From Paramylibacter kogurei (lineage in GTDB: Bacteria > Pseudomonadota > Alphaproteobacteria > Rhodobacterales > Rhodobacteraceae), in assembly GCF_002742285.1 (NCBI RefSeq), contig NZ_MDGM01000003.1, positions 124,001-188,000 on the forward strand: DNA of 64,000 nt. Direction: 5' to 3'. The notes below the pieces were generated by a model, which searched no databases, had not been told where the DNA came from, and saw only the letters and a list, made by a program, of their open reading frames with translations. Positions within the stretch are counted from its first letter, which is position 1. Each line of letters opens with the position of its first letter. A program made the translations under genes and the position numbers. Shown here piece by piece: positions 1-64,000 of the stretch.

Positions 1-887
1 TCAATTTCATATTTCCCGCGCAGTGCTACGCGCCAAAACGCTTGATAAGGCATCATGATCGCTTGCGCCCCGTAACGCGCCAAATGGAATCGCGCCAAAC
101 GCTGTGCCTCGGCACTTTTGAGGTTTAGGCGTTTCATATCTTCGTCAATTGCATCGCGCAGGACAATCATCGCCGCTTCCATGGCGACCTGTTCAACCTG
201 ATCAAAACTGCTGAGCCGATCGGCGATGAACAATCGCATGGTGTGTTTGTCAAAACGGCGGAGCAGATTTGGCATCACTTCGGATGGGACAAATTGCACG
301 GCGATCCCATGTTCGCGTTTGAACCAGTTCACCAAGTTTGCGAGCAACAAGGGGCCGTGACCCAATTCTTTGGCAAAAATTTCCGCCGCTTCGTCGGTGA
401 AGGGATAATAGTTTGCACGTGTTTCCACAGCCTCGTGAAATTCATCTGATGGCAGGCGCGCCTGATCAAGGCTGGTTAATTTACCCTCTTGCGCCAACAG
501 ATCCTTAAGGTCGGTTAGCCGTTCTTGGGATTCACGATATGCACGGTAAAGCTTTATCACACCATTGGCGGCATTTGGCGCAGCCTCTGCAACCTCAAAC
601 AATTCTTCGGTTCCAGGGAGTTCACCTGCCAGCAATGCATCTGCGAAAACTTCTTTTAATTCGGGGACTGCGCCGCCCGCATCGGTTTTCAATTCTTCAA
701 GATTCAGATCATATTGGCCGCTGAGTTTCAGCAACAATTGCACCGTCAAAGGGCGCTGGTTACGTTCGATCAGGTTCAAATAGCTGGGTGAAATCCCAAT
801 TTCCTTGGCCATTGCCGTTTGGCTCAGCCCCAATGAATTACGCAAGCGGCGAATACGGGGGCCAGCAAAGACCTTTTGTTCGGCCAT
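1..887 (-). CDS. XRE-family regulator with IrrE/DUF2083-like C-terminal part (3' end outside window)
   Basis: Read on the minus strand from the ATG at 887; the frame is open to the window edge, so about 295 residues are visible and the C-terminus is missing. Residues 9-65 form a Cro/CI-type helix-turn-helix (LGLSQTAMAKEIGISPSYLNLIERNQR). The rest resembles the IrrE-like and DUF2083 parts of the short-chain-fatty-acid/acyl-CoA type regulators (ScfR/RamB-like) that control acetate and propionate metabolism. No HExxH zinc-protease motif is visible, so it is probably a sensor rather than a peptidase. In Rhodobacterales such regulators commonly lie beside isocitrate lyase; that neighbour would be outside this window, so the target is inferred. 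It is divergent from the small gene at 1033. Confidence 0.8.
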   Translation of the reverse strand, partial: MAEQKVFAGPRIRRLRNSLGLSQTAMAKEIGISPSYLNLIERNQRPLTVQLLLKLSGQYDLNLEELKTDAGGAVPELKEVFADALLAGELPGTEELFEVAEAAPNAANGVIKLYRAYRESQERLTDLKDLLAQEGKLTSLDQARLPSDEFHEAVETRANYYPFTDEAAEIFAKELGHGPLLLANLVNWFKREHGIAVQFVPSEVMPNLLRRFDKHTMRLFIADRLSSFDQVEQVAMEAAMIVLRDAIDEDMKRLNLKSAEAQRLARFHLARYGAQAIMMPYQAFWRVALRGKYEI

Positions 888-897
888 AACAGAATCC

Positions 898-945
898 TTT
901 TACAGATTTACAAAAATGATTTTTACAATCTTTTACAATATTACA
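898..945. promoter_or_regulatory. TTTACA-rich operator-like array
   Basis: Immediately upstream of the regulator start, TTTACA occurs at 899-904, 907-912, 922-927 and 932-937, with TTACA at 941-945. An inverted copy (TGTAAA) lies at 996-1001. Start-to-start spacings are 8, 15, 10 and about 9 bases. The position between divergent genes suggests autoregulation by the adjacent XRE protein, which is an inference. Confidence 0.45.
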
Positions 946-1032
946 CGAAAAAGGCCATATAAAACATTGTTTTAGTCGCGAGAAGTTGTGATTCGTGTAA
1001 ATCTTGTCACAGAAACCAGAAAGGACGAAGCC

Positions 1033-1248
1033 ATGTCTGCAGAAGTGAAAGAAACACCAGCGGAAAACACCGACCAAACAGATCAAGCCATCCGTATGCT
1101 TGCAAATGATCTCCACCGATTGAACCAATCGGTTGTGCGCGCGGTTGAGGCTGGCGTGTCCGTGGAATTGATCCGTTCATCACGCCACCACAATGGCGAT
1201 GGGAACTGGGGCGATCTGTTGATCCCAGTGATTACCCGCAAAGAATAA
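1033..1248 (+). CDS. Conserved small hypothetical protein, 71 aa
   Basis: Start ATG chosen because AAGGA at 1021-1025 lies 7 bases upstream; longer in-frame starts have no ribosome site. The product is acidic at the N-terminus, followed by an amphipathic stretch (LANDLHRLNQSVVRAVEAGVSVEL) and a His/Gly/Asp/Trp-rich end (RSSRHHNGDGNWGDLLIPVI). No signal peptide or membrane segment is visible. Similar short proteins seem to occur beside this type of regulator in Rhodobacterales, from memory only. It has its own strong terminator, so it is a monocistronic unit. Function unknown. Confidence 0.7.
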   Translation: MSAEVKETPAENTDQTDQAIRMLANDLHRLNQSVVRAVEAGVSVELIRSSRHHNGDGNWGDLLIPVITRKE

Positions 1249-1291
1249 GAATACTTCGGACCGGAATCGGAAACTGTTGTTCGAAGCAATT

Positions 1292-1320
1292 GACCCCAGT
1301 GGAAACGCTGGGGTCTTTTA
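1292..1320 (+). terminator. Intrinsic terminator of the 71-aa gene
   Basis: Perfect 8-bp stem GACCCCAG (1292-1299) / CTGGGGTC (1308-1315) with an 8-base loop, followed by TTTTA. It lies 44 bases after the stop codon. Confidence 0.85.
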
Positions 1321-1330
1321 TTGGTTGTGA

Positions 1331-1750
1331 TCAGATGTTTGCCTTACACATCATTTCAACCTTGTTGATCACGTTGCGAATAACCCCTTCAAAATGCCAC
1401 GCATCAGGAATACGCGAAAGCCAAAGACGTTTACCATCAGCATAGATTAGCAGAGATTTTCTCCCACCCCTAAAATGCTTAATTTTGGTCAAATCAATCG
1501 CATCAACCAAACCGCTTGGTTCATGGATTAAGACCCGCTTGGTGGTAATCACATATATGATCGGTCGAAAAAGATTGTGAATTATCAGCATTGGTGCAAT
1601 GACCAAAGCTGGTGCAAATATCAAAATCATTATTATATCGGACAGAGTGGGAAAAATTCGCCCATCAACCGCGTGCACCACCTGTTCATTATCAATCAGC
1701 GGTATGGTCAACAATTTTTCTTGTATTGGTGTTACGCTCACTGAGCTCAC
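1331..1750 (-). CDS. Small membrane protein, bacterial PH-like
   Basis: 139 aa, GTG start overlapping the folC stop by four bases (GTGA), so it is probably translationally coupled. One or two hydrophobic segments at about residues 37-66 are followed by a soluble part with the pattern YVITTKRVLIHEPSGLVDAIDLTKIK, seen in membrane-bound bacterial pleckstrin-homology (YdbT-like) proteins. That assignment is tentative; the role is unknown. It is the last gene of the accD-folC unit on this strand. Confidence 0.6.
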   Translation of the reverse strand: MSSVSVTPIQEKLLTIPLIDNEQVVHAVDGRIFPTLSDIIMILIFAPALVIAPMLIIHNLFRPIIYVITTKRVLIHEPSGLVDAIDLTKIKHFRGGRKSLLIYADGKRLWLSRIPDAWHFEGVIRNVINKVEMMCKANI

Positions 1751-3021
1751 CCGTTTTCACGCAACACGCCACCCGCAAGATATAGCGAGCCACAGATCAA
1801 TATACGTGCGGCTGGGTCTTTGGCGGTGATATCTTTCACGGCTGATAAAACATCGTCTGCAACGACTGCGTCAAATTCCGCATCCTTGGCGGCCTTAACT
1901 GTTTCTTCGGCGCTGAGCGTTGCTGCTTCGCCTGGGATTGAAACGCCGTGCAAGCTTTCAGATATTTCCGCCAAGGGGCGTAGGTATCCTGCGATATCTT
2001 TGGTGTTCAACATGCCAACAATTAGGTGCAATGGGCGTTTGGGCAATCGACCCAATGCTTCTGCCAGCGCCAATCCCGCCGCTGCGTTATGTCCGCCATC
2101 CAGCCATAAATCCGCATCCGCCGCCGCATCAACCAACGGACCTGTGCGCAGTTTTTGCATCCGCGCGGGCCATACGGCATTTATCATCGCCGCCTCGCAA
2201 GCATCGCCGTCTTTTCCAAGCAATCGTAATGCAGCAATCGCAATCCCTGCGTTCATCACCTGATGCGCACCGATTAATGCGGGCATGGGAAGATCGAGCA
2301 ATCCATATTCATCTTGAAAAATCAGACGACCGTTTTCTTCCCATACATGCCAATGTTGGCCGTGAATTTTCAGGGTCGCGCCAACCTTGGCCGCCGTGGC
2401 TTCGATCACCTCGAGCGCTTCGTCGGGTTGGGGGCCAACCACGCCAAAACAATTGCGTTTCAGGATACCAGCCTTTTCGCCCGCAATCGCGGCCAGCGTG
2501 TTCCCTAGATATTGCTCATGATCCATGGACACCGGCGTGATGATCGCCATTTCAGGTGTATCAATCACGTTGGTCGCATCAAGACGCCCGCCCAATCCAA
2601 CCTCTAGCAACGTGTAATCCGCTGGCGTGCGGGAAAATGCCAAAAACGCAGCACAGGTTGTGATTTCGAAATAGGTGATTGGCACACCGCCATTTTTCAA
2701 TTCACATTCGGCCAACATTTCCGACAGGGCAGTTTCCGAAATCAATTCACCCGCAAGACGAATACGCTCATGAAATCGCGCAAGATGTGGCGAGGTATAT
2801 GCATGAACAGAATGTCCCGCGCCCTCTAACCCCGCGCGTAACATTGCTTGGGTTGAACCCTTGCCATTTGTTCCTGCGATATGAATAACGGGTGGGATAT
2901 CATTTTCAGGATTGCCCAGCGCATCAAGCAATCGATGCATCCGATCAAGTGTCAGATCAATGATTTTGGGATGCAGCGACATCAACCGTTCAAGGATGAC
3001 ATCGCTTTTGTCGGTGGTCAC
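1747..3021 (-). CDS. folC: Bifunctional folylpolyglutamate synthase / dihydrofolate synthase
   Basis: 424 aa. It adds glutamate to dihydropteroate and to reduced folates using ATP, in the cytoplasm. The Mur-ligase-type P-loop GTNGKGST is at residues 50-57; the central domain holds SMDHEQYLG and the C-terminal domain LDGGHNAAAG. Length is normal for the family. GTG start (3021-3019) overlaps the accD stop by four bases; accD followed by folC is a widespread proteobacterial order. It overlaps the PH-like gene downstream in the same way. Confidence 0.95.
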   Translation of the reverse strand: MTTDKSDVILERLMSLHPKIIDLTLDRMHRLLDALGNPENDIPPVIHIAGTNGKGSTQAMLRAGLEGAGHSVHAYTSPHLARFHERIRLAGELISETALSEMLAECELKNGGVPITYFEITTCAAFLAFSRTPADYTLLEVGLGGRLDATNVIDTPEMAIITPVSMDHEQYLGNTLAAIAGEKAGILKRNCFGVVGPQPDEALEVIEATAAKVGATLKIHGQHWHVWEENGRLIFQDEYGLLDLPMPALIGAHQVMNAGIAIAALRLLGKDGDACEAAMINAVWPARMQKLRTGPLVDAAADADLWLDGGHNAAAGLALAEALGRLPKRPLHLIVGMLNTKDIAGYLRPLAEISESLHGVSIPGEAATLSAEETVKAAKDAEFDAVVADDVLSAVKDITAKDPAARILICGSLYLAGGVLRENG

Positions 3022-3944
3022 TTTTTGGCAACCTCGGATTTTTTGGTTTTATCTTCGATCTTTGCCGGTGGTTCCAAATCGGCGGCAATCGCTGGGGGCA
3101 GTTTCATCAACATCCGCACAATCGAAATCAATTCATCGCGCATATCTTGGCGTTTGGTCACACGATCAAGCATCCCGTGATCCAAAAGATATTCGGCACG
3201 CTGAAAACCTTCGGGCAATTTTTCACGAATGGTTTGTTCGATCACACGCGCCCCCGCAAAACCGATCAATGCGTTTGGCTCGGCAATATGTACATCGCCC
3301 AACATCGCGTATGATGCGGTCACACCACCCGTGGTTGGATGCGTGAGCACAACGATGAATGGCAGGTTTTTCTCTTTCAACATTTGCAACGCAACGGTTG
3401 TGCGCGGCATTTGCATCAGGGATAAAATCCCCTCTTGCATACGCGCACCACCAGCCGCGGAAAACAGGATCAGCGGGCATTTCATATTCACCGCATGTTC
3501 ACAGGCCGCAATAATCGCATTGCCCACGGCCATGCCCATGGAGCCGCCCATAAATCCAAAATCCTGCGCCGCCATAACAACCTTGGTTCGGCCCAAATCA
3601 CCGTAACCCAGCAACATCGCATCTTTTTCCCCAGTTTTTTTCTGGGCGGCTTTCAAGCGATCTGGATATTTTTTCTGATCGCGAAATTTCAGCGGGTCGG
3701 CAATTGGCGCTTTGGCTTCAAATTCGGCAAATGTTCCACCATCAAACAAGCTGGCAAATCGTTCGCGCGGCGTAATGTTCATGTGGTGCCCACAATTCAC
3801 ACATACGTTCAAATTGTCTGCCAATTCTCTGTGAAATAGCATCGTGGAACATTCGTCGCATTTCGTCCATAAATTATCCGGTGTTTCGCGGCGCGAAAAC
3901 AAAGAGTTAATTTTGGGTCTGACGTAGTTGGAAATCCAGTTCAT
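3018..3944 (-). CDS. accD: Acetyl-CoA carboxylase carboxyltransferase subunit beta
   Basis: 308 aa, ATG start. With AccA it transfers the carboxyl group from biotin carrier protein to acetyl-CoA, giving malonyl-CoA for fatty-acid synthesis. The N-terminal zinc ribbon is intact: C29-x2-C32 and C48-x2-C51. The crotonase-like core contains the oxyanion-hole glycines in SAAGGARMQEG and PTTGGVTASYAMLGD. The C-terminal tail is lysine-rich (EDKTKKSEVAKK). First gene of an accD-folC-membrane protein operon with four-base overlaps. Confidence 0.96.
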   Translation of the reverse strand: MNWISNYVRPKINSLFSRRETPDNLWTKCDECSTMLFHRELADNLNVCVNCGHHMNITPRERFASLFDGGTFAEFEAKAPIADPLKFRDQKKYPDRLKAAQKKTGEKDAMLLGYGDLGRTKVVMAAQDFGFMGGSMGMAVGNAIIAACEHAVNMKCPLILFSAAGGARMQEGILSLMQMPRTTVALQMLKEKNLPFIVVLTHPTTGGVTASYAMLGDVHIAEPNALIGFAGARVIEQTIREKLPEGFQRAEYLLDHGMLDRVTKRQDMRDELISIVRMLMKLPPAIAADLEPPAKIEDKTKKSEVAKK

Positions 3945-4008
3945 ATTTACGCTCTGTCGCCTGTATTAATGTTTCTTTGCTTTTAACTTTGCCCGCGATG
4001 GATTGCAA

Positions 4009-4926
4009 TCAATAGCGATACCAGCGTTGTGCAGCCAAAAAATAGATCAAGACAATAAACGCAGTGAACCCCACCTGTGACATCAACAATGGGCGCATTT
4101 GTTCGACATTCCCCAAATCAATGGGTGAAACATAAAGAGAAAGACCGCTCATGTATCCTTTGGTGGCAACAATACACATGCCCATGAAATTATTAGCAAA
4201 GTGCACACCAATTGCGGCACCTAGATTCCCCGTGCGCATGGTCATATCCGCCGCCAATACACCAATTAAAAACGTTTGCACAACAACCAGCCATGCGTTC
4301 GAACCAAAAGTGGCGGGTTGATAATGGCCAAGTGCGAATACGAGTGATGGTAAAATCATCCAAACGGCAAAATGATCAAAGCGAACAGCAAGCTGTTGCT
4401 GGATATAACCGCGAAAAACCAACTCTTCTGCGCTGACTTGCATCAAGATTAATGGAATCGCGATGGGCAGCCACGACAACCAAATATCATAGCTCAGGTT
4501 CGCTTCTGGCAATAAATCGCTTGGTTCCAGCAATCCTGAACCCACAAAAAATACTATTACCGCGAGTATGCCCAACACAAAATTGCGCAAAAACGATTTC
4601 GCATTTCCACCAAGTAATGTGAAAACACTGCGCCGATGAAACAAAAATAACATGATAATAATTGCGACAATCCAACCACCAAAGGTGGTTAAAACAGTGA
4701 TTACCATCTTGGGTGTGGTGAATTTTAATTCTGTCGTCATTTTCAAAAATTCATCGGAGCTCATGAATTGTCCCGCCACAACAAAAATGACCGCAGTGAT
4801 CAATTGCAACACAACAAATCCCAACACCAAAACCGCAACAATGCGCCATATTTCGTTTCGCTGTTTTGCAGGGGATAAAAAGGATGCTTTGTTACGGCTG
4901 GCCGGGGATTGCTCGGAAATGTGCAT
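4009..4926 (-). CDS. CPBP family intramembrane glutamic endopeptidase
   Basis: 305 aa with about eight hydrophobic segments. The CAAX-protease/bacteriocin-processing (Abi) motifs are complete: EExxxR at E167/E168...R172, a histidine at H201 (FALGHYQ) and HxxxN at H242-N246. Members cleave prenylated or small peptide substrates inside the membrane; the substrate here is unknown. It stands alone between accD and a divergent lipoprotein gene. Confidence 0.85.
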   Translation of the reverse strand: MHISEQSPASRNKASFLSPAKQRNEIWRIVAVLVLGFVVLQLITAVIFVVAGQFMSSDEFLKMTTELKFTTPKMVITVLTTFGGWIVAIIIMLFLFHRRSVFTLLGGNAKSFLRNFVLGILAVIVFFVGSGLLEPSDLLPEANLSYDIWLSWLPIAIPLILMQVSAEELVFRGYIQQQLAVRFDHFAVWMILPSLVFALGHYQPATFGSNAWLVVVQTFLIGVLAADMTMRTGNLGAAIGVHFANNFMGMCIVATKGYMSGLSLYVSPIDLGNVEQMRPLLMSQVGFTAFIVLIYFLAAQRWYRY

Positions 4927-5062
4927 ATTTTCGCCTATTGATACGGTGTTTCAACATAACAAAGGGTGTCGGGGCTTGCTAGTATGGAACAAGTTCACTA
5001 ACACCTTGGCCTTAATTGTGGCAGAAAGACAACGGCAATTTTATTGCTGGTAGGGGACGAAA

Positions 5063-5647
5063 TTGCGCATATATATGTCTATTCTGGTGGCGATACTTTT
5101 TGGTATAAGCGCCTGTTCAACGTCCATCCCTTCGGACGTGGATGCAAATCAATATGCATCCCACGGCGGCAATCAACCAGAGGGCGATTTTGATCTTGCC
5201 ATCCCAGATGGATATTGCTTCAGCACAAAACACAGCGTGCGCACATCCGATACCACAGTTGTGCTGCTCCATAGCTGTAACGCCAAAGCAAAGATGGGGT
5301 TTTATTCTGTATCCGCGTTAAAAACAGAATCAGAAATTTATCCCAAAGAGTTCCAGCAATATTTTCAAACACCCCAAGGTCGCCAAAGCTTGGGCATTCC
5401 TGCGAACACAAATGTTGCAAAAATTACAGGAACCAAGACCCGAAACGGGATTTTTTATGTTGAGGTGTTGAATGCTGGATCACCAGAAATTCCGTTGACT
5501 GCCCCCAAAACTTGGCGTGGATTTTTCACCAAAGACGGGCGTTTGTTTTCAATCACCTTTCATCCGCTCGCCGATCAAAAAATTAGCTCTGAGCAAAGTT
5601 TCAGCGCATTGCAACGTTATGCGGTCAAATTGAAAAACGCGCACTGA
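5063..5647 (+). CDS. Predicted outer-membrane or periplasmic lipoprotein
   Basis: 194 aa. TTG start at 5063 preferred over ATG 5075: AGGGGA (5052-5057) lies 5 bases before TTG, and only the longer form gives a charged signal-peptide N-terminus (MRIYMS) before the hydrophobic core. Lipobox ISAC places the lipidated cysteine at residue 18. The mature domain is mixed alpha/beta with no recognised family; it contains the pattern NAGSPEIPLTAPKTWRGFF. Function unknown. Confidence 0.65.
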   Translation: MRIYMSILVAILFGISACSTSIPSDVDANQYASHGGNQPEGDFDLAIPDGYCFSTKHSVRTSDTTVVLLHSCNAKAKMGFYSVSALKTESEIYPKEFQQYFQTPQGRQSLGIPANTNVAKITGTKTRNGIFYVEVLNAGSPEIPLTAPKTWRGFFTKDGRLFSITFHPLADQKISSEQSFSALQRYAVKLKNAH

Positions 5648-5703
5648 TATCATTTTGCCAAGCGTTGATACAATCTTAAATTGTTTGGACCAAAAGCTGG
5701 TAT

Positions 5704-6534
5704 ATGCCAAATCAGTATATATATCCTTTTCAATCGTCCTTTCGTGAATATCAGAGCAATATGTTTTCCAACCTGAATACCATGTTTCGCCAATTGCAAT
5801 TGCGGATCAGCCAATTCATTTGGCGCCGCAAGCTGCGCTATGCGACCAGGTTCAAAACAAACGACATTCAGGATATCCAACGCAGGTTACGCCGCATCGC
5901 GTTTGAGCGATCCAAAATGAATGCGGATGCGGTTGAACAAATTTCAACAACATTGGCCGATCAAATTTCACTAAATGCACCCAACAAAACCGATTGGTGC
6001 AAGCGCCCAAAAGCTTGGTCGGTTACACAATCAACCCTTCCTGCAAGCGCGTCGGGTTCACCGCAAAAAATTTGCAGCTCTGTCATTTTGTTTCACGACT
6101 GTCCGTTGGGCAATATCCAAATTGAACAAACAAAATCATCTCATCAAGATACCACCGCGAATTTTGATCTGTCGATTAAAGTGGGCAAATTCGAGGGGTC
6201 ATATTTATCGTTGGTTGTAACATTGCCAAATGATGCGATTATTGATTTGTCTCACAATCACATATTGCAGTCGAACCTGTTGGTTGATTGTGAGCCATCA
6301 ATGGATATTTACGCGCGTTTAAATCTGAAATCCAAATCAGGAACGCAACAAATTATCCGCACTTTTGAGCCAACGGATATTAGCCGTGTGGTGAATTTTG
6401 ATTTGCAGGGCCATGTCACGCGGGATCGTATTATCGACAAATCATGGATTGATGTCAGCTTTGATAATCCTGAAAACCAATCCATTATTTTGCATGATCT
6501 AACATGTTTTCGCCGGCGACGCGCTGCAATTTGA
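5704..6534 (+). CDS. DUF6478-like hypothetical protein
   Basis: 276 aa from ATG 5704; an internal ATG at 5761 is possible and neither has a clear ribosome site. Residues about 30-65 are strongly basic and helical (QFIWRRKLRY, RRLRRIAFERSK). The rest looks beta-rich, with W/RP, FHDCPLGN, FEGSYLSLVVTLP and IYARLNLKSK patterns that I associate with the DUF6478 family of Rhodobacterales (recalled, not searched). No signal peptide or membrane span. It ends with an Arg-rich tail (CFRRRRAAI). No function is known. Confidence 0.65.
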   Translation: MPNQYIYPFQSSFREYQSNMFSNLNTMFRQLQLRISQFIWRRKLRYATRFKTNDIQDIQRRLRRIAFERSKMNADAVEQISTTLADQISLNAPNKTDWCKRPKAWSVTQSTLPASASGSPQKICSSVILFHDCPLGNIQIEQTKSSHQDTTANFDLSIKVGKFEGSYLSLVVTLPNDAIIDLSHNHILQSNLLVDCEPSMDIYARLNLKSKSGTQQIIRTFEPTDISRVVNFDLQGHVTRDRIIDKSWIDVSFDNPENQSIILHDLTCFRRRRAAI

Positions 6535-6547
6535 CGTTGCGTTTTAA

Positions 6548-9594
<3,047 letters not shown>

Positions 9595-9651
9595 GTAGAA
9601 CCTATATATGTATCGCAACGCCCATCGTGGGGCATTTCAAAAGGCAATGCA

Positions 9652-10395
9652 ATGGCTGTAAACACAACAATCGACCCTGATGAAGTTGCGAAATTCGAAG
9701 CAATGGCCGCCGAATGGTGGGACACCGAGGGGAAATTTAAACCGTTGCACATGTTGAATCCAACGCGGCTGGATTACATCGTCGATCAAATCTGTGCCGA
9801 ATTTGATCGCGATCCAACACAGCCAAAACCGTTTGATGGTTTGCGATTGCTGGATATCGGTTGTGGCGGTGGACTGTTATCCGAACCCATGGCACGCCTT
9901 GGCGCCACGGTGGTTGGCGCAGATGCAGCGGCGGGTAATATTCCCGTGGCTCAAATTCACGCAGAACAATCAGGGCTCAAAATTGATTATCGCAATTGCA
10001 CGGCTGAATCGCTCGCCGCTGATGGCGAAAAATTTGATATCGTTTTGAATATGGAGGTCGTTGAACACGTGGCCGATCCACTGGCATATCTGACGGCCTG
10101 TCAGCAATTGTTGAAATCAAATGGGTTGATGATTTGTTCAACCATCAACCGCAATCCAAAATCGTTTTTGATGACGATCATTGGTGCAGAATACATCATG
10201 CGCTGGCTGCCAAAGGGCACGCATGAATATGACAAGTTCATTACACCAGATGAATTGGTATCGCTGATTACCAATGCGGGTTTGCAAAACGTTGATCGCA
10301 AGGGGTTTGTATTCAATCCGCTGACATGGGGTTGGTCGATTTCTGATCGTGATTTATCGGTGAACTACGTCACCGCGAGCGTTAAGGCGGGTTAA
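9652..10395 (+). CDS. ubiG: Ubiquinone biosynthesis O-methyltransferase
   Basis: 247 aa from ATG 9652, with AAGG at 9641-9644 seven bases upstream. It carries out both SAM-dependent O-methylations in ubiquinone synthesis. The SAM motif LLDIGCGGG is at 66-74; the N-terminal [23 protein letters not shown] block is diagnostic for UbiG. The stop overlaps the MarR stop on the other strand. Confidence 0.95.
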
Positions 10396-10832
10396 TCCAG
10401 CGCGCTGCGCAGATCACGCAAAAATGGTAGTGCTGCACGCACTTTTTCGTGCCCAACCTCGTTCATCACCTTATCAAACACAGGGCGCACAGCGCGTATT
10501 GCATCAAGTCGTGCAAGCAACCCCGCATCGGATATCGCAACACGTTTGCGCCGCGCATCATCCCAATCAGGGCGCACGTGGATATGCCCGTAATTTTCCA
10601 ATTTGGTCAGCGTGTTTGTCATCGCGCCTTTGGTCAAATGTAAAACCCGCGCCAATTGCGCAGGTGATTTTTCGCTCGATTGATTGGCCAAAAAATTCAA
10701 TACCGTAAAATGCGACAGCTCCATCCCCTTGGGCAGCGCTTTGGACAATCGCGCGCGCATCATTTGTTCAGCCATCAAAATTTCAGAAAATAGCGCGATG
10801 GCAATGGGGTCGGCTTCGGATGGATCAGACAT
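10392..10832 (-). CDS. MarR family transcriptional regulator
   Basis: 146 aa from ATG 10832, which overlaps the end of the upstream amidase gene by eight bases; a more upstream ATG (10859) is possible. Winged-helix DNA-binding segment at about 55-105: [29 protein letters not shown] followed by the wing [18 protein letters not shown]. Last gene of grxC-amidase-marR, so it may regulate that unit. Ligand unknown. Confidence 0.85.
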
Positions 10833-11661
10833 TTTTTGGTTTCTTATACTCGCGATCATGTTGCAATGCGGGGATGCGTTGACGCGCCTTTTCTACCAAA
10901 GTCAGGTCTAAATCCAAAACACTAATCCCTTGTGATACACCCGCATCCAACAAAACTTGCCCCCAAGGATCAATCACCATCGAATGACCATAGGTATTTC
11001 GCACTTTTGCGGTTTGTGTTGGATGCGTTCCCGTTTGACAGGGTGCAACAATGAAACAGCCTGTTTCAATTGCACGCGCACGCAACAAAACTTGTAAATG
11101 ATCCGCGCCAGTTTGTTGCGTAAATGCGGATGGCACAAAAATAATCTGTGCTCCCGCCTGTGCCAAATCGCGATACAATTGGGGGAAACGGATATCGTAA
11201 CAAATTGACAACCCCACAGTGCCAAAATCAGTTTGTGTAACAACTGCGCGATCACCTGGCTGATATCCACTGCTTTCGGCATAGGATTCAGTGTCGGAAA
11301 TCATCGCATCAAACATATGAATTTTATCATAGGTTGCGGCGATCTCCCCCGTTGGGTTGATCAGAAAACTACGGTTTAAAAATCGTCCATTCGAACCACC
11401 CAAAAGCGCCAAAGACCCAATTAATACCCAGACCTCTAAATTCTTTGCCTGTGCACAAATTGCGCGAAGCGTGATATCGTTCTCTTGGGTTTGCAACGTG
11501 ATGGATTGATGGGCGCGATCGCCCGAAACAATATTTGTCACCTCTGGTGTGACAATAAATTCTGCGCCGTCCAACGCCGCCTTTTCGATCAAATCTTGGG
11601 TAGTTTGCAAATTTGCTTTGGGGTTATCCGAACTGTTTAGTTGAACAACCCCGATACGCAT
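10825..11661 (-). CDS. Carbon-nitrogen hydrolase (Nit/omega-amidase-like)
   Basis: 278 aa. The nitrilase-superfamily triad is present: E40 (TPEV), K113 (YDKIHMFD) and C154 (GLSICYDIRFP). It resembles Nit1/Nit2-type amidases that hydrolyse deaminated glutathione or alpha-ketoglutaramate; being directly downstream of glutaredoxin supports a glutathione-repair role (inference). Its ATG shares one base with the grxC stop (TAATG). Confidence 0.88.
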   Translation of the reverse strand: MRIGVVQLNSSDNPKANLQTTQDLIEKAALDGAEFIVTPEVTNIVSGDRAHQSITLQTQENDITLRAICAQAKNLEVWVLIGSLALLGGSNGRFLNRSFLINPTGEIAATYDKIHMFDAMISDTESYAESSGYQPGDRAVVTQTDFGTVGLSICYDIRFPQLYRDLAQAGAQIIFVPSAFTQQTGADHLQVLLRARAIETGCFIVAPCQTGTHPTQTAKVRNTYGHSMVIDPWGQVLLDAGVSQGISVLDLDLTLVEKARQRIPALQHDREYKKPKNV

Positions 11662-11918
11662 TATGCGGACAACAACGCGTCAAGCTTTCCTGCGCGTTCC
11701 AGCATGTGTAAATCATCCGATCCGCCCACATGCAAATCATCAATAAATATTTGTGGTACTGTACGTCCACCGTTGGAACGTTGCATCATTTCCGCACGTT
11801 TTTCAGGGTTTGAATGCACATTAATTTCTGTGAAATTCACACCCTTGTTGGATAACAAGTTTTTCGCAGCGGTGCAAAATCCGCACAGATTACCCGTATA
11901 AATTACAACGTTTTTCAT
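11661..11918 (-). CDS. grxC: Glutaredoxin 3
   Basis: 85 aa, typical monothiol-reductase length. Dithiol active site C12-G-F-C15, where CPYC is the common form; glutathione-binding TVPQIF and GG-DD motifs follow. Reduces disulfides and glutathionylated proteins in the cytoplasm. First gene of a tight grxC-amidase-marR unit. Confidence 0.92.
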   Translation of the reverse strand: MKNVVIYTGNLCGFCTAAKNLLSNKGVNFTEINVHSNPEKRAEMMQRSNGGRTVPQIFIDDLHVGGSDDLHMLERAGKLDALLSA

Positions 11919-11955
11919 AAAGACTACTCCAATGTTTCATCACGAATATAATCTT

Positions 11956-12687
11956 TTATTCGTCACGTGCAACGCGTGCAAAAACAAGCGTATTCACAGT
12001 TGCGGCACCCGCTGAAATACATTCATTTGCACATGTCGACATGGTTGCACCTGTCGTCATGACATCATCAATTAGCAAAACATTTTTATCGACGATCATT
12101 TGCACAAAGCGTGGGTTCACTTGTATTGCATCGCTTTGATTTTCCAATCGCTCATTTCGCGACATGCCCTTTTGCATTTTTGTCCTTTTTGTTCTGATTA
12201 ACAAATCTGGAACCGTTTGAATGTTGGTACGCTTTGCAATCTGATTTCCCAATGCCGCTGCTTGGTTATATTTTCGGGTGAATAGCCGTGAGCGATGCAA
12301 TGGCACGGGGATAATAACATCTGTTTTTCGTAACAGATCCGCACCTGATTTAATCATCCATTCCGCCAGTGGAATAACCACGTCCAACCGATCACCATGT
12401 TTCAAGGCCAAAATAATTCGCCGCCCGCCGCCATCATAAACCACACTAGCGCGTCCCTGTATCCACGCAGGTGGTGCATGCGTACATGAATCACAAATCA
12501 ATTCATCACCCATATCTTCGCCAATTAGCGGTGTGCCACAGGAATCGCATATGGCGCCGTCGATGAAATATGTATCGCCCCAACAATCTGAACACAGGCC
12601 ATTTTCGGCCTCCGTTTCCACACCACATGAAACGCAAAGCGGTGGGTATGCGGCGCGGACCAGCCCGTTGAACATGTTTGCCAACAT
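11956..12687 (-). CDS. comF: ComF family phosphoribosyltransferase-like protein
   Basis: 243 aa from ATG 12687, chosen because AAAGGA (12700-12695 on this strand) is 7 bases upstream and because the family begins shortly before the YPPLCVSC motif. Zinc-finger cysteines: C-x2-C in CVSC, CSDC, CDSC and CDSC. The C-terminal PRTase loop VLLIDDVMTTGATMSTCA is intact. ComF homologs take part in DNA uptake in competent bacteria; many non-competent species keep the gene. Divergent from the methyltransferase gene with 52 bases between starts. Confidence 0.88.
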   Translation of the reverse strand: MLANMFNGLVRAAYPPLCVSCGVETEAENGLCSDCWGDTYFIDGAICDSCGTPLIGEDMGDELICDSCTHAPPAWIQGRASVVYDGGGRRIILALKHGDRLDVVIPLAEWMIKSGADLLRKTDVIIPVPLHRSRLFTRKYNQAAALGNQIAKRTNIQTVPDLLIRTKRTKMQKGMSRNERLENQSDAIQVNPRFVQMIVDKNVLLIDDVMTTGATMSTCANECISAGAATVNTLVFARVARDE

Positions 12688-12739
12688 GCTCTTTTCCTTT
12701 GGGGCGAGGGGCGTTAAATCGTTGCTAAGGGAGTCGTTC

Positions 12740-13573
12740 ATGCAATCACCACCGAAAATTTTTGATACCGAAGCGCTGGCCATGCACCGCCAACGCGCCA
12801 CGTGTGGCGATCAAGGTGATTGGTTTTTGCATGACTACGCCATCGATGTGGTTCAAGAAAGACTGCAGGAGGTTAACAGAACCTTTACTGATCCAACAAT
12901 TATCGGCTGGCAGGGTGCGCAGTGGAACAAAAAGCTGGGTCTTTCTGCGACTGTTATTCCAGATACAGATACGCTCGATCTGATGCCAAACAGTTGTGAT
13001 TTGATCATACACGCACTATCGCTGCATTGGTCAAACGATCCCGTTGGACAATTGGTGCAAATGAACCGCGCATTGCGCCCCGATGGTTTGATGATCGCGG
13101 TGATGTTTGGTGGGCAAACATTACAAGAATTGCGCATTGCCTTTGCTCAGGCTGAAAGCCGCGTTTTGGGTGGGATAAGCCCCCATATCGCCCCGATGGG
13201 GGAAATTCGTGATCTGGGTGGATTATTGCAACGCGCAGGATACGCATTGCCCGTGGCCGATGCGATAGATGTGAATCTTAGCTATCAAACACCTATGCAT
13301 TTGATGCGCGAATTGCGCGGTATGGGTGAAACGAACGCCCTGATGCAACGCCAAAAAAGCCCGATGCGTCGGGATGTTTTGTCTGCAATGATCGATGAAT
13401 ATCAATCCACATTTGCCACACCCGATGGGCGTGTTAATGCGACAATGGAGTTTGTGTTCTTAACTGGTTGGGCGCCATCGGACACGCAACAAAAACCGCT
13501 TCGCCCCGGTTCTGCACAATCACGTTTGGCACAGGCCTTGGGTGTGGCAGAACGCGACCTTGAATCCGAGTGA
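12740..13573 (+). CDS. NDUFAF5-like class I methyltransferase-fold protein
   Basis: 277 aa from ATG 12740 with a strong AAGGGAG (12727-12733). The opening IFDTEALAMHRQRA and the ALSLHWSNDPVGQLVQMNRALRPDG block match the BioC/NDUFAF5-type family linked to respiratory complex I assembly. The glycine-rich SAM motif I is not recognisable (a short IIGWQGAQW stretch stands in its place), so SAM binding may be altered or lost. Followed by hemH. Confidence 0.8.
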   Translation: MQSPPKIFDTEALAMHRQRATCGDQGDWFLHDYAIDVVQERLQEVNRTFTDPTIIGWQGAQWNKKLGLSATVIPDTDTLDLMPNSCDLIIHALSLHWSNDPVGQLVQMNRALRPDGLMIAVMFGGQTLQELRIAFAQAESRVLGGISPHIAPMGEIRDLGGLLQRAGYALPVADAIDVNLSYQTPMHLMRELRGMGETNALMQRQKSPMRRDVLSAMIDEYQSTFATPDGRVNATMEFVFLTGWAPSDTQQKPLRPGSAQSRLAQALGVAERDLESE

Positions 13574-13616
13574 TAATTTCTATTTGGTCAATGAAACACA
13601 AACGATCAGCGAAAAC

Positions 13617-14675
13617 ATGATGCCAATCGACAAAAACAAAGACAGGCTTGCATTTGCAGGCAAAGATCACCCCGCCATTAAACCCGCCAAAATTGGTGTG
13701 GTGCTGGCCAATCTCGGCACGCCCGATGCCACCGATTATTGGTCCATGCGCCGATATCTGGGTCAGTTTTTGTCCGACAAGCGTGTTGTCGATATACCAA
13801 ACTGGAAATGGCAACCTATTTTGCAGCTGATCATTTTGTCCAAGCGTCCGTTCAGCGCTGGCAAAGCATATCAAAGCATCTGGAACACTGATCGCGATGA
13901 AAGCCCGCTGTTAACCATCACGCGGGATCAATGTGATGCCGTTGCCGCGCAGATGGCCAAAATTTATGGCGAAGATGTCATCGTTGATTTCGCCATGCGA
14001 TATGGCAATCCATCGGTTGAATCGGTGATCAACAAGATGCGCGATCAAGGTGTTGAAAAAATCGTATTTTTCCCGCTGTATCCACAATATGCGGCCCCCA
14101 CCACCGCCACGGCAAATGACGAAGCGTTTCGCGCATTGATGAAGCTAAACTGGCAACCAGCCGTTCGCACGGTGCCTGCATATTATGATCATCCAAAATA
14201 TATCAATGCGTTAAAAAATTCGGTGCAGATGGCATATGAAACCCTTGCGGTGAAGCCCGATTTATTGGTCGCATCATATCACGGCATGCCAAAACGTTAC
14301 TTGATGGAAGGCGATCCGTATCATTGCCAATGTCAGAAAACCACGCGTCTGTTGAAAGAGGCGCTGGACTGGAGCGATGATGACATCACCACAACATTCC
14401 AATCTGTGTTCGGACGCGAAGAATGGCTTCGCCCATATACGGTGGAACATGTGGCCGAATTGGCGCGCCAAGGTAAGAAAAACATCGCGGTGATATCACC
14501 TGCATTTTCCGCCGATTGCATCGAGACGCTCGAGGAAATTCAAGAAGAAATTCAAGATGCATTCAAAGAGGCAGGTGGTGAAACATTCACCTATATTCCA
14601 TGCCTTAATGACAATGCCGATCATTTGGACATGATGACCGATATTATCCAAAACGAATTGTCAGGCTGGATTTAA
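13617..14675 (+). CDS. hemH: Ferrochelatase
   Basis: 352 aa from ATG 13617 (a second ATG follows at once); no clear ribosome site separates them. Inserts Fe2+ into protoporphyrin IX, the last step of heme synthesis. Motifs: VVLANLGTPD, RYGNPSVESV, FFPLYPQYAAPTTA, active-site histidine in ASYHGMPKRY, and SVFGREEWLRPYT. GDPYHCQCQKTTRLL is the alphaproteobacterial form of the conserved segment. The stop is one base from the mutT stop on the other strand. Confidence 0.95.
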   Translation: MMPIDKNKDRLAFAGKDHPAIKPAKIGVVLANLGTPDATDYWSMRRYLGQFLSDKRVVDIPNWKWQPILQLIILSKRPFSAGKAYQSIWNTDRDESPLLTITRDQCDAVAAQMAKIYGEDVIVDFAMRYGNPSVESVINKMRDQGVEKIVFFPLYPQYAAPTTATANDEAFRALMKLNWQPAVRTVPAYYDHPKYINALKNSVQMAYETLAVKPDLLVASYHGMPKRYLMEGDPYHCQCQKTTRLLKEALDWSDDDITTTFQSVFGREEWLRPYTVEHVAELARQGKKNIAVISPAFSADCIETLEEIQEEIQDAFKEAGGETFTYIPCLNDNADHLDMMTDIIQNELSGWI

Positions 14676-14676
14676 A

Positions 14677-15075
14677 TCAAAGCCAATCGCGCATCACGGC
14701 AATCAATGGAATATCCGCCGCTGGCATTGGATAATCCTTTAGCGCGTTTGGTTTCACCCATGCCAATTTCTGACCCTCTTGCGGGGTTACAATTCCATCC
14801 CATTTGCGACAGGCAAACACGGGCATCAGCAAGTGAAAATCATCGTATGAATGGCTGGCAAAAGTAAGCGGCGCCAAACACGACGCCCATGTATCAATAC
14901 CCAGTTCTTCTTTTAATTCGCGGATCAGTGCATCCTCTGGCTTTTCACCGGGTTCAACCTTGCCCCCTGGAAATTCCCACAAACCCGCCATTGATTTGCC
15001 CTCGGGGCGCTGTGCCAACAGAACGCGCCCGTCGGTGTCAATCAATGCAACCGCAACAACCAGAACCGTTTTCAT
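14677..15075 (-). CDS. mutT: 8-oxo-dGTP diphosphatase (Nudix hydrolase)
   Basis: 132 aa. A complete Nudix box: G38-x5-E44-x7-R52-E53-L-K-E56-E57-L-G59-I60. LLAQRPEGKSMAGLWEFPGGKVEPGE is typical MutT, which removes oxidised dGTP from the nucleotide pool. The start overlaps the argJ stop by four bases (ATGA); argJ-mutT pairing is common in this order. Confidence 0.92.
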   Translation of the reverse strand: MKTVLVVAVALIDTDGRVLLAQRPEGKSMAGLWEFPGGKVEPGEKPEDALIRELKEELGIDTWASCLAPLTFASHSYDDFHLLMPVFACRKWDGIVTPQEGQKLAWVKPNALKDYPMPAADIPLIAVMRDWL

Positions 15076-16406
15076 GAACGATAATCAGCGTTGATTGAAA
15101 TATATTGATGCGTCAAATCACATGTCCAAACGGTGGCGCGGCCATCACCAACACCGATATCAGCGGTGATCGAAAGCTCGGGGTTTTTCATGTAATCAGA
15201 ACCTGCTTGTTCAGTGTAACTTTGCGCAACCCAGCCTTTTTCGGCAACCAGAATATCGCCAAACCAAATCGCCAGTTTATCGCGATCCGCAGGTTCACCC
15301 GATTTACCAACCGCCATCACAACACGACCCCAGTTTGGATCCTGTCCTGCAATCGCAGTTTTGACCAATGGTGAATTTGCAATCGCAAGACCAATCTTTT
15401 TGGCCGATGCATCACTGTCTGCACCTGTCACATTTACGGTCACGAACTTGGTCGCACCTTCGCCGTCTTTGACCACCAAATGCGCCAGTTCCAGCATCAC
15501 ATCATTCAACGCCGCTGAAAAAGTTTTGGCATCTTCACTGGTTAAATCTGTGATACGCGGCGCTCCGCTTTGGCCGGTTGCGGCAATCATCAAGCTATCA
15601 GATGTTGATGTGTCGCTATCAACCGTAATGGCGTTAAACGATTTGTCGTTGATGCCCGAAACCATTGCTTGCAATACCGCTTGGTCGATATTTGCATCGG
15701 TAAAAATATACACCAACATCGTCGCCATGTCCGGTGCAATCATTCCCGAACCTTTGGCAAAGCCAGCGATGTGAACAGGCTTATCACCCAGCGTGATTTC
15801 TGCGCTGGCACCTTTGGCAAATGTGTCTGTTGTCATAATCGCCTTGGCCGCGGCCTTGGCGCTATCCTTGGACAAGGTATCGCGAAGCGTTTCGATTTTC
15901 GAAATGATACGATCATGTGGCAATGGTTGCCCGATTACGCCCGTTGATGCGGTAAACACACATTCAGGAACCGTATCCAAAATTTCCGCAGTTGCCGTTG
16001 TTATCGCATTCACGGAATTGCGCCCAGCGCCACCCGTAAACGCATTTGAATTGCCAGAATTCACCAAAATCGCAATCGGTTTGTCCGCAGGCAACGGTTT
16101 CGCCAATTTTTCCTGACAATCCAAAACAGGGGCAGAGCGCGTGGATGATCGTGTGAACACCCCTGCGATTGCGCTGCCCGCTGTGATTTCTGCAAGCATC
16201 ACATCATCGCGGTTTTGATATTTCACACCCGCGGCGGCGGCGCTGAAACGCACACCTGCGATAACGGGCAAATCAGGAAATCCACCAACAGGGGCAAGGG
16301 GTGAAACCAAAGGTGCGGAACCCTTTTGTGCCGCGACCTCTTTTTTCAATTTCTTGATTTTCTTTTTCAGCTTGGCAGCTTTGTTTTTTGCTTTTTGTGA
16401 TGCCAT
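15072..16406 (-). CDS. argJ: Bifunctional glutamate N-acetyltransferase / amino-acid acetyltransferase
   Basis: 444 aa. Transfers acetyl groups between ornithine and glutamate in arginine synthesis. Self-cleavage site KGSGMIAPDMATML: the break falls between A228 and the nucleophile T229, giving alpha and beta chains. NSGNSNAFTGGAGR is the conserved substrate region. Unusual: residues 1-28 are a lysine-rich extension (15 Lys/Arg) before the normal start near SPLAPVGGFP. It makes the protein longer than the usual ~405-410 residues. Downstream of the parvulin gene by 12 bases. Confidence 0.94.
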   Translation of the reverse strand: MASQKAKNKAAKLKKKIKKLKKEVAAQKGSAPLVSPLAPVGGFPDLPVIAGVRFSAAAAGVKYQNRDDVMLAEITAGSAIAGVFTRSSTRSAPVLDCQEKLAKPLPADKPIAILVNSGNSNAFTGGAGRNSVNAITTATAEILDTVPECVFTASTGVIGQPLPHDRIISKIETLRDTLSKDSAKAAAKAIMTTDTFAKGASAEITLGDKPVHIAGFAKGSGMIAPDMATMLVYIFTDANIDQAVLQAMVSGINDKSFNAITVDSDTSTSDSLMIAATGQSGAPRITDLTSEDAKTFSAALNDVMLELAHLVVKDGEGATKFVTVNVTGADSDASAKKIGLAIANSPLVKTAIAGQDPNWGRVVMAVGKSGEPADRDKLAIWFGDILVAEKGWVAQSYTEQAGSDYMKNPELSITADIGVGDGRATVWTCDLTHQYISINADYRS

Positions 16407-16418
16407 TTGCGTTAAACC

Positions 16419-17261
16419 TTAATCATCCAAAAAGGTGGTGTTGCGAATAAAGGAATAATCGTCCGACACTTCCAATTTATCAATTTCGCCTTCGGCTTCC
16501 AATCGGGTGATTTCCGCTTCAACCGCTTTGCCGCGCAATGAATCTTCGAGTGATTCTTTCACTTCTTCCATTGTTGGGGCGGGTTTGTTGCGTTTTTCAT
16601 TCAACTTAATCACGTGCCAGCCAAATTGCGTTTTAACAGGTGCTGATACGCCGCCCACTTCCATTGCGGCCACGGCTTCTTCAAATTCAGGAACCATTTG
16701 ACCCTGACCGAACCAGCCCAGATCGCCACCATTTGGGCCACTTGGACCTGTTGATTTTTCCTTGGCCAATTCACCAAATTCGGCACCACCCTCAAGAGCG
16801 GCGATTAATTCTTTTGCTGTTTCTTCGGTTTCAACCAAGATATGCGCGGCCTTGAATTCAGGCTCTTCTGGCAGATCGCCAAATTCGGCTTCGTATTCTT
16901 TTGCAAGCGCTTCTTCTGTGATGGCTGTGTCACCCAATGCGTCCAATGCCACCGTTGCCAACAATGCACGTTCTTCGTTTTCGCGTGCTAATTTTACGCG
17001 TTTGCTATCTGTGTTGGCAGTATCAGCCAAAAGCGTTTGCTGAATCAATTGATCCAAAATTCCGTCAAACAGAACCTTATCATCCAATGCAGCGTAATTT
17101 GGGGGCAAACGATCAACCAACGTCACCACATGTGCAGCTGTGATTTTGGTGCCATTCACGGTTGCCAACACGGTATCACCGTTGATGTCCTCGGCGAATG
17201 ATGGCGCGGCCATGCCCGCGATCACACCAAATGTGGCGGCTGTCTTTTGAATAAAGTTCAT
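16419..17261 (-). CDS. Periplasmic parvulin-type peptidyl-prolyl isomerase
   Basis: 280 aa from ATG 17261 with GGAG (17272-17269) 7 bases upstream. Signal peptide of about 23 residues ending AAPSFA. A SurA/PrsA-like N-terminal chaperone region is followed by one parvulin domain (about 125-225: AAHILVETEETAKEL, GPSGPNGGDLGWFGQGQMVPEFE, TQFGWHVIKL). Probably helps fold exported proteins. Head-to-head with secA, whose product feeds the same export route. Confidence 0.9.
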   Translation of the reverse strand: MNFIQKTAATFGVIAGMAAPSFAEDINGDTVLATVNGTKITAAHVVTLVDRLPPNYAALDDKVLFDGILDQLIQQTLLADTANTDSKRVKLARENEERALLATVALDALGDTAITEEALAKEYEAEFGDLPEEPEFKAAHILVETEETAKELIAALEGGAEFGELAKEKSTGPSGPNGGDLGWFGQGQMVPEFEEAVAAMEVGGVSAPVKTQFGWHVIKLNEKRNKPAPTMEEVKESLEDSLRGKAVEAEITRLEAEGEIDKLEVSDDYSFIRNTTFLDD

Positions 17262-17335
17262 GCGTAATCTCCAATTATGCGTATTTCTGTCACGCAACTG
17301 TTAACCAAATATGTTGCGCACCAGATGGGGCGAAG

Positions 17336-17364
17336 TTGACAGCACCGATTTCCCTGCTTACATG
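17336..17364 (+). promoter_or_regulatory. Possible secA promoter
   Basis: A consensus TTGACA at 17336-17341, a 17-base gap, then TACATG at 17359-17364, a weak -10 hexamer. Transcription would start near 17370, giving a leader of about 150 bases before secA. The rest of the 256-base gap to the parvulin gene shows no other recognisable element. Confidence 0.4.
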
Positions 17365-17517
17365 CCTTAATCGGCGTATTCGCGTATGGATCAAATGCTT
17401 TTGCATCTTCTTATGACCAATGGTCACGACGGGCAAGTGATAGCAATCAATATCCCTTCACGCTTGCGTTAAATTTTCAGGCTGGAAAACCAGCACTTGA
17501 CGAAAAACGGAGCAGAT

Positions 17518-20298
17518 ATGCTTGGCATTAGCACATTGTCGAAAAAGATTTTTGGCACACATAATGATCGCACGATTAAATCGGTTCGCCCATTGGTGGA
17601 CAAAATCAACGCCCTAGAGGATGATTTTGCGAAGCTAACCGATGCTGGCATTGCTGCCAAAACCGAAGAATTCAAAACCCGCCTTGCAGGTGGTGAAAAA
17701 CTTGATGCGCTGTTGCCAGAGGCATTTGCAAACGCAAGAGAGGCCGCAAAACGCGCGCTTGGTCTGCGTGCCTATGATACCCAACTTATGGGCGGTATCT
17801 TTCTGCACCAAGGTAATATCGCCGAAATGAAAACAGGCGAGGGTAAAACCCTTGTGGGTGTGTTCCCCGTTTACCTGAACGCATTGACGGGTCGTGGTGT
17901 TCACGTTGTGACCGTAAACGATTATCTGGCCACGCGTGATGCGGAATGGATGGGCAAGGTTTATTCTGCACTTGGCATGACAACAGGTGTTGTGGTTCCA
18001 AACATGGTCGAAGCAGACAAAATCGCGGCCTATGCTGCCGATGTCACCTACGCCACAAATAACGAACTTGGCTTTGATTATCTGCGCGACAATATGAAAT
18101 CTGATCTGTCTCAAATGGCACAACGCGATCACTATTTCGCGATTGTTGATGAGGTGGACAGTATCCTGATCGACGAGGCGCGAACACCGCTTATCATTTC
18201 TGGCCCATCTGAAGATAATTCAGAGCTTTACGTTCAAATGGATAAATTGGTTCCCGAATTGACCGAGGAACATTACACCATTGATGAAAAATCCCGCGCA
18301 TCCAACCTGACAGATGAAGGTAATGATTTTGTCGAACAGCGCTTGTTGGGTATGGGTATTTTGCCAGAGGGGCAAACATTGTATGACCCCGAAAGCACAA
18401 CAGTTGTTCACCACATCAACAACGCCCTGCGTGCACATGTTTTGTTTAAGAAAGACAAAGATTACATTGTGCGCGACAACAAGGTTGTGTTGATCGACGA
18501 ATTCACCGGCCGCATGATGGCGGGCCGTCGCCTGTCCGAAGGATTGCATCAAGCGATCGAAGCCAAAGAAGGCGTCAAAATCGAACCTGAAAACGTGACA
18601 TTGGCGTCGGTGACGTTCCAAAACTATTTCCGCCTGTATGACAAATTGGCGGGCATGACAGGTACGGCACAAACAGAGGCCGAAGAATTTGCGCAAATTT
18701 ATGGACTGGGTGTGGTCGAAGTTCCAACAAACCGCCCCATCGCGCGTATTGACGAACACGATGCAATTTATCGCACAGCAATTGAAAAATACCGCGCGAT
18801 TGTATCAGAAATCGCCATTGCGCATGCCAAAGGTCAGCCAACATTGGTTGGTACAACATCAATCGAAAAGTCCGAATATTTGTCGGAAATGTTGTCAAAC
18901 CCAAAAACACTAACTGAAATCGCATCGCGACTTCGCCAAACCGCTAATAACTTCAAAAAGGATTCAGAAAAGGAATCTTTTTTGAACGGTGCCGAAGCGC
19001 TAGAAAAATTTGCCAAAAACAAAGACGGCATTCCCCACAACGTATTGAACGCACGTTTCCACGAACAAGAGGCACAGATCGTCGCCGATGCGGGTAAACC
19101 AGGTGCGGTGACAATTGCCACCAATATGGCGGGTCGTGGTACAGATATTCAGTTGGGTGGCAATGTCGATATGGTCGTGAATGCCAAATTGACCGAACTT
19201 GGTGATGATGCCGACCCCGTGCAATTGCGCAAAGACGTGCAAGCCGAAATCGCCAAAGACAAAGAAGCCGCGCTTACTGCTGGTGGCTTGTTCGTTCTGG
19301 CAACAGAACGTCACGAAAGCCGTCGCATCGACAATCAGCTCCGCGGCCGTTCTGGGCGCCAAGGTGATCCGGGGCGTTCGGCGTTTTACCTGTCCCTAGA
19401 AGATGATTTGATGCGTATCTTTGGATCAGAACGGCTTGATTCTGTACTGGGCAAACTTGGCATGGCAGAGGGCGAAGCCATCATTCACCCGTGGGTCAAC
19501 AAATCGCTAGAAAAAGCACAAGCCAAGGTCGAAGGCCACAACTTTGACATTCGTAAACAATTGTTAAAATTCGACGACGTCATGAATGATCAACGTAAGG
19601 CGATTTTTGAACAACGCCTTGAAATCATGAAGGCCGAAGATCTGTCCGAAATCGTCAAAGACATGCGCGACGAGGTCATCGACGATCTGGTTGACGAACA
19701 TATCCCCGCCAAAACATATGCCGATCAATGGAATGTTGAAGGATTATATGGCAAGGTTTTGGAAATTCTTGGTCTTGATTTACCCGTTGTCAAATGGGCC
19801 GCCGAAGAAGGCATTGATGACGAAGATATCCGCGAACGTTTGTCTGAAAAAGCTGACGAAGCGATGGCCGCCAAAACGCGTGACATTGGCGGCGATCAAA
19901 TGCGCCAAGCGGAAAAGCATTTCTTGTTGCAAATCATTGATGGCAAATGGCGCGAACATTTGGTCACGTTGGAACATTTGCGTTCCGTGGTTGGCATGCG
20001 CGGATATGCCCAACGTGATCCACTAAGCGAATACAAAACCGAGGCATTCGCCCTATTTGAATCCATGCTTGATTCATTGCGAAGCGACGTGACCCGCACC
20101 TTGGCCATGATCCGCAAACCCACCGAAGAAGAGCAACAGCAAATGATCATGGAACAAATGGCCGCTGCTGGTGTTGTTCCAAACGGAGCGGACACATCCG
20201 ATGACGTGGATCAATCGGAATGGCCCGCGGTTGCGCGAAACGACGCGTGCCCATGTGGGTCAGGCAAAAAATATAAACATTGCCACGGCAAACTGTAA
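17518..20298 (+). CDS. secA: Preprotein translocase ATPase SecA
   Basis: 926 aa from ATG 17518 with GGAG at 17509-17512; [18 protein letters not shown] is the usual alphaproteobacterial start. Drives Sec-dependent export through SecYEG. Walker A MKTGEGKT at about 104-111, DEAD-like [12 protein letters not shown], preprotein-binding domain, the helicase motif [12 protein letters not shown], and a C-terminal zinc-binding SecB/lipid contact [16 protein letters not shown]. Partner SecB is encoded at 42.5 kb. Confidence 0.97.
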
Positions 20299-20300
20299 CA

Positions 20301-20330
20301 AAGGCACCTTCGGGTGCCTTTTAATTTTTA
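20301..20330 (+). terminator. Intrinsic terminator of secA
   Basis: Stem AAGGCACC (20301-20308) / GGTGCCTT (20313-20320) closed by a TTCG tetraloop, then a T-rich tail. It begins two bases after the secA stop. Confidence 0.93.
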
Positions 20331-20361
20331 AACAACATCACTTTGTAAAATACAGGATTGG

Positions 20362-20396
20362 TACAGGTTTTTGTTGATCAAACAAAAAACCTTGTA
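20362..20396 (+). repeat. Long imperfect inverted repeat in the 5' leader of the next gene
   Basis: Arms TACAGGTTTTTGTT and AACAAAAAACCTTGTA pair over about 14 bp with two one-base bulges around a GATCAA centre. It ends 13 bases before the ATG at 20410. No T-run follows, so it does not look like a terminator for this strand. Confidence 0.5.
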
Positions 20397-20409
20397 AATA
20401 CCTGCACCC

Positions 20410-21930
20410 ATGGTTTGTTTGATATTCAAATTTCTGCGCGTTTTCAGCGTTTTTATGGCCACGATTTTTTTCGGTGCTGTGGTTGCGAGTGCACAGGACG
20501 TGACAATTTCCACCAAAGATAAGGCACTGTCGATCACAGGCCAAATTCTGTTTTTCAACGATGAATATATTCGCCTGCAAACTCCGCAAGGGCCGATCAC
20601 ATTACATGCGGATGGGCTTTCATGTGATGGACACAATTGCCCAAAACCAGAACAGCGCCTTGCGCGTATCGGCTTTGCTGGACCTGGTGGTTTGATATCC
20701 AATTTTATCCCAGAACTTGCAAACCGTTCCACATCATTTGGTGATGGGAATATTCACGTTACCACGTCCAACGATCCGTCACCACATCAGGCACATTCGC
20801 CAACGCTTGAAATCAGCCTGACCAATCGCACCCTGACACCAGAGCAACAAACAACTGTTCGCCAACCAACATTATTTATCGGGCAAACACCAAATGCGAT
20901 GGATCAACATCGCCGTTCCGTCATTGCATTTGATGGTCTGGTTCCGATCGTCAATCCCTCAAACACCATCCAATCAATTAGCGTCACCATGATCCGTAAA
21001 ATTTTGCGTGGTGATGTGGTCAATTGGAAACAATTGGGGGGTGAAGATCGTCCAATTTCTTTGCATCTTCCCAAACAGATTCTGCAATCCAAAACGGATT
21101 GGCCAAAACGTTTGGCAAATGCGTGGCCTGATAAATCAAATGCCCATATTTTGATAAGCAATAATACTAAACAGGTCGAAGATTTGGTCGATCGCAACCC
21201 TGACGCCATTGGGTTTATTCCATTTTCAGCGGTGAAAAATGCCACCGCCATACCGGTAACAACACCATGTAATTTGATGTTTCATGCCGATTTTTTCACC
21301 ATAAAATCAGGGGAATATCCGCTCGCGTATCAATACCATATGTTTCGCCCAACGAAACGTTTGCCACGCTCTGCCCGCGCATTTTTGGCCGAAATTTATT
21401 CCCCGATAAGTCAAAGCATATTGGAAAAACAAGGGTATCTAAGCCTTTGGCCTGATACGCGATCCTTTTCTTATCAAGGGGATCGGCTGGCCTATGCGTT
21501 GCAAAATATTTCTACCCAAGAAGGTTTGGAATATTTGCAAGACATGGTTGGCACACTTTCAAATGCTCGCCGCATGTCCATCACATTTCGCTTTGATTCA
21601 ACGGGGCAAAGACTGGATCTGGCATCCGCCGCCCAAGCACGCGTCTTACGACATGCAATTGAATCAGGTGTTTATGATGACCAACAACTGATATTTGCTG
21701 GCTTTGCCGATAATCGGGGCGATCATGCCAGCAACCAAAAGTTATCACTCGCACGCGCCAACCAAGTACTTCGCCAAGTTTTCAAAGATACATTGATTGA
21801 TGACCTTGATCCAAAACGCGTTATCGAAAAAGCATTTGGTGAAATTGCCCCCGTTGCATGCAATGATGTCGCCTATGGACAGGCATTAAATCGCCGTGTG
21901 GAATTATGGGTGCGCGATCAGCCTGAATGA
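20410..21930 (+). CDS. Phosphate-type substrate-binding domain fused to OmpA C-terminal domain
   Basis: 506 aa. Signal peptide of about 28 residues (cleavage near VASAQD). A PstS/PBP-like fold at about 110-340 (IAFDGLVPIVNPSNTIQSISVTMIRKI, GDVVNWKQLGG, IGFIPFSAVKNA) is followed by an OmpA-like peptidoglycan-binding domain (FAGFADNRGDHASNQKLSLARANQVLRQV...GQALNRRVELWV). It may hold a ligand-binding module at the cell wall; no ABC permease is nearby. No clear ribosome site precedes ATG 20410; M16 is a fallback start but would weaken the signal peptide. Confidence 0.82.
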   Translation: MVCLIFKFLRVFSVFMATIFFGAVVASAQDVTISTKDKALSITGQILFFNDEYIRLQTPQGPITLHADGLSCDGHNCPKPEQRLARIGFAGPGGLISNFIPELANRSTSFGDGNIHVTTSNDPSPHQAHSPTLEISLTNRTLTPEQQTTVRQPTLFIGQTPNAMDQHRRSVIAFDGLVPIVNPSNTIQSISVTMIRKILRGDVVNWKQLGGEDRPISLHLPKQILQSKTDWPKRLANAWPDKSNAHILISNNTKQVEDLVDRNPDAIGFIPFSAVKNATAIPVTTPCNLMFHADFFTIKSGEYPLAYQYHMFRPTKRLPRSARAFLAEIYSPISQSILEKQGYLSLWPDTRSFSYQGDRLAYALQNISTQEGLEYLQDMVGTLSNARRMSITFRFDSTGQRLDLASAAQARVLRHAIESGVYDDQQLIFAGFADNRGDHASNQKLSLARANQVLRQVFKDTLIDDLDPKRVIEKAFGEIAPVACNDVAYGQALNRRVELWVRDQPE

Positions 21931-22674
21931 TCAAAGCAATCCTAACGAATGAAAGCTTGCATCGGTTTCTTTGCCAATCACGATATGATCGTGAAGCGTA
22001 ATATTCAGCGCCAGCAATGCATTTTCAATACGCCGTGTCATATCAATGTCTGCCTGGCTTGGTGATGGATCGCCCGATGGATGGTTGTGCACCAAAATGA
22101 TTGCGCTTGCGTTTAATTCCAATGCGCGTTTGGCAACCTCTCGCGGATAAACGGGGACATGATCAACAGTGCCACGTTGTTGTTCCTCATCCGCAATCAA
22201 CGTGTTTTTGCGATCCAAAAACAAAATCCGAAATTGTTCGGTATCACGATGCGCCATGACCGTTTTACAATATACCATTAAGGCATCCCATGATGATAAA
22301 ACATCCTGTCCCAATACCCGCGCCTGTGCCATGCGATGGCCCGCGGCCTCGATGATTTTTAATTCTTGCGCAACAGCGGGGCCGATCCCTTTGATTTCAG
22401 CAAGCCGCCCAATCGGTGCAGCCAGCACGCGATTAAAATCACCAAATTCCTTGATCAATTTATGCGCTAATGGTTTCACATCACGCCGTGGAATGGCGCG
22501 AAACAGGATCAATTCCAAGATTTCATAATCGGGCATTGCCGCAGCACCGCCCTTAAAAAATCGATCTCGCAGGCGCGCGCGATGGTTTTTGCGAAAATCT
22601 TCCACAACCACAGGTTTGCCCGTGAAAAGATCGGGGAGAGGCGATTCTTGAAAGCTACTACGTTTACTGTCCAT
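21931..22674 (-). CDS. radC: RadC family JAMM-domain protein
   Basis: 247 aa. N-terminal helix-hairpin-helix region (LAEIKGIGPAVAQELK) followed by the metal-binding JAMM motif HNHPSGDPSPSQAD. Despite the name, a DNA repair role is not supported for the family; function is uncertain. Ends back-to-back with the OmpA fusion gene with no gap. Confidence 0.92.
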   Translation of the reverse strand: MDSKRSSFQESPLPDLFTGKPVVVEDFRKNHRARLRDRFFKGGAAAMPDYEILELILFRAIPRRDVKPLAHKLIKEFGDFNRVLAAPIGRLAEIKGIGPAVAQELKIIEAAGHRMAQARVLGQDVLSSWDALMVYCKTVMAHRDTEQFRILFLDRKNTLIADEEQQRGTVDHVPVYPREVAKRALELNASAIILVHNHPSGDPSPSQADIDMTRRIENALLALNITLHDHIVIGKETDASFHSLGLL

Positions 22675-22712
22675 ATGTTGACAGTGGCGCGACTTGGTTA
22701 ACGAATGTTAAA

Positions 22713-23549
22713 TCAATCCCAAGTCGGGTGAAATTTTCCGGCAGGTGACAGAGTGAAAATTTCAACACCATCGGATGTTACACCAACAGAATGTTCAAAT
22801 TGTGCGGATAGCGATTTATCACGCGTTACCGCTGTCCAATCATCGGCCAAGATTTTGGTTTCTGGGCGGCCAAGGTTCAACATTGGTTCAATGGTGAAAA
22901 ACATGCCTTCTTCCAATACAGGGCCAGAACCCCAACGGCCATAATGCAAAACATTTGGCGCGGAATGAAACACGCGCCCCAAACCATGCCCGCAAAAATC
23001 GCGCACAACCGAACAACGCTGTGCCTCTGCATAGGTTTGGATTGCGGCGCCAATGTCACCAAATGTATTGCCAGGTTTCACCTGATCAATACCCAGCATC
23101 AACGCGGTATGTGTTACATCAATCAAGCGCTCTGCTTTGCGGCTCCGCTTGCCTGCCACATACATGCGGGAATTATCGCCAAACCATCCGTCCAAAATAA
23201 CAGTCACATCGATATTTAGAATATCACCATCGCGCAGTTTTTTATCGGACGGAATGCCATGGCACACAACGTGGTTTATGGAAATACAGGTGGCATGTTG
23301 ATATCCGCGATACCCAATTGTTGCGGATTTTGCACCCGCGTCATTCACCATTTTTTCAACAGCCTTATCAAGCGCGGCGGTGGTGACACCAACCTCGATC
23401 ATCGGGGCGATGTTGTCCAAAATTTCGGCAGCCAAACGCCCAGCGCGGCGCATGCCTTCGAATTCTTCGGGGGAATGAATGGTAATGCCATCGGCATTAA
23501 TTCTGGGTTTGCTGATCACGTGATATGCCTGTTTTAATACTGATTGCAT
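22713..23549 (-). CDS. map: Methionine aminopeptidase, type I
   Basis: 278 aa. Removes initiator methionine. All five metal ligands are visible (D114, D125, H188, E221, E252) plus substrate histidine H97 (CHGIP). An N-terminal stretch of about 20 residues precedes the core. It sits two bases downstream of sfsA, so the two are likely co-transcribed. Confidence 0.95.
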   Translation of the reverse strand: MQSVLKQAYHVISKPRINADGITIHSPEEFEGMRRAGRLAAEILDNIAPMIEVGVTTAALDKAVEKMVNDAGAKSATIGYRGYQHATCISINHVVCHGIPSDKKLRDGDILNIDVTVILDGWFGDNSRMYVAGKRSRKAERLIDVTHTALMLGIDQVKPGNTFGDIGAAIQTYAEAQRCSVVRDFCGHGLGRVFHSAPNVLHYGRWGSGPVLEEGMFFTIEPMLNLGRPETKILADDWTAVTRDKSLSAQFEHSVGVTSDGVEIFTLSPAGKFHPTWD

Positions 23550-23551
23550 CC

Positions 23552-24268
23552 TTAGACCGAAAAGCGGCCCGATGCCAAGGGTAGTCTTTTGCCAATAAAT
23601 ACTTCGTTAGGGGACAGAACGGTATCGTAAACCAGCAAGTCCACCCCCGCCGATAGCGCTTGTTCATAGGCGGCAAAATAAGTTGGGTCAATATCACCCG
23701 CCACGCGAAACGATGCCGCATCATCACGTTGCACCAGATATAAGATCGTTGCACGATGCCCGTTGGCCACCATATTCGCAAGCTCGCCCATGTGTTTTGC
23801 CCCACGTGCGGTCACGCTATCTGGGAATTCTGCGATACCTGATTTGCGCGAAAGAGTGACGCTTTTGACCTCTAAATAATGATCCGGTTCACCATCCGTT
23901 GTTAGCAGTAAATCCACACGTGAATTTTCGCCGTATTTTACCTCTGCTTTGACGTGATCAAAAACAAGTTCTGGTATCGCCTTGTTCGCCAAGGCTTCTT
24001 TTATAATTTTATTTGGCATGGCTGTATCAACGCCAATTAATGTCCCATTTTCAAGCTCGGCTAATTTCCAAGAATAATTCAACTTTCGTTTTGGATCATC
24101 ATTTGGCTCGACCCAAACCTTGAGTCCGCGCGCATTCATCCCTAGCATGGAACCAGGATTGGCAACATGCGCTGTGACAGCGCTGCCATCTTGCAATATT
24201 ATGTCTGCCAAAAATCGCTTATATCTTCGCTCTAATATTGCGGGAACTAGGGGTCTGGTAAATTTCAT
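23552..24268 (-). CDS. sfsA: Sugar fermentation stimulation protein A
   Basis: 238 aa from ATG 24268, matching the family start (MKFTRPLVPAILERRYKRFLADI). OB-fold N-terminus and a nuclease-like core with DLLLTTDGEPDHYLEVKSVTL. Named for an E. coli phenotype; DNA-binding or nuclease activity is proposed for the family, but the role is unsettled. A longer in-frame start at 24322 would overlap the divergent gene and is unlikely. Confidence 0.92.
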   Translation of the reverse strand: MKFTRPLVPAILERRYKRFLADIILQDGSAVTAHVANPGSMLGMNARGLKVWVEPNDDPKRKLNYSWKLAELENGTLIGVDTAMPNKIIKEALANKAIPELVFDHVKAEVKYGENSRVDLLLTTDGEPDHYLEVKSVTLSRKSGIAEFPDSVTARGAKHMGELANMVANGHRATILYLVQRDDAASFRVAGDIDPTYFAAYEQALSAGVDLLVYDTVLSPNEVFIGKRLPLASGRFSV

Positions 24269-24309
24269 GCTAGCAGATTTACGAATATGTTGAATAAAGG
24301 ACAATACCA

Positions 24310-25041
24310 ATGAAAAACCCAACCGCGGCGATGCTGGTGATCGGCGATGAAATACTGTCGGGGCGCACGCGCGATGCGAATATGCACCACTTGGCGGGTG
24401 AGCTGACCAAGATTGGGATTACCCTGACAGAGGTACGCGTTGTTGCCGACGAGGCAGATGATATCGTGCGTGCCGTAAATGAATTACGTGCACGGGTTAC
24501 ATATGTTTTCACCAGCGGTGGCATTGGGCCAACACATGATGACATCACGGCCGATTGCATTGCCGCGGCATTTGGGGTGGGCATTGATGTCCGTGCCGAT
24601 GCGCGCGCCGTATTGGCGATGAATTACGAAAATGGCGAGGCGGATTTAAACCCTGCGCGGTTGCGCATGGCGCGTATTCCAGATGGCGCAACCTTGATTG
24701 AAAATTCCGTGTCTCGCGCACCGGGATTTAGCATTGAAAATGTCCATGTCATGGCCGGTGTGCCAAGCGTTTTCACCGCGATGGTTGCTTGGTTATTGCC
24801 ACAGCTACAACATGGCGCTGCGGTTGTTTCAGATAGTTACCGCGTCGACCTTCCTGAAAGCGTGATCGCTGGGCCTTTGGGTGAAATCGCGGATGCATTT
24901 CGTGAATTATCCGTTGGTTCATATCCGTTTTTCGAAGACGGTAAACATGGCGCAAATCTGGTTGTGCGCGGCACTGATGCGTCACTGGTTGCACAGGCAA
25001 TGGATCGTATCAAATCCGCATTTTCAGGACGCATCGCATGA
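24310..25041 (+). CDS. CinA/MoaB-type molybdopterin-binding domain protein
   Basis: 243 aa, ATG with AAGGA about 8 bases upstream. The MoCF-like domain shows MLVIGDEILSGRTRDANMHHLA and the loop FTSGGIGPTHDDITADCIAAAFG. It corresponds to the N-terminal half of CinA and lacks the nicotinamide-nucleotide deamidase half, as in many alphaproteobacteria. Stop overlaps the acetyltransferase start by four bases (ATGA). Confidence 0.88.
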   Translation: MKNPTAAMLVIGDEILSGRTRDANMHHLAGELTKIGITLTEVRVVADEADDIVRAVNELRARVTYVFTSGGIGPTHDDITADCIAAAFGVGIDVRADARAVLAMNYENGEADLNPARLRMARIPDGATLIENSVSRAPGFSIENVHVMAGVPSVFTAMVAWLLPQLQHGAAVVSDSYRVDLPESVIAGPLGEIADAFRELSVGSYPFFEDGKHGANLVVRGTDASLVAQAMDRIKSAFSGRIA

Positions 25042-25736
25042 GCTGGATCAAACCCGATATTGAAACGCTTTATGATACCATTGATGCAACATGGGCACCG
25101 TTTGAAATTCAAACACTAAACGGTTGGCAAATTCGAGAAGGTCGTGGTGGTGGAAAACGTGTAAGCGCCGCGACGCAAACCGAATCCAATGCCATTATCG
25201 AAGAAGCTGAAAGCGCCATGACCGCATTGGGGCAACAGCATATTTTCATGATCCGCGCCGGATTTCCGACATTGGAAATTCAACTGGCACGGCGTCAATA
25301 TTCAATTATGGATGCGACATTGATCATGGCATGTGAAACATCCAAAATTGCCGCAAAGCATCCTGTTGATGTTTCACAAGATCCATCTAAAACACAGGCT
25401 GAAATTTGGGGCGCTGGCGGGATCGGTCAAGAAAGGCTTGATGTGATGCGCCGCGTTCGTGTTCCAAAGACGTGCATATCAATCCAAAACAAAGCCGCAG
25501 CATTTGCGGCCATACACCAGGGTATTTGCATGGTGCATTGCGTGGAGGTAATTGAATCAATGCGCCGCCAAGGTTTAGGAAAACAAATCATGCAAGCAGT
25601 GGCCGAATGGGCCGCGCAAAACAAAGCCCATACGGTTTGTATCCTTGTTGTCGCTGCAAATCATGGCGCTAAAACCATGTATGAAAAAATGGGATTGGTT
25701 GAAGTTGGCAAATACCATTATCGCATCAAGCGTTAA
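25038..25736 (+). CDS. GNAT family N-acetyltransferase
   Basis: 232 aa. The C-terminal half carries the acetyl-CoA loop RRQGLGKQIM (about 172-181), the beta-strand VCILVVAAN and the closing YEKMGLVEVGKYHYR. The N-terminal half is poorly conserved and probably recognises the substrate, which is unknown. Coupled to the CinA-like gene; its stop overlaps the desaturase stop. Confidence 0.85.
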   Translation: MSWIKPDIETLYDTIDATWAPFEIQTLNGWQIREGRGGGKRVSAATQTESNAIIEEAESAMTALGQQHIFMIRAGFPTLEIQLARRQYSIMDATLIMACETSKIAAKHPVDVSQDPSKTQAEIWGAGGIGQERLDVMRRVRVPKTCISIQNKAAAFAAIHQGICMVHCVEVIESMRRQGLGKQIMQAVAEWAAQNKAHTVCILVVAANHGAKTMYEKMGLVEVGKYHYRIKR

Positions 25737-26728
25737 ACCAACGGTTTTTCACTTATGTCATTGGTAGCTAAACTTGCTATGGGAAAACCAACCATTTTTC
25801 CCAATTCTTCATCCCACAATTTCCAGCGGATACAGGATAATCCCTCAACCCAGCCAACTTTGACTGGGTTCAACATATGCGCAATTTCATCCTGACATTC
25901 CTTTAACCGATATGACGGGATGCGCGCATTCAAATGGTGTAAATCATGATAGGCAATATTCGCGGTCGCCAAATCAAATAGCCGTCCAAAATCCAAAATT
26001 GTCGTTCCTGTTAGTGCCGCGGTTTCAAAATCCAAATTTGGATGGCGCTCCCAATATGTATTTTCGAAATTGTGCTGCACATATGGAATGATTGATCCCG
26101 CGGTTGCGCCAAATATCGACGCCCACAACAGGATATAGATCCCCTCAAATCCCATCAATGCGTAAACGCCGATCCAAAAAACCAACAACAACAGATTTGT
26201 TGTCATTGCATCCAGAACACCTGTGCGCTTGATATTTTTTGGCCAACGGTAGCGAAAGAAAAATATTATTATGGGGCCGACAAAAAACAACGTGAATGCG
26301 CTTCGATAAATTCGATATCCCAAACGACGTGCAGGTGTCGTGGCATCATATTCCGCCACGGTCATGGTATATATTTCGGATGCATCCCGTTCATCGAGAT
26401 TTCCAATATGCGCATGATGCAACCCATGATTATACCGCAGTGATCGAAATGGGGTCCATGTGATCCCTGACAACAATGTACCAACCATATTATTCATGCG
26501 CGATGTGCAAAAAAATGAATAATGTCCGCAATCATGTTGCAACATATAAAGCCGGATAATGCCGATACCTGTAAGAAGCACAAAGATGCTGCTTAACAAC
26601 CAATGATCATAGAAAATATAGGCGAGCGAAAATGATCCAAGGTAAAATGCGATGGTCAACGTTAAATCCCGCGCCGCTAACCCGTTGTTGGCTTGCGCGT
26701 ATTTCTTGGTGAAATCTTTGATCTTCAT
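25733..26728 (-). CDS. Membrane fatty acid desaturase family protein
   Basis: 331 aa with at least four hydrophobic segments. Histidine boxes for the di-iron centre: HDCGH, HGLHHAH and HDLHHLNARIPSYRLKEC, plus QHNFE. Layout fits acyl-lipid desaturases of the Delta-12/omega-3 type; carotenoid or alkane enzymes share the boxes, so the substrate is uncertain. It lies 70 bases downstream of a LysR gene on the same strand. Confidence 0.87.
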   Translation of the reverse strand: MKIKDFTKKYAQANNGLAARDLTLTIAFYLGSFSLAYIFYDHWLLSSIFVLLTGIGIIRLYMLQHDCGHYSFFCTSRMNNMVGTLLSGITWTPFRSLRYNHGLHHAHIGNLDERDASEIYTMTVAEYDATTPARRLGYRIYRSAFTLFFVGPIIIFFFRYRWPKNIKRTGVLDAMTTNLLLLVFWIGVYALMGFEGIYILLWASIFGATAGSIIPYVQHNFENTYWERHPNLDFETAALTGTTILDFGRLFDLATANIAYHDLHHLNARIPSYRLKECQDEIAHMLNPVKVGWVEGLSCIRWKLWDEELGKMVGFPIASLATNDISEKPLV

Positions 26729-26798
26729 CCGTACCTCAAATGTGTATCTTCAATAACCCCCACATGAAATCAAAATAATAATTAATGTAATAAATAAC

Positions 26799-27707
26799 TT
26801 ACGCCCAATCTGTCGCATCGCTATCTTTAAAATACGTGGCGAGAAAATCAATACATGCACGTAATTTTGGCTGTGTATATGTTGCAGGTTGGTATACAGC
26901 GTAAATTCCCGCTTCCAGTACAGGAAGTTGTTTTAACACCTGAACCAATGATCCATCCTTGAGCGCAGGGGATACCAAAAAGTTAGGTAATATCGTTAAA
27001 CCTATGCCTTCTTTGGCGGCTGTCATCAATGACAAGCCATCATTAACGGTAAAATTCCCCGGTGTGCGAATTTGGCGTTCTTCTCCACTTGTCGCGGTAA
27101 GATTCCAAACCTGATTTACCGAACCTTGCGAATAATGCATCAAGCGATGCTCGGTTAAATCATCAATTGTGCGCGGCTCGCCGAATTTTTTAATATATTC
27201 AGGCGAAGCAACAATATAAAAACGTGCCGTTGCCAATTTGCGCGCCTTTAGCGAACTATCAACCAACTTTCCGATGCGAATGGCCAAATCGATGTTGTCT
27301 TGGGTTAGGTCAACAAACCGATTTGTCAGCTCCATATTCACCCGAATTTCCGGATATTGCGCCAAAAATGCACCCATCGCGCGGGAAATTTGATTACCGC
27401 CAAAATCCGTACTGGCAGAGATTTTTAACGTACCCTTTGGCGCGGCTTGCATCGATTGTACTTGTTCATCTGCAAAACGCACGTCTTCCAAAATTTTCGA
27501 TACTTTGTCGTAATACGACTGTCCGATTTCCGTAGGGCTTACACGTCGTGTCGTGCGGTTTAACAGCGTTACACCCAATCGGGATTCAAGTGCGGAAATA
27601 TGTTTGGAAATCGCAGATTTTGAAATTTTTAGCTTTCGCGCCGCCTCTGTAAAGCCGCCGTTTTCAACAATGCTGGTAAAGGCTTGCATTTCGCTCAGAT
27701 GGTCCAC
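26799..27707 (-). CDS. LysR family transcriptional regulator
   Basis: 302 aa. N-terminal winged helix (FTSIVENGGFTEAARKLKISKSAISKHISALESRLG at about 10-45, then NRTTRRVSPTE) and a periplasmic-binding-like effector domain. Gene order on the same strand suggests it may affect the desaturase downstream, although LysR genes are more often divergent from their targets. Confidence 0.9.
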   Translation of the reverse strand: MDHLSEMQAFTSIVENGGFTEAARKLKISKSAISKHISALESRLGVTLLNRTTRRVSPTEIGQSYYDKVSKILEDVRFADEQVQSMQAAPKGTLKISASTDFGGNQISRAMGAFLAQYPEIRVNMELTNRFVDLTQDNIDLAIRIGKLVDSSLKARKLATARFYIVASPEYIKKFGEPRTIDDLTEHRLMHYSQGSVNQVWNLTATSGEERQIRTPGNFTVNDGLSLMTAAKEGIGLTILPNFLVSPALKDGSLVQVLKQLPVLEAGIYAVYQPATYTQPKLRACIDFLATYFKDSDATDWA

Positions 27708-27784
27708 ATTCGATCTTTCTGTTGGTAATCACACAGGTTGCAACGCTAAATTTTTCGCACATCGGACACAACCAATTCTTTGGC

Positions 27785-29101
27785 TTAATTTCCCGTAATA
27801 CGCCAATAGGGGCCAAGAGGTGTTTCGACGCGCTCTAACCCTTTGCGTATGTCCACCGGTTCGTTCAATTCAAATAGGTTTTTCATATCTGAAAGGATGG
27901 ATTTGTTATCACCAAAATACGTGTGCCCGAAAAAATCTGATTTCACATTGGACGCATCAATCAAATCAATACCCTCCACAGGATTAAGCCCGTTTGATGC
28001 ATCACCAATGCGGATCAACCCATTCACCGTTTCGGACATACGCAACGCTGTATCGTTGTCAGACGCATAAAGTGTGACCGGGCGCGAAAGCGTGCGAAAC
28101 TTTGGCGCTAACCGTTCTTTGAAAACCTTAGCATCAATGTCGGGTGCTGCCAAAACCACCGTTGTGATTTTCGCGGCCGCGTCGGGGTCTTCGGCGATTA
28201 AATCGGCCAGCCCTTGGGATAAAATCCGTGTCCCCATCGAATGCGCGATCACGATCACACGCTCTGCATCTTGTGCTGTCAGTTCGCGTAAAAACGCGGT
28301 CATATCGGTGTAGGTGATTTCCGCGACTTGGCTGTCGTGGGTATAGGCGCTCCCCAATGCTTTGGATGGCCAGCTAAAGAAAAAAGTGGGCCCTTCAAAT
28401 CCCAAATCATATTTTAGCTGTCCAGTGCGCCGCGCTGCTTTGTCAAAGCTGGTGTTGAATCCATGCACAAATGCTAAAATGGCTCGATCATCCAATTGGC
28501 TCAGATCATCACGCACGCCTGCCATAACTGCCTCTTTGCCATCCTCGGCAATCCATTGCAGAACAACATGCTTTTCTTCGTCAAAGCCAAATATTTTTTC
28601 GATAAACCAATTCGGCGATTCCAGTTCGCCCATTTCGTGATCGCGTGGGATTGATACCTCTGCCACGCCATAGCGTAATTCACCGTCAAAATTTCCGTAT
28701 TGGCTTGTTTGATCGTCTTCGTCACGTTGATCCTCTGGCACCAAATTCCGATTTGTTGCGTAATATAGCTGAACAATTGAACTGGTTTCTTCGGGATCAA
28801 GATTTGCTTCGACACTTGGTTCCACAACGACTTCGGGCATGACAACAATGGGTGGCTCTAGCGTCACAACTGGATCAGACATCGGTTCTGATGGTGCGCT
28901 CATTGGGAAATCATTCTTTGGCACAGGTGCAGGCGCTGGGGGCGGAGGTGGCGGTGGCGGTGACATACCACCAGTGTTTGGTTCCGACGATATGTTTTCC
29001 GAAAGTTCCGGCGCACTTAGCTCTGACACAATCATCCACACACCAGCGAAAATCACCGCAAGGATTGGAATTACTAAAATCAACTTCAATCTGTTCATCA
29101 T
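27785..29101 (-). CDS. Membrane-anchored alpha/beta hydrolase (DUF900 type) with proline-rich linker
   Basis: 438 aa. One N-terminal membrane segment (about 5-28) then an extended linker with eight consecutive prolines near residue 50 and an acidic, proline-rich stretch to about 110. The hydrolase domain has AFVHGFNTSFDKAARR and the nucleophile elbow AHSMG. The catalytic domain is probably in the periplasm. Substrate unknown; the DUF900 group is annotated as esterase or lipase-like. Confidence 0.85.
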   Translation of the reverse strand: MMNRLKLILVIPILAVIFAGVWMIVSELSAPELSENISSEPNTGGMSPPPPPPPPAPAPVPKNDFPMSAPSEPMSDPVVTLEPPIVVMPEVVVEPSVEANLDPEETSSIVQLYYATNRNLVPEDQRDEDDQTSQYGNFDGELRYGVAEVSIPRDHEMGELESPNWFIEKIFGFDEEKHVVLQWIAEDGKEAVMAGVRDDLSQLDDRAILAFVHGFNTSFDKAARRTGQLKYDLGFEGPTFFFSWPSKALGSAYTHDSQVAEITYTDMTAFLRELTAQDAERVIVIAHSMGTRILSQGLADLIAEDPDAAAKITTVVLAAPDIDAKVFKERLAPKFRTLSRPVTLYASDNDTALRMSETVNGLIRIGDASNGLNPVEGIDLIDASNVKSDFFGHTYFGDNKSILSDMKNLFELNEPVDIRKGLERVETPLGPYWRITGN

Positions 29102-29184
29102 ATGCCCAGCTTGTTTGTTTGAAATACCTTACCCTAACCCCAACATCTTAAATCTGTCTAGAACTCAACGGTTTTCGAATCCGC

Positions 29185-29213
29185 TTGCAGTTTATGAACA
29201 ATCGCCCTATATG
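29185..29213 (+). promoter_or_regulatory. Possible promoter of the rimP-nusA-infB operon
   Basis: TTGCAG at 29185-29190, exactly 17 bases, then TATATG at 29208-29213. This gives transcription starting near 29220, upstream of the leader terminator. No other gene is visible in the 219-base gap. Confidence 0.5.
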
Positions 29214-29269
29214 CACATCAACAGCGGCAAGTTTGGCTTCCAACCCCAAGCTTCCATCGAAAATATCCG

Positions 29270-29292
29270 ACGGGCCGCGCGCCCGTTTTTTT
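29270..29292 (+). terminator. Intrinsic terminator inside the rimP leader
   Basis: Stem ACGGGC (29270-29275) / GCCCGT (29281-29286) with loop CGCGC, followed by a run of seven T. It points at rimP and lies 28 bases before its start codon, with no complete gene on this strand upstream. It therefore looks like an attenuator or the end of a short leader RNA. Confidence 0.7.
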
Positions 29293-29320
29293 GTGCCCAG
29301 AATTTGGGAATGGTAGAATA

Positions 29321-29872
29321 ATGTCAGATTTGATTGCAAAAGCAGCGATAGACAAACGCATGGCATCCATCGTGCAACCCGTTGTCGAGGACATGGGTTA
29401 CGAATTGGTGCGCATCCGCTTGATGTCGGGTAAATCAACAACGTTGCAAGTGATGGCCGAACGCCCAGATGGCGGGATCGAAGTTGACGATTGCGCCAAG
29501 ATCAGCACCGAACTCGGCGCGATTTTGGATGTCGAAGACCCGATCGAAGCCGATTACGCGCTCGAAGTTTCAAGCCCAGGCATTGATCGCCCGCTTACAC
29601 GGCTTAAAGATTTTGAAATGTGGCAAGGCCACGAGGCCAAAATCGAAACAACAGAATTGATCGACGGACAACGTCGTTTCAAGGGTATCCTGCGCGGTAT
29701 TGAGGGCAACGAAGTACTGATTGAAATCCAACAGGGTACAATTGGTTTAGATTTTGAATGGCTGTCAGATGCCAAATTGGTTCTGACAGATGAATTGGTT
29801 GCGCAAACCCTGAAGGGGCGCAAAGACATTGTCGAAAGCGATTTCGATACGATTGAGACAGAAGAGGATTAA
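29321..29872 (+). CDS. rimP: Ribosome maturation factor RimP
   Basis: 183 aa from ATG 29321; an upstream in-frame ATG (29291) would put the terminator stem's tail into the ribosome-binding region and breaks homology. Assists 30S subunit assembly. Motifs: [39 protein letters not shown] and [17 protein letters not shown]. Heads the classical rimP-nusA-ylxR-infB operon. Confidence 0.95.
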
Positions 29873-29876
29873 TCCC

Positions 29877-31496
29877 ATGGCTATCACCAGTGCAAACCGT
29901 TTGGAGCTGCTGCAAATCGCAGATTCAGTTGCCCGCGAAAAAATGATCGACCCTGATCTTGTTTTGCAAGCAATGGAAGAATCTTATGCCAAGGCTGCAA
30001 AATCAAAATACGGTGCCGATCTTGATATTCGTGCCAATATTGATCGCAAATCTGGCGAGCTTCAAATGACACGCGTGCGCGAAGTTGTGCAAGAAGTCGA
30101 AGATTATTCAACACAAATGACCGTCGAAGAGGCCAAAGCCCATATCGACAACCCAGAAGTGGGCAGCCTGATCATCGACGAATTGCCACCAATGGATTTC
30201 GGTCGTATCGCGGCGCAATCTGCAAAACAAGTTATCTTGCAAAAAGTACGCGAAGCAGAACGCGATCGCCAATACGAAGAATTCAAAGACCGCCAGGGCG
30301 AAATCATCAATGGTTTGGTCAAGCGTGTTGAATACGGCAATGTCATCGTTGACGTTGGCCGCGGAGAGGCAGTGTGCCGCCGCGATCAATTGATCAACCG
30401 CGAAATGTTCCGCAATGGCGACCGTATCCGTGCCTATATCAAAGAGGTACGTTCAGAAACACGCGGGCCACAAATCTTCCTTTCACGTACAGCGCCTGAA
30501 TTCATGGCCGAGCTGTTCAAAATGGAAGTGCCTGAAATTTACGACGGTATCATCGAAATCAAGGCGGTTGCCCGCGATCCAGGTTCGCGCGCCAAAATCG
30601 GTGTTATTTCATATGACAATTCCATCGATCCTGTGGGTGCCTGCGTGGGTATGCGCGGCTCTCGCGTACAAGCCGTTGTAAACGAATTGCAGGGCGAAAA
30701 AATCGACATCATTCCGTGGAATGAAGATGCGCCAACATTCTTGGTCAACGCATTGCAACCTGCCGAAGTAACCAAAGTTGTTCTGGACGATGACGCAGAA
30801 CGTATCGAAGTTGTGGTTCCTGATGAACAATTGTCATTGGCAATTGGTCGTCGCGGTCAAAACGTGCGCCTAGCTTCACAGCTGACAGGTTTGGATATCG
30901 ACATCCTGACCGAAGCGGATGAATCAGAGCGCCGTCAAAAAGAATTCGAAGTACGTTCCAAATTGTTCATGGACACAATGAATGTCGACGAAGTCGTCGC
31001 ACAATTGTTGGTATCCGAAGGCTTCGCATCACTTGAAGAAGTTGCATATGTTGAAATCGACGAATTGTTGGTGATCGAAGGGTTCGACCAAGACACCGCA
31101 GAAGAATTGCAAGCACGTGCACGCGAAAGCCTTGATGAACTTAACGCCAAGGCAATTGCCGAAGCCCGTGAAATGGGTGTGGAACAATCCTTGATCGATT
31201 TCGAAGGTCTGTCACCACAAATGTTGGTCGCGCTTGGCAAAGACGATGTGAAAACAATCGAAGATTTCGCAACCTGTGCTGACTGGGAGTTGGCCGGTGG
31301 TTACACAACTGTAAACGGCGAACGTCACAAAGATGACGGTATCTTGGAACAGTTGGATGTAAACTTGGAAGAAGCCCAAGAATTGATCATGGCCGCGCGT
31401 TTGCAGCTTGGTTGGGTTACAGAGGAACAACTGGCCGAAGATGCCGCCACCGAAGAAGACGGCGAAGGCGAAACATCACAGGAGACTGAAGCCTGA
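29877..31496 (+). CDS. nusA: Transcription termination/antitermination factor NusA
   Basis: 539 aa from ATG 29877; AGAGGA at 29863-29868 lies in the end of rimP. Domains in order: N-terminal RNA-polymerase-binding region, S1 (about 130-200), two KH domains (IGVISYDNSIDPVGACVGMRGSRVQ; LAIGRRGQNVRLASQLTG) and two C-terminal helix-hairpin acidic repeats, ending in a Glu/Asp-rich tail. Confidence 0.97.
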   Translation: MAITSANRLELLQIADSVAREKMIDPDLVLQAMEESYAKAAKSKYGADLDIRANIDRKSGELQMTRVREVVQEVEDYSTQMTVEEAKAHIDNPEVGSLIIDELPPMDFGRIAAQSAKQVILQKVREAERDRQYEEFKDRQGEIINGLVKRVEYGNVIVDVGRGEAVCRRDQLINREMFRNGDRIRAYIKEVRSETRGPQIFLSRTAPEFMAELFKMEVPEIYDGIIEIKAVARDPGSRAKIGVISYDNSIDPVGACVGMRGSRVQAVVNELQGEKIDIIPWNEDAPTFLVNALQPAEVTKVVLDDDAERIEVVVPDEQLSLAIGRRGQNVRLASQLTGLDIDILTEADESERRQKEFEVRSKLFMDTMNVDEVVAQLLVSEGFASLEEVAYVEIDELLVIEGFDQDTAEELQARARESLDELNAKAIAEAREMGVEQSLIDFEGLSPQMLVALGKDDVKTIEDFATCADWELAGGYTTVNGERHKDDGILEQLDVNLEEAQELIMAARLQLGWVTEEQLAEDAATEEDGEGETSQETEA

Positions 31497-31520
31497 TTTT
31501 TCAGGCTTCGGTAACGCCCT

Positions 31521-32132
31521 ATGGGACGTGGTGCTCGGACACAAAAAACAGTCGAACAGACGCGGCGCTGTATCAGCACCGCGGCTGATTTGCCAAAATC
31601 GGAAATGATCCGATTTGTGCTTTCTCCCGATGGCGTGGTCACGCCTGATCTGGCGGAACGTCTGCCTGGGCGTGGCATTTGGGTATCGGCAACACGCGAC
31701 GCACTGCAAAAAGCAATTGACAAAAAATTGTTCTCGCGCGGCGCAAAAGCACAAGCAACAGTTCCGGAAAATCTGCTATCATTGGTGGATCAACTGTTGG
31801 CAAAGCGTATTGCCGATCTTATATCTTTGGCACGGCGCAGCGGTGATGCAATGATGGGTTTTGAAACCGTCAAAGGTGCGTTGGTATCGGGCAAAGCGCG
31901 GGTTTTAATCCAAGCATTTGACGGCTCTGTCGGCCAGAAACAGAAATTACGCCCGCCAGAAGGGCGATATACTTACATCTCTTGTCTGACTTCTCCCGAA
32001 TTGGGTTTGGCATTTGGACGAGACTATGCGATACACGCGGCGCTAACAGGCAGAGGACTCAGTAAACGGGTTGTCGCCGATGCAGTTCGCCTCGCAGGTA
32101 TCCGCGCTAGCGATAAATCAGGTGAAAGCTGA
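31521..32132 (+). CDS. ylxR: YlxR/DUF448 RNA-binding protein with L7Ae-like C-terminal domain
   Basis: 203 aa. N-terminal YlxR domain (RRCISTAADLPKSEMIRFVLSPDG, LPGRGIWVSA) fused to an L7Ae/L30e-like domain (LLAKRIADLISLARRSGDAMMGFETVKGAL), the usual alphaproteobacterial fusion. Lies between nusA and infB with short gaps. Role in translation or RNA metabolism is inferred from location and fold. Confidence 0.92.
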   Translation: MGRGARTQKTVEQTRRCISTAADLPKSEMIRFVLSPDGVVTPDLAERLPGRGIWVSATRDALQKAIDKKLFSRGAKAQATVPENLLSLVDQLLAKRIADLISLARRSGDAMMGFETVKGALVSGKARVLIQAFDGSVGQKQKLRPPEGRYTYISCLTSPELGLAFGRDYAIHAALTGRGLSKRVVADAVRLAGIRASDKSGES

Positions 32133-32163
32133 ATTTTTTCAGCATTGAAAGGTTAAAGTACGA

Positions 32164-34641
32164 ATGAGCGACGATAAAAAACCATTGGGCCTTGGCGGTG
32201 GACGCCCGTCTTCGGGCCGCGTAAAGCAAAGCTTTTCCCACGGCCGCAGCAAATCTGTGGTTGTCGAGAAAAAACGTAAACGCGTAATCGTACCTGGCAA
32301 AGGTGGCCCTGCGGGTGCACAAGCACAGAAAGCCGCGGGCATTTCTGATGGCGAAATGGAACGTCGTCGCAAGGCACTAGAAGCCGCGCAAGCCCAAGAG
32401 GCAGAACGCGCCGCCAAAGAGGCAGCCGAAACCAAAGAACGCGAAGAAGAACGCGCCGCCCGTCGCCGTGAACGCGATGAAAAAGCGCGCGAAGAAGAAG
32501 AAATCGCACGCAAATTACGCGAACGCGAAGAAGAGAATAACGCACCAAAACCAGAACCCAAAGCAGAAGAAAAACCTGCTGCGAAAAAGGCTGTTGCGAA
32601 AAAGGATGAACCCGTTGCCGCCGATCCCGCAGCCGCACAAGCGGCAGAGGCACGCGGCCCAGCACGCGGTCCCGCAGCAAAACGCGAAACACCCCGTGAC
32701 GATAAAAAACAACAACGCCCGTCCAAAGGTGGCGAAGATCGTCGTCGTTCAGGCAAACTGACAATTAACCAAGCATTGCGCGGTGGTGACGGTGGGCGTC
32801 AACGTTCATTGGCATCGATCAAACGCAAACAAGAACGCCAACGCCGTGAAATGGCAGGCGGTCAGCAAGAGCGCGAAAAGGTTGTTCGCGACGTGCAATT
32901 GCCACCAGCGATTACCGTCCAAGAATTGGCAAACCGCATGGCGGAAAAAACCAATGCTGTGGTCAAGGCTTTGATGACCAACGGTATCATGGCAACACAA
33001 AACGAAACGATTGATGCGGATACCGCGGAATTGATCGTCGAAGAATTCGGCCACAAAGTTGTGCGCGTTTCAGACGCCGATGTTGAAGATGCGATTCAAG
33101 CAATTGAAGATGCGCCTGAAACATTGCAACCACGCGCACCTGTGATCACGATCATGGGTCACGTTGACCACGGTAAAACATCTGTATTGGATGCTTTGCG
33201 TAAAACCAACGTTGTTTCAGGCGAAGCAGGCGGCATTACCCAACACATCGGTGCGTATCAAATTACCACTGATGATGGGACGTTGTTGTCATTCCTTGAT
33301 ACACCTGGTCACGCGGCATTTACATCTATGCGTGCGCGTGGTGCACAAGTGACAGACATTGTTGTTCTGGTTGTTGCCGCAAACGATGGTGTTATGCCCC
33401 AAACAATCGAAGCGATTGCGCACTCCAAGGCCGCTGGCGTTCCAATGATCGTTGCGATCAACAAAATGGACGTGGTCGGCGCCGATCCAAACCGTGTGCG
33501 CACAGAATTGTTGCAACACGAAGTGATCGTAGAAGGCATGTCAGGTGAAGTTCAAGATGTGGAAATTTCCGCATTGAACGGCACTGGTCTGGATAAACTG
33601 CTTGAGGCAATCGCGCTTCAAGCGGAAATTCTGGAATTGAAAGCCAACCCAGATCGCGACGCACAAGGTGCCGTGATCGAGGCGAAACTGGACACAGGCC
33701 GCGGCCCCGTTGCAACCGTATTGGTACAAGCGGGTACATTACGCAAAGGTGACATTTTCGTTGTTGGTGAACAATTCGGACGCGTTCGCGCATTGATCAA
33801 TGATCAAGGTGATATTGTTGACGAAGCTGGCCCATCTGTACCAGTAGAGGTTTTAGGCCTAAACGGCACACCAGAAGCTGGCGATGTTTTGAACGTCGTT
33901 GAATCAGAAGCCAAAGCACGCGAAATCGCCGATTACCGTATTGGTGTTGCCAAAGACAACCGCGCTGCGGTTGGTGCAGGTACAACACTTGATCAATTGA
34001 TGGCCAAGGCAAAAGAAGACGAAAACGTTTCCGAATTGCCAATCGTTATCAAGGCAGATGTTCAAGGTTCAACCGAAGCAATCGTTCAAGCGATGGAAAA
34101 AGTCGGCAACGACGAAGTCCGCGTACGCGTATTGCATTCTGGTGTTGGCGCAATCACAGAGTCCGATGTCACATTGGCAGAGGCATCTGGCGCACCAATC
34201 ATCGGATTTAACGTACGTGCAAACGCACCTGCGCGAAATGCTGCAAACCAAAAAGGTGTGGAAATCCGTTATTATTCCATCATCTATAACCTTGTTGATG
34301 ATATCAAAGCGGCGGCATCTGGTCTGTTGTCAGCGGAAATCAAAGAAACATTCATTGGTTATGCGACAATCAAAGAAGTATTCAAAATCACAGGTGTTGG
34401 CAAAATCGGTGGCTGTGAAGTTACCGAAGGCGTTGCACGCCGTTCCGCAGGTGTTCGCCTGTTGCGCGACAACGTGGTGATCCACGAAGGCAAGCTGAAA
34501 ACTCTGAAACGTTTCAAAGACGAAGTGAAAGAGGTTCAAGGCGGCCAAGAATGTGGTATGGCATTTGAAAACTACGAAGACATTCGCGAAGGCGACGTGA
34601 TCGAGATTTTCGAAACCGAAGAAATCGAACGTTCACTGTAA
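32164..34641 (+). CDS. infB: Translation initiation factor IF-2
   Basis: 825 aa. A highly charged Lys/Glu/Arg/Ala N-terminal region (1-230), IF2N-type segment, then the GTPase domain: G1 GHVDHGKT at 332-340, G3 DTPGH, G4 NKMD, followed by domains II-IV. Places initiator tRNA on the 30S subunit. The repetitive N-terminus creates long non-coding frames on the other strand. Confidence 0.97.
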
Positions 34642-34650
34642 CGCTGGGCA

Positions 34651-35475
34651 TCAACCAAGCGTACGACAACGATCCAAAATGGCCCGCAGAATCTGTGGGT
34701 CATTTTCATTTGTCAGATGTTCATGACACAGCCAATAAATATATTTTTGAAATTCGGGGCGATCACGCCGTGCACGATTATACGTTTTGCGTAATCGTTC
34801 GTCTTCGTACACTTTGCGGCTAATGTGGTGAAACGCCGAACGCGCATATTGCACCGTATGTTTTCCATGAAACATCGCCTGTAAATTCACCGTTTGGTTT
34901 TGTGTAACCACATACCGACAAGAATCCAAAAGCCGATCAATCGCAGCGTTGGAAAAGCTCACCCGATCATTCAAATCAAACGGGCGAATGGTTGCGTATT
35001 TTTCGTGATGCAAATCACTACCCGTTGCTCCGTGAATGACCACTTGGCGTTCAGGTTCCATTTCCAAAACATCCGAAATAATGCGCGTGGTATCAACGGC
35101 GGCACCGCTGTCAATCAGACCCAGATTTTCACCCAAAACCACCAACACAAAATCATCAAATCCAAATGGGTGATTGAATGGTTTGATCGCTTCTGCGCAT
35201 TGCATTTCATAAAACTTTGACGCCGTTTCAAAATCAACCGAATGATGATCAAATGCGGTGTTTGACAATGTGGTTTCGCCATGGGGTAAACAACGATCAA
35301 TCAACCAAAACCCACCAAAAGCGTGACCAATTTTTAGGTTAAGCCCATCATCAACAACCCCATCAGACACCAAAACGTGAAGCCCCGCATCGCGCAACAC
35401 ATCCCCACAGGACTTGAGAAATGGCACGGCATCCATATCTGTGTTAGGTGGCAATAAAAGGTTTACCTGATCCAC
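34651..35475 (-). CDS. Hypothetical protein, possibly KpsC/KpsS-like capsule synthesis fold
   Basis: 274 aa from GTG 35475 (AAGGG about 10 bases upstream); longer frames would run into hslV and are unlikely. The segment RQVVIHGATGSDLHHEKYA ... LLDSCRYVVTQNQTVNLQAMFHGKHTVQYARSAFHHI resembles the part of capsule-polysaccharide proteins (KpsC/KpsS) where a buried region checks for a Kdo or sugar substrate; this is a fold impression, not a search result. No signal peptide or membrane span. It faces away from hslV and its end is 9 bases from infB's end. Confidence 0.55.
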   Translation of the reverse strand: MDQVNLLLPPNTDMDAVPFLKSCGDVLRDAGLHVLVSDGVVDDGLNLKIGHAFGGFWLIDRCLPHGETTLSNTAFDHHSVDFETASKFYEMQCAEAIKPFNHPFGFDDFVLVVLGENLGLIDSGAAVDTTRIISDVLEMEPERQVVIHGATGSDLHHEKYATIRPFDLNDRVSFSNAAIDRLLDSCRYVVTQNQTVNLQAMFHGKHTVQYARSAFHHISRKVYEDERLRKTYNRARRDRPEFQKYIYWLCHEHLTNENDPQILRAILDRCRTLG

Positions 35476-35553
35476 GTGATGATGACCCTTTGCAACAAGC
35501 GTTGTTTTCGCTTGTAAGGATTCGTATAACTTGGCCAAACGAAAGGCAATCTT

Positions 35554-36114
35554 ATGAGCGAAGAAACAAAATTTCCCGGATGGCACGGCACCACAATTGT
35601 TGGTGTGAAAAAGGGAAACGAGGTCGTGTTGGCAGGCGATGGTCAGGTCAGCCTTGGACCAACCGTGATCAAAGGCTCCGCCCGCAAGGTGCGTCGCATT
35701 TCACCCGGTGGGTTTGATGTGGTTTGTGGTTTTGCTGGTTCAACAGCCGATGCATTCACCCTGTTGGAACGCCTAGAGGCAAAACTAGAGACATCGCCCG
35801 GTCAATTGGCAAAGGCATCCGTTGAATTGGCCAAAGATTGGCGCATGGATAAATATCTGCGCAATTTAGAGGCCATGCTCATCGTGACCGACGGTTCCGA
35901 TTTATTCGTGATCACCGGTGCGGGCGATGTGTTGGAACCCGAAAATGATATCGCAGCAATCGGATCTGGTGGCAATTTTGCATTGGCCGCCGCACGCGCC
36001 CAAATGGACAGCGACAAAGACGCCGAAACAATCGCCCGTCGTGCGCTCGAAATCGCAGCAGAAATCTGTGTTTACACCAACGGCAATATGACAGTGGAAA
36101 AAATAAGCAAATGA
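35554..36114 (+). CDS. hslV: ATP-dependent protease subunit HslV
   Basis: 186 aa. Threonine peptidase of the HslUV proteasome-like complex. Twelve residues precede the catalytic threonine: cleavage after G12 exposes T13 in the TTIVGV motif; [22 protein letters not shown] follows. Overlaps hslU by four bases. Confidence 0.96.
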
Positions 36115-37418
36115 CCGACCTAACACCACGTGAAATCGTATCTGAACTTGACCGTTTTATCATCGGACAAAACGATGCCAAACGCGCCGTTGCCGTGGCA
36201 CTGCGCAACCGCTGGCGCCGCAAATTGTTGGATGACGATCTGCGCGACGAGGTTTACCCAAAAAACATCCTGATGATCGGGCCAACAGGCGTTGGTAAAA
36301 CCGAAATCAGCCGCCGTTTGGCAAAACTGGCCAAGGCACCATTTCTGAAAGTCGAAGCGACCAAATTTACAGAAGTTGGATATGTTGGCCGCGACGTGGA
36401 ACAAATCGTGCGCGATCTGGTTGATGCCGCCATCATCATGATCCGCGAAGACAAACGTGAAACGGTAAAAGCCAACGCCCATAGCAATGCCGAAGAACGT
36501 GTATTGGATGCGATTTGTGGCGAAGATTCTGGCGATAAAACCCGCGATATGTTTCGCAAAAAATTGCGCGATGGCATGTTGGATGACAAAGAAATCGAAC
36601 TGGACCTTGCGGATAATAGCAACCCCATGTCGATGTTTGAAATTCCAGGGCAACCGGGCGCCAATATGGGCATGATGAATCTTGGTGATATGCTTGGTAA
36701 AATTGGTGGCGGGCGCACACAGCGGCGCAAAATGACTGTCGCTGAATCATACAAGCTCTTGATCACAGAAGAGGCCGATAAATTGGTCGATCAAGAAACC
36801 GTCACCAAAGAGGCAGTAGATGCCGTTGAACAAAACGGTATCGTATTCTTGGATGAAATCGACAAGGTCTGTGCACGTGCAGATGCGCGTGGTGCGGATG
36901 TTTCACGCGAAGGCGTGCAGCGCGATCTGCTCCCCTTGATCGAGGGCACAACCGTTTCCACCAAACATGGCCCCGTGAAAACCGACCATATTCTGTTCAT
37001 CGCATCGGGTGCGTTTCACATTGCAAAACCATCTGATCTGTTACCAGAGCTACAGGGGCGTTTGCCCATTCGTGTGGAACTGCGCGCATTAACCGAACAA
37101 GATTTCGTGCGCATCTTAACCGAAACCGACAACGCGCTTACACGTCAATACGAAGCCTTGATGAAAACCGAAGGCGTTGATGTGAAATTCGACGACAGCG
37201 GTATTGCCGCGATCGCCAAAATTGCCGCCGATGTGAACCAATCCGTTGAAAATATCGGTGCGCGTCGTTTGTATACCATCATCGAACGCGTGTTCGAAGA
37301 ATTGGGTTTCTCTGCACCTGATCGTTCAGGCGAAACCGTCACCGTTGATAAGGCATATGTCGAAGATCATTTGGGCGAACTGGCCAAGGCCACCGATGTT
37401 TCACGATATGTTTTGTAA
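36111..37418 (+). CDS. hslU: HslUV unfoldase ATPase subunit HslU
   Basis: 435 aa. AAA+ ATPase that unfolds substrates for HslV. Walker [10 protein letters not shown] (about 57-65), pore loop GYVGRDVE, intermediate domain at about 110-240, Walker [11 protein letters not shown], and a C-terminal tail ending SRYVL, which in the family docks into HslV. ATGA overlap with hslV ensures coupled synthesis. Confidence 0.96.
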
Positions 37419-37493
37419 CGCTGCGTCAAACGCGTTCTTGCCAATCTGAATTCATTGCGTAAGCTTCCCCAAAATTCATTGGGAGAGGTTAAC

Positions 37494-38366
37494 ATGAAAA
37501 TCGGGTTTATCGGGCTTGGCAATATGGGCGGGCCTATGGCGCATAATCTGGCGGTGGCTGGGCATGATGTATCTGGCTTTGACACTGCAGGCGTTAAAAT
37601 TGACGGTGTAACATCTGTTGATACTGCGCAAGCGGCGGTGGTGGGTGCGGATGTGGTGATCACGATGTTACCCAACGGTGCAATTTTGCGTGCGGTTGCG
37701 GATCAAATCATTCCTGAAATGAAAACAGGTGCTGTATTTGTCGATTGTTCCACAGTGGATGTTGATTCCGCACGTGCCGTTGCAGAACAGGCAAATGCCG
37801 CAGGGCTTGGTGCGATTGACGCTCCCGTGTCAGGTGGCATTGGTGGTGCAACAAATGGCACCCTTACATTTATGGCTGGTGGTGGCGCGGATGCATTCGC
37901 CACAGCCGCGCCCTTGTTGGAAATCATGGGGCAGAAATCCGTGCATTGCGGCGAAAGCGGCGCCGGACAAGCAGCAAAGATTTGCAACAATATGATCCTT
38001 GGCATCACCATGATCGGAACCTGCGAAGCATTTGCCTTGGCGGATAAACTTGGGCTTGATCGTCAAAAAATGTTTGATGTTGTTTCCACATCATCTGGCT
38101 ATTCATGGTCAATGAATGCCTACTGCCCCGCACCAGGTGTTGGCCCAGATAGCCCCGCTGACAATGATTACAAACCAGGGTTTGCTGCCGAGTTGATGTT
38201 AAAAGATTTGCGTCTGTCACAACAGGCGGCAGAAAGCGCGGATGCCGCAACGCCACTGGGCCAAGCAGCAACCGATTTATATGCGCAATTTGTTGAAAAC
38301 GAAGATGGGCTTGGCATGGATTTTTCCGCCATGTTGCCACGGTTTTCAAAACTTGGCCGAGGCTAG
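37494..38366 (+). CDS. mmsB: 3-hydroxyisobutyrate dehydrogenase
   Basis: 290 aa from ATG 37494 with a GGGAGAGG ribosome site. NAD-dependent step of valine breakdown. Rossmann motif IGFIGLGNMGGPMA, signature DAPVSGGIGGATNGTLTFM, and catalytic lysine in GQAAKICNNM. Ends LGRG with TAG at 38364-38366, in the same frame as the transporter that follows. Tartronate semialdehyde reductase is the main alternative in this family. Confidence 0.9.
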   Translation: MKIGFIGLGNMGGPMAHNLAVAGHDVSGFDTAGVKIDGVTSVDTAQAAVVGADVVITMLPNGAILRAVADQIIPEMKTGAVFVDCSTVDVDSARAVAEQANAAGLGAIDAPVSGGIGGATNGTLTFMAGGGADAFATAAPLLEIMGQKSVHCGESGAGQAAKICNNMILGITMIGTCEAFALADKLGLDRQKMFDVVSTSSGYSWSMNAYCPAPGVGPDSPADNDYKPGFAAELMLKDLRLSQQAAESADAATPLGQAATDLYAQFVENEDGLGMDFSAMLPRFSKLGRG

Positions 38367-38417
38367 ATTATTCTACCGTTCATAAAGTCTAACGCGCGCT
38401 GGTTATCCGCCGGCGCG

Positions 38418-39581
38418 TTGTTAACCTTTGCCTCTTGCTTTGGGCAAACTTTTTTCATCTCTATCTTCGCCAAAGATATCATGGCGCATTACACCCTGAG
38501 CAATGGCGAATGGGGTGGGATTTATGCAATGGGAACGATGGCCAGTGGATTTTTGATGATCTGGGTTGGTGGTTTAACCGACTTTTTCCGGGCGCGAACA
38601 TTGGCCGTCTTTTTTCTGGTCGCAATTTCAGCAAGCTGTTTGGCGATGGCCTTTAACAATGCGGTGTGGTTATTGCCTGTCATCATTTTCGCTCTGCGCT
38701 TTTGTGGACAAGGCATGTTATCCCACATCAGCGCGGTCGCCATGTCACGTTGGTTCACCCAAAACCGTGGCAAGGCATTATCCATCGCAACACTTGGATT
38801 TTCCGCAGCAGAGGCAACATTACCCATTTTATTTGTGGCTTTGTTGGCGATCACCGCTTGGCAAAACCTATGGATATTGGCCAGTTTTTTTGCATTACTA
38901 TTCATCCCCGTATTATTGGTGTTGTTGGCACAAGAACGCACACCACAATCGGATGCGCAAACGAATGAATCCAGCGTTGGATTGCGTGCACGCCAATGGA
39001 CGCGACCACAGGTTTTGAAACACTGGTTGTTTTGGATGATTCTGCCCAGCGCAATGGCCCCGCCCACATTTGGCACAGCGCTATTTTTTCAACAGGTTCA
39101 TTTGGCAGAGGTAAAAGGCTGGGGTCATGTAAATTTTGTAGCACTTTTCCCGATTTACACCATCAGCACAATTTGTGTGATGTTGGTATATGGCTGGGCG
39201 GTTGATCGCTGGGGTGCTGCTAAATTATTACCATTATACCAACTCCCCATGGCGGCGGCTTTTTTTGTGTTTGGCTACTTTGACGGGTATATTTTCGCAC
39301 TGATCGGATTGTTGTTGATGGCCTTGATGCAAGGGGGGCAATCCACAATTTTGGCGGCTGTCTGGGCGGAATATTATGGCACACGTCATCTTGGATCAAT
39401 CAAAGCGCTCGCCGCGGCCTTCACCGTTTTTGGATCTGCCATTGGGCCGTTTGTAACGGGGTATTTTATTGATGCCGGATATTCTATGCCCCAACAAATG
39501 CCATTTTATGCGGTCATGATAATTGGTGCATGTGCATTGGCACATCTAGCCAGCAAACGCGCATTTAACGAATCCGTCTAA
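38418..39581 (+). CDS. Major facilitator superfamily transporter
   Basis: About 12 hydrophobic segments; the motif WVGGLTDFFRARTLAVFF fits the loop 2-3 MFS signature. Start uncertain: TTG 38418 is the first usual start codon but falls inside the first membrane segment, and the first ATG (38481) is deeper still. The in-frame codons between the mmsB TAG and 38418 (FIKSNARWLSAGA) read like a genuine N-terminus, so translation may begin at a non-standard codon (ATT 38367/38370) or by coupling. Substrate unknown. Confidence 0.75.
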   Translation: MLTFASCFGQTFFISIFAKDIMAHYTLSNGEWGGIYAMGTMASGFLMIWVGGLTDFFRARTLAVFFLVAISASCLAMAFNNAVWLLPVIIFALRFCGQGMLSHISAVAMSRWFTQNRGKALSIATLGFSAAEATLPILFVALLAITAWQNLWILASFFALLFIPVLLVLLAQERTPQSDAQTNESSVGLRARQWTRPQVLKHWLFWMILPSAMAPPTFGTALFFQQVHLAEVKGWGHVNFVALFPIYTISTICVMLVYGWAVDRWGAAKLLPLYQLPMAAAFFVFGYFDGYIFALIGLLLMALMQGGQSTILAAVWAEYYGTRHLGSIKALAAAFTVFGSAIGPFVTGYFIDAGYSMPQQMPFYAVMIIGACALAHLASKRAFNESV

Positions 39582-40158
39582 GATAAACATACCAAGCACC
39601 TGTGCCACCGTGGCGTTGTTGCGCGGGCGTTACCTGTAACACAAGATGGTTGAGCGCTGGGCTGCGCAACCAATCTGGCAGGCTTTGGCGCAATACGCCG
39701 CCCTTGGGGCGATTAAATTCATCAACGCCATGCGTGCGCCCCTTACCCGTAATCACCAAAATCATTCTCAGGCCCGCAACGTGGCTTTGGCGAATGAACA
39801 TTGTGATACGTTTTTGCGCCTGATCATATGTCATACCATGCAGATCAAGCGTTGCCTCGATTTCCATTTTGCCTTTCATCAGGCGTTGGAAATTGCGTTT
39901 ATCCATATTCGGGGATGTTTTTGCTGGGGCTTCACGAAAATCTGGGCCCGACCCTTTGATAGATTCAACAACTTTTTCACCAATATGAAATGGCTGAATT
40001 GGCGGCTGTGTGATTGGTGTTGTTGCGCGCAAATTCTTGGTCGTTTTTATCGGTTTTGGAATAATCTTGCGTGGTGATAGGGGTTTCACACCATCTGCAA
40101 CCTGTTTCCAAATTGCGATGTCATCGCTACTGAGCCCTTTGTTTTTTTTCCGCACCAT
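39565..40158 (-). CDS. Smr/MutS2-like domain protein
   Basis: 197 aa. An N-terminal low-complexity half is followed by a small MutS-related domain: LDLHGMTYDQAQKRITMFI, VITGKGRTHG, GGVLRQSLPDWL. Smr domains in other proteins cut nucleic acid structures; the role here is unproven. ATG lies three bases after the mltA stop region, so the two are probably co-transcribed. Confidence 0.87.
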   Translation of the reverse strand: MVRKKNKGLSSDDIAIWKQVADGVKPLSPRKIIPKPIKTTKNLRATTPITQPPIQPFHIGEKVVESIKGSGPDFREAPAKTSPNMDKRNFQRLMKGKMEIEATLDLHGMTYDQAQKRITMFIRQSHVAGLRMILVITGKGRTHGVDEFNRPKGGVLRQSLPDWLRSPALNHLVLQVTPAQQRHGGTGAWYVYLRRIR

Positions 40159-40161
40159 TTT

Positions 40162-41220
40162 TCAACCTTCTGGAAAAATGCGGCGCACCGCCTCGAGCGG
40201 TAATAAAACAAACATACGCCCTGATGATCGTGTGCGCCCCGCAATTTTACCCGCGGATTTACCAGTGCCGTAATATATATCGGCGCGTTGCAATCCCTTG
40301 ATCGCGGAACCAACATCTTGGGCAATCATCAAACGGCGCATCGGATCGCGCCCTCGTTTGTCAATCCAAACGGGTGCACCAAGCGGGGTATAAATCGGGT
40401 CAACGGCGATGGATCGTTCCGGTGTGATTGACACCTGCATCGCACCAATCGGACCATCATTTTTGTTTAGCGATTTGATTTCACGAAAAAACACAAACCC
40501 TGGATTATGCGCCAATAACTCGTTGCCTGCAGCTGGATTTTTCCGCACCCAGTTTTTTATTTTTTGTGCGGATACTTGATGCAGATTCATCGTACCGCGC
40601 CGCACCAATTCTTTGCCAATCGATTTATATTTATGTCCGTTAAACCCTGCGTATCCAACACGAATACCTGTTCCGTTTGGAAACTTGATCCGGCCCGATC
40701 CCTGAATTTGTAAAAAGAATGCTTCGACTGGATCATCAAGATACGCAATTTCCAATCCGCGCCCATCCAATATTCCCGTTTGTATTTCCGCGCGTGTTTT
40801 CCATACCTCGCCCTGTTTTATTTCAGGTGGCATACGATAGATTGGATATTGGTATTTTCCCCCGCGCATTCGTGACCCGGCAATTTCAGGTTCGTAATAA
40901 CCAGTGAATTTTGCGCTGGTTTCTTCGCCAACAAGAACGGGGTGAAACAAGGTTTCGAAAAACTGTTTCGCATCAGGGTTGGATTTTGCGATATGGCAAA
41001 TCGGTTTCCAAACATCAGCATCAAAAAAATGTGCTGTGCGTGCCTTGGAACAGGTTTTTTGAAATGCCCTTAGCGCCGCTGCATGATCATCCGTTTCCCA
41101 CCCTTTCAGCGCAGAAAACGGAACCTTTCGCAATGACGCCCCGTTGGCGGGCGTTTCCGCGTGAACATTTGCTGGCGCAATAATCAGCGCCAAGCCAAGG
41201 ATCAGGCGTGCAACAATCAT
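40162..41220 (-). CDS. mltA: Membrane-bound lytic murein transglycosylase A
   Basis: 352 aa with a cleavable signal peptide of about 21 residues (ending NVHA) and no lipobox cysteine, so the enzyme may be soluble. MltA barrel with YYEPEIAGSR and IGVGYAGF-like patterns and the 3D domain MIAQDVGSAIKG...RADIYYGTG holding the catalytic aspartate. Cuts peptidoglycan glycan strands. ATGA overlap with the Tim44-like gene. Confidence 0.92.
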   Translation of the reverse strand: MIVARLILGLALIIAPANVHAETPANGASLRKVPFSALKGWETDDHAAALRAFQKTCSKARTAHFFDADVWKPICHIAKSNPDAKQFFETLFHPVLVGEETSAKFTGYYEPEIAGSRMRGGKYQYPIYRMPPEIKQGEVWKTRAEIQTGILDGRGLEIAYLDDPVEAFFLQIQGSGRIKFPNGTGIRVGYAGFNGHKYKSIGKELVRRGTMNLHQVSAQKIKNWVRKNPAAGNELLAHNPGFVFFREIKSLNKNDGPIGAMQVSITPERSIAVDPIYTPLGAPVWIDKRGRDPMRRLMIAQDVGSAIKGLQRADIYYGTGKSAGKIAGRTRSSGRMFVLLPLEAVRRIFPEG

Positions 41221-41882
41221 CCGCCCGTTTCAACCAATTCCCAGTTGGGATCATCGCTGCCCATGGTGCGTGCAAATGTCCATTCGTCGCGCTGGCGTTT
41301 GATTGCGGTTTTATCGCCTTCGATAATTTCATCGGCTTCGTTTTTCACAACGGATGTCAATTCACATTCAAAGAATACCGTGATTTCACCCGTTTTCGTG
41401 GCGCCATCAAAGCTTGCGTCTTTAAGCTCCATTTGGCGAATACCAACGAATTGTGCGTCAACCTTCAGACCTTGTTCTTGGCGCGCGTCGATCACGGATT
41501 TAAAGCTGTCATATGCATCTTCGGACAAGAACATTTGCAATGTTTCCAAATCGTCGCCTTCAAATGCCATCAGGATCATTTCATAGGCTTGGCGCGAACC
41601 TGCTAAAAATTCATCCACTGTAAACGATGGCTCTGCGCGTTTCATTGCGGCCAATGCCTTGCCCGCCATGGATTTTACATCAACGTGATCAGCGATATCG
41701 GCATCAACTCCACCATCCAAAACGGTTAAATCTGGCCCTTTGCGATTGCTTGCGGCGGATTTTGCAGTTGGATCGTTTTTGGGTTCAAACCCATCACGCG
41801 TGCCCAAAACACTGCGCAGTTTCAGAATAAGAAACACTGCGATAATCGCCAATACAATCAGTTGTGTACTTGCAGAGCCCAT
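41217..41882 (-). CDS. Tim44-like domain protein (TimA-type)
   Basis: 221 aa from ATG 41882 with GAAGAGG five bases upstream. N-terminal membrane anchor (about 5-22, LIVLAIIAVFLILKLRSVLG) and a C-terminal Tim44 fold (FTVDEFLAGSRQAYEMILMAFEGDDLETLQMFLSED). Bacterial Tim44-like proteins of alphaproteobacteria are relatives of the mitochondrial import motor component; the function here is not settled. Divergent from fxsA. Confidence 0.88.
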   Translation of the reverse strand: MGSASTQLIVLAIIAVFLILKLRSVLGTRDGFEPKNDPTAKSAASNRKGPDLTVLDGGVDADIADHVDVKSMAGKALAAMKRAEPSFTVDEFLAGSRQAYEMILMAFEGDDLETLQMFLSEDAYDSFKSVIDARQEQGLKVDAQFVGIRQMELKDASFDGATKTGEITVFFECELTSVVKNEADEIIEGDKTAIKRQRDEWTFARTMGSDDPNWELVETGG

Positions 41883-41992
41883 TTTAACCTCTTCACATTT
41901 GCGCAATCACCCTGTTGCATCGCGCCCTTTGCTCCTATCTAAGTCACATGGCGGGCTTAGTCCACTAAACTGACGTAAAATTGAGGTGTCCC

Positions 41993-42475
41993 ATGTGGCT
42001 ATTTTTAATTCTTGTGCTGGTTCCAATCATTGAAATCGCCCTGTTTATTCAGGTTGGTGGGATATTGGGGCTGTGGCCGACCCTTGCGATTGTCATTTTA
42101 ACGGCATTTGCAGGCACGGTATTATTGCGCAGCCAAGGTTTTGCTGTGATGGGTCAATTACAAAACAGCATGGCGCGCGGCGAAAGCCCTGTGAACCCCA
42201 TGGTCAATGGTGCGCTAATATTGGTGGCGGGCGTTGTGTTGCTAACACCTGGGTTTTTCACCGATGCGGTTGGCATCTTGTTGTTGATCCCGCCTGTTCG
42301 CGCCGCGATCATTAAATGGGGTGGTGCCAAAATGTTAAACTCGGCCAATGTGCACGTCTATTCAAACCAACCCGAACAACGGCCGCGAAATCAACCCAAT
42401 GATACGGTTGAGGGTGATTTTAGTGTGATCGACGAAGACAAAGACCCAGGAAATTCAGGTTGGACGAAACACTGA
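41993..42475 (+). CDS. fxsA: FxsA family membrane protein
   Basis: 160 aa from ATG 41993 with GAGGTG upstream. FxsA core with four hydrophobic stretches (ILVLVPIIEIALFIQVGGILG, TLAIVILTAFAGTVLLRSQG) followed by an acidic tail. In E. coli it relieves exclusion of phage T7; cellular role unclear. Gene order tim44 / fxsA-secB is typical of the order. Confidence 0.9.
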   Translation: MWLFLILVLVPIIEIALFIQVGGILGLWPTLAIVILTAFAGTVLLRSQGFAVMGQLQNSMARGESPVNPMVNGALILVAGVVLLTPGFFTDAVGILLLIPPVRAAIIKWGGAKMLNSANVHVYSNQPEQRPRNQPNDTVEGDFSVIDEDKDPGNSGWTKH

Positions 42476-42535
42476 TTGTCCATTGATTGAATAGTTGTTA
42501 GACACAGGCTGAATTTTTAAAACGGAGCTTATCTG

Positions 42536-43006
42536 ATGGCTAAAAAAGAAGAAGCGGCGGCGCCACAAGCCCCGTCCATGCAATGCGTTAACCAATACAT
42601 TCGCGATATGTCTTTTGAAAATATCGCAGCACAGAAAAACATTGGTAAATCTGTTCAACCTGAAATCAGCGTTCAGGTGAATCTTGATGCGCGCAAAGGT
42701 GGCGATGATCAATATGAAGTTATTCAAAAACTAACCGTTTCTGCAAAAACAGATGAAGAAACCGTATTCTTGATGGAATTGGATTATGCGGGCCTGTTTG
42801 TGATCCAAAACGTTCCCGAAGATCAGCTCCATCCGTTTTTGATGATCGAATGCCCACGCATGTTGTTCCCATTCATGCGCCGCATCGTTCGCGATGTCAC
42901 AGCGGATGGCGGATACCCTCCGTTGAATGTTGACAATATCGATTATCTTGCACTTTACCGCGCTGAACTTCAACGCCGCGCGGCAGAAGAAGCACCAAAA
43001 AACTAA
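42536..43006 (+). CDS. secB: Protein-export chaperone SecB
   Basis: 156 aa with GGAG about 8 bases before ATG. Tetrameric chaperone that keeps precursors unfolded and passes them to SecA. Core motifs YIRDMSFENIAAQKN and LMIECPRMLFPFMRRIVRDVTADGGYPPLNVDNIDYLALY are complete. Its SecA partner is at 17.5 kb. Confidence 0.96.
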   Translation: MAKKEEAAAPQAPSMQCVNQYIRDMSFENIAAQKNIGKSVQPEISVQVNLDARKGGDDQYEVIQKLTVSAKTDEETVFLMELDYAGLFVIQNVPEDQLHPFLMIECPRMLFPFMRRIVRDVTADGGYPPLNVDNIDYLALYRAELQRRAAEEAPKN

Positions 43007-43024
43007 TCATCAAATCTTGATGTT

Positions 43025-43053
43025 AAGAGCGGTCAATTTGGCCGCTCTTTTTA
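43025..43053 (+). terminator. Intrinsic terminator of secB
   Basis: Stem AAGAGCGGTC (43025-43034) / GGCCGCTCTT (43040-43049) with one G-T pair and loop AATTT, followed by TTTT. Its tail touches the dnaQ stop, so it may serve both converging genes. Confidence 0.9.
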
Positions 43054-43743
43054 TTTGGAAAATTTGTTCCAGATTGCTTCGTCGCCCAATTTGGCAATGA
43101 ATTCCGAATGTGCCGCATTTTCGGCATCGGTTAATTTGCTGGGCAATGGTGTTTGGCGCGGGCTTGCAACCCAATCCGATTGGGTAACTTGTGTATCTGT
43201 ACCCGCAACAACATTCAGCGAAAAATCAGGCTGGCGCCCGCCGATCAGCTCTAGATACACTTCTGCCAGAATTTCGGAATCGAGCAACGCGCCGTGTTTT
43301 TCACGTGCTGAATTATCCACGCCAAATCGGCGACACAATGCATCCAATGAATTTTGGGCACCTGGATATTTTTTACGCGCTAATTCCAAGCTATCCAACG
43401 ATTGCGACATTGGGATCGTTGGCAAATTTGCCCAGCCCAATTCCGCATTGATGAATTTCATGTCAAATGTCGCGTTATGCGCAATCAAAATTCCATCGCC
43501 AACGAAATCCAAAAAACCCTGACCGATTTCTTTGAATGTTGGGTAATCCTTGAGAAAATCAATTGAAAGCCCGTGCACCTGAAACGCGCCGTCGGGCATA
43601 TCGCGTTCTGGGTTGATATATTGGTGATACACCCGCCCCGTGGGCAAATGTTTATCCAATTCAACCGCGCCAATTTCGACCAAGCGATCGCCAGAGGCCG
43701 GATCAAAACCAGTTGTTTCCGTATCCCAAACGATTTCGCGCAT
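43051..43743 (-). CDS. dnaQ: DNA polymerase III epsilon subunit (proofreading exonuclease)
   Basis: 230 aa from ATG 43743, which shares a base with the coaE stop (TGATG). DEDDh exonuclease motifs: DTETTGFD (7-14), HNATFDMKF and HGALLDSEILAEVYLEL. Removes misincorporated bases during replication. Last gene of maf-aroE-coaE-dnaQ, transcribed away from the predicted origin. Confidence 0.95.
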   Translation of the reverse strand: MREIVWDTETTGFDPASGDRLVEIGAVELDKHLPTGRVYHQYINPERDMPDGAFQVHGLSIDFLKDYPTFKEIGQGFLDFVGDGILIAHNATFDMKFINAELGWANLPTIPMSQSLDSLELARKKYPGAQNSLDALCRRFGVDNSAREKHGALLDSEILAEVYLELIGGRQPDFSLNVVAGTDTQVTQSDWVASPRQTPLPSKLTDAENAAHSEFIAKLGDEAIWNKFSK

Positions 43744-44339
43744 CAATGTTCCTTGGTCAGTTGTTCGATCAATTTATGCACCTCTGTGCGCACATGTTCC
43801 AGTGAATTCGTTTCGATGACAAAATCCGCACGTGCACGTTTTTCCGCATCTGGCGTTTGACGAAACAAGATCATTTCAAATGATTTTTCATCCATGCCAC
43901 GTTTCAGAACGCGCGCTCGCTGGTTGTCAGCACTTGTTGACACGACCAATACGCCATCCACCCATTCATCCGCACCGGTTTCAAAGAGCAATGGAATGTC
44001 CACCACAGCGAGCGACAAACTCAATTCGCGACACTTGGTCAAAAACGCATCGCGATGCATGCGAATTGCAGGGTGCACAATTTGTTCAAGTTTTGCGAAT
44101 AACGATTTATCCGCCTGTAACACATTGCGAAGACGGTCGCGGTTTACCCCATCACCATCAACAGCAATGGGTGCAAGTTCAGCAATTTTTTCAATCGTAT
44201 CGGTGTGCGTAGTATATAATTCATGTACCGCGGCATCGGCATCCCAAACGGCGATTTGTGCATCACGAAACATATTCGCCGTGGTGGTTTTTCCCATCCC
44301 AATGGAACCTGTCAAACCCAAAACATAAAGTTTGCTCAT
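43743..44339 (-). CDS. coaE: Dephospho-CoA kinase
   Basis: 198 aa. Last step of coenzyme A synthesis. P-loop GSIGMGKT (11-18), VWDADAAVHELY substrate site and the lid-region RQTPDAEKRARADFVI. Start overlaps the aroE stop by four bases. Confidence 0.95.
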   Translation of the reverse strand: MSKLYVLGLTGSIGMGKTTTANMFRDAQIAVWDADAAVHELYTTHTDTIEKIAELAPIAVDGDGVNRDRLRNVLQADKSLFAKLEQIVHPAIRMHRDAFLTKCRELSLSLAVVDIPLLFETGADEWVDGVLVVSTSADNQRARVLKRGMDEKSFEMILFRQTPDAEKRARADFVIETNSLEHVRTEVHKLIEQLTKEH

Positions 44340-45157
44340 AATGCTTCCAATACACGTTCGCGCAAAATTTCATCGACAACGGGGCGCGTTCCAAACCATT
44401 GCTCAAAACCGGGAACGGCTTGGTGCAAAAGCATTCCCAAACCATCAACCGTTGCGCAACCCTTTTGCGCTGCGTTTTTCAATAGATCCGTTTCAAGCGG
44501 GTTATAAACGATATCGGTGACCAGAATTGACGGGTTTAAGTTTTCACATGAAAATTCCAATGGATCACAACCCAACATGCCAAGTGATGTGGTATTCACA
44601 ATTGTTGAAACCGCACCTGATGCAGGCACCGCATCCACCCAATTGGCAACAACAACACGCCGACCAAAATGTGTGGCCAAGTTTTCGGCCCGTGCACGTG
44701 TGCGATTCACCAAAATTAATTCAGGAACACCTGCATCAATCAGCGCCGATATAACAGCGCGTGCAGCACCCCCCGCACCCAATACCAATGCTGGCCCGGC
44801 ACCCACATTCCAATCTGGTGCACGTTGGATAACATTATTTAAAAACCCTTCGCCATCGGTGTTATCGGCATGAATTTCGCCATCTTTGAAAACCAAGGTA
44901 TTTGCCGCACCAATCATTTTCGCACGATCCGAACTATGATCCGCCAGTGACAAGGCCGCCTCTTTGTGTGGGGCGGTGACATTCACACCCGCATACCCAT
45001 CATCGCGCAATTTTTTCACGCCATCGTCAAATTCATCAACAGAAAATGCGATTTTTTCATAGCTTCCTTTGATGCCGTATTTGTTTAACCAATACCCATG
45101 AATGATTGGCGATTTGCTCTGTGAAATCGGCCAACCAATAACGCCCGCTTTGATCAT
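44336..45157 (-). CDS. aroE: Shikimate dehydrogenase
   Basis: 273 aa. NADPH-dependent reduction of 3-dehydroshikimate. Substrate site SQSKSPIIHG, catalytic region NVTAPHKEAAL and NTDGEGF, Rossmann motif VLGAGGAARAVISAL with NRTRARAE for NADP. Overlaps maf and coaE by four bases at each end. Confidence 0.95.
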   Translation of the reverse strand: MIKAGVIGWPISQSKSPIIHGYWLNKYGIKGSYEKIAFSVDEFDDGVKKLRDDGYAGVNVTAPHKEAALSLADHSSDRAKMIGAANTLVFKDGEIHADNTDGEGFLNNVIQRAPDWNVGAGPALVLGAGGAARAVISALIDAGVPELILVNRTRARAENLATHFGRRVVVANWVDAVPASGAVSTIVNTTSLGMLGCDPLEFSCENLNPSILVTDIVYNPLETDLLKNAAQKGCATVDGLGMLLHQAVPGFEQWFGTRPVVDEILRERVLEAL

Positions 45158-45753
45158 GTTTCAATCACTCCTCTCGTGCGCAGAAAATCGACAACCTCTA
45201 ACAATGGGAAACCAAGCACGGTGAAATAGTCCCCTTGAATGCGTGAGAAAAGCTGTACCCCCTCTGATTCAAGAAAATAGCATCCCACCGATTGCAACAA
45301 ATCCGTTCCACCGCGTTCAAGATAGCCATCCAAAAATTCATCCGAAAAATCGCGCATAAAAAGTTGTGCACGACCAATGGTGCGCCACACTGGTTTCCCA
45401 TTTTCAAAAATGACTGCTGCGGATAATAATTGATGTGGCTTACCACGAAGAGCCAACAGCTTATCTCGTGCGCCATCCATGGTGTTAGCCTTATCATAAA
45501 TCTGTTTTTCACAGACCAATATCTGATCAGATCCAATCACCAAACCAGATGGATTTTTTCCAACCACACGTAATGCTTTGTACTCTGCGAGCGCATCGAC
45601 AATATCATTTGGTTTTGCACCCTCGGCCAACAAAGATGCCTTTATTGCGGCTTCGTCAATTTTTGCAGGAATGACATCGCACACAACGCCAGCAGATCGC
45701 AAAAGATCAGCACGTGTTTTAGAGCCAGATGCCAGAATAACGTTATGTTTCAT
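45154..45753 (-). CDS. maf: Maf family nucleotide pyrophosphatase
   Basis: 199 aa from ATG 45753; a TTG seven codons earlier would begin before the family N-terminus. Motifs ILASGSKTRADLL, KIDE, EYKALRV and GSDQILVCE are complete. Hydrolyses modified or canonical nucleoside triphosphates and is linked to septation arrest. Operon leader nearest the predicted origin. Confidence 0.92.
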   Translation of the reverse strand: MKHNVILASGSKTRADLLRSAGVVCDVIPAKIDEAAIKASLLAEGAKPNDIVDALAEYKALRVVGKNPSGLVIGSDQILVCEKQIYDKANTMDGARDKLLALRGKPHQLLSAAVIFENGKPVWRTIGRAQLFMRDFSDEFLDGYLERGGTDLLQSVGCYFLESEGVQLFSRIQGDYFTVLGFPLLEVVDFLRTRGVIET

Positions 45754-45796
45754 GGCGCTGTTATAGACAGGCAACGCACCAAGATGAAGTGGCGTT

Positions 45797-45820
45797 TTAT
45801 CCTCAGATCGCTGTGGATAA
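45797..45820. promoter_or_regulatory. DnaA box pair
   Basis: TTATCCTCA (45797-45805, one mismatch) and TGTGGATAA (45812-45820, exact on the other strand), facing each other. Confidence 0.7.
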
Positions 45821-45978
45821 AACGTGTATTAATTTAGAGTTTAATTTGAACAACGGGAATAGAATGGCTTGATTCAAAACTGTTCACGAACTGTTACCCA
45901 AAATTCATAATTCTACACACAGTGAATAACGTTGAACTGATTGAATATGTTTTGTGTGAGCAAAGAAATTTTGAAAGT

Positions 45979-45998
45979 TTATCCAAAAGTTATCCACA
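45979..45998 (+). promoter_or_regulatory. Tandem DnaA boxes
   Basis: TTATCCAAA (45979-45987) followed after two bases by the exact box TTATCCACA (45990-45998), same orientation. Confidence 0.75.
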
Positions 45999-46034
45999 GA
46001 ATTGTTAAGTGGTTTGACCGTTGAAAATTTGGTC

Positions 46035-46073
46035 TTTTGGATATTTATACAAAATGGAGACTAAGATTTAGTC
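46035..46073 (+). repeat. 39-base dispersed repeat, copy A (in oriC)
   Basis: Matches 61528-61566 at 33 of 39 positions, with unbroken runs of 12 and 13 bases. It ends in a perfect hairpin GACTAA-GAT-TTAGTC (46059-46073). Confidence 0.8.
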
Positions 46074-46108
46074 ACATTATAGCCGTTTAAAAAATATGTG
46101 AGCAATTC

Positions 46109-46117
46109 TGTGAATAA
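46109..46117 (-). promoter_or_regulatory. DnaA box
   Basis: TGTGAATAA on the plus strand, i.e. TTATTCACA, an exact match to the TTATNCACA consensus. Confidence 0.65.
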
Positions 46118-46223
46118 AGTTTGATCCACGATATTCATAGGTATCTACATAAACAACAATCTTTCTTTCTTTCTTATTTATTATAGATAGGAAGAAACGA
46201 TCCTTTTAATCTGGAACCCCAAT

Positions 46224-46673
46224 ATGGATATTCTTTCATCACTTTATCCTTGGATAAAATCATTGCATGTCATTGCAGTGATTTCCTGGATGGCTGGGAT
46301 GCTCTACTTACCACGCCTATTTGTTTATCACGTTGAAACAGATCCAAAGCATATCAATTTTGATGAAACGCTGGTGCGCTGGGAATATTTATTGATGAAA
46401 CGTATTATAAATCCCGCCATGGCGGTCACGTGGATTTGTGGGATATTGATGCTTGTCACCCCTGGAATCATAGATTGGGGACAGGGGTGGATTTGGGTTA
46501 AACTGATTTCGGTAATTTTGATGTCTGGTTTTCACGGTTTTCTGAGCAAACAAAGAAAACTGTTGGCGGCAGGTGAACGCCCCTATTCTGGCAAAGCCTA
46601 TCGGATGTTAAACGAGGTGCCGACCGTATTCATGATCATAATTGTGATTATGGTCATCGCGCGCCCATTCTAA
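46224..46673 (+). CDS. hemJ: Protoporphyrinogen oxidase HemJ
   Basis: 149 aa, four membrane segments. HemJ (UPF0093) oxidises protoporphyrinogen IX ahead of HemH. Conserved patterns WIKSLHVIAVISWMAGMLYLPRLFVYH, RWEYLLMKRIINPAM and the closing RMLNEVPTVFMIIIVIMVI. It is the first gene right of the predicted origin, followed by rho. Confidence 0.93.
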   Translation: MDILSSLYPWIKSLHVIAVISWMAGMLYLPRLFVYHVETDPKHINFDETLVRWEYLLMKRIINPAMAVTWICGILMLVTPGIIDWGQGWIWVKLISVILMSGFHGFLSKQRKLLAAGERPYSGKAYRMLNEVPTVFMIIIVIMVIARPF

Positions 46674-46816
46674 TGGTTTGACTCTTCCATGTGAATTCAC
46701 GTATGGATTGGGAAACACGGTTTGGTGTCTCCCACCGCAAATATAAACCGTTCCTCAAAAACGAAATTTTTCCATGTGCTGAAATGGCATGTGATGATCT
46801 GTTTGGAATACAATCT

Positions 46817-48088
46817 ATGGAAAACGAAAAAATTAATTTGTCAGAGCTTAAGGCGTTGTCTGCGGCAAATCTGTTAAAACAAGCAGAAGAGCTGGAAATT
46901 GAAAACGCAAGCACGATGCGCAAAGGCGAAATGATGTTCGCCATTCTGAAAGAAATGTCAGAAGAAGGCGCAGAGGTTTCAGGCGACGGTGTTTTAGAAG
47001 TGATGCAAGACGGGTTTGGTTTTTTGCGTTCACCACAGGCGAACTATCTCGCAGGACCAGAGGATATTTATGTATCCCCTGAAATGATCCGTAGCCATTC
47101 ATTGCGTACAGGTGACACTGTTGAAGGTTGGATCAGTTCACCCAAAGATGCCGAACGTTACTTTGCGATGACAAAGGTAACGTCGATCAATTTCTCCGAT
47201 CCAGAAGAAGTGAAACACAAAGTTCACTTTGACAACCTGACACCGCTTTATCCTGATGAACGCCTGAAAATGGAAATCGAAGATCCCACGATCAAGGATA
47301 AATCAGCACGCGTGATTGATCTGGTATCACCAATTGGTAAAGGTCAGCGTTCGCTGATTGTTGCACCACCGCGCACTGGTAAAACGGTTATCTTGCAAAA
47401 TATCGCCGCAAGCATCGAAAAGAACCACCCTGAATGCTATCTGATTGTTTTGCTGATCGACGAGCGGCCAGAAGAAGTGACCGACATGCAGCGTTCTGTG
47501 AAGGGCGAGGTTGTATCATCCACATTTGATGAACCAGCAACGCGCCACGTGGCCGTTTCCGAAATGGTGATCGAAAAGGCAAAGCGTTTGGTCGAACATA
47601 AACGCGATGTTGTGATCTTGCTTGATTCCATCACCCGTTTGGGCCGTGCGTTTAATACTGTGGTGCCATCATCGGGCAAGGTTTTGACCGGTGGTGTGGA
47701 CGCCAATGCATTGCAACGCCCAAAACGTTTCTTTGGTGCGGCACGTAACATCGAAGAAGGCGGTTCGCTCACAATCATCGCCACCGCATTGATCGACACA
47801 GGTTCGCGCATGGACGAAGTTATCTTTGAGGAATTCAAAGGGACTGGTAACTCTGAAATCGTTCTGGATCGTAAGATTGCAGATAAGCGCGTGTTCCCAG
47901 CGATTGATATTCTGAAATCTGGTACACGGAAAGAGGACCTGTTGGTTGATCCTGCCGATCTGGCCAAAACCTTCGTTCTCCGTCGTATTCTGAACCCAAT
48001 GGGCACAACAGATGCGATTGAATTCTTGCTTGGTAAGTTGAAACAAACAAAATCCAACAGCGAATTTTTCGACTCTATGAATACATAA
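46817..48088 (+). CDS. rho: Transcription termination factor Rho
   Basis: 423 aa from ATG 46817; [20 protein letters not shown] is the normal alphaproteobacterial start, and a 42-codon in-frame extension (GTG 46691) is not family-like. RNA-binding OB domain ([15 protein letters not shown]), Walker A APPRTGKT, and the R-loop [20 protein letters not shown]. Hexameric helicase releasing transcripts. Confidence 0.95.
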
Positions 48089-48116
48089 TTTCGTTTTAAA
48101 ACAACGGTTTAATCTT

Positions 48117-49412
48117 ATGTCAGATGTCATTTTTGCACTCGCCAGCGCCAAGGGTCGCGCTGGTGTGGCCGTGCTGCGGCTATCTGGCCGTGGCGCCGTT
48201 GCATTGATCGAAGAATATGTTGGCACAGGGCTGACAACCCCCGATCGATCATTGCGCAAATTTAAATCTGGTGGTGAACTTATTGACGAGGTTTTGATTT
48301 TAACTTTTGCCAAAGGTGCGAGCTTTACCGGTGAAGAGGTTGTTGAAATCCATTGTCATGGATCAACTGCGGTGGTTTCTGCCTTGTTGCGAATTCTTGG
48401 CGATCATCCAAATGCACGTATGGCCGAACCAGGAGAGTTCACACGCAAAGCTTTGGAAAACGGATGTCTCGATTTGGTTCAGGTCGAAGGGCTGGCCGAT
48501 CTGATTGATGCGGAAACCGAGGCACAGCGAAAGCTTGCATCAAATGTAATGACAGGCGCCCTATCGGACAAGGTTAACGGCTGGCGGCGAGATCTTATTC
48601 GTGCTGTGTCATTGATCGAGGCAACAATTGATTTTGCAGACGAAGATATCCCAACCGATGTGAGCCCAGAAGTTTTGACGCTGATTGATAACGTGACCCG
48701 CGATCTCGAATCCGAAATCAAAGGAAGCTTTGCCGCCGAACGGATTCGTGATGGATTCGAGGTCGCCATCGTTGGAAAACCAAATGTTGGCAAATCCACC
48801 TTGCTCAACGCGCTTGCGGGTCGCGAAGCAGCAATCACATCTGAAATTGCCGGAACCACGCGTGATGTGATCGAGGTACGGATGGATATCAACGGGCTCG
48901 CCGTTACTCTTTTGGATACCGCGGGCATTCGCGAAACCGACAATCAGATTGAAAAGCTTGGCGTAGGCTTGGCGCGTCAACGGGCAGAGGCTGCCGATCT
49001 TCGGGTATTTTTGACAGAAAATGGTGAAATCGAGGGTCTGAAAATGACGCCTCTCGTCGATGATATCGTAGCCATAGGCAAGTCTGATATCTCAGCAAGC
49101 TCTGAGGGATTGAAAATTTCAGGAAAATCTGGCCAAGGTATTGATAAACTTATAGAAATTATTGATTCGTCACTTTCAAACAAAGCCGCATTTGCACAGA
49201 CCGCGACGCGGGAACGCCATCGAATTGGTATGGAACAGGCTCTGCACTCCCTTAACACTGGACGAGCACTCGTTTTGGACGGGCCGGAAGTTTCGGAAAT
49301 TGCTGCGGCAGAACTTCACCAAGGTATCGCATCCTTGAACGGTGTTATCGGCAAGGTTGATGTTGAAGACCTGCTTGACGAAATTTTTGCCAGCTTCTGT
49401 CTCGGCAAATAA
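48117..49412 (+). CDS. mnmE: tRNA modification GTPase MnmE
   Basis: 431 aa. With MnmG it forms cmnm5/nm5 side chains on wobble uridines. N-terminal folate-binding domain, G domain with G1 GKPNVGKS (220-227), G2 GTTRDVIE, G3 DTAGIRE, and the C-terminal cysteine CLGK needed for catalysis. Oddity: the G4 position reads GKSD where NKxD is expected, so guanine recognition may be altered. Start overlaps nothing; mnmG follows after a parS site. Confidence 0.92.
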
Positions 49413-49419
49413 TTGCGAT

Positions 49420-49435
49420 TGTTTCACGTGAAACA
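49420..49435. promoter_or_regulatory. parS site 1
   Basis: Perfect 16-bp palindrome TGTTTCACGTGAAACA in the mnmE-mnmG gap, 7 bases after the mnmE stop; flanking TT/AA extend the symmetry. Binding site for ParB. Confidence 0.92.
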
Positions 49436-49499
49436 ATTTTCACCCCTTCCCTTGCTATCCTGATTCGACGTATAGACGAGGCAACCACAACAATAGGAT

Positions 49500-49515
49500 T
49501 GTTTCACGTGAAACA
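49500..49515. promoter_or_regulatory. parS site 2
   Basis: A second perfect TGTTTCACGTGAAACA, 80 bases from the first. It overlaps the mnmG initiation region, and the proposed GTG start (49508) lies at its centre. Confidence 0.92.
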
Positions 49516-51373
49516 TTTTGATGTCATCGTTATCGGAGGCGGTCACGCAGGTGCAGATGCTGCGCAGGCCGCATGGCGAAGCGGTGCGCGGACGGCACTT
49601 ATCACGCATCGCTTTGACCGCATTGGCGAAATGTCTTGTAACCCGGCGATCGGCGGATTGGGTAAAGGTCATTTGGTGCGCGAAATTGATGCGCTAGATG
49701 GCGTTATGGGGCGCGTCGCGGATCAGGCGGGAATTCAGTTTCGCCTGTTAAATCGCCGCAAGGGCCCTGCTGTTCAGGGTCCGCGAACGCAGGCAGATCG
49801 TGCACTTTACCGTGCCGCGATGCAGAAAGAATTCGTTCATCGCGAAGGTTTAGATGTTATCGAGGCCGAAGTCGCCGATTTGATCATGGAATCTAACACC
49901 TGTAAGGGTGTTATTCTGCGTGATGGGACCCAAATCAACGCCCAAGCCGTTGTTTTAACAACAGGTACGTTTTTGCGTGGGTTGATTCATATCGGTGATG
50001 TAAGCCATTCTGGCGGTCGCATGGGTGATGATGCGTCCATTAAACTTGCGGAGCGGATGGATAGTTTCAATCTTCCTATGGGGCGATTGAAAACCGGCAC
50101 ACCGCCGCGTTTGGATGGGCGAACCATTAATTGGGATATTTTGGAAACCCAAGGACCGGACGAAGATCCGGCGCTATTCTCGTTTTTGGCGAAAAAGGGT
50201 GAACACCCCGCGCAAATTTCATGCGGTATTACGCATACAAACGCCAAGACTCACGCGATTATTGAAAAAAACCTGTCACGCAGCGCGATGTATGGGGGGC
50301 ATATTGATGGCGTTGGTCCGCGTTATTGCCCATCAATCGAAGATAAAATTGTCCGCTTTGCTGATAAAGATAGCCATCAGGTGTTTTTGGAGCCAGAAGG
50401 CTTGAACGATCACACGGTTTACCCAAACGGAATTTCAACCAGCCTGCCCGAAGATGTACAGCGTGATTACGTTCATTCGATGGTTGGGTTGGAAAGTGTG
50501 ACGATCCTTCAACCTGGATATGCTATCGAATATGATTATGTCGATCCCCGCGCTCTTCGCCCAACATTGGAACTAAAAGACGTTTCAGGTCTATATCTAG
50601 CGGGTCAAATCAACGGAACCACAGGATATGAGGAAGCAGCGGCTCAAGGTTTGGTTGCTGGATTAAACGCGGCCCGCCGCGCACAAGGTTTGGAATCCGT
50701 AATCTTTAGCCGAGCAGAAAGCTATATCGGGGTGATGATTGACGATCTGACGACGCGCGGTGTGTCTGAACCATATCGTATGTTTACGAGCCGGGCGGAA
50801 TATCGTTTGAGTTTGCGTGCAGATAACGCGGATCAGCGATTAACGCCGATTGGGATCGAGCTTGGCTGTGTTTCTGAAACGCGTAAAGCCGCCTTTGATT
50901 CAAAGATGGACAAATTATCAAACGCCAAAGAGCTGTTGGGCTCTTGCGTGATGACGCCTACAGAGGCCAAGAAAAATGGCATTGCGATTAATCAGGACGG
51001 CATTCGTCGAAATGGTAATGATTTCCTTGCTTACAAAGATGTAACGCTGCAATCCTTGTCCAAGGTTTGGCCAGAACTTGCAAAAATTGATCATGATATT
51101 GCGGTTCAAGTGGAGCGTGACGCAATATATGCCCAATATATTGATCGCCAAAAGGCGGATGTTGCCGCCCTGCGCAAGGATGAAAATATGGCGATTCCTG
51201 ATAAGTTTGAATATTCAGGCATTGCCGGATTGTCGATAGAGTTGCAAACCAAACTTTCAAATGTGCGCCCCACTACGATTGGCCAAGCTGGGCGTATTGA
51301 TGGCATGACGCCAGCTGCGCTTGTTTTGATCCTTGCACGTTTGCGCCGAGGAAATCTGGAGAAGCGTGCATGA
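49508..51373 (+). CDS. mnmG: tRNA uridine-5-carboxymethylaminomethyl modification enzyme MnmG
   Basis: 621 aa from GTG 49508, which has AGGA (49495-49498) 9 bases upstream; the TTG at 49499 used in longer annotations directly abuts that site. FAD-binding motif [14 protein letters not shown], substrate region [18 protein letters not shown] loop [13 protein letters not shown], and the C-terminal helical MnmE-binding part. The start codon sits inside a parS site. The stop overlaps rsmG (ATGA). Confidence 0.94.
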
Positions 51374-52002
51374 GCGAAGCAGATGCACAAGCACAATTGG
51401 TATCCCTTACCAATGTTTCACGTGAAACAATGGAAAAATTGGAAACCTATGCTGCATTGCTTGAAAAATGGAACCCGACAATCAACTTGGTTTCCAAAAC
51501 AACGCTCGATGAAAAATGGCAGCGACACTTTTTGGACTCAGCACAAATATGGCTCCATGTGCCCGAAACCACAACATCTTGGGTTGATATCGGATCAGGT
51601 GCGGGATTTCCCGGTTTGGTTCTGGCCATTATCGCGCATGAAAAGCGACCCGATTTAAATATCACATTGGTGGAAAGCGATGCACGTAAATGTGCATTTC
51701 TGCGCAACACAGCCAGAGCGGTGGGAGTGAATGTGCAAATATTGACGCAGCGCATTGAAACAATCGAAAACCAAAAATTTGACGTGGTATCGGCGCGTGC
51801 TCTGGCTTCTATTTCCCAGCTTTTGACCTTTTGCGATAAAATCTTAGCTTCAAACGGTAATTGTTTGTTTTTGAAAGGTCAGGGCTGTGATAGAGAATTG
51901 GAAGAGGCACAGCAGAGTCATTCATTCACTGCTGAGACTTTTCAAAGCGTGACCCAACAAGAGGCACGGATCGTCAAAATTACAGGGATTGCCCAAAAAT
52001 GA
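51370..52002 (+). CDS. rsmG: 16S rRNA m7G527 methyltransferase RsmG
   Basis: 210 aa. SAM motif [17 protein letters not shown] and [19 protein letters not shown]. Codons 15-20 (NVSRET) encode a parS site, a known arrangement in several lineages. Four-base overlaps with mnmG and parA. Confidence 0.94.
51414..51429. promoter_or_regulatory. parS site 3, inside rsmG
   Basis: Third perfect TGTTTCACGTGAAACA, coding for residues 15-20 of RsmG. Confidence 0.92.
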
Positions 52003-52769
52003 AGATTATTTCTGTCGCAAACCAAAAAGGTGGCGTGGGAAAAACCACTACCACTATCAATCTTGCCGTCGCATTGGCTGATTTGGGGAAAAAGGTTCTT
52101 ATTCTTGATCTTGATCCGCAAGGTAACGCATCGACCGGTTTGGGGCATTTGGCGCCTGATCGTAAATTGACGCTGTATGATGTGTTGGTGGATGGCGAGC
52201 CGCTTTCAAAAGCGACGGTGATGACACAGGTGAACAACCTGTGTTTGGTGCCATCGACCACTGATTTAAGCTCTGCCGATATCGAAATGATCGAGGACAA
52301 GGCGCGTGTTATGCGTTTGAAAAAAGCGTTACAGGACCCAATCCTTGCCAAAGAAAACTTTGATTATGTTTTCATCGATTGCCCTCCGTCATTATCGTTG
52401 CTGACGGTAAATGCGTTTGTGGCCAGTGATACGGTCTTGGTGCCGCTGCAATCCGAATTTTTCGCATTGGAAGGGTTGTCTCAGCTATTGTTAACAATCA
52501 AAGATGTGCGCGAAAGCCTTGGATCAACCTTGCGGGTTGAGGGTGTTTTGCTGACAATGTTTGATCGTCGTAACAAGCTTTCGCAGCAGGTTGAAAAAGA
52601 TGCGCGCGAAAATCTTGGCGGTTTGGTTTACGAGGCAATCATCCCAAGAAATGTTCGCATTTCAGAAGCGCCCTCTTATGGTCAGGCGGCGGTTCATTAT
52701 GATCAGTATGGAAAAGGTGCGCGTGCATATGTTGCGCTGGCACATGAGTTTTTAGCAGGGCAAAATTAG
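51999..52769 (+). CDS. parA: Chromosome partitioning ATPase ParA
   Basis: 256 aa. Deviant Walker A KGGVGKTT (10-17), Walker A' DLDPQGNAS, and Walker B YVFIDCPPSLSLLTVNAF. Moves ParB-parS complexes from near the origin. ATGA overlap with rsmG; parB follows after 27 bases. Confidence 0.96.
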   Translation: MKIISVANQKGGVGKTTTTINLAVALADLGKKVLILDLDPQGNASTGLGHLAPDRKLTLYDVLVDGEPLSKATVMTQVNNLCLVPSTTDLSSADIEMIEDKARVMRLKKALQDPILAKENFDYVFIDCPPSLSLLTVNAFVASDTVLVPLQSEFFALEGLSQLLLTIKDVRESLGSTLRVEGVLLTMFDRRNKLSQQVEKDARENLGGLVYEAIIPRNVRISEAPSYGQAAVHYDQYGKGARAYVALAHEFLAGQN

Positions 52770-52796
52770 CGCTAACCCATTGGAAAGGTTGAATAA

Positions 52797-53696
52797 ATGT
52801 CAAAAAAACCAGAAAAAAGAGGCCTTGGCCGTGGGTTGAGCGCGTTGATGGCTGATATCGAACCTTCGCCAACGCCAAACGCGGGTGAATCAGCGCCGCG
52901 TCGCGAGGGTGAAATGCGTATTGCGATTGAAAAGATTCACCCAAACCCGGACCAGCCACGTCGGGATTTTGATCCAGAAGAGCTGGAAAACCTTGCTGCA
53001 TCAATCGCGGAACGCGGTGTGATCCAACCAATTATTGTGCGCGAAGATCCGTTACACCAGGGCGATTATCAAATCGTTGCGGGCGAGCGTCGTTGGCGTG
53101 CATCGCAAAAAGCGCAGCTTCATGAAATTCCGGTACTTTTGCGCAAGATGTCCGATCGCGAAGTGTTGGAAGTTGCGATTATCGAAAACGTACAGCGTGC
53201 AGATTTAAACGCAGTTGAAGAGGCGCTTGGTTATCGCGCATTGATGGATTCATTTGGCCATACGCAAGAACAGGTATCAACAGCGCTTGGTAAAAGCAGA
53301 AGCCATATCGCAAATGTGTTGCGGTTATTAAACCTGCCTGCGGATGTGCTGACATATTTACGCCAAGGGAAACTTACGGCTGGTCATGCGCGTGCTCTTG
53401 TTGGCAATGATGATGCAAGCGCGATGGCACGCGAAATCATCAAGAAAAGCATGTCCGTGCGTCAGGCCGAAACATTGGCAAAAAACGGGTTGAAGCCGAA
53501 AAACGCGCTTAAACTTTCTGCACCTGCGAAGGATAGCGATACACGCGCACTTGAAACCGATCTGTCGGTGAATCTGGGGATGAAGACATCCATTGATCAT
53601 AAGGCTGGTGGTGAAACGGGTTCGGTGACGATCAGCTATAAAAACCTTGATGAACTAGATCGGTTATGCGCAATTCTTTCGTCCCAGCGGCGTTAA
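52797..53696 (+). CDS. parB: Chromosome partitioning protein ParB
   Basis: 299 aa with GGAAAGG upstream. N-terminal ParA-contact GRGLSALM, CTP-binding GERRWR (96-101) with IENVQRADLNAVEEA, and helix-turn-helix EQVSTALGKSRSHIANVLRLLNLP that reads parS. The C-terminal dimer domain ends GETGSVTISYKNLDELDRL. The three parS sites lie within 3.4 kb upstream. Confidence 0.96.
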   Translation: MSKKPEKRGLGRGLSALMADIEPSPTPNAGESAPRREGEMRIAIEKIHPNPDQPRRDFDPEELENLAASIAERGVIQPIIVREDPLHQGDYQIVAGERRWRASQKAQLHEIPVLLRKMSDREVLEVAIIENVQRADLNAVEEALGYRALMDSFGHTQEQVSTALGKSRSHIANVLRLLNLPADVLTYLRQGKLTAGHARALVGNDDASAMAREIIKKSMSVRQAETLAKNGLKPKNALKLSAPAKDSDTRALETDLSVNLGMKTSIDHKAGGETGSVTISYKNLDELDRLCAILSSQRR

Positions 53697-54046
53697 TGAT
53701 TTGGGCGCGTCCAAATAAAGATTAAAACGCATGTTAAAATCCCAGCCTGTAAGATTAGGATTGGGAGATTTACATTCATAAGTACAGATACCAAAAACAC
53801 CGCAATAATCGACAAGGTCGCAATGCGTTTTGATTTTGGAGCAATCGCACCGTTGCGTTGCCAGTCTTTGATCGCTTGGCCAAATATTTTGTGATTCATC
53901 AGCCATGCATGTGCGCGATCCGAACCTTTGGCAAAACAAAAGGCGGCCATGATCATGAATACCGTGGTGGGCAGCAACGGCAATATCGCGCCAATCGCAC
54001 CTAATGCGACCATCACAAACCCCGCCATTGTCCAAAGATTTTTCAT
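53693..54046 (-). CDS. DUF454/YbaN family membrane protein
   Basis: 117 aa. Three hydrophobic segments with the family pattern LLPTTVFMIMAAFCFAKGSDRAHAWLMNHKIFGQAIKDWQRNGAI. Function unknown. Its end overlaps the parB stop by four bases on the other strand; hemW lies upstream on the same strand 9 bases away. Confidence 0.85.
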   Translation of the reverse strand: MKNLWTMAGFVMVALGAIGAILPLLPTTVFMIMAAFCFAKGSDRAHAWLMNHKIFGQAIKDWQRNGAIAPKSKRIATLSIIAVFLVSVLMNVNLPILILQAGILTCVLIFIWTRPNH

Positions 54047-54055
54047 GATCCCTGT

Positions 54056-55216
54056 CTAAACTAAAAGATCACGAAGCAAAGCGTTAAGAATGATCCGCCC
54101 CTTTTGCGTTGCGATGATGTGGCTGTTGGTTTGGCGGAGCAACCCATCGGTGCAAAGTGTGGTGATGACATCATTGGGCAAATATTGCCCAGACAGGTTT
54201 TTGAACCGCGCAACATCGCTTCCTTCTGACAGGCGCAACGACATCATCAAATATTCGGCTGCTTGATCCGTGTTTGATATGATTTCCACGTCTTTGGTTT
54301 TTTGATCTGCGTTTAACCAAGCCTCTGGATTGCGGATGGATTCGGTTGCGATGCGTTTACCACCGACAGTGATACGACCATGTGCGCCCGGCCCAACACC
54401 AACGTAATCTCCGTATCGCCAATAAATTAAATTGTGCTGAGATTCCTGCCCCGCGGCGGCGTGATTTGAAACCTCGTAGGCTGGCATGCCTGCATCGGTG
54501 CAAATCTGTTGCGTGATATCATACATATCCGCAGCGGTATCATCGGCCGGAAGCCCGTGTAATTTTCCGCGCTCAAACAAATTCCCAAACGCGGTTTGGG
54601 GTTCAATTGTGAGCTGGTACAAAGACAAATGATCCACCGCCATATCCAATGCGCGGCGCAATTCGGATTCCCAATCTGTAAGGGTTTGATCTTGGCGAGC
54701 GTAGATAAGATCAAAGCTCACCCGTTTGAAATGTGTCTTTGCAATATCAAAAGCGGATTGTGCCTCTGCCACCGAATGCATCCGCCCTAGTCGTTTTAAA
54801 TCAGGATCATTTAATGCCTGAACACCCATTGAAACGCGATTGACACCTGCGTGCGCAAAATCGAAAAATTTACCAGCCTCAACAGATGTTGGATTTGCCT
54901 CTAGCGTAATTTCAACATTGGGGGAAAGCCCCCACAGATTGTCGATGGTTTCAATAAGCTTTTGAACAACCCTTGGCTGCATAAGGCTCGGCGTGCCGCC
55001 ACCGAAAAAAACCGTATTCACGACACGGTTTTTTGTACGTTCGGATGCGATTTGGAGTTCATCAATCAACGCTGCCAACCATTGATCGTGGTCAACGCTG
55101 TTGCGTACATGTGAATTGAAATCGCAATATGGGCATTTGGCTGCGCAAAACGGCCAATGGATATAAATGCCAAAACCAGCGTTTTGCCAATCTTGTGTGA
55201 TTACGCGCTCAGACAT
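54056..55216 (-). CDS. hemW: Radical SAM heme chaperone HemW
   Basis: 386 aa. Radical SAM cluster C24-x3-C28-x2-C31 (FCAAKCPYCDF), SAM motif FFGGGTPSLM and the C-terminal HemN-type domain. Heme-binding chaperone related to HemN, lacking oxidase activity. The start overlaps the last 16 bases of rdgB. Part of rph-rdgB-hemW. Confidence 0.93.
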   Translation of the reverse strand: MSERVITQDWQNAGFGIYIHWPFCAAKCPYCDFNSHVRNSVDHDQWLAALIDELQIASERTKNRVVNTVFFGGGTPSLMQPRVVQKLIETIDNLWGLSPNVEITLEANPTSVEAGKFFDFAHAGVNRVSMGVQALNDPDLKRLGRMHSVAEAQSAFDIAKTHFKRVSFDLIYARQDQTLTDWESELRRALDMAVDHLSLYQLTIEPQTAFGNLFERGKLHGLPADDTAADMYDITQQICTDAGMPAYEVSNHAAAGQESQHNLIYWRYGDYVGVGPGAHGRITVGGKRIATESIRNPEAWLNADQKTKDVEIISNTDQAAEYLMMSLRLSEGSDVARFKNLSGQYLPNDVITTLCTDGLLRQTNSHIIATQKGRIILNALLRDLLV

Positions 55217-55812
55217 TGTGAAACGAGTTTTGCAAAAGCATCGGCGCGATGGCTCATCTTGTGTTTTTGGGCGGGATCCATTTCACCAAAGGTTTCGCTA
55301 AACCCATCAGGAACAAATATCGGATCATACCCAAACCCAAGCTCACCGCGCATGGGCCAAGTGAGCGAACCATCAACGGTGCCCTCGAATATTTCGTCAT
55401 GTCCGTCTGGCCATGCGATACACAAGGTGCAGCAAAATTGTGCTGCGCGTGGCAGGGGCGCCTCTGCCTTTTCCAACAGATCCCAGGTTTTTGTCATCGC
55501 CATGACAAAGTCGCGCCCATTTGGGGTTTCGGCCCAATCCGCGGTGTAAACACCAGGAGCGCCAGCCAATGCCGCAACCGCAATGCCGCTGTCATCGGAT
55601 AATGCAGGAAGTCCGGATTTATTGGCGGCATAATGTGCCTTTATCCGTGCGTTGCCTGCGAATGTGTCTTCGGTTTCTTCGGGTTCATCAAGCCCCAGAT
55701 CACCAGCCGATACGACATCAATGCCAAATGGTTCCAGCAACGCCGCGATTTCGCGAAGCTTGCCCGCGTTATGCGATGCGAGAACGATTTTTTTTTCGGT
55801 AAGCTTGCGCAT
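55201..55812 (-). CDS. rdgB: XTP/dITP diphosphatase
   Basis: 203 aa. Removes deaminated purine nucleotides. Motifs ASHNAGKLREIAALL, SDDSGIAVAALAGAPGVYTADWA, GELGFGYDPIF and SHRADAF. Its ATG shares one base with the rph stop (TAATG). Confidence 0.95.
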   Translation of the reverse strand: MRKLTEKKIVLASHNAGKLREIAALLEPFGIDVVSAGDLGLDEPEETEDTFAGNARIKAHYAANKSGLPALSDDSGIAVAALAGAPGVYTADWAETPNGRDFVMAMTKTWDLLEKAEAPLPRAAQFCCTLCIAWPDGHDEIFEGTVDGSLTWPMRGELGFGYDPIFVPDGFSETFGEMDPAQKHKMSHRADAFAKLVSQCLSA

Positions 55813-56525
55813 TATGCAATCGCTGCCTTTTGCGCGGCAACCAATTCAGCAACACCTTTTTCAGCCAAATCCATCAATTGATCGAATTCAGCGCGGCTAA
55901 AGGTGGCGCCTTCGGCGGAGCCTTGGATTTCAATCATGCCACCTGCCCCAGTCATCACGAAATTTGCATCTGTGCCTGCTTCGGAATCTTCGGCGTAATC
56001 CAAATCCAATACGGGTTGACCGCCATAGATGCCACATGACACCGCCGCCACGTGATCGGTAAGCGGGTTTTCTTTGATATCACCCGCTTTCATCAACGCA
56101 TCCACCGCAAGGCGAAGCGCAATCCAACCACCAGTGATGGATGCACAGCGTGTGCCTCCATCGGCTTGGATAACATCACAATCAACGGTGATTTGGCGTT
56201 CACCCAATGCAACACGATCAACACCTGCACGCAGTGATCGCCCGATAAGACGCTGAATCTCTTGTGTGCGGCCAGATTGTTTACCAGCGGCGGCCTCTCT
56301 GCGATTTCGTGAACCAGTGGCGCGGGGCAACATGCCGTATTCCGCTGTTACCCAACCCAGACCAGAATTGCGCAACCACGGTGGCAAGCGATCTTCGACA
56401 GATGCGGTGCATAACACATGCGTATCACCGCATTTGATGAAACACGAACCTTCGGCGTGTTTGGTGATCCCTGTTTCAACGCTGATGGCGCGCATTTCGT
56501 CTATTTTTCGGCCTGATGGGCGCAT
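55812..56525 (-). CDS. rph: Ribonuclease PH
   Basis: 237 aa. Phosphorolytic 3' exonuclease for tRNA trimming. Motifs [62 protein letters not shown] and the phosphate site with [19 protein letters not shown]. In related genomes it faces hrcA directly; here a capsule-export module intervenes. Confidence 0.95.
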
Positions 56526-56534
56526 GATGTATTC

Positions 56535-57299
56535 CTATTTTTGTTTCGCTGCCAGCCTTGCAAGTTTTTCTTCTAAGCGGCGTTTTTTGTTTTCTTTGCG
56601 GAGCTGTTTTTGTTTTGGATCAACGCGGCTTCTTCTTTCGCCCGCTTGTTCCATATTTTTGTGGTGCAAGTCTAGGGCGTCTTGGACATCTTCGAAATAT
56701 GTAATTTTCCCATCTTTCAATACCGCACCAGAATCACAAAGCTCTGATATTTGACGTGTGGAGTGTGAAACGATAACGGCACCGCTATCTTGAAGGCGCT
56801 CTTTCATGACCAGCCGACATTTGTTTTTAAACCGCGCGTCACCCACGGCCATAACTTCGTCCACAAGATAGGTGTCAAATTTTACACCCATTGAAACACC
56901 GAACGACAGACGCGATCGCATTCCAGAAGAATATGAATCAAGCGGAAGGTTAAAGTGTTTGCCAAGCTCGGCGAAATCGCGCACGAAATCGATTAAATCA
57001 TCGGTATCAACGCCGTAAACACGCGCCAGAAACCGAACATTCTGAACGCCAGTTAATTCTTTGTGGAAACTTCCCGCATAGCCCACTGGCCAAGATATTG
57101 CGCCGGTTTTTCTGATTGTCCCTGAATCGTAATGAACCGAACCGGAGATCATGTTTAACAGGCTGGATTTGCCCGCACCGTTTGCCCCAAGCAACGCAAC
57201 ACTTTTGTTTGACGGAAACGTCACAGACAGATTGTCGGCAACTTTGTGTGATGTACCGTTCAAACGATAAACTTTGGTCAGATTGCGGATTTCAATCAT
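56535..57299 (-). CDS. kpsT: Capsule polysaccharide ABC exporter, ATP-binding protein
   Basis: 254 aa. Walker A GANGAGKS (38-45), signature SSGMR (124-128), Walker B FDTYLVDE (141-148). The VADNLSVTFP and VGYAGSFHKELTGVQNVRFLARVYG segments fit the KpsT/BexA/CtrD group. About 40 extra basic C-terminal residues (KRRLEEKLARLAAK) are beyond the normal end. The gene ends 9 bases from rph, so read-through into rph-rdgB-hemW is likely. Confidence 0.85.
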   Translation of the reverse strand: MIEIRNLTKVYRLNGTSHKVADNLSVTFPSNKSVALLGANGAGKSSLLNMISGSVHYDSGTIRKTGAISWPVGYAGSFHKELTGVQNVRFLARVYGVDTDDLIDFVRDFAELGKHFNLPLDSYSSGMRSRLSFGVSMGVKFDTYLVDEVMAVGDARFKNKCRLVMKERLQDSGAVIVSHSTRQISELCDSGAVLKDGKITYFEDVQDALDLHHKNMEQAGERRSRVDPKQKQLRKENKKRRLEEKLARLAAKQK

Positions 57300-57300
57300 G

Positions 57301-58524
57301 TTACGCTTGGCGGTCGCGGACGCTATAAAATACCAACGTCCCGATGGACCATATGAGGAATAGGAAAAACGTGATCATTCCCGTGATTGTACCACGTTTT
57401 GGGAATTGTGACGTTTCAGCTTGGGTTGGCTCGATATATGCCGCTAGATATCTGCTCTTGCGGCGTGCATCGGATAGCGCGCTATCATAAGTGGCCAATG
57501 CGCTGACATATGACGTCTGTGCAAATTCCAAATCCACACGCATTTCTTCGTAGGTTGTCAGCAGATCGGTAAAACGCACATTTTCTGATCCGCTCCCACC
57601 AAGCTTTGCGCGTTCTTGTGCGATACGTGCTTCAATCGCGGAAATTTTTCGTGAAATTTGATCTTTACGCGCGTCTTGGCGGCTGGCGGTTTTGTCCAAC
57701 AAATCTTGTTCGATCAAGGCCTCCGCCAATTGTTGTTGTAGGGATGACAGAATGCCCATTTGGCTTTGTAGATCTACGTTGGGATCGACGATCAAATTAT
57801 CAGAGCGGAATTTGGAAATTATTTGTCGCACGGATTTAAGCCGATCAACGGCATTGTCGAGCTCTAATTTCGCAAAGCGCGTTGCATCGGATTGTGCGAT
57901 TGCACTCAGGCGATTGATCAACAGGCTGGATTCATTAAAAATCTCTTGTGCGATGCGTGTTGCGTCATCCGCACTAAACGCCAAAACTTGCAATTCAATA
58001 AGTTGGGTTGAAGAATCATAATAAATTTTGACCATGCGCGACCAATAACGCACCAAATCCTCTATCGGGTCATCGGGATCAAAAGAGAAAATGGGATCAT
58101 TTTCTGGTTTGCTATACAGCGCTTTGAGGTTGAGCGATTTATTGAGCTTTGCGACCAGCTCCTGGCTTTGAATATATTCAAACAAAATATCGGTATCAGA
58201 TGTTCCCGATGATCCCAGTGACGCAACACCACCCAGAATATCAAGACCTGATGACGTTTCCTCTTGGCGAACGGTAAAGCCAACAGTTGATGAAAATTGA
58301 TCTGCGGCGCGTGCGTTAAAATACCAAACGCATACCGCCGTTGGAGCAGCAACAAAAAGAATGAATGAGAGCAGAACAACAAAGTGGCGAAGTTTGAATC
58401 GAGACTTTCCCGAAGGGATCGGCATCGACGAATAATCGGCCTCTTGTTTCGAGCTGTTTTTAACCTGCATGTTTTCACTCGTCATTTTGTTTTTTGATGT
58501 GGTTTGTCTGTTTGAATCTGACAT
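57301..58524 (-). CDS. kpsE: Capsule export inner-membrane periplasmic adaptor (KpsE/BexC/CtrB family)
   Basis: 407 aa with AAGG about 4 bases before ATG. Membrane segment near 48-68, a large periplasmic region with coiled coil at about 230-310 (LDKTASRQDARKDQISRKISAIEARIAQERAK), the YIEPTQAETSQFPKRG hinge and a second span at about 378-402. In group 2/3 capsules this type links the inner-membrane ABC transporter to an outer-membrane channel. Directly upstream of kpsT. Confidence 0.82.
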   Translation of the reverse strand: MSDSNRQTTSKNKMTSENMQVKNSSKQEADYSSMPIPSGKSRFKLRHFVVLLSFILFVAAPTAVCVWYFNARAADQFSSTVGFTVRQEETSSGLDILGGVASLGSSGTSDTDILFEYIQSQELVAKLNKSLNLKALYSKPENDPIFSFDPDDPIEDLVRYWSRMVKIYYDSSTQLIELQVLAFSADDATRIAQEIFNESSLLINRLSAIAQSDATRFAKLELDNAVDRLKSVRQIISKFRSDNLIVDPNVDLQSQMGILSSLQQQLAEALIEQDLLDKTASRQDARKDQISRKISAIEARIAQERAKLGGSGSENVRFTDLLTTYEEMRVDLEFAQTSYVSALATYDSALSDARRKSRYLAAYIEPTQAETSQFPKRGTITGMITFFLFLIWSIGTLVFYSVRDRQA

Positions 58525-58556
58525 AACGCCTTCATATTTACTGCACGGAGTTTAGG

Positions 58557-59414
58557 TTGTTAAACGCTGTTTTAGGGAATAAAGTTGACCAATGTAAGAG
58601 AAAAGACCCCATTTTGACCGAAATGAAACCACAGGCACTTGGAATCCAAAAGCAACGCTTCGCATCCGCACGAACGATATTGTCGTTGATGCTTCGCGAA
58701 ATGGCGACCAGCTATGGAAAATCGCCAAGCGATTTTTTCTGGGCGGTTGCTGAACCGGTGTTAAGCATCGCGTTGTTGACGTTTGTGTTTTCATTGGCGC
58801 TTAAATCACCCTCTTTGGGGTCAAATTTTGCGATATTTTACGCCTCGGGCTATTTGCCGTTTTATGTATATTCCCAGGTTCAACTTAAAATCGCCAACTC
58901 TTTGTCATTTTCGAAACGGCTTTTGTCTTATTCACGCGTGAAGTTTACCGATGCGATTTTTGCGCGGTTGTTTGTAAATTTGGCGATATTGGTCACTGTG
59001 TTCTACTTTTTGGTGACCGCAATTGAATGGTTGTACGTGACACACACCGTTCATCAATATGAATATATGATTCTTGGTGTTTTGATGGCGACCATTATGG
59101 GGCTTGGCGTTGGAACGTTGAATATATTTCTGTTTGTATATGTGCCCAATTGGGAAAACCTTTGGCGTATTGTGACCCGCCCATTGGTGTTTTTGTCGGC
59201 AGTTTTGTATATTGTCGAAGATGTGCCAACGGAGTATCAAAAATATCTTTTGATCAATCCGCTTACCCATGTGACAGGTATGGTACGCAAGGGTTTTTAC
59301 CCAACCTACACAGCCGATCATATATCTGTTTCATATGTGATGGGTTTTGGTTTGACATGTTTTGCCGTTGGTTTGTTTTTCTTGTTTTTATTCCGAAAAC
59401 AAATGCGCAGTTAA
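58557..59414 (+). CDS. kpsM: Capsule polysaccharide ABC exporter, permease
   Basis: 285 aa from TTG 58557, with GGAG (58547-58550) six bases upstream; ATG 58623 would give 263 aa and has no ribosome site. Six membrane segments of the ABC-2 type with FASARTILSLMLREMATSYGKSPSDFFWAVAEP, a KpsM/CtrC-like start. Divergent from kpsE-kpsT with 32 bases between starts, unlike the usual kpsM-kpsT order. Confidence 0.82.
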   Translation: MLNAVLGNKVDQCKRKDPILTEMKPQALGIQKQRFASARTILSLMLREMATSYGKSPSDFFWAVAEPVLSIALLTFVFSLALKSPSLGSNFAIFYASGYLPFYVYSQVQLKIANSLSFSKRLLSYSRVKFTDAIFARLFVNLAILVTVFYFLVTAIEWLYVTHTVHQYEYMILGVLMATIMGLGVGTLNIFLFVYVPNWENLWRIVTRPLVFLSAVLYIVEDVPTEYQKYLLINPLTHVTGMVRKGFYPTYTADHISVSYVMGFGLTCFAVGLFFLFLFRKQMRS

Positions 59415-59480
59415 TCCATTTGACCAACGCACACAGAGTTTTTAGGAATGAATGGGACATAACAACGTGGTATTTGTGAA

Positions 59481-60533
59481 TTGAACGCACCAAACCCAAC
59501 CAATGATATGACGGATCGTAGCCGCGAGGTTTTTCGCCTGTTGGTGGAATCTTATCTGGAAACGGGTGATCCGGTTGGATCGCGTACGCTAACACGTAGC
59601 TTATCTGAAAAAGTTTCCGCCGCCACAATCCGCAATGTGATGCAGGATTTGGAACATCTCGGCCTGTTAAATAGCCCGCATGTGAGCGCGGGTCGAATCC
59701 CAACACAACTTGGCCTGCGGCTGTTCGTTGATGGATTCATGGAGGTTGGCGATCTGGGTGGTGCGCAGCGGCGCGAAATTGATAAACAGATGTCGGATGA
59801 AAGCGAAATTTCAACCCTGTTGGATCATGCGGGATCGTTGTTGTCGGGGTTGACCCATACCGCATCTGTGGTGATGGCGCCAAAAACGGAATCTCCGATT
59901 AAACACATTGAATTTGTTAGCCTTTCACCCGATCGGGCATTGGTTGTTTTGGTAACAGAGGATGGTCATGTGGAAAATCGCGTGTTCACACCGCCTGTTG
60001 GCCAAACGCCATCTGCAATGCGCGAGGCGGCGAATTTTTTGAATGCAATGGTTGCAGGTCATACCGTGCGCGAGCTGAAATCAATCGTTGAACGTGAAAT
60101 ATCGGCGCGCCGATCAGAATTGGATGCGCTGGCGCAAAATTTGATAACCGCTGGTGTTGCGGTCTGGAGCAAGGATGCAAATAACGAAGAACGATTGATC
60201 GTTCGGGGCCGTTCAAATCTGTTAAATGATGCTGGCAGCGAAGAGGACATGGCGCGTATTCGCCAACTGTTTGACGATCTGGAAGCCAAGAAAGATATCG
60301 CTCAGTTTTTGGATCTGACAGATGCGGGTGACGGTGTGAAAATATTTATTGGCTCTGAAAACAAACTCTTTTCACTTTCGGGGTCGTCATTGGTGGTTTC
60401 ACCGTATATGGATGCTGATCGAAAAGTGATCGGTGCGGTCGGTGTTATTGGGCCCACGCGGTTGAACTATGGGCGGATCGTGCCCATTGTGGATTATACG
60501 GCCCAATTGGTTGGGCGCATGTTAAGAGGCTGA
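59481..60533 (+). CDS. hrcA: Heat-inducible transcription repressor HrcA
   Basis: 350 aa from TTG 59481; ATG 59508 is the alternative, but the longer form matches the residue count before RSREVF in relatives. N-terminal winged helix (LVESYLETGDPVGSRTLTR, SAATIRNVMQDLEHLGLL) and a ligand domain ending GVIGPTRLNYGRIVPIVDY. Represses groE/dnaK-type operons via CIRCE. No CIRCE copy is visible upstream; a weak TTGACC (59420-59425) lies before it. Confidence 0.92.
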   Translation: MNAPNPTNDMTDRSREVFRLLVESYLETGDPVGSRTLTRSLSEKVSAATIRNVMQDLEHLGLLNSPHVSAGRIPTQLGLRLFVDGFMEVGDLGGAQRREIDKQMSDESEISTLLDHAGSLLSGLTHTASVVMAPKTESPIKHIEFVSLSPDRALVVLVTEDGHVENRVFTPPVGQTPSAMREAANFLNAMVAGHTVRELKSIVEREISARRSELDALAQNLITAGVAVWSKDANNEERLIVRGRSNLLNDAGSEEDMARIRQLFDDLEAKKDIAQFLDLTDAGDGVKIFIGSENKLFSLSGSSLVVSPYMDADRKVIGAVGVIGPTRLNYGRIVPIVDYTAQLVGRMLRG

Positions 60534-60536
60534 AAC

Positions 60537-61121
60537 ATGGCGGATACAAACGGCAAACCAAAGATTGATTTGGACGAAGAAATGAAAGATTTGGAACGGT
60601 TTTTGGACGAAGAAGCCGAACCGATTGCGGAACCAGAAGAAGAAACCGATGACGATGCGGTTGTTGCATTACAGGCAGAGAACGAAGACCTTAAGGATCG
60701 TTTGATGCGCGCAATGGCAGAGGCGGAAAACCAACGCAAACGCGGCGAACGTGATCGTCGTGACGCGGAAATTTATGGTGGGCGTAAGTTGGGCCGCGAT
60801 TTATTGACAGTTTATGACAATATGAAACGTGCATTGGAACACGCAACGGACGAACAACGCGAAGCAAACAAAGGTTTGTTTGAGGGTATTGAATTAACTC
60901 AGCGTGAATTGATTAGCGTGTTTGCAAAACATCAAATCGTGCCAATCGTTCCAGAAATCGGCGCAAAATTTAACCCAGAAATTCATGAAGCAATGTACGA
61001 AGCCCCTGTTCCCGGTGTGGACAAAGGCTGTGTTGCACAGGTGATGAACGAGGGTTTCATGATTGCAGAAAAACTTTTGCGCCCTGCGCAAGTTGGCGTA
61101 TCATCAGGATCACCAACATAA
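60537..61121 (+). CDS. grpE: Nucleotide exchange factor GrpE
   Basis: 194 aa with AGAGG inside the hrcA end. Acidic N-terminus, long coiled coil (LQAENEDLKDRLMRAMAEAENQRKRGERDRRD) and beta domain GAKFNPEIHEAMYEAPVPGVDKGCVAQVMNEGFMIAEKLLRPAQVGVSSG. Exchange factor of DnaK; dnaK and dnaJ are not in this window. Confidence 0.95.
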   Translation: MADTNGKPKIDLDEEMKDLERFLDEEAEPIAEPEEETDDDAVVALQAENEDLKDRLMRAMAEAENQRKRGERDRRDAEIYGGRKLGRDLLTVYDNMKRALEHATDEQREANKGLFEGIELTQRELISVFAKHQIVPIVPEIGAKFNPEIHEAMYEAPVPGVDKGCVAQVMNEGFMIAEKLLRPAQVGVSSGSPT

Positions 61122-61133
61122 GAAAGCGAAACC

Positions 61134-61526
61134 ATGTCCCAAGGCCAAAGATCAATGCCAATACTGTCCGTGAAGGACGTTTTGAAATCTGCTGATTTTT
61201 TCGCTGCAATGGGGTTTGAGATTGCGGGACATTGGAACAATGACGATGGCAGTGTAAATTTTGCCATCGTTCACTTGGATACCGTAACCGTTGGATTGAT
61301 GCGTGATTTGGATGCACGCGGGTCTGGTGAAAACTGGGTTTCATATTTTTATCTCAATGATATCAATGCTTTTGCCGACCATATTCAAGGAAACGGCATT
61401 GAATTGGCGCGTGAAATTGTGGATCAAGTATATGGCTGTCGCGATTTAGAAGTCATCGATTTGGACGGAAACCGGATGTGTTTCGGCCAAGATTTGACAC
61501 CGGGCTCTGCTGGGCCTGGGTTGTGA
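61134..61526 (+). CDS. VOC-fold (glyoxalase/bleomycin-resistance-like) protein
   Basis: 130 aa. Two beta-alpha-beta-beta-beta halves with PILSVKDVLKSADFFAAMGFEIAG and REIVDQVYGCRDLEVIDLDGNRMCFGQD. No clear metal triad can be assigned by eye, so the activity is open (resistance to bleomycin-type drugs, lyase or dioxygenase). Ends 34 bases before the mutS stop. Confidence 0.8.
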   Translation: MSQGQRSMPILSVKDVLKSADFFAAMGFEIAGHWNNDDGSVNFAIVHLDTVTVGLMRDLDARGSGENWVSYFYLNDINAFADHIQGNGIELAREIVDQVYGCRDLEVIDLDGNRMCFGQDLTPGSAGPGL

Positions 61527-61527
61527 A

Positions 61528-61566
61528 TTTTGGATATTTGAGCAAAATGGAGACTGGGGTTTAGTC
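61528..61566 (+). repeat. 39-base dispersed repeat, copy B (mutS 3' end)
   Basis: Partner of 46035-46073. The hairpin part reads GACTGG-GGT-TTAGTC (61552-61566); two A-to-G changes turn A-U pairs into G-U pairs. The last six bases are the mutS stop and final aspartate codon. There is no T-run, so it is not a simple terminator. Confidence 0.8.
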
Positions 61567-64000
61567 CAGTTTACTCCGTAGCTCATAGATCAGAGCAAGC
61601 GCATCTTTGGGTGTTAGCTCATCTGGCAAAACCTCGCGTAATGCATTTTCGATCTCAGATTCTTTTGGTGCTGACTGTGCGGGTGTCGGGTTTGCATTGA
61701 ACAGTGGCAATTCATCCAAAAGCGTTTGGGTTTTGCCGCCACCAGATGCAGCACCGTCTTCGAGTTTTTCCAATACTGATCGCGCGCGTTCAATTACCGC
61801 GACCGGCAGACCAGCAAGTTTGGCAACTTGAACACCATATGATCGATCCGCAGCACCGCGTTTAACCTCGTGAAGGAAAATGATGTCACCTTCCCATTCG
61901 CGGACCGTCACTGTTGCGTTCACAAGACCAGAAAGCTGTGAAGTAAGCCCTGTAAGTTCATGATAATGTGTCGCAAATAGCGTTCGGCATTTGTTAACAT
62001 CATGCAAGTGTTCCAAGGTAGCCCATGCAATTGATAACCCGTCATAGGTGGCTGTACCGCGGCCGATTTCGTCCAAAATAACCAGCGCACCTTCGTTCGC
62101 TTGGTTTAAGATCGCGGCGGTTTCGACCATTTCAACCATGAATGTTGAACGCCCGCGTGCCAGATCATCGGATGCGCCGACGCGGCTGAACAACTGAGTG
62201 ACGACTCCGATTTCAGCACTTTGGGCGGGTACAAAGCTGCCCATTTGGGCAAGGAGCGCGATCAATGCATTTTGGCGCAAAAATGTCGATTTACCCGCCA
62301 TGTTTGGACCGGTTAATAGCCAAGCGGGTTTTGCATCCTCGCCATCTGCGCTGAGATCACAATCATTGGCCACGAACGCATGGTTACCATCACGCCGCAG
62401 CGCGGATTCAACAACGGGATGGCGGCCAGCAATGATATTGAATGTGCGATCATTAGAAAGCTTTGGGCGCACCCAATCGTCACCATTTGCAAGGTCGGCA
62501 AGTGCTGAAGAAAGGTCAATTTCCGCAAGTGCCTTGGCCGCGACAGATATGGCATCTGATCGTTCTAAAATGAATGAACAAAGTTGCGTAAATATTTGTT
62601 TTTCAATTTCTAATGCCCGGCTACCTGCATTTAAAATTTTGGTTTCAAGTTCCGATAATTCAACGGTGGTAAAGCGAACGGCGTTTGCTGTTGTTTGACG
62701 ATGAATGAATTTATCAGAATATTCTTCGCTCAACATTTTTTGTGCATGGGTTGCGGGCGTTTCGATGAAATAGCCCAGCACATTATTGTGCTTTATTTTC
62801 AGCGCATTGATGCCGGTTAATGTACTGTATTCCGCCTGAAATGCAGAAATAATCTTGCGCCCATCGTCACGAAGTTTGCGTGATTCATCAAGTTCATCAT
62901 TATACCCGTCGGCAACAAACCCACCGTCACGTGATAACAGTGGGGGTTCAGCAATTAACGCGTCGCCAAGTGCATTGAACAATTCGTCGTGGCCTTGCAA
63001 ATCTTTGGACGCAGTGATCAACACTTGTGGTAATTCATCGGCATGTAAATCGGTGGCCAATTGTGCGCCTTGGGCTAATCCTTTTTGAATGGCTGATAGG
63101 TCACGCGGGCCAGCACGATCAAGCGATATGCGTGATAACGCACGATCCATATCGGGGGTTTGTTTTAACGCATCGCGAGCCTGATCTTTGGCGGATGAAT
63201 TTTGTGTGAAATATCCAACGGCATCAAGGCGTTCATTGATTGTGCTGATGTTGGTGGATGGTGCGGTTAATCGACGTTCAAGCAAACGCGCACCGCCACC
63301 CGTGACCGTGCGATCAATTGTGCGCAACAACGTTGAATCGCGACCACCGGACAAATTATGCGTAATTTCAAGATTGCGCCGTGTTGCGGCGTCAATTTGC
63401 ATCGCGGTGTTTGCGCTTTCTTTGATCGGGGGGCGCAACATCGGCAGTTTGCCTTTTTGTGTAATGGCAAGGTAGTCAACAATTGCACCAAGTGCGCCCA
63501 ATTCAACGCGGGCAAATTGGCCAAATCCGTCCAAGGATTTAACGCCAAATTGTTTTTGCAAACGATCCGTTCCCGCCGCGCTATCAAAGCTTGCAGGTGA
63601 AAGTTCGGTGATTGCGGCACCTGAATCCGATATAACTTCGCGTAACTCTTGGCCAAGAGATTCTGTAATCAACACTTCTTTTGGGGCAAGACGCGCAAGC
63701 AATGGACCAAGGGCAATCCGCGGACAGTTTTGCACCAAAAAGTCACCCGTTGAAACATCCGCCCAAGCCAGCGCAAATTCCCCACGCACCTCTGAACAGG
63801 CGCAAAGGTAATTATGATGGCGGGCATTCAAAAGGCTATCTTCGGTTAAGGTTCCAGGCGTGACAAGCCGCACAACCCCGCGTTTGACAACGGATTTATA
63901 ACCGCGTTTTTTCGCCTCTTCCGGTGATTCAAGTTGTTCGCAGACGGCAACGCGAAAACCCTTGCGGATCAGAGTTAAAAAATATCCTTCTGCGGCATGA
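61561..64000 (-). CDS. mutS: DNA mismatch repair protein MutS (5' end outside window)
   Basis: About 813 residues are visible; the frame stays open through the right edge (HAAEGYFLTLIRKGFRVAVCEQLESPEEAKKRG...), so a shorter ATG at 63873 is not the true start and roughly 50-70 N-terminal residues are missing. Recognises base mismatches. Clamp and lever domains are followed by the ATPase: Walker A TGPNMAGKSTFLRQ, Walker B VILDEIGRGTATYDGLSIAWA, and FATHYHELTGL. The C-terminus ends IYELRSKLD. Confidence 0.96.
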   Translation of the reverse strand, partial: HAAEGYFLTLIRKGFRVAVCEQLESPEEAKKRGYKSVVKRGVVRLVTPGTLTEDSLLNARHHNYLCACSEVRGEFALAWADVSTGDFLVQNCPRIALGPLLARLAPKEVLITESLGQELREVISDSGAAITELSPASFDSAAGTDRLQKQFGVKSLDGFGQFARVELGALGAIVDYLAITQKGKLPMLRPPIKESANTAMQIDAATRRNLEITHNLSGGRDSTLLRTIDRTVTGGGARLLERRLTAPSTNISTINERLDAVGYFTQNSSAKDQARDALKQTPDMDRALSRISLDRAGPRDLSAIQKGLAQGAQLATDLHADELPQVLITASKDLQGHDELFNALGDALIAEPPLLSRDGGFVADGYNDELDESRKLRDDGRKIISAFQAEYSTLTGINALKIKHNNVLGYFIETPATHAQKMLSEEYSDKFIHRQTTANAVRFTTVELSELETKILNAGSRALEIEKQIFTQLCSFILERSDAISVAAKALAEIDLSSALADLANGDDWVRPKLSNDRTFNIIAGRHPVVESALRRDGNHAFVANDCDLSADGEDAKPAWLLTGPNMAGKSTFLRQNALIALLAQMGSFVPAQSAEIGVVTQLFSRVGASDDLARGRSTFMVEMVETAAILNQANEGALVILDEIGRGTATYDGLSIAWATLEHLHDVNKCRTLFATHYHELTGLTSQLSGLVNATVTVREWEGDIIFLHEVKRGAADRSYGVQVAKLAGLPVAVIERARSVLEKLEDGAASGGGKTQTLLDELPLFNANPTPAQSAPKESEIENALREVLPDELTPKDALALIYELRSKLD

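Follow-up and report, generated by a model that had tools for sequence, protein, structure and literature searches.

The gene-free, AT-rich gap between maf and hemJ of Paramylibacter kogurei is, with high confidence, the chromosomal origin of replication, oriC. It occupies positions 45754-46223 of the window, by which we mean the whole 64-kb stretch of DNA analysed, located on a 298-kb contig (C3) of a 2.98-Mb draft genome in 16 contigs. Features of a DnaA-dependent oriC coincide here: a DnaA-box cluster, an AT-rich, meltable neighbour at the minimum of duplex stability, a minus-to-plus switch in GC skew, parS and parAB nearby, sequence conservation, and shared gene order. The original prediction, which had replication start at this gap, is supported by skew, box conservation, neighbouring genes, and parS, and we infer DnaA binding, melting, and initiation itself at this site.

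The gap and its flanking genes

The predicted 470-base gene-free, AT-rich gap was confirmed, with maf and hemJ as its boundaries and an AT content of 68% compared to ~56% in the surrounding 3.4 kb.

45154..45774, minus strand: maf (Maf-like protein), left boundary; Pfam Maf, E=2e-39, TTG-start ORF
45754..46223, no strand: candidate oriC, AT-rich and without genes, flanked by the divergent maf and hemJ; from ORFs, Pfam, AT content, and boxes
46224..46673, plus strand: hemJ (UPF0093), right boundary; UPF0093 profile, E=8e-56

For maf, the minus strand offers a Met start (MKHNVILASGSK) at 45753 and, in the longest ORF, a TTG start at 45774. Beyond hemJ follow, in this order on the plus strand, rho, mnmE, mnmG, rsmG, parA, and parB, with rho, mnmE, mnmG, rsmG, and parAB all at most 8 kb from the gap; on the maf side, aroE and coaE lie on the minus strand. 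The genes adjoining the gap point away from it in transcription, as is usual for genes next to an origin. Among the neighbours listed beforehand as typical of alphaproteobacterial origins, maf, rho, mnmG, and parAB are indeed near, whereas hemE is located on another contig (C7). An Rfam search of positions 44000-48000 gave no match, and thus no known structured RNA accounts for the gap, in which no terminators were found either. Comparison with plasmid records returned a sole match of 91 bp, which falls where hemJ begins and lies outside the DnaA-box array.

DnaA boxes along the gap are conserved in relatives

All three predicted exact DnaA boxes are present, at 45812 (minus), 45990 (plus), and 46109 (minus). 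One-mismatch boxes were found as well, but with seven instead of three in 45754-46223 (45761+, 45797+, 45911+, 45921-, 45979+, 46045+, and 46068+). Although boxes do lie in the two clusters described earlier (45797-45820 and 45979-45998), the two-cluster picture is incomplete because the boxes, about ten, extend along the entire gap. For comparison, we used 65 maf-hemJ gaps of 294-497 bp, nearly all from Rhodobacterales; the closest named relatives by HemJ identity are Amylibacter ulvae (93%), an uncultured Amylibacter MAG (88%), and A. marinus (86%), which places the host in Rhodobacterales.

45797..45805, plus strand: DnaA box with one mismatch, TTATCCTCA; inverted-repeat partner of the 45812 box
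45812..45820, minus strand: exact DnaA box, TTATCCACA; aligned position with a box of at most one mismatch in 18/65 relatives
45911..45929, no single strand: facing pair of one-mismatch DnaA boxes, 45911 plus (TTCTACACA) and 45921 minus (TTATTCACT); 11-14/65 relatives box-bearing there
45979..45998, plus strand: tandem DnaA boxes, TTATCCAAA (45979, one mismatch) and TTATCCACA (45990, exact)
46045..46053, plus strand: DnaA box with one mismatch, TTATACAAA
46068..46076, plus strand: DnaA box with one mismatch, TTAGTCACA; 13/65 relatives
46097..46117, minus strand: two DnaA box positions, 46097, degenerate here (20/65 relatives), and 46109, exact, TTATTCACA
46122..46139, plus strand: box pair beside the predicted unwinding element, TGATCCACG followed by degenerate ATATTCATA; from the alignment

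The stretch 45775-46223 holds three exact boxes and nine in total at no more than one mismatch, compared to 0.05 and 0.80, respectively, in 1000 dinucleotide shuffles of the same stretch (0/1000 each). Exact boxes are not enriched over the whole window (4 vs 2.5 expected), and three of the four fall inside the gap. No second cluster of this kind occurs in the 64 kb, where the runner-up 450-bp stretch has three sites, and the parts of the contig sampled beyond it are likewise without another box cluster of this size. Genome-wide, no other two of the 38 TTATCCACA sites (complete list) are at most 500 bp apart, and no other three matches to the exact-box consensus TTATNCACA fall within 500 bp among those listed (100 of 113).

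The same density was seen in the 65 relatives, whose gaps are ~10% higher in AT than their surroundings: boxes at no more than one mismatch amount to 282 compared to 37±5 in shuffles, and 64 of the 65 gaps exceed their own shuffle mean. Many of these boxes share about a dozen aligned columns.

45812 minus, 45823 minus, 45913 plus, 45921 minus, 45953 minus, 45990 plus (38/65): shared box columns, alignment of 65 gaps
46043 plus, 46068 plus, 46097 minus, 46109 minus, 46122 plus (31/65, mostly TAATCCACA), 46131 plus: shared box columns, alignment of 65 gaps

The best conserved box of this gap family is the one at 45990, and the 46122 column reads TAATCCACA or TGATCCACA in 28/65 relatives. Aligning the gap with other Rhodobacterales, the check suggested for it, thus showed that box density and about ten box positions are kept. 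Exact boxes are absent from the gaps of many high-GC relatives, a point against the oriC reading.

A candidate unwinding site on the hemJ side

Whether taken over 50, 80, or 100 bp, the weakest duplex of the 64 kb falls inside 46086-46209, on the hemJ side of the gap.

46130..46209, no strand: predicted DNA unwinding element; from the weakest 80-bp duplex in the 64-kb window and from conservation

This element contains a CTACATAAACAACAATC triplet stretch together with the CTTT tract and the run reported previously, which we located at ~46161-46187 as a CTTTCTTTCTTTC tract and TTATTTATTATAG. Among close relatives, 46105-46195 is the best conserved stretch, with a box pair, a short spacer, CTAC..., CATCAT- or CAACAA-type triplets, the CTTT tract, and ATTTATTAT in this order. 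The conserved block looks like an unwinding element and is the best candidate for the unwinding site. A triplet block between box pair and CTTT tract, here at 46122-46190, is kept throughout Alphaproteobacteria next to either hemE or hemJ, for example at loci L109, L256, L268, and L277, and a simple, uncontrolled pattern detected a like block upstream of hemE in about half of 30 loci from other Alphaproteobacteria.

In Bacillus subtilis and broadly, the BUS consists of one or more DnaA boxes plus DnaA-trios (PMC6669920, PMC8287927). The P. kogurei block is similar in having a box pair, a short spacer, and a triplet-like repeat with AT-rich DNA, placed on the strand and side that a BUS would predict. 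In contrast to the BUS, the host window has short NAN runs only, and after the first triplet, which is CTA (3'-GAT-5' on the opposite strand) in 46/58 relatives, many relatives carry T instead of the required A at mid-triplet in that frame. The middle base of the triplet block frequently departs from the DnaA-trio rule. Applying the published BUS rule (three or more 3'-NAN-5' triplets no farther than 16 bp from a DnaA box) returned several short NAN runs in the window, of a kind frequent in shuffles. Across the maf-hemJ gaps, the rule matched in 80% compared to 37% in shuffles, and NAN runs beside hemJ measured 5.2 compared to 3.8±0.1, both for related and hence not independent sequences. A strict DnaA-trio assignment in the window was not adopted, as the runs are short and common in shuffles. 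A looser reading is speculative and in our view rather unlikely: the block beside hemJ or hemE (box pair, spacer, top-strand CTAC...CATCATC, CTTT, ATTTATTAT) might be a class-specific form of the DnaA-trio, in which DnaA reads 3'-GWW-5' (often with T in the middle) and not only 3'-GAT-5', two triplet runs being out of register by one base.

GC skew and parS sites point to the same locus

In the 16-contig draft of the host, GC skew was sampled in stretches of the contig. It is -0.14 over 44-46 kb and +0.07 to +0.11 over 46-54 kb, and 10-kb samples are mostly negative across 160 kb leftward and mostly positive across 110 kb rightward of the gap. The skew turn named as a check thus holds in this contig; it also holds in Pseudohalocynthiibacter (G061), where the sampled skew flips at the gap and the cumulative minimum, with a nearly flat floor, lies there, and to within ~70 kb in HTCC2255. 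Two genomes depart from it, one with a noisy and one with a displaced skew minimum. In the MAG chromosome G022, the skew, too noisy to be relied on by itself, shows a shallow local dip at the gap and a sampled minimum at ~1.2 Mb, ~300 kb off. Skew alternates strongly along this single contig (L125-L144, L165-L184), pointing to many inversions or misassembly. The closed genome G003 reaches its minimum at 3.42 Mb, and the maf-hemJ gap and parS follow ~240 kb to the right.

Also in the host, the parS sites lie beside this locus.

49420..49435 and 49500..49515, no strand: two exact parS sites, TGTTTCACGTGAAACA
51414..51429, no strand: third exact parS site
51999..52769, plus strand: parA
52797..53696, plus strand: parB

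Perfect parS sites number exactly three in the host genome, all of them within 49420-51429 and none elsewhere; they are 3-5 kb from the gap, and parS plus parAB together span distances of 3-8 kb. One site is located between mnmE and mnmG, one at the mnmG start, and one inside the rsmG start. In each of eight other genomes searched (8/8), exact parS sites form one cluster, at ~10 kb or less from hemJ where hemJ is placed on the same contig.

The displaced minimum in G003 raises an alternative, namely that the gap is a DnaA-titration or reactivation locus (datA/DARS-like) and the origin lies elsewhere, for example near dnaA or at a shifted minimum of the G003 type. We consider this very improbable, since exact boxes are absent around the host dnaA (a single full-length gene on C14, whose DNA-binding domain keeps GGRDHTTVIHA) and from up to 20 kb right of the G003 dnaA, and only one exact box was found in the 43 kb around the G003 minimum. 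Moreover, other genomes change the sign of their skew at the gap, and the host and the eight other genomes have a single parS cluster, beside the maf-hemJ locus wherever its position is known. For G003 itself, a large inversion within one replication arm is the likeliest explanation, more so than a moved origin: its dnaA is inverted, its skew minimum is without a box cluster, and no other box cluster in the 403 kb sampled ranks above its maf-hemJ gap. Left of ~201 kb, the skew of G003 is that of the other arm, and this stretch includes dnaA in an orientation opposite to that in G022 and G030. The G003 region concerned runs from 3.42 Mb past the contig start to ~0.20 Mb and was sampled as L188, L192-L202, and L145-L149; hemE of this genome is found at 3.4125 Mb, close to the displaced minimum. 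In the stretches sampled, neither the surroundings of dnaA nor the G003 skew minimum showed a box cluster, and a second origin at either place was therefore rejected.

Probable descent from a hemE-DUF299 origin locus

The experimentally mapped Caulobacter origin lies between hemE and DUF299 (PMC1914354). In Rhodospirillaceae-like outgroups and Sneathiella, the maf-hemJ interval is ~3.4 kb long and contains DUF299 (PF03618), then an AT-rich gap with boxes, hemE (PF01208), and a hemH-like frame; outgroup genes were called with Pfam on L067 and L030 and by eye at the remaining loci. The interval of Falsochrobactrum has a hemE frame without DUF299, and that of genome G033, of the same GTDB family, has DUF299 without hemE. 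Arrangements with DUF299 and hemE are seen at L067, L071, L109, and other outgroup loci, with DUF299 alone at L030, and with hemE alone at L105. As read from gene order, these intermediates document a probable descent of the Rhodobacterales maf-hemJ origin from a hemE-DUF299 origin locus. Because the outgroup interval holds DUF299, an AT-rich box-bearing gap, and hemE as at Cori, the comparison indicates that the Amylibacter maf-origin-hemJ locus is likely the hemE-flanked origin locus of Caulobacter after loss or removal of DUF299 and hemE. DUF299 was not detected in the host genome.

The gap therefore appears to share with Caulobacter crescentus Cori the same neighbourhood by descent (maf-DUF299-origin-hemE-hemH-like-hemJ-rho in outgroup Alphaproteobacteria), as well as weak TGATCCACN/TAATCCACA boxes and an AT-rich block. 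It differs in lacking the flanking hemE and DUF299 of Cori. Regarding two further Cori features, no CtrA sites (TTAA-N7-TTAA) were found in the gap or window, with three loose TTWW-N7-TTWW matches only, and neither of two IHF consensus patterns matches in the gap.

These outgroups also bear on whether the gap merely contains divergent promoters of maf and hemJ-rho, at which DnaA would regulate transcription. Its position between divergent genes and one leftward -10/-35-like site (46209-46180) would suit such a role; however, promoter-like matches are no more numerous than in shuffles, and the AT-rich, box-bearing gap persists in outgroups with hemE instead of hemJ as its neighbour. Nor would a promoter account for the roughly ten boxes, the switch in skew, the clustered parS sites, or the minimum of duplex stability, and we give this explanation hardly any weight compared to an origin.

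Relation to known Rhodobacteraceae origins and proposed mechanism

The Ketogulonicigenium vulgare genome paper states, on the basis of DoriC, that oriC beside maf is conserved across Rhodobacteraceae (PMC4793288), and 101 Rhodobacteraceae origins have been predicted using box, skew, and parAB criteria (PMC6699656). The P. kogurei gap matches these DoriC/Ori-Finder predictions in being next to maf, near parAB, at a local GC minimum, and provided with DnaA boxes, and only the species differs. Because both studies already place or predict oriC in this family, the maf-adjacent location was known and our finding is sound but ordinary. No paper on experimental origin mapping in Rhodobacteraceae was found at the level of titles and abstracts. 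Our alignment of 65 gaps adds to this the location of about ten boxes and of the unwinding block beside hemJ.

At such an origin, DnaA, whose recognition motif GGRDHTT is intact in the host, would load on an array of some ten boxes, strong as well as weak (45797-46139), and the complex beside the box pair at 46122-46139 would melt the adjoining AT-rich element (46130-46209), most likely by DnaA gripping one strand of the triplet and T-rich repeats. DnaB helicase would be loaded next and two forks would depart, one through maf-aroE-coaE and the other through hemJ-rho-mnmE-mnmG, with ParB at the three parS sites 3-5 kb away segregating the duplicated origins.

The location of oriC fixes replication start and orientation for the P. 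kogurei draft genome and provides, for Rhodobacterales origins, conserved boxes mapped to the base along with a probable melting site. With the conserved triplet block, DNA opening by alphaproteobacterial DnaA becomes directly testable on a short fragment.
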